A DNA stretch of 39,252 nucleotides. Source: Verrucomicrobiota bacterium (lineage in GTDB: Bacteria; Verrucomicrobiota; Verrucomicrobiia; Limisphaerales; SXTU01). The notes below the pieces were generated by a model. It did not search any database, was not told the DNA's origin, and saw only the letters and a program-made list of their open reading frames with translations. The DNA is taken from positions 1 to 39,252 of the forward strand of contig VHDH01000020.1 of the NCBI GenBank assembly GCA_016871445.1, in the 5' to 3' direction. Both the position numbers and the translations under genes were made by a program. This document shows, in pieces, positions 1 through 39,252 of the stretch (positions within the stretch are counted from its first letter, which is position 1; each line of letters starts with the position of its first letter).

Positions 1-990
1 AAGCGCGGCGCTTATGACCAGTTCGGCCACGCAGCCTTCGATCCCCGGATGCGGGCCGGCGCGGGTGGCGGCGGTGCGCGTGGTGGGGCCGGTGGTTTCC
101 ACGACCCCTTCGACATTTTCCGCGAGGTCTTTGCAGGCGGTGGGAGCGGGGGGAGCATTTTTGAGGAGATGTTTGGGGAGCAACAGCGCAACCCCAGTGG
201 GCCGCGCCGCGGCTCTGACTTGCGCTACGACCTAGAACTCGGCTTCGAGGAAGCCGTGCTTGGCTGCGAGAAAGAAATCACCATCAGCAAGCTGGACCAG
301 TGCGAGGCTTGTCACGGCGAGGGCGGTGAGAAAGGTTATTCTATCAAACCTTGCAGCACCTGCGGTGGGCGCGGCCAGATCATCCGTTCCCGCGGCATCT
401 TCAGTGTGGCGCAGACCTGCCCAGATTGCGAAGGCACGGGTCAGAAGATTGACAAGCCCTGCCGCGCTTGTCGTGGCACCGGCCGCCGGGAGCGCTCTTC
501 TAAGATTAAGCTCAAGATACCTGCAGGCGTAGATAATGGCGCACGCCTGCGCTCCGCCGGCAACGGCGAGAGCGGGACGCGCGGCGGCCCGCCGGGCGAT
601 CTCTACGTCGTGTTACACGTGCGTGAACACAGTCTCTTTAGCCGTGATGGCGATGACCTCATCTGCGAAGTCCCGGTGAGCTTCACGCAGGCTGCTTTGG
701 GCGCAGACATCGAGGTGCCCACCATGGCGGGACGCAGCACCGTCCGGATGCCATGCGGGACGCAGCACGGCACCGTCTTTCGCTTGCGTGGCAAAGGCGT
801 GCAGAACCTTCAGGGCCACGGCATGGGCGACCTGCTTGTCCGCGTGCAAATCGAAGTGCCCACCAAGCTTACAGCCGAGCAACGCGCCAAGCTCACCGAA
901 TTTGCCGAGCTCTGCAAAGATGACCTCATGCGCGAGGACGCCACCGGCTTCTTCACCAAAGCGAAGGGTTTTTTTAAGAAGGGGGATTGA
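1..990 (+). CDS. dnaJ: Chaperone protein DnaJ (5' truncated by window edge)
   Basis: DnaJ is the cytoplasmic Hsp40 co-chaperone that delivers substrates to DnaK and stimulates its ATPase. The reading frame is open from base 1, and the first residues (KRGAYDQFGH) are the end of a J domain, so the start and the HPD motif lie upstream of the window. A Gly/Phe-rich linker follows (roughly nt 49-180). Four CxxCxGxG zinc repeats begin near nt 301, 352, 418 and 460 (CEACHGEG, CSTCGGRG, CPDCEGTG, CRACRGTG), and then come the two beta-sandwich substrate-binding domains. All four zinc motifs are intact, which marks a type I Hsp40 rather than CbpA. The next gene, rsmE, lies about 110 bp downstream on the same strand; dnaJ-rsmE adjacency is common in bacteria. 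Confidence 0.96.
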   Translation, partial: KRGAYDQFGHAAFDPRMRAGAGGGGARGGAGGFHDPFDIFREVFAGGGSGGSIFEEMFGEQQRNPSGPRRGSDLRYDLELGFEEAVLGCEKEITISKLDQCEACHGEGGEKGYSIKPCSTCGGRGQIIRSRGIFSVAQTCPDCEGTGQKIDKPCRACRGTGRRERSSKIKLKIPAGVDNGARLRSAGNGESGTRGGPPGDLYVVLHVREHSLFSRDGDDLICEVPVSFTQAALGADIEVPTMAGRSTVRMPCGTQHGTVFRLRGKGVQNLQGHGMGDLLVRVQIEVPTKLTAEQRAKLTEFAELCKDDLMREDATGFFTKAKGFFKKGD

Positions 991-1102
991 GCCACTTATT
1001 CGAGCAAGGCCTAGCCATGATGCCCTCTGAGCAAAGGTTTTTCGCCAAGAAATGGTGGCTGTGGGCTAGTTGAGTCTTATTGATTTCCAAAGTCTTGCGT
1101 CC

Positions 1103-1849
1103 ATGCACCGGTTCTACATCCCACCCGGTACCGCTACTGGCGCGGAGATTTTACTATCTCCGGAAGAATCCCATCACGCTCGGCGCGTGCTCCGGCTTGG
1201 GGTTGGTGACGCGGTGGCGTTACTTGATGGCGCGGGCCTCGTGGCGCAGGGCGCAATCCTCGCGGTGGACAAACACGTGGTGCGCGTTGGCGTGCGTGAA
1301 CGAATCGTCCATCCGCCATTACCTTGCGCAGTGACGCTGTTTCAGGCGCTGCCCAAGGGCCGGCTTATGGACAGCATCGTTGAGAAAGCCACCGAGCTGG
1401 GCACAGCGCGCATCGTGCCACTGCTCACGGAGCACACTATTTCCCGTCCCGACGACAACCACGTTGCGAACAAGCTGGAGAAGTGGCGCACCACCGCGCT
1501 TGAGGCATTAAAGCAGTGCGGCAACCCGTGGCTTCCACGCGTGGAGCCACCCGTGACTTTTGCCGAGCAATTGCGTTGTAATGAGCGCTTCGACCTCGCG
1601 CTCGTTGCGTCATTGCATCCTGGAGCGCGATCAATGCGCGCGGTGTTCGAGGAGTTTCAAGCTCGCGAACAGCACCGTCCAGCCACGCTCGCTGTGTGGA
1701 TCGGCCCGGAGGGGGATTTTACCGCGCCGGAAATCGCGGCGTTAAAGCAAAGCGGCGTACAGCCTATCACCCTCGGTCGCCTCGTGCTGCGCTGCGACAC
1801 GGCGGCGGTGACGACATTGGCGCTGGCGATCAACGAAGCGATGGGATGA
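1103..1849 (+). CDS. rsmE: 16S rRNA (uracil(1498)-N3)-methyltransferase RsmE
   Basis: RsmE uses SAM to methylate N3 of U1498 in 16S rRNA of the 30S subunit. The 248-residue product starts MHRFYIPP, with the family's N-terminal PUA-like RNA-binding segment containing SPEESHHARRVLRL. It ends with the SPOUT trefoil-knot motifs IGPEGDF and LGRLVLR. The usual LRxETA is LRCDTA here, a conservative Glu-to-Asp change. The frame stays open to a TTG at 1070, but the ATG at 1103 matches the family N-terminus. No clear Shine-Dalgarno sequence precedes it. It follows dnaJ and converges with murA, 64 bp away. Confidence 0.95.
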   Translation: MHRFYIPPGTATGAEILLSPEESHHARRVLRLGVGDAVALLDGAGLVAQGAILAVDKHVVRVGVRERIVHPPLPCAVTLFQALPKGRLMDSIVEKATELGTARIVPLLTEHTISRPDDNHVANKLEKWRTTALEALKQCGNPWLPRVEPPVTFAEQLRCNERFDLALVASLHPGARSMRAVFEEFQAREQHRPATLAVWIGPEGDFTAPEIAALKQSGVQPITLGRLVLRCDTAAVTTLALAINEAMG

Positions 1850-1913
1850 TCCGAAAGAATCGGGTGCAGCAAGATTTGAATTCACCGCATTGGTCGACGG
1901 CGAATGCGCCCGT

Positions 1914-3173
1914 CTATTCCTGAACCCGCGAGATGCGTCCACCGAGTTGCTTGAGCTTTTGGTCAATCTTCTCGTAGCCGCGGTCGAGGTGATAAATGCG
2001 GTTCACTTGCGTTGTGCCTTTCGCGGCAAGGCCGGCGATGACCAGCGCGGCACTGGCGCGGAGGTCGCTAGCCATCACGGGCGCGCCGCTGAGGCGCTTA
2101 CCGCCTTTCACAATCGCGCTAGGCCCCTCAATTGAGATATCTGCGCCAAGCCGGCCCAGTTCTGCCACGTGGCCAAAGCGGCTCTCAAAAATGCGCTCGG
2201 TGATAATGCTGATGCCGGGGGTGAGGCACATGAGCGCCATCATTTGTGCCTGCACATCGGTCGGAAAACCGGCGTAAGGCAGCGTCGTCACGTCCACGGG
2301 CGCGAGCCGGACGCCGCGCTTTACCAGGAGTGCAGCACCGCGCCGCTCGATCTTTACGCCGGCCTCGCGAAGTTTGTCGATCACGGCGTTCATATGCTCA
2401 GGTTTTGCGCCGTGGATGGTGACTTCGCCGTTGGTCATCGCAGCGGCAATGGCGAAGGTCGCCGCCTCGATACGGTCCGGAATGACCTCGTGCTTCGCTC
2501 CGTGCAGTTCTTTTACGCCGGTGATGGTGATGGTCGGGCTGCCCGAACCTTGAATCTTAGCGCCCATTGCGTTGAGGAACTGCGCGAGGTCGGTGACTTC
2601 CGGTTCGCATGCAGCGCTCTCAATGATGGTCACGCCCTCGGCCAATACGGCGGCCGACATGATGTTTGCCGTGCCCAGCACGGTCGGGCCAGCGCGACCA
2701 CCCAGAAAAACCTCTGTACCAGTAAGACGCGGGGCTTTGGCGCGCACGTAACCGGCTTCAATCTCGATCTTCGCTCCCAGTGCGCGAAGACCTTTTAAAT
2801 GCAGGTCAATTGGCCGCGTGCCGATGACGCAGCCGCCGGGTTGCGAGACGTCGGCCTTCCGCAAGCGTCCGAGCAGCGGGCCGAGGATGCAGATGGAGCC
2901 ACGCATCTTGCGAATGAGATCATAGTCGCCATGGCCCTTGATGCGGTGAGCCTGCACGGTAAGCGTATTTCCCTCGAACTTCACGGAGCAACCGAGTGAC
3001 TCGAGGATGCGGCCCATGAACTTCACGTCGCTGAGGTCGGGGACGTTGCGGATGACACACGGCTCGGCGGTGAGGAGCGTGGCAGCCATGATGGGAAGCA
3101 CGGCGTTTTTGGCGCCGCTCACTTGCACATCCCCGTGGAGGGGAACGCCGCCCTTAATAAGAAGACTGTCCAT
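1914..3173 (-). CDS. murA: UDP-N-acetylglucosamine 1-carboxyvinyltransferase MurA
   Basis: MurA catalyses the first committed step of peptidoglycan synthesis, transferring enolpyruvyl from phosphoenolpyruvate to UDP-GlcNAc in the cytoplasm. The 419 residues match the family's normal length. Lys22 sits in SGAKNA. The catalytic cysteine falls at residue 115 in PGGCVIGTRP, the same numbering as E. coli, so the enzyme should be fosfomycin-sensitive unless other changes intervene. The start is an ATG at 3173. thiE lies upstream on the same strand across 198 bp in which no gene was seen. The gene is convergent with rsmE. Confidence 0.97.
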   Translation of the reverse strand: MDSLLIKGGVPLHGDVQVSGAKNAVLPIMAATLLTAEPCVIRNVPDLSDVKFMGRILESLGCSVKFEGNTLTVQAHRIKGHGDYDLIRKMRGSICILGPLLGRLRKADVSQPGGCVIGTRPIDLHLKGLRALGAKIEIEAGYVRAKAPRLTGTEVFLGGRAGPTVLGTANIMSAAVLAEGVTIIESAACEPEVTDLAQFLNAMGAKIQGSGSPTITITGVKELHGAKHEVIPDRIEAATFAIAAAMTNGEVTIHGAKPEHMNAVIDKLREAGVKIERRGAALLVKRGVRLAPVDVTTLPYAGFPTDVQAQMMALMCLTPGISIITERIFESRFGHVAELGRLGADISIEGPSAIVKGGKRLSGAPVMASDLRASAALVIAGLAAKGTTQVNRIYHLDRGYEKIDQKLKQLGGRISRVQE

Positions 3174-3371
3174 GTGGAGAAACTTTTTGGCTTTGAAAAT
3201 GACGCCCAGATGACGCCAGCGACGCGGAGCAGGAGCAAATCAATTCGGAGGTTTCATCCAACGATTTGGTAATGACTTTGCTTGCGAAGCCGCGCGAGTT
3301 TCAGGAGCAAGCGCAAGATCAGACGGACATGCTCATCCTGCTCCGAATCCGGCGGCCTTTACCAGTGCGCC

Positions 3372-4022
3372 TTACCCCTTGTAGGAATCGATGCGGTTGC
3401 GGAAGTCGCGGCACACCGCCGTGATGTCCGGCGCGTTGAGGATAGCCGAGACGACGCAAATGCGACGCGCGCCGGCGGCCAGGACGGAGTCAAGGGTGGT
3501 CAAGTTGATGCCGCCGATGGCAAACCACGGGATTGTCACGTTGGTGGCGGCCCAACGAACGTAATCAAGTGTGACGGCGGGTCGGCCCGGTTTGGTGCCG
3601 GTGGGAAAGACGGGTCCGATGGCGAGGTAGTCTGGCGCAGCGCGGAGGGCACGCTGGGCTTGCACGGGCGCGTGGGTGCTAAGGCCAAGCTTCATCTGCG
3701 GCGGGCAGCCAGTGACTTGCGCGGCGGTACGATAGCCGGCGTCGAAGAAATCCTCCTGCCCAAGATGGCAAACCGGCGCGCCAAGTTGAAGGGCGAGTTG
3801 GGGATGGTCGTTAAGCACGAAATTGACATTGGCACGTTCGCAGACGGGCATCACAGCCTCAGCCAGGCGGCGAACCTCATCGAGCGATGCGCCTTTGGCA
3901 CGAAGTTGCACCAAGTCCGAGCCACCGTCACATAGCTGGTGTGCAATCTCTGTCGGGTCACGACCGTGAAGATAAGCCGTGTCCACGAAGGTGTACAGGC
4001 GAGTGGCGGGAATTGGCTTCAT
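3372..4022 (-). CDS. thiE: Thiamine-phosphate synthase ThiE
   Basis: ThiE joins hydroxymethylpyrimidine diphosphate to the thiazole phosphate carboxylate, giving thiamine monophosphate in the cytoplasm. The 216-residue TIM barrel carries the expected motifs in order: VQLRAKG, NDHPQLA, GLSTH, the phosphate-binding IGPVFPTGTK and AIGGIN near the C-terminus. The ATG start at 4022 is divergent from the esterase-like gene, with 96 bp between the two starts. No other thiamine gene and no TPP riboswitch were recognised nearby, so the rest of the pathway must lie elsewhere. Confidence 0.94.
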   Translation of the reverse strand: MKPIPATRLYTFVDTAYLHGRDPTEIAHQLCDGGSDLVQLRAKGASLDEVRRLAEAVMPVCERANVNFVLNDHPQLALQLGAPVCHLGQEDFFDAGYRTAAQVTGCPPQMKLGLSTHAPVQAQRALRAAPDYLAIGPVFPTGTKPGRPAVTLDYVRWAATNVTIPWFAIGGINLTTLDSVLAAGARRICVVSAILNAPDITAVCRDFRNRIDSYKG

Positions 4023-4118
4023 TCAATGAAAGTCACGCACGGCGAAGTGTCGTCTAGGCGAGGGTTCTGGCTCAATCAAATCTTGCCCCGCGTCCGTCCG
4101 GCGCGTTTCATCGGCTAC

Positions 4119-5030
4119 ATGATCTCCAAATTCGTCGTCTTGCTGACCGCACTGGTTTTCTTCGGCGGGCCGCTTCACTCGCACGCTTTCGTCACTGGCG
4201 CCATCAAAATTTGGCCTAAGGAAGTTCCCGGCGAGCCAGCCCCCATCGGTGAGGAGAAGGACACCTCCGACGAGAAAAGCAGAAAGGTAGCGGGCAAGCA
4301 CGTCACTCGCCTCGGCAATGTTTCCCAGCCTACAATCACAGTCTATCGCCCGGCGAAGGACAAGGACACCGGTGCGGCGGTCATCGTCTGCCCTGGCGGC
4401 GGATATAGCATTCTCGCTTACGATCTCGAAGGCTCAGAGATTTGCGAGTGGCTCAACTCCCTCGGGGTCACGGGCGTGCTGCTCAAGTACCGCGTGCCGA
4501 AGCGCCCTGGCCTGGAGAAACACACGGCGGCGTTGCAGGATGCGCAACGCGCTGTGGGCTTGGTGCGATCGCGCGCGGCCGAATGGGGCATTGACCCGCA
4601 ACGCATCGGCATCCTTGGCTTCTCGGCGGGCGGCCATCTCGCGGCGGCGAGCTGCAATAACTATGACAAACGCACCTATGAACCCGTAGACGATGCAGAC
4701 AAGGTGAGCTGCCGACCCGATTTTGCCGTGCTGGTTTATCCCGCTTACCTCACCGTGAAAGAGCAGGGTGACAAGATCGCCCCCGAGTTGCCTATTACCG
4801 CGAACTCCCCGCAGACCTTTCTAGTGATGACGCAAGACGACGGCGTGCGGGTGGAGTCCGCGCTGTTCTACTACCTCGCTCTTAAGCAGGCGAAGGTGCC
4901 CGCTGAACTGCACCTATATCCGACCGGCGGCCACGGTTACGGCCTCCGCCCGAGCGAGCATGGGGTCTCGACCTGGCCGCAACGAGCCGCCGAATGGATG
5001 AAAACACGTGGCTTGCTGAAAGCGAAATAA
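4119..5030 (+). CDS. Exported alpha/beta hydrolase, acetyl-esterase-like
   Basis: This is a predicted 303-residue secreted esterase. From the chosen ATG the N-terminus is a signal peptide (MISKFVVLLTALVFFG followed by SHA). The frame extends upstream to 3939, but those residues are not signal-like and overlap the divergent thiE. The oxyanion-hole segment is CPGGGY, the nucleophile is Ser169 in GFSAGGH, and DD and GGHGYGL near the C-terminus supply the acid and histidine. The layout resembles the Aes/BD-FAE group of carbohydrate acetylesterases, which often sit among polysaccharide-degradation genes in Verrucomicrobiota and Planctomycetota. The substrate cannot be told from the sequence. The sugar-oxidation pair downstream is consistent with a carbohydrate role. 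Confidence 0.85.
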   Translation: MISKFVVLLTALVFFGGPLHSHAFVTGAIKIWPKEVPGEPAPIGEEKDTSDEKSRKVAGKHVTRLGNVSQPTITVYRPAKDKDTGAAVIVCPGGGYSILAYDLEGSEICEWLNSLGVTGVLLKYRVPKRPGLEKHTAALQDAQRAVGLVRSRAAEWGIDPQRIGILGFSAGGHLAAASCNNYDKRTYEPVDDADKVSCRPDFAVLVYPAYLTVKEQGDKIAPELPITANSPQTFLVMTQDDGVRVESALFYYLALKQAKVPAELHLYPTGGHGYGLRPSEHGVSTWPQRAAEWMKTRGLLKAK

Positions 5031-5166
5031 GCCTCGCAGTTAGTTTCAACGCAAGGCGAGCAGAGCAGGATAAAAACTGCTAAAGTTTATCTGCCACGGA
5101 GTCCTCTGTGCCGTCGGTGTTATTAAATCCACTTCAAGCGGGGCTGTTTTTGGGTTTACATAGGCC

Positions 5167-6120
5167 ATGCAATTCCGCCCCCTCGGCAAGACTGGCCTCC
5201 AGCTCTCCGTTGTCAGCTACGGAGCGGCCTCGATGGGCAACGAATACGGCAACGCCAGCGACGAGGCCCGCAGCATCCGCTCGCTCCACGTCGCGCTTGA
5301 TGGCGGGGTCAACTTCATTGACACCTCGCCCTACTATGGCCGGACGCTCGCGGAGAAAGTTCTGGGCCGCGCCTTCAAGGAGATTTCCCGCGACCGCTTC
5401 CTCCTCGGCACCAAGTGCGGCCGCTACGACGTGGCGGGCTTCGACTTTAGTTACGACCGCATCCTCCGCAGCGTGGATGAGAGCCTCCAGCGCATGGGCG
5501 TGGACCACATTGATATCATGCAGTGCCACGACATCGAGTTCGACGACATGCAGCGAGTGGTGGACGAGGCCTTGCCCGCGCTCCGCAAAGCGCGTGAGCA
5601 GGGCAAAATCCGCTTCATCGGCGTCACCGGATTTCCGCTGAACATCTTCCGCTACATCCTCGACCGGACCGAACTGGACTGCATGTTGAGCTACTGCCAC
5701 TACTCGCTGAACAACACGTCGCTACTCGGCCTCATTCCGTATCTGCAGGCCAAGGGCGTGGGCATCATGAGCGCATCGCCGTTCAGCGAACGCCTGCTCA
5801 CGCGCCAACCGCTGCCGCCCTGGCATCACGCACCGGACGCGCTCAAGGCGCAGTGCCGCAAAGCGGTTGAGTTCTGTGATGCGCGCGGCGTGGACATCGC
5901 GAAGCTGGCGTTTCAGTTCACCCTGCAAAATCCCGCCATCGCCACCAGCATCCCCGGCACCGCGAACCCCGACAACATGGCTGCCATGTTGCGGTGGATG
6001 GACGAGCCCGTGGATCACGCCATGATTGCCGAAGTAATGAAGCTGCTGGAGCCGACGAACAACGTGCTTTGGCGCGTGGGTCGGCAGGAGAATAGTGTGA
6101 ATTGGGATGCTGGCTTATGA
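5167..6120 (+). CDS. Aldo/keto reductase, L-fucose/L-galactose dehydrogenase-like
   Basis: This is a 317-residue NAD(P)-dependent aldo/keto reductase. The catalytic tetrad is visible: Asp52 and Tyr57 in FIDTSPYYG, Lys83 in GTKCGRY and His121 in QCHDIEF. The sequence resembles the subgroup holding plant L-galactose dehydrogenase and bacterial L-fucose dehydrogenases, which oxidise the C1 hydroxyl of the sugar to a lactone. The next gene, an amidohydrolase-type lactonase 17 bp downstream, supports that direction of reaction. The ATG at 5167 begins the typical MQFRPLGKTG. The exact sugar (L-fucose, L-galactose or L-rhamnose) is inferred, not proven. Confidence 0.88.
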   Translation: MQFRPLGKTGLQLSVVSYGAASMGNEYGNASDEARSIRSLHVALDGGVNFIDTSPYYGRTLAEKVLGRAFKEISRDRFLLGTKCGRYDVAGFDFSYDRILRSVDESLQRMGVDHIDIMQCHDIEFDDMQRVVDEALPALRKAREQGKIRFIGVTGFPLNIFRYILDRTELDCMLSYCHYSLNNTSLLGLIPYLQAKGVGIMSASPFSERLLTRQPLPPWHHAPDALKAQCRKAVEFCDARGVDIAKLAFQFTLQNPAIATSIPGTANPDNMAAMLRWMDEPVDHAMIAEVMKLLEPTNNVLWRVGRQENSVNWDAGL

Positions 6121-6137
6121 GGAGTCAAACGTCCGAC

Positions 6138-6968
6138 ATGACCATTGATTCTCACCAGCACTTTTGGAAATTCACGTCTGCCGAGTATCCGTGGATGAGG
6201 CCCGAGTGGCCCATCCGCCGCGACTTTCTACCACCCGACCTCGCCCCGCTTTTGCACGCGGCCGGGCTCAATGGTTGTGTGGCCGTGCAGGCGCAGCAGA
6301 CCGTGGCTGAGGCGCGCTGGCTGCTCGCGCTGGCGGACGCGCATCCCTTCATCCGCGGGGTCGTCGGCTGGGTGGATTTGCAAAGCAACCGCGTGGAGGA
6401 ACAGCTTGCGGAACTGGCGCGGCATCCGCGCTTCGTCGGTGTGCGGCACGTGGTGCAGGACGAGCCGGATGACAATTTCATGTTGCGTCCCGCGTTTCAG
6501 CGCGGCATTGGCAAGCTGCAGCAATTCAACCTCGCTTACGATATACTTGTCTTTCCAAAGCAGTTGCCCGCGGCCATCCGACTCGTCGCGAATTTTCCCG
6601 AGCAGCGCTTCGTGCTCGATCACATTGCCAAGCCGCCCATCGCTGCCGGCACGCTCTCGCCGTGGCGTGAGCAACTCCGTGAGCTGGCGGCGGCCCCCAA
6701 CGTTTGGTGCAAAGTCTCCGGCATGGTCACCGAGGCAGAGTGGTTGGGCTGGCGTGCGGACGGTTTTCGGCCTTATCTGGACGTGGTCTTCGCTGCGTTC
6801 GGCATGGAGCGGCTGATGTTCGGCACGGACTGGCCGGTTTGCACGTTAGCGGGCAGTTACGCACAGGTTCACCGGCTAATGGACGATTACACAAGCGCAC
6901 TGACAGCGGAGGCGCGCGCGAAGTTTTTCGGAGGAAACGCGGCGGATTTTTATCGGCTAACCGGGTGA
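6138..6968 (+). CDS. Amidohydrolase-family sugar lactonase (L-fuconolactonase-like)
   Basis: This 276-residue member of the amidohydrolase-2 family probably hydrolyses the lactone made by the upstream reductase to a free aldonate. The N-terminal metal motif HQHFW (His6, His8), HIAKPP in mid-protein and the late metal-ligand aspartate in FGTDWP are all present and typical of L-fuconolactonase and L-rhamnonolactonase relatives. The ATG at 6138 gives the family-typical MTIDSHQHFW. A GAGGAG lies at 6119-6124, 13 nt upstream. An alternative in-frame ATG at 6117 overlaps the previous stop as ATGA and would add seven residues. Either way the two genes look translationally coupled. Confidence 0.87.
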   Translation: MTIDSHQHFWKFTSAEYPWMRPEWPIRRDFLPPDLAPLLHAAGLNGCVAVQAQQTVAEARWLLALADAHPFIRGVVGWVDLQSNRVEEQLAELARHPRFVGVRHVVQDEPDDNFMLRPAFQRGIGKLQQFNLAYDILVFPKQLPAAIRLVANFPEQRFVLDHIAKPPIAAGTLSPWREQLRELAAAPNVWCKVSGMVTEAEWLGWRADGFRPYLDVVFAAFGMERLMFGTDWPVCTLAGSYAQVHRLMDDYTSALTAEARAKFFGGNAADFYRLTG

Positions 6969-7048
6969 GTGGACAACAACTGCGATATCGACCAAGGGAT
7001 TGAGTAGGATCAAGATCTCGATTACGGACAAAAATACGTCCCGGCTGC

Positions 7049-7930
7049 TTGCACCGATTCCTTGAGCGCGTTAAGAAAGCTCGGCCATGGCTGGCGCCTA
7101 CCGTGGGGCTGTTGGTCATCGTCGTGATGCTTTACCGCTTCGAGCACAGTCAGGTCTATCACCCGACGCGCGACGCGGAATACACGCCCGAGGATGTGGG
7201 CCGCTCTGCCGAGGAAGTTCGGCTGACCACCGCTGACGGGCTGCGGCTGCATGCTTGGTTCTTCGCGGCTGATAAGGCGTCGCCGCGCGCGCGCCTCGTG
7301 ATGCTCTTCTGCCATGGCAACGGTGGCAATCTCACCTCGCGCCCTGGTTATTACCGGGCCATCCTCGAAACGGGTGTCAGTCTGCTAGCTTTCGACTATC
7401 GCGGCTACGGCCGCAGCGACGGGGAACCGAGTGAGTTGGGCACTTATGCTGACGCGCAGGCAGCCTTCCAGTGGTTACGCACGCGCGGGTTTGCACCGGA
7501 GCACATCTTGGTTTGGGGTGAGTCGCTTGGCGGTGGCATCGCCAGCCATGTGGCGGCCACGCTGCCGGTCGGCGGGCTGGCATTGCAAAGCACCTTTACC
7601 TCCGTTCCCGACATTGGGGCGGAGTTGTTTCCCTGGTTGCCCGTGCGCCTCCTGAGCCGGATTAGCTACGATACGCACAGCCGGTTGCCTCAGATCCAAT
7701 GCCCGGTGGTCATCCTGCATAGCCGGGCGGATACGACGATCCGCTTTAGCCACGGCGAACAAAACTTCGCCGCCGCGCGCGAACCCAAGGCGTTTGTCGA
7801 ACTCGAAGGCGACCACAACGACCCGCTGCTCGCCAACCGCGCCGCCTACGTAGCCGGGGCGGAGAAGCTCGTGCAATTGGCCGAGGCGGCGCAGAGACAG
7901 AAACGGAGTGAGGGCGCGGCGGAGCGATGA
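7049..7930 (+). CDS. Membrane-anchored alpha/beta hydrolase (BEM46/ABHD13-like)
   Basis: This 293-residue hydrolase has a single N-terminal membrane anchor (about residues 16-28, GLLVIVVML) and a periplasm-facing alpha/beta hydrolase domain. Visible motifs are HGNGGN (oxyanion region), DYRGYGRSDG, the nucleophile elbow GESLGGG, an aspartate in HSRADTTI and the histidine in EGDHND. This motif set matches the BEM46/ABHD13 group, whose substrates are mostly unknown. The start is uncertain: TTG at 7049 keeps the basic residues and the anchor, whereas the first in-frame ATG at 7127 would delete the membrane segment. It lies 80 bp after the lactonase gene and may belong to the same unit. Confidence 0.8.
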   Translation: MHRFLERVKKARPWLAPTVGLLVIVVMLYRFEHSQVYHPTRDAEYTPEDVGRSAEEVRLTTADGLRLHAWFFAADKASPRARLVMLFCHGNGGNLTSRPGYYRAILETGVSLLAFDYRGYGRSDGEPSELGTYADAQAAFQWLRTRGFAPEHILVWGESLGGGIASHVAATLPVGGLALQSTFTSVPDIGAELFPWLPVRLLSRISYDTHSRLPQIQCPVVILHSRADTTIRFSHGEQNFAAAREPKAFVELEGDHNDPLLANRAAYVAGAEKLVQLAEAAQRQKRSEGAAER

Positions 7931-7988
7931 AGAATTGGCCGTCTGCCACTCTCACTCTCCCATCACTCCGTCACTCCAAGCCTCGCCC

Positions 7989-9326
7989 ATGCGTTCCCCC
8001 CTCTCCACCCTAGGCCGCCGCACCGGGCCGCCTGCGATCTCGTGGTTGATGAACCTGACGCTCGCGCACCCGAAACTCATTTCGTTGGCCGCCGGTTTCA
8101 CGGACAACGTCTCGCTGCCGGTAGACGAAGCCCGCGCGTTGCTCGATGAGATTCTCTCCGCTCCGCGCACCGGCCAGCCTGCGTTGCAATACGGCACAAC
8201 GGCCGGAGACCCACTCCTCCGTGAGTTGACAGCGAAGCGGCTGGCCGAATTGGACACGCTGGCCACTGGAGCAGCCGTCCGCGACCGCCGAACACTTGGG
8301 TCACCGTCCGCAAATCGGCGGGCTGCAACCGTCGCTAAAGGAATTTCTCCTGACCGGCTGCTCATCACCCACGGCTCGCAACAGTTGCTTTATCTGCTTA
8401 CCGAGGCGCTCTGTGACCCGGGCGACATTGTACTCGTTGAGGACCCGACTTACTTTGTTTATCTGGGCATTGCGCAGAGTCACGGACTGCGTTGCCGGGG
8501 CGTCCGCCTGCTGCCCGATGGCATTGACCTCGCGCACTTGGAGCAGGTCCTCGAAGGGCTGCGCCGGGCGGGCGAACTGCCGCGTGTGAAATTCCTCTAC
8601 CTCGTTAGCTATCACCAAAATCCCACGGGTTACACGACGGACTTCGCGAAGAAGGCCGCCGCTTTGCAGTTGCTACGGCGCTACGAGCGGTTCGCTGGCC
8701 ATCCGCTTTTCCTGCTGGAAGACGCCGCGTATCGGGAACTACGCTTTGCGGGCGATGATATTCCTTCCGCGCTCGCCGCACCGGGCGGCGCGGACCGCGT
8801 GCTCTACGCCGGCACGTTCAGCAAGCCTTTCGCCACGGGCGTGCGCGTCGGCTTTGGCGTGCTGCCGGAACCGGTGCTGACCACCGCCACGCGCATCAAG
8901 GGCAACCACGATTTCGGCACGGCCAACCTGCTGCAGCAACTGCTCGCGCGTGCGCTGGCGAGCGGGGCTTACGACCGCCACTTGGCCAAACTGCAGCGCC
9001 GCTACGCGCACAAGGCCGGCGCAATGACGGCGGCGATCCGCGCGCATTTCCCAGTGGACGTGGACTGGCAAACGCCGGCAGGCGGCCTCTATGTCTGGGC
9101 GCGTGCGCCGCAGCGGCTTCGCACTGGGCCGCGATCGCGTTTTTTTCAGACTAGCTTGCAACAGCAAGTCCTCTATGTGCCCGGCGCGTTGTGCTACGCG
9201 GAGGATCCTGTCCGCCGCAAGCCGGATCACGAGCTGCGGCTAAGCTTCGGCGGGGCGGATGAACAAAAACTCGAAGCAGGCATTGCCCGCCTTGGCCGAG
9301 CGCTTGCCGCACGTTTGGGAAAATAA
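7989..9326 (+). CDS. PLP-dependent class I/II aminotransferase (2-aminoadipate/MocR-domain type)
   Basis: This is a 445-residue fold-type I aminotransferase. The Schiff-base lysine is in YAGTFSKPFATGVRVG. The cofactor segments HGSQQLL, EDPTYF and SYHQNPTG are typical of the LysN/2-aminoadipate aminotransferase group that also forms the catalytic half of MocR regulators. No GntR-type DNA-binding domain is present, so this is a stand-alone enzyme. The ATG at 7989 gives MRSPLSTLGRR; 27 further upstream codons are open but not family-like. An Ala/Arg-rich insert (about residues 93-117) separates RLAELDTL from the conserved GISPDRLLITHG. The amino-acid substrate is not determinable. The stop codon overlaps the left arm of a terminator-like palindrome. 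Confidence 0.88.
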   Translation: MRSPLSTLGRRTGPPAISWLMNLTLAHPKLISLAAGFTDNVSLPVDEARALLDEILSAPRTGQPALQYGTTAGDPLLRELTAKRLAELDTLATGAAVRDRRTLGSPSANRRAATVAKGISPDRLLITHGSQQLLYLLTEALCDPGDIVLVEDPTYFVYLGIAQSHGLRCRGVRLLPDGIDLAHLEQVLEGLRRAGELPRVKFLYLVSYHQNPTGYTTDFAKKAAALQLLRRYERFAGHPLFLLEDAAYRELRFAGDDIPSALAAPGGADRVLYAGTFSKPFATGVRVGFGVLPEPVLTTATRIKGNHDFGTANLLQQLLARALASGAYDRHLAKLQRRYAHKAGAMTAAIRAHFPVDVDWQTPAGGLYVWARAPQRLRTGPRSRFFQTSLQQQVLYVPGALCYAEDPVRRKPDHELRLSFGGADEQKLEAGIARLGRALAARLGK

Positions 9327-9354
9327 ATCGGGCCGGCGTGAGGCCGGCCCGATT
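9326..9354 (-). terminator. Perfect 12-bp stem-loop between convergent genes
   Basis: The left arm AATCGGGCCGGC (9326-9337) and right arm GCCGGCCCGATT (9343-9354) are exact inverted repeats around a 5-nt loop, GTGAG. It lies between the aminotransferase stop (9324-9326) and the 3' end of the convergent Gfo/Idh/MocA gene (9383). On the minus strand the stem is followed by the T-rich TTATTTTCCC, so it fits an intrinsic terminator for the minus gene. The plus strand lacks a T-run, so termination of the aminotransferase transcript is less certain. Confidence 0.75.
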
Positions 9355-9382
9355 GCGAGACAAGAATCAAAAAATCGCTGGC

Positions 9383-10843
9383 TTAGATTGCCGGCACGAC
9401 GAACGGCTTGCGGTAGTCGCGGGTGAGGAGCTGGTCTGCCGCCGCGTTGCCGATGAACTTCTCGGTCTTGCCGTTCATCTTCAGCACCGGTCCGAGCGTG
9501 AGCTTGTCGGTGTCAATGTTGACCTCGTTGGCCTTGAGGTGCTCGATCATGCGCTCCACCGTCGAGGAGGCCTCGCGGTCGCCCTTGATTTGCTCGCGGA
9601 TCGCGCCGGGCGCAGCGAGCTTGCCCAAGCGATGCGAAATGTTGCCAGTGTGGCAGAGGGCGCTGGAAAGGTGGCCTTCGAGGATGTCGGCATACAGATC
9701 CGTGTGCTGGCGGCTGCGCACGGCTTCGATGAAGTTTTTAAAGTGCGGGGCCTCACCGCCGCCTTTTTCTTCCTTCCAAGTTTGGATCACCTTGCCCTGC
9801 TTGTCGTAGGCAGTGGAGCTGGTGTAGCTGGGCACGGTGATGTGGCCACCTTCGCAGCGAACCACGACGCCAACTTTGGAGCCTTGGAAGCTGTCCATGT
9901 CCTTGCTGCCTTTGCCTGAGGGAAGACCGCGCACTTCAAAGATGAGCGGGGCTTTGGCGTAGTCGTGATATACGACTTGGGTATTTGGAGTTTCACCATC
10001 GTCTGTGTAGCCGAGGCGACCACCGACACTCCAGACGCGGGGACTCAACTCCATCTCACCAAGGAACCAACGGGCGATGTCCATCTGATGGATGCCCTGA
10101 TTGCCTAGGTCGCCGTTTCCGTAGTTCCAAATCCAATGCCAGTCATAGTGCAAGCGTTTACGGCGAAGCTCATCCTTCGGGGCGGGCCCGCACCAGAGGT
10201 CGAAGTCAATGCCAGCAGGGATGGGCTGGGCGGCGTCCACCTTGCCGATGGTGCCACGGGGTTTGTAGCAGGTGCCGTGGACGGCAATGACTTTACCGAG
10301 CTTGCCCGATTGGACAAACTTCACGGCCTCGCCGATGCCACTGCGCGAGGCGCGGCTCTGCGTGCCAGTCTGGACAATCTTCTTGTATTTGCGGGCGGCA
10401 TTCACGAGCTGGCGGCCTTCCCAGACGTTGTGGGAAACGGGCTTCTCGACGTAAACATCCTTGCCGGCCTGGACCGCCCAAATCGCGCCGAGCGAATGCC
10501 AGTGGTTGGGTGTGGCGATGGAGACGATGTCGATATCCTTGTTTTCGAGGACTTTTCGGATGTCGGTGTAGGCGGTGACTTTCACACCTTTCTTATCTTG
10601 CTCATCCACGCCGCCTCGAAGGATTTTGTCGTCCACGTCGCAGAGGGCGGTGAGGCGGACGCCGGATTCCTTGAGACCACTAAGGGCACCAATGTGGGAC
10701 TTGCCGCGCCCACCAAAGCCGACGACGACGGAGTTGAGCGTGTCACCGGGGCTTTTTTGGGCCCACGAGGTGGGGGCGATGTAGAAGATGCCGGCGGCGG
10801 CACCGGCGGTTTTAAGGAATCCGCGACGATCGAAGTATTTCAC
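9383..10843 (-). CDS. Tat-exported Gfo/Idh/MocA-family oxidoreductase
   Basis: This 486-residue NAD(P)-dependent oxidoreductase is predicted to be exported. The N-terminus shows a twin-arginine signal (DRRGFLKTAGAAAG) ending near SWAQ, so the folded, cofactor-loaded enzyme would cross by Tat. The Rossmann motif is VGFGGRGKSH and the conserved catalytic-region lysine is in VEKPVSHN. Large paralogous sets of such secreted members exist in Verrucomicrobiota and Planctomycetota, mostly of unknown sugar substrate. The start is GTG at 10843. It ends at the palindromic terminator near 9340. The gene appears monocistronic. Confidence 0.9.
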   Translation of the reverse strand: MKYFDRRGFLKTAGAAAGIFYIAPTSWAQKSPGDTLNSVVVGFGGRGKSHIGALSGLKESGVRLTALCDVDDKILRGGVDEQDKKGVKVTAYTDIRKVLENKDIDIVSIATPNHWHSLGAIWAVQAGKDVYVEKPVSHNVWEGRQLVNAARKYKKIVQTGTQSRASRSGIGEAVKFVQSGKLGKVIAVHGTCYKPRGTIGKVDAAQPIPAGIDFDLWCGPAPKDELRRKRLHYDWHWIWNYGNGDLGNQGIHQMDIARWFLGEMELSPRVWSVGGRLGYTDDGETPNTQVVYHDYAKAPLIFEVRGLPSGKGSKDMDSFQGSKVGVVVRCEGGHITVPSYTSSTAYDKQGKVIQTWKEEKGGGEAPHFKNFIEAVRSRQHTDLYADILEGHLSSALCHTGNISHRLGKLAAPGAIREQIKGDREASSTVERMIEHLKANEVNIDTDKLTLGPVLKMNGKTEKFIGNAAADQLLTRDYRKPFVVPAI

Positions 10844-11012
10844 GGGTAATTACGATGGTTAATGTTGGTAACTTCAAATGGACGTACTCGTTAGGCGGCG
10901 GCTTCAAGCCGGGACTGGCTGCTTAGCGAGCTTGGGATGCATTTCGGGAGTAATCTTCAAAGCGCGGCGTGTCTTAGCAATCACTTTCTTCCGCTGTCAG
11001 TCATCGCCCCGT

Positions 11013-11600
11013 TTACAGCAGCCAGGCATGCTGGCTTTCCTTGTAGTGGCGACGGCAGACAGACACGTAGCGGTCGTTGCCGCCGATCTCGATCTGCGCA
11101 CCGGTCTTGACGGGCGCACCGCTGGCGTCGAGGCGCAGAACCATGGTGGCTTTGCGGCCGCAATGGCAGATGGTCTTTAACTCAATCAAGTTGTCCGCCC
11201 AGGCGAGCAACCATTGGCTGCCTTCGAAGAGGTTACCCTGGAAGTCCGTACGCAGGCCGTAGCAGAGAACGGGTATGCGCAGGCGGTCGGCGATGTCGGC
11301 GAGTTGCTCGACTTGGGCCTTAGTGAGGAATTGGGCTTCATCCACCAACACGCATGAAAGATTACGCTGTCCATGGTCTTCCTCGGTAAGAGTAAAGAGA
11401 TTGTCATCCCGCTTAAAGGCACGGGCCTCAGCGGTCAGTCCGATGCGGGAAGCGACTTTTCCCGGCCCTGCTCGAGTGTCGAGCTGCGGCGCGAGGACGA
11501 GGGTGTTCATGCCGCGTTCCTGGTAATTGTAACTCGACTGGAGGAGCGTCGTGCTTTTCCCCGCGTTCATCGCCGAGTAGTAAAAATAGAGTTTGGACAT
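11013..11600 (-). CDS. tdk: Thymidine kinase (type II)
   Basis: Thymidine kinase phosphorylates thymidine to dTMP in the pyrimidine salvage pathway, in the cytoplasm. The 195-residue product begins [17 protein letters not shown], with the P-loop lysine near residue 15. It has VLVDEAQFL (Walker B), [12 protein letters not shown] with the first zinc cysteines, and CRRHY with the last ligands, all typical of the tetrameric type II family. An in-frame ATG at 11624 would add eight residues. The radical SAM gene ends 39 bp upstream on the same strand, so the two are probably co-transcribed. Confidence 0.95.
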
Positions 11601-11639
11601 GCTGATTGAAGCCGCCGAGGCCAAGCGGCGGCTACTCGT

Positions 11640-12824
11640 TCAGACTCTTCCAATCCACTTGCGATCTTCCCACACGGCTTTGAGCGAGGTCATATTTTTC
11701 GAGTCGAGCACCTTCATTGCGGCGGTGCCGAGGTCGCCCTTTTTAAGCGCATGCCAGGCGTCGCTGGCATTGATGGCGACGTGCTGGAGGACGCTGGGGT
11801 CGCGATAGCAGTCAATCATGCACTTGGTGCAGCCGTCGCGGATGAGCTTGGAATCGTCCCACTCGTAAACCTTACACATGGGCTTGTCCCATGCGTGGCA
11901 GCGATAGAGGTCGAGGTTCCAGTCGAGGTAGAAATACTTGTGGCCGCCGAGGCAGCCGAACTGCTCCTTCTCGCCGCGCAGGTGGCGCTGCATCTCGGTG
12001 AGCGACTCGGTGGGGTTCACCACCGGATAGCCGCTGGTGTGCTTCATCCGCTTGATGTTGTCGAAGAGCGCGAGCAGCTCGGTGTTGTTGAAGTTCACCA
12101 GCCCGCTGTCGCTGAAGCTGAGGTAGCTGGAGGCGAGGTTCGTGAGGGGATAGCTAAAGGTGCAGCTCGTGAAGCTGAGGCTTTCGAGGAATGCGGGCAG
12201 CTTCTCGTAGTCCTCAATGAGCCGACTGGCCGTGATGCTTGCCGTGGTCTGGATGCCGACGCTGTGGAAGAACTCATTCGCCTTCTTGATTTTCCGGCAT
12301 ACGTCGGGCAGGCCACGATTCTGCTCGTGCTTGGCAATATCGTGCGCGTCGATGGACATGATGACGCTGCTCAAGCCGTCGTTGGCGAGCGCCTTCATGT
12401 TGTCATCAGTCCATAGGCCGCCGTTGGTGCAGATCATCGGGTGGATGCCGCGTTCGGCCGCGTAGCGGACCATTGGTCGGAGGTCGCGGTGCGCCATCGG
12501 CTCGCCGCCGACGAAAAGCAGGTAGCCGATGTGGTTGCGCTTGGCGATGTCCACCACGTCCTTCGCCTCCTGAAGCGTGACGCTCTTGCGGGCCTTGGGA
12601 TCAAACTGCGAGCGCGCGAAGCCGCAGAAGCCGCAGTCGGCGTTGCAGATGTTCGTGATGGCGAACTGGAGGTAGCCGGGGCCACCGTGGTTCAACACAT
12701 CCTTTAAGAGCTGCCACGCGGAAGTTTGTGGACGGGCGACGGGCTTGGACATGTCCACGGGCGGTCTGCCCTCCCGCGTTAGGGCGGTGGAATCAGCGGG
12801 TGGTTCAGCAACGGCACTGCTCAT
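11640..12824 (-). CDS. Radical SAM protein with C-terminal Cys-rich (SPASM-like) region
   Basis: This is a 394-residue radical SAM enzyme of unrecognised subfamily. The [4Fe-4S]-SAM motif is CNADCGFC (Cys60, Cys64, Cys67), followed by the SAM-binding GGEP motif in LLFVGGEPMAH. The C-terminal third holds further cysteines in CLGG, RCHAWD, PMCKV and CTKCMIDCYRD, which looks like a SPASM/Twitch-type auxiliary cluster domain. That architecture is used for peptide, cofactor or small-molecule maturation, but no peptide substrate gene is visible here. The first 35 residues are Pro/Ala-rich; starts at 12824 or at Met25 are both possible. It probably forms an operon with tdk. Confidence 0.85.
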   Translation of the reverse strand: MSSAVAEPPADSTALTREGRPPVDMSKPVARPQTSAWQLLKDVLNHGGPGYLQFAITNICNADCGFCGFARSQFDPKARKSVTLQEAKDVVDIAKRNHIGYLLFVGGEPMAHRDLRPMVRYAAERGIHPMICTNGGLWTDDNMKALANDGLSSVIMSIDAHDIAKHEQNRGLPDVCRKIKKANEFFHSVGIQTTASITASRLIEDYEKLPAFLESLSFTSCTFSYPLTNLASSYLSFSDSGLVNFNNTELLALFDNIKRMKHTSGYPVVNPTESLTEMQRHLRGEKEQFGCLGGHKYFYLDWNLDLYRCHAWDKPMCKVYEWDDSKLIRDGCTKCMIDCYRDPSVLQHVAINASDAWHALKKGDLGTAAMKVLDSKNMTSLKAVWEDRKWIGRV

Positions 12825-12914
12825 TCAGCGAGTACCGCATTGTGGGGAACCGCCACGGGCCGGGCAAACTTTTCTTTGCGCCATGGGACACGCCGACTAC
12901 GCTGCGCACGCCGC

Positions 12915-13451
12915 ATGAAGAACATCGTCTATTTCGACCTCGAGACGCAGAAGTCTGCGGATGAGGTGGGCGGCTGGGGCAACAGCCGGCGCATGGGCAT
13001 GAGCGTGGGGGTGACCTACAGCACCGCGCGCGGGGGCTACCAAATCTATGGCGAACGGCAGGTCAACGACCTCATTGAGGAACTGCGACGTGCGGATCTG
13101 GTGGTGGGCTTCAACATTGCGCACTTCGACTATGAGGTACTCCAGGGGCACAACGAGTTCTTTGACTATGCACAGTTGCACACGCTTGACCTGCTCGAAG
13201 ACCTGAAAAAAAGCCTGTCACACCGGCTTTCGCTAGATGCAATAGCAACCGCCTCGCTCGGCATTGAGAAGACGGCTGATGGCATGGAGGCGTTGCGGTG
13301 GTTTAAGGAGGGCCGGCTCATGGACATCGCTGAATATTGCTGCTACGACGTGAAGGTGACGAAGCTCGTGCATGAGTTCGGCGCGGCTAACAAACAAGTT
13401 TTCTACCACAACAAGTTTGGCGCGAAGTTGTCAGTGCCGGTGAATTGGTGA
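12915..13451 (+). CDS. Stand-alone DEDDy exonuclease-like protein (YprB ribonuclease H-like)
   Basis: This 178-residue predicted 3'-5' exonuclease has the ribonuclease H-like fold. The motifs of DEDDy nucleases are visible: Asp and Glu in IVYFDLETQ, the second acidic site in GFNIAHFDYEVL, and the Tyr/Asp motif in YCCYDVKVTKL. It resembles the YprB-type ribonuclease H-like domain without the extra domains of longer relatives. The ATG at 12915 places the first motif directly at the N-terminus as expected; 25 upstream codons are open but Arg-rich and not conserved-looking. It is divergent from the radical SAM gene and 51 bp ahead of trmB. Its substrate (DNA or RNA) is unknown. Confidence 0.82.
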   Translation: MKNIVYFDLETQKSADEVGGWGNSRRMGMSVGVTYSTARGGYQIYGERQVNDLIEELRRADLVVGFNIAHFDYEVLQGHNEFFDYAQLHTLDLLEDLKKSLSHRLSLDAIATASLGIEKTADGMEALRWFKEGRLMDIAEYCCYDVKVTKLVHEFGAANKQVFYHNKFGAKLSVPVNW

Positions 13452-13502
13452 AGGAGCGCGGCTTGCAAGCTGCCGCAGCCCTGACAGCGCTGACGTCTAC
13501 GT

Positions 13503-14150
13503 ATGCCAGATGACCCGATCAACCTCCAGCGGGCTGAAGCTCACGCTCCACTCGCTCAATCTGCTCCACGCTCCACGCTCCTCCACGAGTTCCACACCAT
13601 CCTTGAACCGCTCACGCTTACCGACCACTTCCCTACGCCGCAGCCCCTGGAAGTCGAACTAGGCTGCGGCGATGGCTCGTTCCTCATCGAATGGGCGCGG
13701 CGCAATCCCGGTCGGAACCTCCTCGGCGTCGAGCGCTTGCTCGGCCGCATCCGTAAGCCGGACAAAGTTGGCCGCCGCCTCGGCCTCACGAACATCAGCC
13801 TCGTCCGCATCGAGATCAGCTACTTCCTCGAATACCTCCTGCCCGCCGCGAGCACGGATGCCCTTCACGTCTATTTCCCCGACCCGTGGCCAAAGGTGAA
13901 GCATCGTAAATACCGGCTCATTAACGACCGCTTCCCGGCGCTGGCCCGGCGCGCATTGAAACCCGGCGGGATCGTCCACCTGCGGACGGATCACGTGGAG
14001 TATTTCGCGCAGATGCTCGCCGTGTTCCGCGCGGACAAATCGTTCACCGAGATGGAACCACCCGCCGAACTGACCGAAGTGACGACCGACTTCGAGCGGG
14101 AGTTTAACGCGAAGGGAATTCCGACGAACCGCGCTTCGTGGCGGCTTTGA
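13503..14150 (+). CDS. trmB: tRNA (guanine-N7-)-methyltransferase TrmB
   Basis: TrmB methylates N7 of G46 in the variable loop of tRNAs using SAM. The 215-residue protein carries the SAM-binding ELGCGDGSFLIEWA, the ligand segment GVERLLGRIRK, the signature VYFPDPWPKVKHRKYRL and the C-terminal T-x-FE-x-x-F-x-x-x-G region. The N-terminal ~40 residues are variable, as in the family. ATG start. It converges with the pseudopilin gene, with only nine bases between stops and no terminator-like hairpin in the gap. Confidence 0.95.
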   Translation: MPDDPINLQRAEAHAPLAQSAPRSTLLHEFHTILEPLTLTDHFPTPQPLEVELGCGDGSFLIEWARRNPGRNLLGVERLLGRIRKPDKVGRRLGLTNISLVRIEISYFLEYLLPAASTDALHVYFPDPWPKVKHRKYRLINDRFPALARRALKPGGIVHLRTDHVEYFAQMLAVFRADKSFTEMEPPAELTEVTTDFEREFNAKGIPTNRASWRL

Positions 14151-14159
14151 GCGCCGACT

Positions 14160-14927
14160 TCAAGGCCAGTTCGCATTAAGTGGAGCCGTGGTGTGCTGCA
14201 TCAGCCAGATCGCATCCAGGTCGTTTGGCGCAGGCGTCTGACCGGCCACTGTGACCCGAGTGAAGATCGGCCCCTGCCAAGCGTGGGTTTCCGCGTGGCC
14301 GTCTGCGAACGAAAACGCGCTGGACTTCCCATGATAGACGGCCGGGAAGTCCGCTACGAGGATGGTGGGGTAACTTAGATAGACATCCACCCGAAAAAAT
14401 CCATCGTTGATGGTCTGGCTGCGTTCGTCAACGGTGACAAAAAATTGGTCGGGCGTGGGAATGAAATCGAGGCGCGTGAAGCGGTGGCAATCGGTTCTGG
14501 CGTAATCAATCGCGTTGGGCACGGGCGGGGTGGCACTACCGTTGAGGTTCGGCCCCATGTAGCCACTCATCGCCACGCTGCGCGCGTTCTGGGTCTTGTC
14601 ACCCGGGCATTTATAAATTGCGACGGATTTAGTGTAAGGGTAGAGCAATCCTGCTGTGATGCTGTTTACGTTTGGGACGCTCGTAGTAGTCCATGTGCGC
14701 ACCGGCACCAGCCGCGAATCAAAGTCATCGGCATAGAGCCGCCAGCACAAGACGAACTGTCTCATGTTGTTCATGCACTTCGCGCCGTCGCCCTTCTGCT
14801 TCGCTTTGCTCAAGGCGGGAAGTAGCATTCCAGCAAGAACCGCGATGATGGCGATGACGACCAGCAGTTCGATGAGAGTGAAGCCGCGGCGGCGCGAGAT
14901 CTTTTCTGAGGGTAGCTTAATAAGCAT
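14160..14927 (-). CDS. Type II secretion/type IV pilus-like pseudopilin with H-x9-DG motif
   Basis: This 255-residue prepilin-like protein has a prepilin peptidase site RRRG/FTLIELLVV followed by one hydrophobic helix (VVIAIIAVLAGMLLPAL). The C-terminal region has His, nine residues, then Asp-Gly (YHGKSSAFSFADGHAE), the H-x9-DG signature of a pseudopilin group greatly expanded in Planctomycetota and Verrucomicrobiota. Such proteins are expected in the inner membrane or periplasm as parts or cargo of a T2SS-like system; a GspE-type ATPase is encoded at 32799. The ATG at 14927 is preferred because it leaves a short basic leader; 13 more codons are open upstream. Confidence 0.9.
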   Translation of the reverse strand: MLIKLPSEKISRRRGFTLIELLVVIAIIAVLAGMLLPALSKAKQKGDGAKCMNNMRQFVLCWRLYADDFDSRLVPVRTWTTTSVPNVNSITAGLLYPYTKSVAIYKCPGDKTQNARSVAMSGYMGPNLNGSATPPVPNAIDYARTDCHRFTRLDFIPTPDQFFVTVDERSQTINDGFFRVDVYLSYPTILVADFPAVYHGKSSAFSFADGHAETHAWQGPIFTRVTVAGQTPAPNDLDAIWLMQHTTAPLNANWP

Positions 14928-15027
14928 GGTAGTGCCGCAAACTACGCGCCCGTTGCCTGGCGTCAAGTGTGCCTCCTTTGCCTGGTCGGGCTGAATGAGC
15001 GTCTAGCAAACCACTTCAATTCAATGC

Positions 15028-16917
15028 ATGAAACCTGTTTCCCTTCCGTTGGGTTGTGCCGCGGTGCTTATCAAGCTGCTGCTGACGAACGCGCCCACGC
15101 ACGCCGCCGAGCCATTTTGGTTCAACACCCTCGTCGCGCACTGGACGGACTACGGCACGCCGGAATATCTGGACTTTATCAGCGAGGCGAAGCCGCAGGT
15201 GGCCCAGGTCGGCTTCTACGGCGTCACGTTTTACAGCGTCGCGCATACAAAGTTTGGCAAGGGTTACCCGGCGCACTTTCCCGTCGAGGGCACGCGCGAA
15301 TGCGGCGATTTTTTCCGCAAGCTTAACTCCGAAGTCCACGCGCGCGGCTCGCGGGTCATTGGGCATTTTAACACTACCTTCATCCTCGGCGACCCCGAGA
15401 AACGCGCGGGCTTCTTCGACTGGTATCACAACGGCTGGGACACGAAGACTTTCGGTCCGAAGCCCACGTCTGACCCCACGGAGATGCTTTCCGTGGATGC
15501 CGCCGGCAAGCTCATCACCACTTCGAGCTACAAAATCGGCGGCTGGCCCGAGTATCACGGCTGCCTCAACAATCCGCTCTGGCGCGCGTGCCTCAAGCCG
15601 ATGGTCGCCGACGCCATCGCGCGCGGCGTGGACGGCCTCATCGCGAACTACTACTACCGCCGCGACTGCATGTGCCGGCATTGCGTGGGCGGCTTTCGCG
15701 CGTGGCTCGGCACGAATTACACGGCGGCGCAACTCAAGGAGCAGTTTGCCATCACGGACTTAAAGGCGCACCAGTTCACCGAAATTCCCTCGTGGCACAA
15801 CCCAAAGGAAACTTCGCCTTATAAGCTCGCTGCGCTCAAGTGGACGCAGATTGCGCTGAAGGCCGCGTTCGACGACGTGTTCATCACGCATGGGCGCAGG
15901 CTCAAGCCAGACTTGCTGGTCGCGCAGTGGAACCACCTCGGCGGATTCAACCAAATTAACGGCGACGAGCGCTGCCTGCTGCCGGCTGACCTCTGGGGTC
16001 GCGAGGAAAATTATCTTTGGTATTCGACGGGCAATGCTGCGTCGCAGACGGACTTGGCCAACGGCGACCTCGGCGATGGCACGCTGCAACTTCGCTTCAT
16101 CCGCGGTGCGTTTGGGCCCAAGCCATTCCTGCTCGGCAAATACGAACAGACGCGCACGCGCGCAACCATTGCTGAGGGCATCGCGAACGGCGGCGCGGGG
16201 CTGGGCTTTTACGCGACCTACAAGAACCCGGCGGGCCGCGAGGCGATGACGACATACTTTGGCTTCGCGGCGAAGCACCGGGATCTCTACACCGGCGCGC
16301 AACCGGCGGCAGAGCTGCTCCTGCTTTACCCGCGCAACGCCGTGCATCGCGGTGACGTGGAGCCGGTGGCGCGCTTCAAGGCCATCGGCAAGCAGCTCGT
16401 ACGCGAGGGCTACGCCTTCGACATCGTGCCCGATGACATCGTCACCGAGGCGCAGAAGAACAGTCACCGCATGGTGGTGCAAACCGATGCCAGTAGTAAT
16501 CGCGCGAGTGGCGGCCAGTGGCTTTCCGTTCCCACCTTGCCTGCGGACGACCAGGTGTCCAAGTGGCGCAAGGAACTCACTGCGGTCACTCGCCGCGAGG
16601 GAGCGCCCACGGTCGTTGCCTCCGTCCTCAGCCAGCCAAAGCGGCGCATTGTTCATCTCGTTAACTACAACCGGGAAGAGCCACCCAAGGCCCGCACCAT
16701 GGGCAGCGGACCGCACGAGGAAAAACCCCTCGCTGTCGAAGGCACCACCGTCCGGCTATCGCTCGCGCCGGGCGAACGCGTGAAGTCCATCCGCCTCCTC
16801 TCGCCCGATGCCGAAGTCAGCACCGGACCGGTCGGCTTGGTGCAGCGGGCGGGCGAGGCGGCTTTCACCGTGCCGCGCTTGTTGATTTACACTGTAGCGG
16901 TGGTGGAATTGGAGTAA
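15028..16917 (+). CDS. Secreted TIM-barrel glycosidase-like protein, uncharacterised
   Basis: This 629-residue exported protein has a signal peptide (ending near THAAE) and a probable TIM-barrel catalytic domain (about 30-420). Segments FWFNTLVAHW, GFYGVTFYS, HGCLNNPLWRACL and VDGLIANYYYRRDCMCRHC resemble hypothetical glycoside hydrolase (GHL/GH42-like) families. In these a short CxCxxC cluster (here Cys214, Cys216, Cys219) precedes a FRAWL helix. The C-terminal ~130 residues look like a beta-sandwich (VKSIRLLSPD and PRLLIYTVAVVEL). The catalytic acid and nucleophile cannot be assigned with confidence, so activity and substrate are open. It is divergent from the pseudopilin, and no transporter or regulator accompanies it. 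Confidence 0.7.
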   Translation: MKPVSLPLGCAAVLIKLLLTNAPTHAAEPFWFNTLVAHWTDYGTPEYLDFISEAKPQVAQVGFYGVTFYSVAHTKFGKGYPAHFPVEGTRECGDFFRKLNSEVHARGSRVIGHFNTTFILGDPEKRAGFFDWYHNGWDTKTFGPKPTSDPTEMLSVDAAGKLITTSSYKIGGWPEYHGCLNNPLWRACLKPMVADAIARGVDGLIANYYYRRDCMCRHCVGGFRAWLGTNYTAAQLKEQFAITDLKAHQFTEIPSWHNPKETSPYKLAALKWTQIALKAAFDDVFITHGRRLKPDLLVAQWNHLGGFNQINGDERCLLPADLWGREENYLWYSTGNAASQTDLANGDLGDGTLQLRFIRGAFGPKPFLLGKYEQTRTRATIAEGIANGGAGLGFYATYKNPAGREAMTTYFGFAAKHRDLYTGAQPAAELLLLYPRNAVHRGDVEPVARFKAIGKQLVREGYAFDIVPDDIVTEAQKNSHRMVVQTDASSNRASGGQWLSVPTLPADDQVSKWRKELTAVTRREGAPTVVASVLSQPKRRIVHLVNYNREEPPKARTMGSGPHEEKPLAVEGTTVRLSLAPGERVKSIRLLSPDAEVSTGPVGLVQRAGEAAFTVPRLLIYTVAVVELE

Positions 16918-17027
16918 CGACGGTTTGACGGCGCGCGAGACGCCGCTAGTTGGTGGTCACAGGTTGGTGACTCACTGAACCTGAACTATTGCTTGACGCG
17001 CCATGAGCTTCCGCCTTGCATACGGTC

Positions 17028-17492
17028 ATGAAGAAGATGCTTTTTGGACTCCTCGGCACGGTGTTGCTGGTGGTGGGCGGTGCCGGCTGCATTACCACCG
17101 TGGACGGTCGTCATTCGGCGGGCGTGCCTTTCCGTAAGGACCGCATCGTAAGTCGCTACCAGCTCTCCACCGAGCAAGTCTTCGTCGCGGCCAAGGAAGT
17201 CCTCGCAGCTGAAAAGGGCGGATTGGGCGTGCTTCAATCCGAAAACCGCGTCAACAACTCTCTGGTAGCCAAGGTCAACAACCGCTTTGTCTATGTGAAA
17301 GTTGGCGAGATCGAGCCAACCATCACTGAGATCATCACCCAAGTCCGCACCGACGCAGGCTGGACTGACATCGACTTGGCCGCGGAGATTGACAAGCAAA
17401 TCGCCCTGCGGCTTCAAAGCGCGCAGGGTGGATCGGTAGGCGGCTCTACGACTGCCCCCGTCACCACGCCGGCGCCTCCGGCTACCCGCTAA
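17028..17492 (+). CDS. Small lipoprotein, DUF3568-like
   Basis: This is a predicted 154-residue membrane-anchored lipoprotein. Positively charged MKKM is followed by a hydrophobic stretch and the lipobox GGAGC at about residue 22, so a mature N-terminal lipidated cysteine is expected. The body (YQLSTEQVFVAAKEVL, VYVKVGEIEPTITEIITQVRT, DIDLAAEIDKQIALRL) resembles DUF3568-type lipoproteins of unknown function. The tail is Thr/Pro-rich. The ATG at 17028 is chosen because an upstream TTG at 17016 adds only four residues. TTGACG at 16993-16998 is a possible -35, but no good -10 was seen. A strong terminator follows at 17517. Confidence 0.78.
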   Translation: MKKMLFGLLGTVLLVVGGAGCITTVDGRHSAGVPFRKDRIVSRYQLSTEQVFVAAKEVLAAEKGGLGVLQSENRVNNSLVAKVNNRFVYVKVGEIEPTITEIITQVRTDAGWTDIDLAAEIDKQIALRLQSAQGGSVGGSTTAPVTTPAPPATR

Positions 17493-17503
17493 TCGGGGTC
17501 AAT

Positions 17504-18676
17504 TCACACTTCAGATAAGCCGGGCTGCTCGCCCGGCTTTTTCTTTTCGGACTTGCTGGCTGGCTGGAGGTAGAGCATCGCGCGGGCGGCCCGCTCGGCG
17601 AAGGCGCTGTTAGGATACAGCTCCTGGATGCGCCGGAGCGTCGCGCGCCCGGCCTCGACGTCGTTGAAGAACTTCACCTGCCAGTCCGCCTTCTGGTGCA
17701 GCCAGCGCACGACCTCGAGCTTGGGCTGGCCGGGCGTGGAGATGAGGATCTCCAGCTCCTGCAGGCCGCGGTCGAAGAACTCGAATTCCTCGACGTAGAG
17801 CCGCGCGAGTTCCTCGCGCGCCAGCCAGTCGTTCGCGTTCCGCGCCAGCCGGTCACGCAACCGGCGCTCCTCGGCGTTGATGTCGGGCTTCGCGGGCGCG
17901 ACGTGCCTGTGGCGCTTGAGGCCCAGCTTGCGCTCGAACTCGGGGATGGCGATGGGCTGGCGATTGTCCTCGCGCTCGAGCATCTCCTGCGAGGTGAAGT
18001 TGGCCAGTCGTTGCCCAGCGTGTAGCGCCGCGTCCGTGCCCGGCAATAGGGCCACGATGCGCTCGACGCATTGCCGCGCGGCCTCGGAGTTGCGCGCGAT
18101 TTTCAGGTGCCAGTCGGCGGCAGTGTTCAGCGCGTAGGCCGTCTGGCTGGGCTTCAAGCCCGGCAGTTGCAACGTATCTTCGATGACCGCGAGCGCACCG
18201 GCCAGATCCTCAGAATGCTCCGCTAGCAGCGCGGCCAACCGCATCCGGCCGTCGTAGTCCTGCGGGAACTTTTCCAGTTCTGCGCGCACGGCAGCGATGG
18301 CCCCGGGAATGTCGCCCGCCATGCGGCGCGCTTCGGCGTGCGCGTAATACGGCTTAGGCTCGAGCGGCGCGTTATTCTCGTAAAAGCTGCCGAAAAACCC
18401 GGTGAAAACACCTACCAGCTCTTCCCGCCAGATCAGGCCCATCGCGAGCGCTGAGACCATGCCAGCTCCCAAACCCACAATCGCCATCAGGAGGCCACCC
18501 TCCCGAAACCACGCCACACCATAGCGGAAGAAAATCCATCCGATGACCGCGCTGGCCACGCATTTAACGATGAAACCAACGCCGCCCTGCTCGTCCTCAC
18601 GCAGCCGCCACCAGATGAACCACCCCAGCGCGGCGGGGCCCACGATCCATTCCAAGACTTTGAGCAGCACATCCAT
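17504..18676 (-). CDS. TPR-repeat protein with N-terminal membrane segments
   Basis: This 390-residue protein has about three hydrophobic helices in its first ~100 residues (LEWIVGPAALGWFIWW, IVKCVASAVIGWIFF, LLMAIVGLGAGMVSALAMGL). A soluble helical-repeat domain follows, with TPR-like spacing (AEARRMAGDIPGAIAAVRAEL, AYALNTAADWHLKIARNSEAA and others). The cytoplasmic or periplasmic orientation is not determined. No enzymatic motif is visible, so it is likely a scaffold. The ATG at 18676 is preferred; 25 upstream codons are open but charged. Its last codons (KKKPGEQPGL) are encoded by the terminator hairpin of the opposing lipoprotein gene. Confidence 0.78.
   Translation of the reverse strand: MDVLLKVLEWIVGPAALGWFIWWRLREDEQGGVGFIVKCVASAVIGWIFFRYGVAWFREGGLLMAIVGLGAGMVSALAMGLIWREELVGVFTGFFGSFYENNAPLEPKPYYAHAEARRMAGDIPGAIAAVRAELEKFPQDYDGRMRLAALLAEHSEDLAGALAVIEDTLQLPGLKPSQTAYALNTAADWHLKIARNSEAARQCVERIVALLPGTDAALHAGQRLANFTSQEMLEREDNRQPIAIPEFERKLGLKRHRHVAPAKPDINAEERRLRDRLARNANDWLAREELARLYVEEFEFFDRGLQELEILISTPGQPKLEVVRWLHQKADWQVKFFNDVEAGRATLRRIQELYPNSAFAERAARAMLYLQPASKSEKKKPGEQPGLSEV
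17517..17547 (+). terminator. Rho-independent terminator inside the opposing gene's 3' coding end
   Basis: A perfect 9-bp stem AAGCCGGGC (17517-17525) / GCCCGGCTT (17531-17539) with loop TGCTC runs directly into a T-rich tract (TTTTTCTTTT). It lies 25 bp after the stop of the DUF3568-like lipoprotein gene and fits an intrinsic terminator for it. The whole structure lies within the C-terminal codons of the convergent TPR gene. Confidence 0.88.
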
Positions 18677-18793
18677 TGCGGCGGAGCCGGCAGCGAGTTT
18701 GCTCTGGACCGCGCCATTGTCAAAGCGACCTTTCATCCGGATGTGGCGCACGAAGGAATTGCGGACTGCGCGGGCACGCGGCAGACTCGCGGC

Positions 18794-19684
18794 ATGAAAT
18801 TGTTCCGACGTCTTGCCGCGCCCTTGTTTGTCCTGGCTTTAGCCACGTCCGCCCATGCCGCCGCCATCAAGGCGCTAATTGTGGACGGCCAGAACAACCA
18901 CGACTGGAAGGGCACCACGCCTGGCTTGAAGAAGTACCTCGAAGACACCGGCCTCTTTACCGTGGACGTGGCCACCACGCCGGGCAACAAGGACGACATG
19001 CCCACCTTCAAGCCCGACTTTAAAAAATACCGGCTCGTCGTCTCCAACTACAATGGCCAAGACTGGCCGAAGGAAACGCAAGCGGCGTTCGAGGAGTTTG
19101 TGCGTGCAGGCGGCGGCTTCATCAGCGTCCACGCGGCGAACAACTCGTTCCCAAGCTGGGCGGCCTATAATCAAATGATCGGCCTAGGCGGCTGGAACGG
19201 GCGCAGCGAAAAGTCCGGCCCGTATGTTTATTGGGAAGAAAAGGCGGCGAAAGTTGTCAAAGACCTTGCGCCTGGCCGCGGCGGCAGTCACGGCCCGCAA
19301 CACGCCTTCGCCGTCGAAACCCGCGAACCACAGCATCCCATCATGGCTGGCTTGCCCGCGAAGTGGATGCACGCGCAGGATGAACTCTACGACCGCCTGC
19401 GTGGCCCGGCAGAGAATCTCACCGTACTCGCCACTTCCTTCGCGCCGAAGGACAAGGGCGGCACCGACCGCCACGAGCCCATGCTCATGACCATTGGGTT
19501 CGGCCAAGGCCGCGTGTTTCACACTGCAATGGGCCACGCGGGCGGCGGCAAACGCGTTGCCCAGCAATGCGTCGGCTTCATCGTCACCTTCCAACGCGGC
19601 GCGGAATGGGCGGCCACCGGCAAGGTCACTCAGAAAATTCCGGCGGACTTCCCGACCGCCGACCAGATTCGCCTTCGCGAGTGA
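18794..19684 (+). CDS. Secreted ThuA-domain protein
   Basis: This 296-residue exported protein has a signal peptide (MKLFRRLAAPLFVLALATSAHA) and a ThuA-like class I glutamine-amidotransferase fold. Visible segments include IKALIVDGQNNHDWKGTT, YRLVVSNYNGQDWP, GGGFISVHAANNSF, HPIMAGLPAKW, ELYDRL and GQGRVFHTAMGH. ThuA was first linked to trehalose utilisation, and secreted versions are abundant in Verrucomicrobiota and Planctomycetota near sugar-oxidoreductase genes; their reaction is unknown. The ATG at 18794 is fixed by the signal peptide. The stop overlaps the GTG of the next gene as GTGA. Confidence 0.9.
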   Translation: MKLFRRLAAPLFVLALATSAHAAAIKALIVDGQNNHDWKGTTPGLKKYLEDTGLFTVDVATTPGNKDDMPTFKPDFKKYRLVVSNYNGQDWPKETQAAFEEFVRAGGGFISVHAANNSFPSWAAYNQMIGLGGWNGRSEKSGPYVYWEEKAAKVVKDLAPGRGGSHGPQHAFAVETREPQHPIMAGLPAKWMHAQDELYDRLRGPAENLTVLATSFAPKDKGGTDRHEPMLMTIGFGQGRVFHTAMGHAGGGKRVAQQCVGFIVTFQRGAEWAATGKVTQKIPADFPTADQIRLRE

Positions 19685-20205
19685 ACGTCCTCGCCGATCT
19701 TGAACCGCCCGACAGCCACTTGGTTCGCGCGGCGGAAGGCTGGGTGGAACTCGGCTTGCCCGGCGAGGCCGAGGCGGAATTGGCTGGCGTGGCTCCCGAG
19801 ACACGGGCGCACCCAAAGTTCCTGCATGTGACTTGGGCCGTCCACGCGGGGCGGAGGGAATGGTCGCTCGCTCACGCGGTGGCCGAAGTCATTATCCAGA
19901 CGGCACCCGATGATGTGACCGGCTGGGTTCACCGCGCTTACGCCGCACGCCGCATGGAGGGCGGCGGCCTGCACAGGGCGTGGGATGCCTTGCGCCCAGC
20001 GGCGGAGCAGTTTCCCACCGAAACTATCGTGCCCTACAACCTCGCGTGCTATGCCTGCCAGATGGGTAACCTCGATGCTGCGCGGCAATGGTTGGGCCGC
20101 GCTAAAGTCGTCGCGCAGAAGCACGGGGGTACGGAGTCGTTTACGCAGATGGCCCTTGCCGACCCCGACTTGGCGCCGCTGCGCGGGGAGGTCATGGCGT
20201 GGTGA
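19681..20205 (+). CDS. Small TPR-like protein coupled to the ThuA gene
   Basis: This is a 174-residue predicted cytoplasmic protein made of helix pairs of tetratricopeptide type (AAEGWVELGLPGEAEAELAGV, WSLAHAVAEVIIQTAPDDVTGWVHRAYAARRM, VPYNLACYACQMGNLDAARQWLGRA). No signal peptide or catalytic motif is seen. The start is the GTG at 19681, which overlaps the ThuA stop by four bases and implies translational coupling. The frame is open further upstream, but that part is antisense-like coding inside the ThuA gene. The final repeat (FTQMALADPDLAPLRGEV) is a common terminal motif in small TPR proteins of this phylum. Its function is unknown, presumably protein interaction. Confidence 0.8.
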   Translation: MNVLADLEPPDSHLVRAAEGWVELGLPGEAEAELAGVAPETRAHPKFLHVTWAVHAGRREWSLAHAVAEVIIQTAPDDVTGWVHRAYAARRMEGGGLHRAWDALRPAAEQFPTETIVPYNLACYACQMGNLDAARQWLGRAKVVAQKHGGTESFTQMALADPDLAPLRGEVMAW

Positions 20206-20445
20206 AGGGCTGGTTGGGCAAGGCACGTCGTGTGGTCGCGCGACGGCGCGGCAGGCGCTTCGCTAGATTTTTCCCGGTCCAATGCGCCCCAGCGCGTTAG
20301 CTGACGTGGTGCGGCCACCGGCAAAACCGTTGACGCCCGTTTTGTATTGCCAGCACTATACGGGTGGCGTTTCGGCTAAAGAAATCCAATGCCTGAAGTT
20401 TGTCCGATGCGCCGTCTGAACGCGGTTTTGACCTGACACTGGACC
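20206..20445. other. Intergenic region upstream of apgM
   Basis: These 240 bases hold no convincing gene. A 10-bp palindrome GTCGCGCGAC lies at 20235-20244. A -35-like TTGACG occurs at 20330-20335 with CACTAT 18 bp further, a weak candidate for the apgM promoter. No terminator with a T-run was seen after the TPR gene. Confidence 0.4.
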
Positions 20446-21672
20446 ATGAGACTCGACGACATCTACGCCTCGCTGACTATCAAGACTGGCGCCAAGCTTG
20501 CGCTCATCGTGCTCGACGGCTTGGGCGACATCGCCACGGCCGCCACCGGCAACATGACGCCGCTGGAGGCCGCCACCACGCCGAACCTTGACGTGCTCGT
20601 GCGCTCCGGCTGCGCGCAGGGCCGCATGATCCCCGTCGCGCCTGGCATTACCCCCGGCAGCGGCCCTGGCCATCTCGGATTGTTCGGCTATGACCCGCTG
20701 GAATTTGAGGTCGGTCGCGGCGTGATCGAGGCGCTTGGGCTAGGTATGGAATTAAAAGCTGGCGATGTCGCAGCGCGCGCAAACTTTTGCACGCTCGACA
20801 AGAAAGGCGTCGTCACTGATCGCCGCGCCGGCCGCATCGCCACGGAAGTTTGCGAGGAGCTGTGCACGCTGTTGGCAGAGAAGATTAATAAGCTGGGCGA
20901 CACGCAGGTCATCATCAAGGCCGGCAAGGAGCACCGCTTTGTGGTCATATTTCGTGGCCCGGGCCTAGAGGGTCCCATCAGTTCCACGGATCCGAACCGC
21001 GAGGGCTTAAAACTTGTCCAAGCCCGACCTGAGAATCCCAAGAATGCGAAGCAGAAGAAAACTGCCAGCCTGATTGCAGAGTTTTACAAGAAAGCCTTAC
21101 CCGTGCTCGCGGGCCATCCCAAGGCCAACGGATTTCTCATGCGCGGCATTGCCCACCAACCGGAAATTCCGCTCTTTGAAGAGCGCTACCACCTCAAGCC
21201 CGCCGCACTCGCGGTTTATCCAATGTACAAGGGTCTCGCGCAGCTTGTGGGCATGACGAAAGTCGAGGGGCCGCAGACCATCGTCGAGCAGTGCCAGCGG
21301 TACCTGGTGGAATACGACAATTACGACTTCTTTTTCCTCCACTACAAATATACCGACAAATATGGTGAAGACGGCAACTTTGAGGCGAAGAAGAAGGCCA
21401 TCGAAGACTTCGATGCCGCACTGCCCATTCTGTTGGAAAAAAAGCCTGACGTGCTCGTCATCACGGGAGACCACTCGACACCGTGCGCGATGAAGGGTCA
21501 CTCGTGGCACCCGCAGCCGGTGCTATTACACAGCGCGTGCAGTGGATCAGACAAACTTGATCGCTTCACCGAGACTGGAGCGAACGTGGGGTCTCTGGGT
21601 GTCTTCGAGGCCAAACATCTCATGCGCCTCATGCAGGCGAACGCGAAGATGTTCGATAAGTTCGGGGCGTGA
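20446..21672 (+). CDS. apgM: 2,3-bisphosphoglycerate-independent phosphoglycerate mutase (ApgM type)
   Basis: This enzyme interconverts 3- and 2-phosphoglycerate in glycolysis and gluconeogenesis in the cytoplasm. The 408 residues match the archaeal/bacterial ApgM family of the alkaline phosphatase superfamily. The first metal site is in ALIVLDGLGD. The serine region is PGSGPGHLGLFGYDP, followed by the signature FEVGRGVIEALGLG. A second metal site lies in FFFLHYKYTDKYGEDG and a third in ITGDHSTPCAMKGHSWHP. The length is normal and no key motif is missing. ATG start. The gene is monocistronic and convergent with the unknown gene at 21759. Confidence 0.95.
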   Translation: MRLDDIYASLTIKTGAKLALIVLDGLGDIATAATGNMTPLEAATTPNLDVLVRSGCAQGRMIPVAPGITPGSGPGHLGLFGYDPLEFEVGRGVIEALGLGMELKAGDVAARANFCTLDKKGVVTDRRAGRIATEVCEELCTLLAEKINKLGDTQVIIKAGKEHRFVVIFRGPGLEGPISSTDPNREGLKLVQARPENPKNAKQKKTASLIAEFYKKALPVLAGHPKANGFLMRGIAHQPEIPLFEERYHLKPAALAVYPMYKGLAQLVGMTKVEGPQTIVEQCQRYLVEYDNYDFFFLHYKYTDKYGEDGNFEAKKKAIEDFDAALPILLEKKPDVLVITGDHSTPCAMKGHSWHPQPVLLHSACSGSDKLDRFTETGANVGSLGVFEAKHLMRLMQANAKMFDKFGA

Positions 21673-21758
21673 CCGCGTGAGCCCTGAGGAGGTAGCGCGT
21701 CCAAACTGGCCAGCGAGCCAATCTGCGTGTGAATCCCAGCGGGACAAGCGTGTCTCGT

Positions 21759-22574
21759 TCACGCGGCTAGCACGCCCTTCAACCGGCCCAAGAATTCTAG
21801 CTCACGTTGCTTGCCAGAAATCATGGTGTTGTCCTGATGCCGCTGGTCGCGCCCGCCTCCATGCAGTTCTTGCACCCGCGCAGCAAAGAAGGGCTTGGGG
21901 CTTGCGGCGGCGGTGATCTCTTGTTTGAGAACTTCCTGCCAGTGCGGGATGCGCCCAAGCAAGTCAGGGGCGTCCTTGGGCTGGTAAGTTTCCATGAGTT
22001 TGAGGAGTGCCAGCAGGTCATCCCGCTGGTAAAAGTCCTCGCTCGTCGCGGCCAGCAGGTAGCGGAAAAGGATTTCGCGGCGCGGCTCTTTGTTCCACAC
22101 GATGCGGCGGGCTAGAGCCTTGAGCAGCGCGCGGTCACCCGGTGGGGGTAAAGAGTGCAGCAGTTTGCCCAGTGGATCGGGAATTACCACGTCAAGGTTC
22201 AGTCGAGTGACGAAGCGCTCGAGACTGACTTCGTGCAGTCGAATGGCGTGGGCGGTGCCGTCTTCGGTAAGGAGGCGAGTAACCGTGGGCCGGTCGGCCA
22301 TGCGGCGGATCAATTCGGGCCATGCGGCGGCTGGGAGCGTCTGGCGGTCCAGCAAATCGGAGAAGGCCGCTTGCTCAGTCAGCGTGGGGGTAAAAACGGG
22401 CGAGAACAGCAGGTCAATCTCGTAGTCTTCCAGTGTGCTAAGCCGGTCAGTGAAGAACGCGCCCAATTCATCGCGGCTCACGGAGTAGTGCGACGCAAGA
22501 TGATCCACCACTTGTTTGAGCAGCGCGCGCGGCCGTTCCAGTTCAGCGGCCACCGCGTCCACGAAGACTTGCAT
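21759..22574 (-). CDS. Conserved-looking protein of unknown function
   Basis: This 271-residue protein has no family that I recognise. It is predicted soluble and almost entirely helical, with Leu-rich amphipathic segments (PRALLKQVVDHLASHYSVSR, DLLALLKLMETYQPKDAPDL). It lacks a signal peptide, membrane segments or a clear nucleotide- or metal-binding motif. Helical-repeat (HEAT-like) packing is possible. The ATG at 22574 is chosen because the upstream 28 open codons (PPQRISTNSQ...) are low in coding character. Coding character is otherwise good, with no disruption. It diverges from rpmH across 310 bp. Confidence 0.65.
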   Translation of the reverse strand: MQVFVDAVAAELERPRALLKQVVDHLASHYSVSRDELGAFFTDRLSTLEDYEIDLLFSPVFTPTLTEQAAFSDLLDRQTLPAAAWPELIRRMADRPTVTRLLTEDGTAHAIRLHEVSLERFVTRLNLDVVIPDPLGKLLHSLPPPGDRALLKALARRIVWNKEPRREILFRYLLAATSEDFYQRDDLLALLKLMETYQPKDAPDLLGRIPHWQEVLKQEITAAASPKPFFAARVQELHGGGRDQRHQDNTMISGKQRELEFLGRLKGVLAA

Positions 22575-22737
22575 GGCGCGAAGTATGCGATGAGGCAAAG
22601 GCAATGCAACCGGGAAGCCCGCCGCCTGGGAATTTGTGGATATGCGCTGCGGCGGCAATCATTTAGTCTGCGGCTGGCAGAACTAATCTGGGTGGAGGTT
22701 TTGGGCTAGCAGCCATAGCGCAGTGATGCGGTTGGAT

Positions 22738-22753
22738 CGAGAGCCAGCTCTCG
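22738..22753. promoter_or_regulatory. Perfect 16-bp inverted repeat upstream of the rpmH promoter
   Basis: CGAGAGC, CA, GCTCTCG form a perfect inverted repeat 30 bp upstream of the TTGACA box. As RNA it would be a 6-bp stem with a CCAG loop. The position suits an operator or upstream activator site; no T-run follows, so a terminator is less likely. Chance occurrence is possible. Confidence 0.4.
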
Positions 22754-22783
22754 CTTAGATAGCGCCTTATGTGGCTGTGGCGC

Positions 22784-22811
22784 TTGACACCCCCCCTCCC
22801 TCCGCTAACCT
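22784..22811 (+). promoter_or_regulatory. Sigma70-like promoter for the rpmH operon
   Basis: A perfect -35 box TTGACA (22784-22789) is separated by 16 bp of pyrimidine-rich sequence from TAACCT (22806-22811), a weak -10 fitting the pattern TAnnnT. Transcription would start near 22818, giving a leader of about 67 nt before the rpmH ATG. The -10 is only 3/6 to consensus, so the call rests mainly on the -35 and the position. Confidence 0.55.
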
Positions 22812-22822
22812 CCGCCCTCCGC

Positions 22823-22867
22823 TCCAGGCGGAAAACCGCGCGGTGCGCCGCGTCTGGAATCTTTTTT
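22823..22867 (+). promoter_or_regulatory. Candidate rpmH leader RNA / attenuator (three-way junction plus T6)
   Basis: An outer stem TCCAG (22823-22827)/CTGGA (22854-22858) encloses two adjacent perfect tetraloop hairpins, GCGG-AAAA-CCGC (22828-22839) and GCGG-TGCG-CCGC (22840-22851). Three bases later come six T (22862-22867), and rpmH begins at 22885. The first GCGG can instead pair with the second CCGC, giving a single longer stem, so two mutually exclusive folds exist. This resembles an attenuator or an autogenous ribosomal-protein leader. No known L34 leader motif was recognised, and the regulation is inferred. Confidence 0.45.
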
Positions 22868-22884
22868 GAAGCCAAATTTAGCCT

Positions 22885-23022
22885 ATGAAACGCCAGTATC
22901 AGCCCTCCAAGATCCGCCGCCAACGCCAGCATGGCTTTCGTGCCCGCATGGCCACGCGGGGCGGCCGCAAGGTGCTCCGCAACCGCCGCCGCACGGGTCG
23001 CAAGAAGCTTACCCCGGTGTGA
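22885..23022 (+). CDS. rpmH: 50S ribosomal protein L34
   Basis: The 45-residue basic protein starts [18 protein letters not shown] and ends GRKKLTPV, with the L34 pattern of QPS-x-x-RR...HGFR.RM.T..GR.VL..RR..GR. L34 is a late-assembling protein of the large ribosomal subunit. It is the first gene of the conserved rpmH-rnpA-yidD-yidC-khpB order and is preceded by the promoter and structured leader described above. There is no obvious Shine-Dalgarno sequence (TTTAGCCT before the ATG). rnpA starts five bases after the stop. Confidence 0.97.
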
Positions 23023-23026
23023 CGCT

Positions 23027-23398
23027 ATGCCCGCCAGCCCGTCCATGCGGCTGACCCTCGGTGCTGTCCAACGCCTCAAGCAGACGCGCGATTTCGCCCG
23101 CCTCAAGGGCCAAGGCCGCCGCCTTGCGCGCGGCTGCGTCCTGTTAAATTGGGTCGAGCTCCCGGCCTCTGGCGCATCCCGACTCGGCGTAGTAGCGGCC
23201 AAACGCATTGGCAACTCGGTCGTCCGCAGCCGGGCCAAGCGGCTTCTGCGGCAGGCGTTTCGGATTCATCAGCACGACCTGTGTGTGCCCTCGGAAATCG
23301 TCCTCGTGGCCCGCGACTCGATTGCAGGCAAAGCGTTTGCCGAGGTGGAACGCGATTACCTCGCCGCGTTGCGCGTGGCCGGGCTGCTCAAGACATGA
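23027..23398 (+). CDS. rnpA: Ribonuclease P protein component
   Basis: RnpA binds the catalytic RNase P RNA and helps process the 5' ends of precursor tRNAs. The protein (123 residues from the ATG at 23027, or 117 from the ATG at 23045) contains LKQTRDFARLKGQGRR at the N-terminus and the RNR signature in VVAAKRIGNSVVRSRAKRLLRQAFR. It begins five bases after the rpmH stop, so co-transcription is near certain. The start is ambiguous between the two ATGs; the first is nearer rpmH, while the second gives the more usual short N-terminus. The RNase P RNA gene was not seen in the window. Confidence 0.94.
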   Translation: MPASPSMRLTLGAVQRLKQTRDFARLKGQGRRLARGCVLLNWVELPASGASRLGVVAAKRIGNSVVRSRAKRLLRQAFRIHQHDLCVPSEIVLVARDSIAGKAFAEVERDYLAALRVAGLLKT

Positions 23399-23477
23399 AA
23401 CCATTTTCCAAAGGACAACCACGGATAAACCCGCATGACACCGTGAAAGCTGGCCGGGCGCAGAGGAATATTATCCC

Positions 23478-23846
23478 GTGAACGCCGCCCAACACATCCT
23501 TCTCTTCGTGCTGCGGCTTTACCGCTGGTTTGTCTCGCCCGTGCTAACGACTCTCTTTGGTGCGGCTTGTCGCTTCGAGCCGTCGTGCTCGGTGTATGCG
23601 ACGGAGGCGGTGTGCCGACATGGAGCGGGGCGTGGTGGTTGGCTGGCGGTGAAGCGCCTCGCTCGTTGTCAACCGTGGGGTGGCTGCGGCTGCGATCCCG
23701 TCCCAGAGAAGGTTCCGGATTTTGGATTTTGGGTTTCGGGTGCGATGTCGAAATCAGCCGTGCCTCGGGCGTCATTTCCTACGCCCGCCGCTTCGCTGGC
23801 TCCGGAGACTCGCCCCACTTTTCCGCAGCTTGGCAGCAATCAATAG
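23478..23846 (+). CDS. yidD: Membrane protein insertion efficiency factor YidD, with extended tail
   Basis: YidD is a small inner-membrane-associated protein that aids YidC-dependent insertion. Residues 1-78 match the family: a hydrophobic amphipathic N-terminus ([17 protein letters not shown]), [15 protein letters not shown] with the conserved Cys pair, and [14 protein letters not shown]. The start is GTG at 23478. Family members usually end soon after DPVP, but this one continues about 45 residues (Ser/Pro/Ala-rich, ending QLGSNQ). The first part of that tail is encoded by the low-complexity TTTTGGGTTTCGG-type element at 23715-23740, so the extension is probably not functional. It ends nine bases before yidC. 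Confidence 0.93.
23715..23740 (+). repeat. GGATTTTGG/TTTTGGGTTTCGG low-complexity element, copy 1
   Basis: The segment CCGGATTTTGG (23715-23725) followed at once by TTTTGGGTTTCGG (23727-23739) is AT-richer than its surroundings and lies in the yidD 3' extension. Exact reverse complements of both modules recur at 35984-36035. Similar G/T-rich strings are, to my recollection, scattered between genes in Verrucomicrobiota and Planctomycetota; that needs a genome search. Confidence 0.5.
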
Positions 23847-23855
23847 CCCCCTTTC

Positions 23856-25601
23856 ATGGACCGTAAATCTGTCATCGTCCTCCTCGTTTCGTTCCTGCTC
23901 ATTATCGGCTGGTTCGAGCTGGTCAAGATCATGTATCCGCCGCCGCCGCCCAAGTCGGCCGTCACGAGTACAAACACCGTGGCTGGTGCGACCAACGCCG
24001 CCGGGCCCGCGCTCACCACCCCTGTTCCCGGGGCGACGCAGTGGATGGCGCCGTCGGCCCAGGAGGAGTTGGTGGTATTCGAGACAGCGGACGTGAAATA
24101 TACGTTCTCCTCGCACGGTGGGGGCTTAAAGCTCGCCGAGCTGAAGCGCTTTCCGAAGATCGTCGGCAACCGCAAAGTCACCGATTCCGCGCGCGTGGTG
24201 ACGTTGAACACGAAGGCACCCGTTGCCGCGATGACGTTGTTGGGCGGTGACGCACTGCAGGGTGACGGATTGTTCGCACTAGCCAAGACGGACCAAGGCG
24301 TGCGGGCCGAAAAAATCCTCCCCACCGGCTTACGCATCGTCAAAGAGTTCAAGCCGGGCACGAACTACCTGATGCAAGTCAGCGTGTGGTTGGAAAACAC
24401 CAAGGGCGAGCCGATTGTCGTGCCGGAGCAGCAGTGGGTATTCGCTACCGCCACACCCATCAACCCGTTGGACAAGGGGCAGTTGATGAAAGTGAGTTGG
24501 TTTGGGGACGGCAAGAGCGACGCGGTGGCGGAGACGTATTTTGAGAACGCGACACTCGGCTGCTTCCCCGGCACCAGGCGCACCGAGCACACGGTGGAGG
24601 GAAAGTTCGCGTGGGTCGCAGCGCAAAACCAGTTCTTCACCATGGCCGTTATTCCGAAAGAGTTGGCGGAGAAGGTATACACACGCCGTGTGGCGCTGCC
24701 GGCGCATGACCTGGCAGACGTTCCCAAGGGTGATACTGCTTTCGCCGCGCCGTTCGGCTTTCAGAGCTCGCTCGTTTACCCCGCCAAGGCGCTCCAACCT
24801 GGCGGAACAAACGCCATCCACCGCGATTTCACTCTTTATATCGGCCCGAAAGAATACCAACGGCTTGCTCGACTCGGGAATCAAATGAGCAACGAACTGG
24901 ATCTTATCATGGATTATGGCGGGTTCTTTGGCTTCTTCGCCAAGGCACTGTTGCTCTCCATGAATGGCTTGCACGCCTTCGGCCTTAGCTACGCGTGGTG
25001 CATCATCGCCATCACCATCATCATCAAGTTGCTCTTCTGGCCTCTCACTGCGATTTCCACCCGCTCCATGAAGCGCATGTCCGAATTGCAGCCGCAGATG
25101 AAGGCCATTCAAGAGAAATACAAGGATGACCCAACTAAAATGAACCAAAAGACCATGGAGTTCATGCGTGAGAATAAGGTCAATCCCATGGCCGGTTGCC
25201 TCCCCATGCTTGTGCAATTCCCCGTATTCATTGGCTTTTACACCATGCTGCAAAGTTGCATGGAACTGCGCGGTGAAAGTTTCCTTTGGGCATACGACCT
25301 CTCGCAAGAGGACACCGTCGCCTACCTGCTGGGCTTCCCCATCAACCCGCTACCCATCCTCATGGCCGTGACCATGTTCTATCAGGCCAAGCTCACCCCG
25401 CCCTCCCCTGGCATGGACCCGATGCAGCAGAAAATCATGAAATACATGCCCATGATGTTTGTGGTCATCCTCTATCGATTCAGCGCTGCGCTCACACTTT
25501 ACTGGACCGTCCAAAATCTGCTAACCATCCTGCAAACTAAACTCACCAAGATTCAGGACGACAAGAAAGCCGCCAAGCCGGAGCCAAAGCCGCAGAAATA
25601 A
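23856..25601 (+). CDS. yidC: Membrane protein insertase YidC
   Basis: YidC inserts and folds proteins in the inner membrane, alone or with SecYEG. The 581-residue protein has the gram-negative layout: an N-terminal helix (VIVLLVSFLLIIGWFELVKIM), a large periplasmic beta-super-sandwich domain (about 60-340), then the conserved insertase core. The core has LLLSMNGLHAFGLSYAWCIIAITIIIKLLFWPLT, the cytoplasmic hairpin with QPQMKAIQEKYKDDPTKMNQ, GCLPMLVQFPVFIGFYTML, and further helices toward the C-terminus. The hydrophilic-groove arginine is probably that of STRSMKRM. Its neighbours yidD and khpB are the usual ones. Confidence 0.97.
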   Translation: MDRKSVIVLLVSFLLIIGWFELVKIMYPPPPPKSAVTSTNTVAGATNAAGPALTTPVPGATQWMAPSAQEELVVFETADVKYTFSSHGGGLKLAELKRFPKIVGNRKVTDSARVVTLNTKAPVAAMTLLGGDALQGDGLFALAKTDQGVRAEKILPTGLRIVKEFKPGTNYLMQVSVWLENTKGEPIVVPEQQWVFATATPINPLDKGQLMKVSWFGDGKSDAVAETYFENATLGCFPGTRRTEHTVEGKFAWVAAQNQFFTMAVIPKELAEKVYTRRVALPAHDLADVPKGDTAFAAPFGFQSSLVYPAKALQPGGTNAIHRDFTLYIGPKEYQRLARLGNQMSNELDLIMDYGGFFGFFAKALLLSMNGLHAFGLSYAWCIIAITIIIKLLFWPLTAISTRSMKRMSELQPQMKAIQEKYKDDPTKMNQKTMEFMRENKVNPMAGCLPMLVQFPVFIGFYTMLQSCMELRGESFLWAYDLSQEDTVAYLLGFPINPLPILMAVTMFYQAKLTPPSPGMDPMQQKIMKYMPMMFVVILYRFSAALTLYWTVQNLLTILQTKLTKIQDDKKAAKPEPKPQK

Positions 25602-25622
25602 TTCCGTTTCCTCTCTTTCCCT

Positions 25623-26084
25623 ATGACCACCGAACCTAAAACCATACTAGCCGATTTAATTAACCACCTCGGCTTTACCGAGGCCACCATCACTGAGCAA
25701 AAACTCGACGACGGCGGTCTCTTCCTAGAAGTGCAGTGCGCCGAGTCCAACCGGCTTATCGGCCGGCATGGGCAGACCCTTGGCGACCTGCAATACCTGA
25801 CCAATCGCATCGCCTTTAATCAGGACGATTGCGCCCCACGCATCACTGTTGACGTGGGTGGTTACCGCGCCGCCGCGCGCGAGGCGCTCATCAAGAAAGC
25901 CAAAGACGCGGCTGACAAGGTGCGCAAGTGGGGCGACATCGTCGAACTCGAGCCAATGAACGCTTACGATCGTCGCGTGGTGCATCAAGCCCTGCGAGAA
26001 GACCCCGACATTGAGACCCACAGCGTGGAAGTCGAAGGCACCGACAAGAAGGCGATGCTCTTGCGTCCGAAGCGAAAGGAGTGA
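25623..26084 (+). CDS. khpB: RNA-binding protein KhpB/Jag (KH and R3H domains)
   Basis: This 153-residue protein has a KH domain with the loop GRHGQTLGDLQYL (about residues 47-60) and a C-terminal R3H domain with the R-x-x-x-H motif in MNAYDRRVVHQAL. The Jag_N domain of Firmicutes homologues is absent, as is usual in gram-negative relatives. KhpB binds RNA and has been tied to cell division and elongation in some bacteria; here its role is inferred only. The start is 21 bp after yidC. The stop overlaps a GTG of the next small reading frame. Confidence 0.93.
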   Translation: MTTEPKTILADLINHLGFTEATITEQKLDDGGLFLEVQCAESNRLIGRHGQTLGDLQYLTNRIAFNQDDCAPRITVDVGGYRAAAREALIKKAKDAADKVRKWGDIVELEPMNAYDRRVVHQALREDPDIETHSVEVEGTDKKAMLLRPKRKE

Positions 26085-26095
26085 ACTTGATTGGC

Positions 26096-26323
26096 ATGGA
26101 ACTGCCCCGCACGTTCGAACTGCCCGACTCTGTCTCCGAGTGGGACGACAAGCTTTACTTCACTTTCCTGCAAGACCATCAGTTTGGGTACCAGACCATC
26201 TTGGATGACCTCAAGGCGCGCGGTCAGGAGCAAACGGCCGAATACGCGCACTGGTTCGAGCAGTTCAAGACTGTGGAGCGTTACCTCGCTCGCGACTTCA
26301 ACCGCCGCTATCACCAAGGCTGA
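26096..26323 (+). CDS. Small acidic/aromatic protein of unknown function in the rpmH-khpB operon
   Basis: This is a predicted 75-residue cytoplasmic protein (MELPRTFELPDSVSEWDDKL to DFNRRYHQG) rich in Phe, Tyr, Asp and Glu, with helical segments TILDDLKARGQEQTAEYAHW and FKTVERYLARDF. I do not recognise a family. The frame is well behaved, and AAAGGAG lies at 26075-26081, 14 nt before the ATG. A GTG at 26081 overlapping the khpB stop would add five residues. Its position right behind khpB suggests co-expression with the insertase/RNA-processing operon. Confidence 0.68.
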   Translation: MELPRTFELPDSVSEWDDKLYFTFLQDHQFGYQTILDDLKARGQEQTAEYAHWFEQFKTVERYLARDFNRRYHQG

Positions 26324-26391
26324 CGTAGGCAAGCGCAGGCAGTTTGGAATATCTGGCTGCTGGAAGCGGCTGGACAACTATCCGTCTCGGC

Positions 26392-27459
26392 ATGTCGCCC
26401 GATCGCCAGCCTGATGGCACCCTGCCCACGCGCGGGGCATTGTCCCAGCCGACGAACCGTTTCGTGGCGACTGCGCGGGAGCGCAACCCGGAGTTCGACG
26501 ATGCCGAGGAACCGCTGCCCCACACGCAGTTCCTGCCAGATCGTTCGCTCACGGCCATCGCCTGGAATGACAGCCCGGATATCGGATTCCGCGCGAGCCT
26601 CAATCCCTATCGCGGCTGCGAGCACGGCTGCATTTACTGCTACGCTCGACCTACGCACGAATATCTCGGCTTCTCCAGCGGCTTGGACTTCGAGACGCGC
26701 ATCATGGTCAAGGAGCGTGCACCGGAGTTGCTGCGGGCGGAACTGGCGTCCGCCAAGTGGGAGCCGCAAACCATCGCTCTAAGTGGCGTGACGGACTGCT
26801 ACCAGCCAGTCGAACGGAAGTTAGAACTCACCCGCCGCTGTTTGGCCGTGCTGGCAGAGTTCCGGAACCCAGTGGGCATCGTGACAAAAAACCGGCTCGT
26901 CATCCGGGACCTTGATCTTTTACAGGAACTCGCCCGGTACCACGCCGCCGTGGTGTTCATCTCACTCACCACGCTGACTCCGGAGTTGCGCCGCGTGATG
27001 GAGCCGCGCACGTCGCCACCCGCCGCGCGCCTCGCGACGATCCGCGATCTCGCCAGGGCGGGCATCCCAGTGGGTGTGATGACCGCACCGATGATTCCCG
27101 GGCTAAACGACCATGAGCTCCCGCAGCTATTAGCAGCAGCTGCAGATGCAGGGGCGCGCTTCGCGGGCTACGTCACCTTGCGCCTGCCCCACCAGAACAA
27201 GGCGCTGTTCGAGCAATGGCTGGGGGAGCATTTTCCAGCACGGAAGGATAAAGTAATCGCCGGCATTCGCGCCGTGCGCGCGGGCGAGCTCAACGACCCC
27301 AAGTTTGGCGCACGAATGCGTGGCAGCGGCCGCCGCGCAGATCAGATTGAGCAGTTGTTTGAGGTAGGTTGCCGTAAGGCGGGGCTCAACCGGGAGGAAT
27401 TGCGACTCTCGACTGCGGCCTTCCGCCGGCCTGGTGGCGTGCAGATGGAACTGCTTTGA
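26392..27459 (+). CDS. PA0069/Rv2578c-type radical SAM protein
   Basis: This 355-residue radical SAM protein is related to the spore photoproduct lyase-like set (SplB/COG1533). The cluster motif is NPYRGCEHGCIYCYARPTHE (Cys76, Cys80, Cys83), preceded by the family-typical SLNPY and followed by GFSSGLDFET, LSGVTDCYQP, VGIVTKNRLV, SLTTLTPELRRVMEPR and APMIPGLND. The reaction of this family is unknown; a DNA-repair link is only by distant homology. A TTG at 26344 would add 16 residues, but the ATG at 26392 is better. It lies 68 bp behind the small gene and converges with lhgO. Confidence 0.9.
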   Translation: MSPDRQPDGTLPTRGALSQPTNRFVATARERNPEFDDAEEPLPHTQFLPDRSLTAIAWNDSPDIGFRASLNPYRGCEHGCIYCYARPTHEYLGFSSGLDFETRIMVKERAPELLRAELASAKWEPQTIALSGVTDCYQPVERKLELTRRCLAVLAEFRNPVGIVTKNRLVIRDLDLLQELARYHAAVVFISLTTLTPELRRVMEPRTSPPAARLATIRDLARAGIPVGVMTAPMIPGLNDHELPQLLAAAADAGARFAGYVTLRLPHQNKALFEQWLGEHFPARKDKVIAGIRAVRAGELNDPKFGARMRGSGRRADQIEQLFEVGCRKAGLNREELRLSTAAFRRPGGVQMELL

Positions 27460-27472
27460 CCCGGTAAACCCC

Positions 27473-28672
27473 TTACATGGCCGCTGTGATCTGGCCGGCA
27501 ATTTCCTCGCCGATGGCCAGGGCAGCCGTTGCGCCGGGGCTTGGCGCGTTGAGCACGTGCAGCGCGTTGCGCCGGGCGAGGAGGTGAAAATCTTGCACCA
27601 GTGTGCCATCGGGCGACATCGCTTGTGCGCGCACGCCTGCGCCGCCGGGCGCGAGGTCGCTTTCGCGAATTTCAGGGACAAGCCGCTGGAGCGACTCGCA
27701 AAATAGCCGCTTGCTAAAACTGCGCTTGAGCTCCTCCCAACTCATGCGCTTGTGTCGGCCGAGAAAATTCCACAGCCCGCCAAAAGTCAGGATGTCCCAT
27801 AGATCGCTCACGCGCAGGTCCGTCTTCTTGTAACCTTCACGAGCGAAGGCCAACACGGCGTTCGGCCCAGCTTCGATACCGCCGTGAATCATGCGAGTGT
27901 AGTGCACCCCGAGGAACGGGAACTGCGGGTCGGGCACGGGGTAAATCAAGTGTCGCACGAGATGCTCGCGATCTTTCCGCAGCTGATAGTATTCCCCCCG
28001 AAACGGTACGATGCGCACCTCGCGGCGTTCGCCGGCTAGTTCGCTTACGCGGTCGCAGTGCAGGCCAGCACAGTTCACGATGAAATCGCCCGCGAACTCA
28101 CTCCCCGTAGTTTCCACCAGCCAGCCTGAGCCGGACGCCCGCAGCGCCGTCACGCGCGCGGAAGTCACGACGCGGTGGCCGGCCTTGGTGATGAGCCGCT
28201 GCATGGTCGCGCAAACTTTTGCGTAATCCACGATGCCTTCCTGTGGGACGTGTAAGGCAGCCACGCCGCCGACGTGCGGCTCGATCTCGCGCATCTGCTC
28301 CGGCCCGAGCCAACGCAATCCTTGCAGGCCATTCTTAGCTCCGCGTTCGTGCAAATCCCTGAGCCGTGTGACCTCGGTGTCATCCACGGCCACGACGAGC
28401 TTGCCGCACACGTCGTGCGGGATGTCGTGCTCACGGCAAAAAGCGGTCATCTCCGCGATGCCGCTGACCGCGAGTCTGGCCTTGAGCGAGCCGGGTTTGT
28501 AGTAAAGGCCGCAGTGCAGCACGCCGCTGTTGTGCGTGCTCTGATGCCGGCCCACTTCAGGCTCCTTCTCGAGCAGGGTGATGCGCGCATCCGGTAGCCG
28601 GCCCGCGAGCTTGAGGGCGGTGCCCATACCTACAAGACCACCGCCGATAATGAGGAAATGCTTGCCAGACAC
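27473..28672 (-). CDS. lhgO: L-2-hydroxyglutarate oxidase
   Basis: LhgO is an FAD enzyme that oxidises L-2-hydroxyglutarate to 2-oxoglutarate and passes electrons to the membrane quinone pool. The 399-residue protein has the FAD-binding LIIGGGLVGMGTALKL at the N-terminus, the family signature THNSGVLHCGLYYKPGSLKARL (split by the active-site region), VNCAGLHCDRV, RGEYYQL and the C-terminal FAD contact NAPSPGATAALAIG. The start is GTG at 28672. The CotH gene lies 57 bp upstream on the same strand, possibly co-transcribed but with no obvious functional link. Other DAO-superfamily specificities cannot be excluded. Confidence 0.9.
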   Translation of the reverse strand: MSGKHFLIIGGGLVGMGTALKLAGRLPDARITLLEKEPEVGRHQSTHNSGVLHCGLYYKPGSLKARLAVSGIAEMTAFCREHDIPHDVCGKLVVAVDDTEVTRLRDLHERGAKNGLQGLRWLGPEQMREIEPHVGGVAALHVPQEGIVDYAKVCATMQRLITKAGHRVVTSARVTALRASGSGWLVETTGSEFAGDFIVNCAGLHCDRVSELAGERREVRIVPFRGEYYQLRKDREHLVRHLIYPVPDPQFPFLGVHYTRMIHGGIEAGPNAVLAFAREGYKKTDLRVSDLWDILTFGGLWNFLGRHKRMSWEELKRSFSKRLFCESLQRLVPEIRESDLAPGGAGVRAQAMSPDGTLVQDFHLLARRNALHVLNAPSPGATAALAIGEEIAGQITAAM

Positions 28673-28729
28673 GACGAGCAGAGAGTGCGAATGCGCTGTG
28701 CCGGTGGCAAGCTTGTGTGCCAGCCGCCC

Positions 28730-30349
28730 TTAATTCTGCCGGGTGATTTGAAGGGAGCTGAGATCGAACCAAGCGCGACCCTTTTCGGCCCGCAATTCGC
28801 AGACCAGGACGACCTCGGTGGAGGGCGCGGACACCTCAAACTCATAGGAGATTTTCTTCCAGTCGTTGTCCCCGCTGACTTGGTTGGGCCGGTTGGAGCC
28901 GGAAATGCGTAGGCCTGCGCCCTCGCCGGTCGGTTCCTTGAGCGGCACGACATCCTTGGTGGCGATCTTGCCCTCGAAGCGGTATTTGCCCGCGTCCAGC
29001 AGCACCCGCGTCCGCCACGAGGCGACGACGCGGTTGGGCTTTTCGAGATTGATCTCCAAGGCCTTCACGCCGCCCCGGTCGGCCTCGCCCAGCTTGGATT
29101 CCCCCGAATCCAACTGTGGCTCCCACTTGCCGATCTTGAGCACGCCGTTGGCGTCGGGCTTGACCGGCTTGGGCGGCGCGATGCCCACCTGCTTCTGGAT
29201 GCCTGCGATGCGGGCGAGGAGCCGGTTGTTCATGTCCCGGGTGGTGTTGTCGAAGTTCTTTGCCGCGCCTTCGTTCATCTCGGCCAGCACCGGCCGGACG
29301 CGGGCGTGGACCTTGGCGGTCTCGTTGGTGAGGAACTCGGCGGTGAAGACGTTGGTGAGCAGGTAGCCCACCCGGTCGCGGTAGAGTTGCTTCGTCTGCG
29401 GAAGCTGCCACAGGGCGCTGGTGACCATGCCGCCCATGCTGTCGAAGACGGGAAAGTTCGGGTCGCCGAACATCTGGTCCATGCCGGAGGCGAGGAAGTG
29501 AACCTTGGAGCTGCCCGCCGGTATGAGCAGTCGGTAGTTGTTGCGGTTACGCGCGTAGCCATCCCAGTGCGCGGTCATCATCTCCAAGGCCACGACCGAG
29601 AGGAAATGGTCGATGGCCAGAGTTTCTTCCAGCCGGGCGGCGCGCTTGGCGAGGTCGGGTTCGCGGCAGGCGGCGACGAGTCCCTTCAGGTCGGCTTGAT
29701 CATTTGTGCCCTGGCCAATTTTGCGGTCCTTGCGCTGGTCAATGTCCGCGCAGAAACCGCCATCGTAGAAGGTGCCCGCCTTGCTGCCGAAGTGATTGCG
29801 CATGAACTGCGTGTCAAAGCCCTCCTTGAGCACGTAGAAGCCCAGGTCACGGCCATTGAGCCAGACGCGGGCGTGCGAGACACGTGGCGAAGGCACGCCG
29901 CCGGCGTTGAAGAGGGCGGAGGCAAGATATTCGTTGAGGTAGGTGCCGTCCTGCACCGAGTTGTTGAGGTGGATCTTGTCCAGGCCGTGGAACTTTTGTT
30001 TCTCGCGGTATTTGTCGAAGTTCAACGTGAGGGCCGGCCGGTCGTTGACGGGGCGGAAGCTGCCAGCCGCGCCCTTGAGGTGGATGCCCACGTCGTGGAA
30101 GATGAAGTCGTCCCCCTCGCGCACAGTGCAGCGGACATAGCTGCGCTGGTCCTTGTTGAGCTTGGTGAGTTCCGCCGGGGCAATTTCAATCCGGAGCTTG
30201 GGGATGATCCCTTGACGGAAAAAGACGTTGTCGGGAGCCTCCGTATGACTGCTGGCGGCCGGGCTGCCGAGCGCGCTCAGCACGGCTAACACCACGGCAC
30301 CAAGCCTAGCAAGCCGGCAGTGGGTGGGGTTGGGGGCTAACAAGCGCAC
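28730..30349 (-). CDS. Secreted CotH-kinase-family protein
   Basis: This is a 539-residue exported protein with a signal peptide (LARLGAVVLAVLSALGSPAAS) and a CotH-type atypical protein-kinase domain (about 50-360). Typical segments are VGIHLKGAAGSFRPVNDRPALTLNFDKY, LDKIHLNNSVQDGTYLNEYLA, WLNGRDLGFYVLKEGFD, MMTAHWDGYARNRNNYRL and the metal-site-like ASGMDQMFGD. The C-terminal ~140 residues (KVGIAPPKPVK onward) form a probable beta-sandwich carbohydrate-binding-like domain. In Bacillus, CotH phosphorylates spore-coat protein; the targets of secreted verrucomicrobial members are unknown. The start is GTG at 30349, inside a shared divergent promoter region. Confidence 0.87.
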   Translation of the reverse strand: MRLLAPNPTHCRLARLGAVVLAVLSALGSPAASSHTEAPDNVFFRQGIIPKLRIEIAPAELTKLNKDQRSYVRCTVREGDDFIFHDVGIHLKGAAGSFRPVNDRPALTLNFDKYREKQKFHGLDKIHLNNSVQDGTYLNEYLASALFNAGGVPSPRVSHARVWLNGRDLGFYVLKEGFDTQFMRNHFGSKAGTFYDGGFCADIDQRKDRKIGQGTNDQADLKGLVAACREPDLAKRAARLEETLAIDHFLSVVALEMMTAHWDGYARNRNNYRLLIPAGSSKVHFLASGMDQMFGDPNFPVFDSMGGMVTSALWQLPQTKQLYRDRVGYLLTNVFTAEFLTNETAKVHARVRPVLAEMNEGAAKNFDNTTRDMNNRLLARIAGIQKQVGIAPPKPVKPDANGVLKIGKWEPQLDSGESKLGEADRGGVKALEINLEKPNRVVASWRTRVLLDAGKYRFEGKIATKDVVPLKEPTGEGAGLRISGSNRPNQVSGDNDWKKISYEFEVSAPSTEVVLVCELRAEKGRAWFDLSSLQITRQN

Positions 30350-30357
30350 CGTATAAT
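30330..30357 (+). promoter_or_regulatory. Candidate promoter for the His-rich lipoprotein gene
   Basis: A consensus TATAAT (30352-30357) sits 16 bp after TTGGGG (30330-30335). The -35 part overlaps the first codons of the divergent CotH gene. Transcription would begin near 30364, leaving an untranslated leader of about 150 nt before the ATG at 30515. The -35 is only 3/6 to consensus. Confidence 0.45.
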
Positions 30358-30514
30358 GACTTTGGACTCAATCGCCTTGTTCGAAAGTATGGGACAAAGA
30401 TTGCGCCCTGCAAGCCAGCGGTGCAAGGCCTCGCTCATTTCAAACCCAAAGATACGGTTGGCAATCGCTTTGATTTGTGCGATAAAAATTTTGGTGATTG
30501 CACGAGTTTATCTC

Positions 30515-31003
30515 ATGAAAATTCTGTTAGCGCTTTCCTGTGCCGGTGTGCTGGCTTGTGGGGTTGGTTGCGGCCAGTCTCAGTCCTCTGCTGGCCATGG
30601 CCGCGGCGGGCATCATCACGAGCCGCCGCATGGCGGTACGGCCATTGACCTCGGTAATGAAGCTGCGCATCTGGAGTTTGTACTCGATGCGGCAGCGGGC
30701 AAACTCACCTGTTATGTGCTTAAGCCGCACATGAGCGGTTCCCAACGCATCACGCAGGAGACGCTGGAATTGGCCGCCACGGTGGCGGGCAAGCCGGAGA
30801 CCCTTACTCTGAAGGCCGTTGCCAATGCCGCCACTGGCGAGCAGGCGGGGGACTCCTCTCAGTTCGAGGCGCAGGCGGACTGGCTCAAAACAGCCAAAAG
30901 TTTCGATGTGGAGCTAAAGAAGATTAGCGTGCGCGGCAAGGATTACAGCGCATTAAAATTTAACTTTCCGAAGGGGGTCACTCCGGAGCCCGTCAAAAAG
31001 TAA
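30515..31003 (+). CDS. His-rich lipoprotein of unknown function
   Basis: This 162-residue exported protein has a lipoprotein signal (MKILLALSCAGVLAC, with a second possible lipobox GVGC). A histidine cluster follows directly (HGRGGHHHEPPHGG), which suggests metal binding. The rest (HLEFVLDAAAGKLTCYVLKPHM, LELAATVAGKPETLTLKAV, SFDVELKKISVRGKDYSALKF) looks like a small beta-rich domain. The ATG at 30515 is fixed by the signal peptide; the 53 open codons upstream are not coding-like. It is eight bases ahead of the DUF3299-like gene, so one operon is likely. A role in metal handling is inference. Confidence 0.75.
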   Translation: MKILLALSCAGVLACGVGCGQSQSSAGHGRGGHHHEPPHGGTAIDLGNEAAHLEFVLDAAAGKLTCYVLKPHMSGSQRITQETLELAATVAGKPETLTLKAVANAATGEQAGDSSQFEAQADWLKTAKSFDVELKKISVRGKDYSALKFNFPKGVTPEPVKK

Positions 31004-31011
31004 ACCGAACC

Positions 31012-31632
31012 ATGAACCCGAAGCACGTTCTCAACCTCGCCGCCCTCGCTGCTGTTGGTTTCTTCGCCACCGCCGCTGAGCCTGATAAGTCCGGCAAGGC
31101 GCTGGTGCGCGGTGCGCCGATCCAAAAGCTCACGCCGGGCCTCGTTCAGACGAAAGTCGCCCCTACTAATGCGCCCGCTGCGCTCGGCGCCGTGCAAAAA
31201 GACGGCGAATATCTCATCGTTGGCTTCGACCGCCTTGCAACTTTTAACTACGACATTCCTGACGATGCCCCGGCCGCAACCAACACCCCCACCCCGAGCA
31301 CGCCGCCCAAAGAGCAGATTCCTCCCACCGTCAAGGCCTTCGACAAGCAGCGCGTGGCGCTCAAAGGCTTCATGCTCCCGTTGAAGGTCGAAGGCGGGTT
31401 AATCACCGAGTTGCTCATCATGCGCGACCAGTCCATGTGTTGCTATGGCACGGTGCCCAAGATCAACGAGTGGGTCAGCGTGAAGATGACCGGCAAGGGC
31501 GTGAAGCCCATCATGGACCAGACCGTGACGCTCTACGGCAAGCTCCATGTCGGCGAAATCCGCGAGAATGGATATCTCGTCGGCATTTACCAGATGGATG
31601 GCGAAAAGCTTACCGGCCCACTGGATCTTTGA
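31012..31632 (+). CDS. Exported DUF3299-like protein
   Basis: This 206-residue protein has a short signal-like N-terminus (HVLNLAALAAVGFFATAA) and a C-terminal domain with KAFDKQRVALKGFMLPLKVEGG, LITELLIMRDQSMCCYG and TVTLYGKLHVGEIRENGYLVGIYQMDGE. This resembles DUF3299, a periplasmic domain often found beside ABC-type or metal-related lipoproteins. The paired cysteines in SMCCYG are conserved-looking. A Pro/Thr linker (about 82-102) separates the N-terminal region. It follows the His-rich lipoprotein gene at eight bases and converges with nadA 19 bp away. Function unknown. Confidence 0.78.
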   Translation: MNPKHVLNLAALAAVGFFATAAEPDKSGKALVRGAPIQKLTPGLVQTKVAPTNAPAALGAVQKDGEYLIVGFDRLATFNYDIPDDAPAATNTPTPSTPPKEQIPPTVKAFDKQRVALKGFMLPLKVEGGLITELLIMRDQSMCCYGTVPKINEWVSVKMTGKGVKPIMDQTVTLYGKLHVGEIRENGYLVGIYQMDGEKLTGPLDL

Positions 31633-31651
31633 GCCGACCGTACCAAGGCCG

Positions 31652-32683
31652 TCAGGCGCGCGCAGAAATTTCCAGCATACGCTCCATGGGAACCCTTGCT
31701 TGGGTGATTATCTCGGGGGGCAAGTCAAGTTGCGGCGCGCGGCGCGCCATGCAGTCTCGCAGCTTTTCCAAAGTGTTCATCTTCATGTAGCGGCATTCAC
31801 TGCACCGGCAGGTGTCCGTAGGCATTCTCAGCACATCAAAAACGGGCGCGCAGAGAAATTCCTTGCCGGGACACTCCTTTCGCATCCGGTGGATGATTCC
31901 CGACTCGGTAACAATGACAAATCGCCGCGCTGGGTCGCTCTTGCAAAACGTCACCATCCTCTCGGTCGAGCAAACAGCGTCGGCAAGTTGTCGGACCTCG
32001 CGCAGGCTTTCGGGATGGACGACAATCTTCGCATCGGGATACGCGGCACGGGCACGAAGAATCTGATCGCGCTGGAATTCAACGTGCGCGTAACAGTTGC
32101 CGCGCCAGAGCGTCATCGGCCGGCCGGTCTGCTCCATGACCCACTGGCCGAGGTTTTCGTCGGGCACAAAGAGGAGGTCGCGGTCCGCTGGTGCAGCGCG
32201 GACGATTTTCTCCGCGTTGCCACTGGTCACGATTACGTCGCTCAACGCTTTCACAGCCGCCGAGCAGTTGATGTAGGCGATGGTGTAGAAATTGGGGTTG
32301 GTGGCCTGGAGCTTCTCCAGTTCGGGCGCGGGGCAACTGGCTTCCAGCGAGCAGCCGGCGTCGCGGTCGGGCAGCAGGACGAGCTTGCTGGGGTTGAGAA
32401 TTTTCGCCGTCTCGGCCATGAAGTGAACACCGCAGAAAACGATCACGTCCGCGCTGGTGCTCGCCGCCTGCTGCGCGAGGCCCAGAGAGTCGCCCACGAA
32501 GTCTGCCACGTCCTGAATCTCTGGCACTTGGTAGTTATGCGCGAGGATGACAGCGTTGAGGCGGCGCTTGAGCACAAGGATTTCAGCGGACAGTTCGGCA
32601 GTCTCGGTGGGTGGGCGGGGTGCGCGGGCGGTGGGCAGCGTAAAGTCGGCCCCCCGCGGCTGTGCTTCAGCCAGATCTATCAT
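31652..32683 (-). CDS. nadA: Quinolinate synthase NadA
   Basis: NadA condenses iminoaspartate with dihydroxyacetone phosphate to quinolinate in NAD biosynthesis, using an oxygen-sensitive [4Fe-4S] cluster. The 343-residue protein has the three cluster cysteines at Cys111 (DAGCSLEASCP), Cys197 (RGNCYAHVEF) and Cys297 (CRCSECRYMKMNTLEKL), plus the family segments LAHNYQVPEIQDVADFVGDS and FCGVHFMAETAKIL. The length matches the E. coli-type enzyme. ATG start. No nadB or nadC is adjacent. It diverges from the ATPase gene across 115 bp. Confidence 0.96.
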   Translation of the reverse strand: MIDLAEAQPRGADFTLPTARAPRPPTETAELSAEILVLKRRLNAVILAHNYQVPEIQDVADFVGDSLGLAQQAASTSADVIVFCGVHFMAETAKILNPSKLVLLPDRDAGCSLEASCPAPELEKLQATNPNFYTIAYINCSAAVKALSDVIVTSGNAEKIVRAAPADRDLLFVPDENLGQWVMEQTGRPMTLWRGNCYAHVEFQRDQILRARAAYPDAKIVVHPESLREVRQLADAVCSTERMVTFCKSDPARRFVIVTESGIIHRMRKECPGKEFLCAPVFDVLRMPTDTCRCSECRYMKMNTLEKLRDCMARRAPQLDLPPEIITQARVPMERMLEISARA

Positions 32684-32798
32684 GAAGCGACGCTACCGCG
32701 CGGTCACGACAGCGTCAACGCGTCCAGTTGAAGGGCGCAAGAACCATTTGCCCGTATCGCTCGCTTCCGGCACAGTCTTAACAGTTGTAATCGCTGCC

Positions 32799-34016
32799 AT
32801 GAGCCACACGACCAGCTATCTGCAATCCCTTCCCACGCTGCTTGATGCCGACATCAGCACGCTGGTGAACTACATCGTCCACGACTCAGTGCAGGCGGGG
32901 GCGAGCGACATCCATTTCGAGCCGTGGCAAGAATCCATGGCTGTGCGCATCCGTGTCGCCGGCCAGTTGACCGAGATGATCCACTTACCCAGTGAACTGC
33001 GGGAAAGGATTTCCGGTCGCTTTAAGGTTATGGCCAACATGGCTTCCCATCTCACAGGCGTTCCACAGGACGGCAAGGTCAACATGGGTCCAGAGTTCGG
33101 CAACGCTCAGCTCCGTGTCTCCATTTTTCCCACCATGTTGGGCGAGAAAGTAGTTTGCCGTATCTTCGATCCAACCTCGCGGTCCTTCGACATCGACAAG
33201 CTGGGGCTGGATCCGGATACCAAGGAGAAGTTCATTCAGCTCGTCAACAAGCCCAATGGCCTCATCCTGCTCACCGGCCCAACCGGCTCCGGCAAGACCA
33301 CGGCCATTTATAGCGCGCTGCATTACCTGCTCGCCAAGCATGGTACCGCCGTCAGCATCGCGTCGGTCGAAGACCCGGTGGAGGTGCCCATCCCAACCGT
33401 AAGCCAGGCGCAGTTGAATCCGGCGCAGGACTTCACCTTCGCCAGCGCCCTCCGCTCGCTCATGCGACAAGATCCGCAGATCATCATGGTAGGCGAGATT
33501 CGCGACCCAGAGACAGCCGGCATCGCCGTGCAAGCGGGGCTCACTGGGCACATGGTCATTAGCACTGTTCATAGCGGCACCACGGCGGGCGTCTTCGCCC
33601 GCTTAATAAACATGGGCATTGAGCCATTCCTGCTGGCCTCGTCTATCCTTGGCGTGATGGGCGTGCGGCTGGTGCGAAAAAACTGCGCCTTCTGCGCCAT
33701 CCCTTACGAACCGGAGGCCGCGCTGCTTAAGGCTCTGACGCAGGAGCAGATCGATAACGCCTCCTTCCGCAAAGGCTCTGGTTGTGCGGAGTGCAATGAC
33801 ACCGGTTACAGCGGCCGGTTCTCCATTACCGAGCTGTTACAGGTGGGCGATATAGTTCGCGACGCCGTGATGGAGAAGAAGCCCACCAGGCTCATCCAGC
33901 AAATCGCCGTCGAGCAAGGCATGCGCACGCTCTGGCAAAACGGTCTTGCCCGCGTGCTTGCCGGTGAGACGACGTTGGAGGAAGTCGCCCGCAAGGTGGC
34001 GTCGGATCAGATTTAA
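32799..34016 (+). CDS. GspE/PilB-family secretion ATPase, N1-less
   Basis: This 405-residue type II secretion/type IV pilus assembly ATPase is cytoplasmic. It starts directly with the N2 region (SDIHFEPWQE at 36-45). It has Walker A GPTGSGKTT (160-168), an Asp box around SVEDPVE (189-195), Walker B DPQIIMVGEIRD (225-236) and His-box residues in GLTGHMVISTVHS. A tetracysteine zinc site is formed by CAFC (296-299) and CAEC (329-332). The N1 domain that binds GspL or PilC is missing, so the protein is shorter than GspE or PilB. The ATG at 32799 is chosen; the frame is open 84 codons upstream but that overlaps nadA. It may drive the pseudopilin systems of this organism. Confidence 0.92.
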   Translation: MSHTTSYLQSLPTLLDADISTLVNYIVHDSVQAGASDIHFEPWQESMAVRIRVAGQLTEMIHLPSELRERISGRFKVMANMASHLTGVPQDGKVNMGPEFGNAQLRVSIFPTMLGEKVVCRIFDPTSRSFDIDKLGLDPDTKEKFIQLVNKPNGLILLTGPTGSGKTTAIYSALHYLLAKHGTAVSIASVEDPVEVPIPTVSQAQLNPAQDFTFASALRSLMRQDPQIIMVGEIRDPETAGIAVQAGLTGHMVISTVHSGTTAGVFARLINMGIEPFLLASSILGVMGVRLVRKNCAFCAIPYEPEAALLKALTQEQIDNASFRKGSGCAECNDTGYSGRFSITELLQVGDIVRDAVMEKKPTRLIQQIAVEQGMRTLWQNGLARVLAGETTLEEVARKVASDQI

Positions 34017-34215
34017 CCTTCTTGGACTGCACCGACAGAGCGCAGCGGCGACGTTACTTTTTCTATCTGAGTAGTGACTAGTGTGTGCAGCAAAGTCTGC
34101 TTCGCGTGAGCCAAAGCAACATCGCCGCTTTCCTCGTCCCTGCAATCCAAGACACGAACGGCCTTGCCGCGCCTTCGTGATTCCGTCTTCGCCCATCTCC
34201 GGTTAAATTTTTCTC

Positions 34216-35376
34216 GTGCTCCTGCACCTCATCCTCGCCGCGCTCGCGCTCCTAAGCCTCACCATCACGCTCTGGCAGTGGCTCGCCGCGCGGTGTTTCC
34301 CGCTACACCAGCGCGCGGCGGAAACTTCGTTTGCCCCCGGCGTCACGTTGTTCAAGCCGCTCAAGGGCCTAGACCCCGAAACGCGCGGCTGCCTCGCAAG
34401 CTGGTTCAAGCAGGACTACCTCGGCCCAGTGCAACTCCTCTTCGGCGTCGCGGATGAGAAGGATCCTGTCGGCGAAGTTGTTCGCCAGCTTATCGCCGAA
34501 CACCCGCAGGCAAATGCTCAACTAGTCGTCTGTGCCGAACAGTTTGGCCCGAACGCCAAAGTCTCGACGCTCACGCACCTAGAACGCCTTGCGCAGCACG
34601 ACCACTTCATCGTTAGTGACGCCGACACGCTTGTGCCGACGGACTTCTTGGCGCAGGTCGTGCAGCCGCTGCGCGACCCTCAGGCTGGCCTCGTGAACTG
34701 CTTCTATGCGCTCGCCAATCCGACCACACCCGCGATGCAATGGGAGGCCGTGGCTGTTAATGCGGATTTCTGGAGCCAGGTACTCCAATCGCGCACGCTC
34801 AAACCGCTGGATTTCGCTCTCGGGGCGGTGATGGCCACGCGCCGGCAGCAGCTCGATGAAATTGGTGGCTTCCGTGCACTGGCGGACCACCTCGCGGATG
34901 ATTACCAGCTCGGCAACCAAATCGCTCGGCGTGGTTACCGCATTGAGCTGTGCCCTGTGGTGGTTGAGTGCCGTGAGCACGTGCAAGGCTGGCGCGACAT
35001 CTGGGCGCACCAACTTCGTTGGGCGCGCACTATCCGTGTCTGCCAACCCGTGCCGTATTTCTTCAGCATACTGAGTAATGCGCTGTTGTGGGCAGTTGTA
35101 TGGTTTGTTGCCAAGCTGGGTTCACAAAGTGCTTTGGCCGAGATGGCACTCCCGTTGCTAGTTGCGGTAGCACTGCGGATCCTGATGACGGCCGACCTAG
35201 TTACGCGCATCACATCCAATGCTTACACGCTTCGTGCGGGCTTGTACGTTGTGTTGAAAGATCTCCTTCATGTCCCCATTTGGGGGCTGGCGTTCCTTGG
35301 AAACACCGTCGTCTGGCGTGGCCGGCGGCTCCGCGTCCTTCCCGGGGGCAAGCTCATGTCATGCGCGCAAAACTAA
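34216..35376 (+). CDS. GT21-family glycosyltransferase, HpnI/ceramide glucosyltransferase-like
   Basis: This 386-residue membrane glycosyltransferase has an N-terminal helix (LHLILAALALLSLTITLW), a GT-A catalytic domain, and C-terminal membrane helices. Motifs are KPLKG (48-51 region), SDAD (134-137), DDYQLG (228-233) and QLRWARTIR (Q/R-x-x-R-W, 266-269), the D1-D2-D3-(Q/R)xxRW set of GT21. In bacteria, HpnI adds N-acetylglucosamine to bacteriohopanetetrol during hopanoid elaboration, while eukaryotic relatives glucosylate ceramide. No other hopanoid gene lies in the window, so the lipid acceptor is uncertain. The start is GTG at 34216. Confidence 0.85.
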   Translation: MLLHLILAALALLSLTITLWQWLAARCFPLHQRAAETSFAPGVTLFKPLKGLDPETRGCLASWFKQDYLGPVQLLFGVADEKDPVGEVVRQLIAEHPQANAQLVVCAEQFGPNAKVSTLTHLERLAQHDHFIVSDADTLVPTDFLAQVVQPLRDPQAGLVNCFYALANPTTPAMQWEAVAVNADFWSQVLQSRTLKPLDFALGAVMATRRQQLDEIGGFRALADHLADDYQLGNQIARRGYRIELCPVVVECREHVQGWRDIWAHQLRWARTIRVCQPVPYFFSILSNALLWAVVWFVAKLGSQSALAEMALPLLVAVALRILMTADLVTRITSNAYTLRAGLYVVLKDLLHVPIWGLAFLGNTVVWRGRRLRVLPGGKLMSCAQN

Positions 35377-35509
35377 GCCTTGAGCAGTCTTGGGCTGTGG
35401 TCGTAAAGCGCCAAGCACTCTGATTTCTGCGTTGAAATGAAGATTCGCTTAAACAGGATCGTTTGCATGTCGATGCCTCCGGAGATGCGTCCTGAATACA
35501 AACATTCTT

Positions 35510-35537
35510 TTGACTCGTTTCTCAAATTAGATAGTGT
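35510..35537 (+). promoter_or_regulatory. Candidate promoter of the metal-efflux operon
   Basis: TTGACT (35510-35515) and TAGTGT (35532-35537) are 16 bp apart, the same spacing as the rpmH promoter candidate. The predicted start of transcription (about 35544) almost coincides with the TTG start codon at 35546, implying a nearly leaderless message. No metal-regulator operator could be identified. Confidence 0.45.
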
Positions 35538-35545
35538 GCCTATGA

Positions 35546-35881
35546 TTGAAAGAGCTCGTAAGCCTCGTTTTCAGCTTCGCTTTGGCGTTTTCGCACTTGG
35601 CGGGTTTAGCAATGCCAGCGCGGCAACTCTGCGAGGCTCCGGTGGCCTGCAGTTGCGGCGACTCCGGTTGTTGCATGGCAGCGGCAGATTCCACGCCCGT
35701 TCCGGTGATTCCCGCGCCCGCAAGCGAATCCGCGCGCGGACAGTTGCTGGCGTCACTTCCGTTGACCACGCAGTTCCAAACGCTGCGCCCATCCGCTTTA
35801 GCAGAGTACGACTTTTTCCCTGCCCTGCCTGTCCCCGCTTCGGTGCCGCTGTTTGTTTGGCATTGTAGCTACCTCATCTAA
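35546..35881 (+). CDS. Small exported Cys-rich protein, first gene of Cus-like operon
   Basis: This 111-residue protein has a signal peptide (KELVSLVFSFALAFSHLAGLAMPA) followed by a cysteine-rich segment (ARQLCEAPVACSCGDSGCCMAA) and a Pro/Ala-rich remainder. The dense cysteines suggest copper, silver or similar metal binding in the periplasm, consistent with the efflux genes that follow. I do not recognise a named family. The start codon appears to be TTG at 35546. An overlapping frame using the ATG at 35542 is Arg-rich and lacks a signal peptide, so it was rejected. The outer membrane factor gene starts 85 bp downstream. Confidence 0.68.
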   Translation: MKELVSLVFSFALAFSHLAGLAMPARQLCEAPVACSCGDSGCCMAAADSTPVPVIPAPASESARGQLLASLPLTTQFQTLRPSALAEYDFFPALPVPASVPLFVWHCSYLI

Positions 35882-35966
35882 TTCGCGCCGCCCAGTCGCA
35901 GTGTGTCCACGTATCCCGTTGGGACGCGTGTGATTTTTCCTTGGGCCGTCCTCCGATCGCGAATTT

Positions 35967-37475
35967 ATGAAAACCATTTTTTACCAAAATCCGGAGCATC
36001 AAATCCGAGTTCCAAAAGAAAACCGAAACCCAAAACCTAAAGCGTGGCGTCGAGTAAGTCGGCAGCTTGCGATTTATTCCGCACCGCCGTCGCAACTCGA
36101 TTCTGCCCGCGGATTTCGGATCTCAGGTTTGCTCTCAGCATTGATCATTGTCTGCCTAGGCACGGTTGGTCTTTCTGTCATGGCCGCCGCGCCGGGGACA
36201 GGCTCCAATGCGGTCTCCGTCACGCCGACACTGCTGGCGGGACTATTCGCCGAGGCGCGCACTAACAACACCAGCTTGCGCGTAGCCGAGGCGCGCGTGG
36301 CCGCCAGTCAGCGAGCCATTGAGACCGTGCGGTCATGGGAAGACCCACGCGTGAACTTTGGCGGGCTGATTGGCCCGGCGCGTCGCATGCCCAGCCAGGA
36401 CGGCGACTTGATTTATGGCGTCGAGCAGCAACTGCCGCTTTGGGACCGGCCGCGCCTGAACCGTGCAATCCTCGTGGCCGGTTCGCAGACCGAGGCCACA
36501 GAGGCCGCGTTGCGCGAGACGCAGCTCCGCCGCGACATGACGCGGTCGTTACTGCGGTTAGCGCTGAGTCATCGTAACGCAAGCTTCCTGACCAACGACC
36601 TCGAATGGCTGGCCGCGCTGATCGGCTTGCAGGAGGAACGGTTTCGCGCCGGCCTTGGTCTACAAACGGAACTGCTCCAATTACAAAACGAGAAAAGCCG
36701 CCGCGCCGATGCCATCCGCACTGAGCACAGTCGACGTCGCACTGAGGACGCGGCGTTGAACCGCCTCTTGGGCCGCCCGCTGGAAGCGCTGTGGCCGGTG
36801 GTGGAGCTGCCGGTTTTGGCCGCGCCGATCGCGAACTCGTCGGCGCTGGCTGATTACGCCGCGACGAACGAGCCGCGCCTTAAGGTGCTGCGCCAAGCCC
36901 GGGCGCAGGCTGAAGCGGTGACGCGACTCACCGAAACGCTGCGGCGGCCCGACGTGAGTTTCGGCATCACCGGCCGCCAATATACTGGGGACGGTGGCCT
37001 GCGTGAGGGCATGTTTAGCGTCAGCCTCAATCTACCTTGGTGGAACGCACCCAAGTATCGCGCCGACCTGCTCCGCGACGAGGCCAAAGTCCGCACCATT
37101 GAGGCGGAAATAGCTGACTATGAAACCAGCGTGCGCGAGGAAATCCTGCGGCTTACTTTGGCCACCGACACGGCGCATCGCGAGGCGGTGCTCTACCGCG
37201 ACGAAATCCTCCAGCGCACCCAGCAGGCGATGGCTTCGCATCAGGCAATGTGGGAGGGCAACCGTGGCGCGTTGCGCGATGTGTTAGACGCCCGGCGCGC
37301 CTATTTCGAAGCCCAACTTATGCGGGATCGCGCCATCGTAGAGCAGCATCTCGCCCTCGCAGACCTCGCTGCCTTGTGCGACCTGCCGGATTACTTCCAA
37401 CTCGCTCGTTTGCTCATGCAACTCAAGTCAGCGTCGCAGCACCTGTATCCGGCTGCCTCTGCTCCCGCTCCATGA
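35967..37475 (+). CDS. TolC/CusC-like outer membrane efflux protein
   Basis: This outer membrane channel of a tripartite efflux system has two OEP repeats: an N-terminal half with SLRVAEARVAASQRAIE and LPLWDRPRLNRAI, and a C-terminal half with MFSVSLNLPWWNAPKYRADLLRDEAKVRTIEAEI and ALRDVLDARRAYFEAQLMRDRAIVEQHLALADLAAL. A signal-like hydrophobic stretch (LLSALIIVCLGTVGLSVMAAA) begins only about 54 residues after the ATG at 35967. The real start may therefore be later (in-frame TTG at 36129), with the upstream part encoded by the low-complexity element at 35984-36035. It lies 24 bp before the cusB-like gene, giving an operon with it. Confidence 0.87.
   Translation: MKTIFYQNPEHQIRVPKENRNPKPKAWRRVSRQLAIYSAPPSQLDSARGFRISGLLSALIIVCLGTVGLSVMAAAPGTGSNAVSVTPTLLAGLFAEARTNNTSLRVAEARVAASQRAIETVRSWEDPRVNFGGLIGPARRMPSQDGDLIYGVEQQLPLWDRPRLNRAILVAGSQTEATEAALRETQLRRDMTRSLLRLALSHRNASFLTNDLEWLAALIGLQEERFRAGLGLQTELLQLQNEKSRRADAIRTEHSRRRTEDAALNRLLGRPLEALWPVVELPVLAAPIANSSALADYAATNEPRLKVLRQARAQAEAVTRLTETLRRPDVSFGITGRQYTGDGGLREGMFSVSLNLPWWNAPKYRADLLRDEAKVRTIEAEIADYETSVREEILRLTLATDTAHREAVLYRDEILQRTQQAMASHQAMWEGNRGALRDVLDARRAYFEAQLMRDRAIVEQHLALADLAALCDLPDYFQLARLLMQLKSASQHLYPAASAPAP
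35984..36035 (-). repeat. GGATTTTGG/TTTTGGGTTTCGG low-complexity element, copy 2
   Basis: Read on the minus strand, TTTTGGGTTTCGG (36035-36023) and CCGGATTTTGG (35994-35984) are exact copies of the two modules at 23715-23739. Here they are in swapped order with 28 nt between them. The element occupies the doubtful N-terminal codons of the TolC-like gene. A related GGATTTCGGATCTCAGG string lies at about 36111. Confidence 0.5.
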
Positions 37476-37499
37476 AATAATCCTAAAACCCTCATTGGT

Positions 37500-39047
37500 A
37501 TGAACGCCAAATCTCCCTTTGCCCTCGTCGCCACCGCTGTGCTTGCTGCGTTGGGTGGTTGGTTTGCTGCGAGTCACTTTCGCGGCGACCACCAGTTCGC
37601 TACCGGGCCCAAGTCAGATTCCCTTGGCCGCAAGGTCCTGCATTACCAGAGTTCGATGCACCCGTGGGTGAAGTCGGACAAGCCGGGCAAGTGCACTGTT
37701 TGTGGCATGGATCTAGTACCGGTCTTCGAAGGACAGCAGGGTTTTGCGCTGGATCCCGGCACGGTGAGTCTTAGCAGCAATGCCATTCAAGCTCTTCATC
37801 TTCAGACCGTTGCCGCGCGTCGGTTACCGCTGGCCCGCACGCTCCGTGTGGCTGGGACAATCGAGGATAACGATACAAAGCGCCGGCGGCTAACGGCCTA
37901 CGTCGAGGGCCGCATTGAAAAGTTGTACGTCAATCACCTCGGTGCGGAGGTGAAAGAAGGCGAGCCGTTAGCGATGCTTTATAGCCCGACGCTCTTAAAC
38001 GCTGAGCGCGAATACACGCTGCTCTTCCGCCAGAACCAGATGGCGCATAACAACACGCTTACAGCCGATCACAAACGCTTGATGGCCTCCGCCGAGCAAC
38101 GCTTGTTGCGTTACGGGCTGACACCCGCGCAGATCGCGCAACTACCGTTTAAGTCCGAGACCAATCATCTTACCGAAATCCTTGCCCCGATGAGCGGAAC
38201 CGTGGTGGAGCGCGAGGTTTACGAGGGTCAATTTGTGAAGGAAGGTGACAAGCTCTTCGAACTCGCTGACTTCCTCACCATGTGGTTCCAATTTGACCTC
38301 TATGAACGCGACCTCACTTGGGTGCGCGTCGGACAGCAGGTCGAAATCACTGTGCCCAGCGTGCCGGGAAAGAAGTTCGTCGCCGCCATCATGTTCATCG
38401 ACCCGAATCTCAACGACACGACCCGTACCGCGCGCGTGCGCGTCGAGTTGCAGAACCCGCTCATCACCGTGCAAGGCCGTGCGCGTCGTGAGCTACTCCA
38501 CAAGACCTTCGCCGAGGCCGTCGTGAGCATCGACTCGCCCGAAGTCCTCGCGCTCCCGCGCACAGCTGTGCTTCACACCGGCAATCGCGTGGTGGTTTAT
38601 GTGGATAAGGGCGGCGGCGCTTACGAGCAACGCCGCGTGAGGCTCGGGCGGACGGGCGACGAGCACTGGGAAATTCTTGACGGAGTAAAAGAAGGCGAGC
38701 GCATCGTAACCACCGGCAATTTATTAATAGACGGGCAAGCGCAACTCAACTTGCAGGCTGCCGACACTGAAGAGTCCACTGCGCCCACAGCGTTTCCAGC
38801 CTCTCTGCACACGCAAACACTTCCGCCCGGAGTGAAGCCCTATCCGCTCGCGGTATGCATCGTCGGCGGCAAGAAACTTGGCTCGATGGGCGTACCGATA
38901 ACGCTGATCTATCAGGGTCAACAAGTAATGTTTTGTTGCATTGGTTGTCAGCCCGAGTTCGAGAAAGACCCAGCCAGGTTCCAACAGAAAATTTTGGCGC
39001 TCCCGTCGAGTGCCGCTTCCGAAAACCAAAACATACAAAAACAATGA
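37500..39047 (+). CDS. CusB-like periplasmic adaptor of RND heavy-metal efflux, with metal-binding domains at both ends
   Basis: This 515-residue membrane-fusion protein links an RND pump to the TolC channel. After an N-terminal anchor (FALVATAVLAALGGWFAA) comes a heavy-metal-binding domain, HYQSSMHPWVKSDKPGKC then TVCGMDLVPV (about 48-75, Cys65/Cys68/Met70). Next are the barrel-sandwich, hairpin and beta-barrel domains (RIEKLYVNHLGAEVKEGEPL, ILAPMSGTVVEREVYEGQFV, LTMWFQFDLYERDLTWV). The last ~70 residues are an extra domain with KPYPLAVCIV, KKLGSMG and VMFCCIGCQPEFEKDP, which resembles a YHS/TRASH-type metal site. That segment recurs in the next gene. The stop overlaps the next ATG as ATGA. 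Copper or silver is the likely substrate. Confidence 0.92.
   Translation: MNAKSPFALVATAVLAALGGWFAASHFRGDHQFATGPKSDSLGRKVLHYQSSMHPWVKSDKPGKCTVCGMDLVPVFEGQQGFALDPGTVSLSSNAIQALHLQTVAARRLPLARTLRVAGTIEDNDTKRRRLTAYVEGRIEKLYVNHLGAEVKEGEPLAMLYSPTLLNAEREYTLLFRQNQMAHNNTLTADHKRLMASAEQRLLRYGLTPAQIAQLPFKSETNHLTEILAPMSGTVVEREVYEGQFVKEGDKLFELADFLTMWFQFDLYERDLTWVRVGQQVEITVPSVPGKKFVAAIMFIDPNLNDTTRTARVRVELQNPLITVQGRARRELLHKTFAEAVVSIDSPEVLALPRTAVLHTGNRVVVYVDKGGGAYEQRRVRLGRTGDEHWEILDGVKEGERIVTTGNLLIDGQAQLNLQAADTEESTAPTAFPASLHTQTLPPGVKPYPLAVCIVGGKKLGSMGVPITLIYQGQQVMFCCIGCQPEFEKDPARFQQKILALPSSAASENQNIQKQ
38835..38897 (+). repeat. Duplicated metal-site module, copy in cusB-like gene
   Basis: These 63 bases match 39188-39250 in the next gene at 52 of 63 positions and in the same reading frame, with 17 of 21 encoded residues identical (KPYPL, VCIV and KLGSMG shared). 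The match points to an internal tandem duplication of a coding module. Confidence 0.8.
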
Positions 39048-39252
39048 AAGTCATATCCGCACTCCTCATCACCACCCTTGCTGTCACTGTCCTCGTTGGC
39101 TGTGACAAGAAGGAACCCGCCGCGCCCAAAGCCGACGCTCCCAAGACCGAAGCCCCGAAGTCCGGCGCGGATGCGAAGACCGCCGCGAAGCCCTACCCGC
39201 TCGACGTCTGCATCGTCGCCGGCGAGAAGCTCGGCTCGATGGGCAAGCCGCA
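39044..39252 (+). CDS. Lipoprotein with CusB C-terminal-like module (3' truncated by window edge)
   Basis: The first 69 residues of an exported lipoprotein are visible. The signal peptide MKVISALLITTLAVTVLVGC has its lipobox cysteine at residue 20. A Lys/Ala/Pro-rich spacer (KKEPAAPKADAPKTEAPK) follows, then KPYPLDVCIV and EKLGSMG, which begin the same module that closes the preceding adaptor. The rest presumably includes the cysteine site (compare CCIGC). The ATG overlaps the upstream stop, indicating coupling in the efflux operon. It may be a periplasmic metallochaperone or metal scavenger feeding the pump; this is inferred. Confidence 0.85.
   Translation, partial: MKVISALLITTLAVTVLVGCDKKEPAAPKADAPKTEAPKSGADAKTAAKPYPLDVCIVAGEKLGSMGKP
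39188..39250 (+). repeat. Duplicated metal-site module, copy in lipoprotein gene
   Basis: This is the partner of 38835-38897, with 52 of 63 bases identical. Here it follows a low-complexity Lys/Ala/Pro linker instead of the adaptor barrel, and it is cut by the window end, so the full extent of the duplication cannot be seen. Confidence 0.8.

Follow-up and report, generated by a model that had tools for sequence, protein, structure and literature searches.

What kind of RNA, if any, precedes rpmH in this bacterium? The gene is the first in an operon that is found almost universally and encodes L34, RNase P protein, YidD and YidC. In the window, the whole 39,252-nt stretch of Verrucomicrobiota DNA that was analysed, it is followed by rnpA, yidD, yidC and a gene for a KH/R3H protein, and Pfam identifies all five genes (Table 1). 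The interval 22784-22884, flanked by a minus-strand ORF and rpmH, was read in a preliminary description as an attenuator, with a TTGACA-type promoter, an outer stem enclosing two GCGG/CCGC tetraloop hairpins, a T6 tract 17 bases ahead of the rpmH ATG at 22885, and a switch of GCGG/CCGC partners giving two exclusive folds. Each of these sequence elements is indeed present at its position. Taken alone, the interval folds slightly better than its shuffles (z -1.5, with 17 of 200 shuffles as good), which is close enough to the shuffles that relatives are needed to decide what is real.

Table 1. Features of the rpmH upstream region and operon, in window coordinates.
Feature	Position	Strand	Basis or status
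-35 element TTGACA	22784..22789	+	order-wide conservation
-10 element TAACCT	22806..22811	+	same alignment as -35
H1, 5'-terminal hairpin UCCGC-UCCAG-GCGGA	22818..22832 (arms 22818-22822/22828-22832)	+	ensemble probability, order-wide covariation
Outer stem TCCAG/CTGGA, 5 bp (preliminary description)	22823-22827/22854-22858	+	not conserved
First inner hairpin GCGG-AAAA-CCGC (preliminary description)	22828-22831/22836-22839		forms in part of relatives
Second inner hairpin GCGG-TGCG-CCGC (preliminary description)	22840-22843/22848-22851		conserved, extended as H2
H2, second hairpin GCGCGG-UGCG-CCGCGU, genus-level	22838..22853 (arms 22838-22843/22848-22853)	+	98% of cells paired; covariation
T6 tract	22862..22867	+	not conserved in relatives (A1)
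TTTAGCCT, directly 5' of start codon	22877..22884	+	near-invariant in genus (A1)
rpmH, ribosomal protein L34	22885..23022	+	PF00468, E 9.8e-20
rnpA, RNase P protein	23027..23398	+	PF00825
yidD	23478..23846	+	PF01809
yidC insertase	23856..25601	+	PF02096, PF14849
KH/R3H-domain RNA-binding protein (Jag/KhpB type)	25623..26084	+	PF01424; PF13083 slightly under cut-off

Two sets of relatives were used. For the genus set, rpmH upstream DNA was taken from 11 congeneric genomes, the only ones sampled in the family; the 10 distinct sequences form alignment A1. The order set, drawn from what is apparently Limisphaerales/Pedosphaerales (Verrucomicrobiota), comprised about 133-137 promoter-anchored rpmH upstream regions, of which 86 leaders entered the stem tests described below. 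Five of the loci (L013, L015, L018, L029 and L036) are titled Akkermansia muciniphila or Klebsiella pneumoniae and yet carry a Limisphaerales-like locus; the taxon labels of these metagenome bins look wrong.

A promoter conserved across the order

Nearly all rpmH upstream regions of the order (133-137 compared) carry TTGAC(A/G/T/C), exactly 16 nt and then TANNNT, followed by a short GC-rich stretch and usually by (C/T)TCC. Since boxes and spacing are conserved order-wide, the TTGACA-16-TAACCT promoter is genuine by the measure of conservation, as the preliminary description had it. A standard promoter scan misses it, the -10 element being too degenerate. Judging from the usual distance between the -10 element and +1, transcription would start at about 22816-22818, giving the rpmH-rnpA-yidD-yidC mRNA a short structured 5' untranslated leader of ~67 nt. 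The combination of this promoter with YTCCG occurs a single time in the 3.5-Mb source genome. Among the upstream regions of two other ribosomal-protein genes (L160-L220), those of rpsT carry this TTGACA-16-TANNNT promoter as well and those of rpmB a -35 element of the TTGC type. Both have a GC-rich discriminator and YTC-type starts, which suggests a ribosomal-protein promoter type shared in the order.

A 5'-terminal hairpin that appears to be kept across the order

An RNA starting at 22816-22818 is predicted to form two hairpins, H1 and H2, with an ensemble probability of ~0.94; when its start is moved upstream to 22812, H1 falls to 0.60 and H2 to ~0.8. H1 takes the GCGG of the first hairpin in the preliminary description and pairs it with an upstream CCGC (22819-22822), a partner that had been overlooked. 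Within the genus H1 is mostly invariant, and its unpaired cells come mostly from a one-base misalignment of two sequences (L011 and L012) in which CCGC...GCGG exists. Other families have it at the same position but in different letters, for example as CCUCU/AGAGG (L137), CCGUCC/GGACGG (L056), UCCGCUA/UAGCGGA (L142) or UCCCGC/GCGGGA (L158). Across the 86 leaders H1 begins 5-10 nt past the -10 hexamer (the transcription start itself being estimated), its stem has at least 4 bp in 82, its loops measure 3-14 nt and G-U pairs stand at 19%.

The stem search takes the best hairpin in each leader, so most random sequences yield some hairpin too, and only the excess over shuffles counts (observed 13.78, shuffled mean 9.75). 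For single leaders significance is modest, with 27% at p < 0.05. Pairing was separated from plain motif conservation by a chimera test, in which the 3' parts of leaders were swapped between species. The 86 leaders gave a stem score of 13.15 against 11.43 for chimeras (sd 0.28, z 6.1, none of 200 chimeras as good), where z is not a phylogeny-aware probability and the swap breaks relatedness. Thinned to one leader per family (n = 37 families, 20 random draws, two cut points), the set still gave median z values of 3.7 and 4.7, and 1 and 0 of 2000 chimeras reached the observed score. Both the chimera tests and the 70 distinct 5' arms among the 86 leaders point to pairing, rather than sequence, having been kept. 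Thus, H1 appears to be a hairpin maintained across the order at the very 5' end of the leader while its letters change.

The same test gave z values of -0.5 to 1.4 for rpsT (S20, n = 24) and 0.8 to 2.4 for rpmB (L28, n = 26). Since both control sets are smaller than the rpmH set, the H1 signal can be called at least stronger in rpmH, with no claim of exclusivity; and as a similar but weaker signal is seen for rpmB, H1 may be just the most marked instance of a general tendency. Two further genes could not serve as controls: no promoter of the rpmH type was recognised upstream of groES, and too few were recognisable for the HU gene (PF00216), a non-ribosomal control.

A second hairpin at the level of the genus

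The second of the two inner hairpins proposed earlier is conserved and extends to 6 bp as H2. Three of its six pairs have changes on both sides among the 10 relatives (C-G/U-A/G-C, C-G/U-A and G-C/C-G), and its loop, GGU(G/A)(A/C)GCC, is conserved in sequence within the genus. Together H1 and H2 are paired in 94.5% of genus cells, compared with 36-57% when partners are slid, and RNAalifold run on the genus alignment independently returns both hairpins. A covariance model of H1 plus H2 (R1) gave one strong match, at rpmH and with 50-65 bits, in each of three same-genus genomes. Searched against 78 genomes of the order, its strong matches were confined to rpmH of same-genus genomes; the next-best matches reached at most ~30 bits, and those inspected were not near rpmH.

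Downstream of H1, leaders across the order are no more stable than shuffles (mean z -0.19, p 0.2) and share no strong motif. H2 is thus a genus-level feature, and a larger leader conserved across the order was rejected. As a separate observation, in five leaders from other families (L131, L134, L114, L108 and L111) H1 is followed by a further stem, either GUGCUC...GGGCAC or GCGC...GCGC, whose changes appear compensatory; these families possibly have a longer rpmH leader of their own.

No Rfam 15 family reached its gathering threshold in the 22784-22884 region or among the relatives, and a sensitive scan in local mode gave none either. On comparative grounds, then, a structured and selected rpmH leader absent from Rfam exists; the earlier proposal of a new ribosomal-protein leader was correct to that extent, but the leader is not an attenuator.

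The zone before the start codon

The 25 nt 5' of the ATG are A/U-rich and mostly unpaired (0.65). A Shine-Dalgarno-like core is found in only 15 of the 86 leaders (71 are without one), and the rpmH start codon of the source genome also has none; some Verrucomicrobiota have been reported to be Shine-Dalgarno-scarce (PMC10783764). The conserved TTTAGCCT is not a Shine-Dalgarno sequence, and the bases just upstream of it vary freely in the genus. For pairing between TTTAGCCT and the AGGC on the 3' side of H1, these bases have no variation that would inform a test.

By eye, a GTG in the H2 loop of five genus sequences (L003, L005, L007, L008 and L009) opens a 14-codon frame whose TGA overlaps the rpmH ATG. 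An upstream ORF was rejected: it is in frame in 5 of the 10 genus relatives, and the other five, including the source genome, have a broken frame, a lost GTG or an absent stop.

How the leader may act

We tentatively favor the view that the region is a promoter with a short leader whose H1 protects the 5' end of the mRNA, after the manner of ompA. A hairpin anchored at the 5' end and tolerant of sequence change, together with an open zone poor in Shine-Dalgarno sequences, fits a 5'-end-protecting stem-loop, and mRNA-stabilising 5' stem-loops are established in other bacteria according to the passage of PMC7509114 that cites Emory 1992. The mRNA would begin at ~22817 and fold at once into H1; in the genus, H2 would come next, and then ~30 nt rich in A/U and largely unpaired, up to the start codon. 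H1 would hinder attack that starts at an unpaired 5' end, thereby keeping the message stable, and would not close the ribosome landing zone, which lacks a Shine-Dalgarno sequence and would stay open. The promoter, H1, H2 and the absence of a conserved terminator rest on comparison, while the protective function of H1 is one that we infer, as a selected hairpin by itself does not prove a protective role.

The ompA/papA-type 5'-terminal stem-loops of Escherichia coli have a hairpin at most a few nt from the 5' end, as H1 would have if the estimated start is right, and like H1 they tolerate sequence change and are followed by an open ribosome region. By comparison, H1 stands before a ribosomal-protein operon of a Shine-Dalgarno-poor lineage, is conserved order-wide, and has a stabilising effect that is only proposed and a transcription start that is estimated. 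The element is of an ordinary kind in a new place. With pairing rather than sequence conserved across an order, H1 is a clear case in which the design of mRNA 5' ends can be put to the test; in this phylum experimental RNA biology is scarce, and so is the use of Shine-Dalgarno sequences.

Alternatively, L34 or another product of the operon (RnpA, the KH/R3H protein) could bind H1/H2 and repress its own operon, which we regard as possible though unlikely. As in known ribosomal-protein leaders (for instance the candidates of PMC7247131), covarying RNA structure is found here in the 5' UTR of a ribosomal-protein gene, directly upstream of it and with a signal above the S20 and L28 controls. In addition, the H2 loop and TTTAGCCT are conserved in sequence within the genus, as a bound protein might need, and it is mainly this conservation that keeps L34 autoregulation under consideration. 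However, unlike a typical protein site, H1 has no loop sequence kept order-wide, its arms and loop lengths varying as described above; there is neither a conserved terminator nor a sequestered ribosome site or start, and the genus model R1 places the element only at rpmH. Our literature search found no leader RNA described for rpmH or L34, and the ribosomal-protein leader candidates of Eckert and Weinberg 2020 (PMC7247131) mention neither rpmH, L34 nor Verrucomicrobia. The broader form of this idea, an undescribed order-wide rpmH leader RNA through which L34 or an operon partner would feed back on the ribosome/RNase P/membrane insertase operon, strikes us as rather doubtful.

The conserved sequence could also act mainly at the level of the promoter, with the GC-rich discriminator and first bases (YTC...) tuning initiation, escape or growth-rate control, and H1 aiding escape or pausing. 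The GC-rich discriminator and following YTC at the rpsT and rpmB promoters are in keeping with this, as is the start of H1 within ~10 nt of the -10 element, but covariation of the 3' arm, which lies 15-30 nt downstream, is left unexplained, and we consider such a role improbable.

The originally proposed attenuator, a three-way-junction terminator with two exclusive folds, is now very hard to maintain. Its letters do permit the fold, and with structures fixed its energy (-17.6 kcal/mol) is near that of H1 plus H2 (-16.9 kcal/mol); some of the relatives can also make its first hairpin (85% of cells). However, the outer stem has an ensemble probability of 0.003 and is paired in 50% of genus cells, its three central pairs forming in no more than 2-4 of the 10 relatives. 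Conservation is likewise lacking for the T6 tract, and a terminator scan was empty where shuffles average 0.8, which leaves the proposed intrinsic terminator unsupported. The check for covariation among rpmH relatives that the preliminary description had called for found two-sided changes in H2 and covarying arms in H1, but none for the GCGG/CCGC switch, where no pair of the alternative fold has changed on both sides. By this comparison, the three-way junction and stop signal are peculiar to the source genome; it is there only that hairpins followed by a T tract recall attenuators with intrinsic terminators, and no competing fold is supported. An attenuator plausible from a single genome thus dissolves when relatives are compared, while another structure formed by these bases holds up.

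Chance GC-rich pairing, or a DNA operator at +1, would suit the insignificant fold of the interval taken alone (z -1.5) but is most improbable given that, over 37 families, the arms covary, G-U pairs occur and the loop differs in length, the latter two features favoring RNA over an operator, in which half-site spacing is fixed.

A hairpin upstream of groES

In most of 30 order genomes (L221-L250, the source genome being L241), a hairpin of the form TTTTCCCGC(C/A)GC-GAGTGC-GGCGGGATTTGATT lies ~50-80 nt upstream of groES, often just downstream of the apparent dnaK 3' end. The 12 loci scanned had no Rfam match. This hairpin may be a processing site, a thermometer or a CIRCE-like operator.
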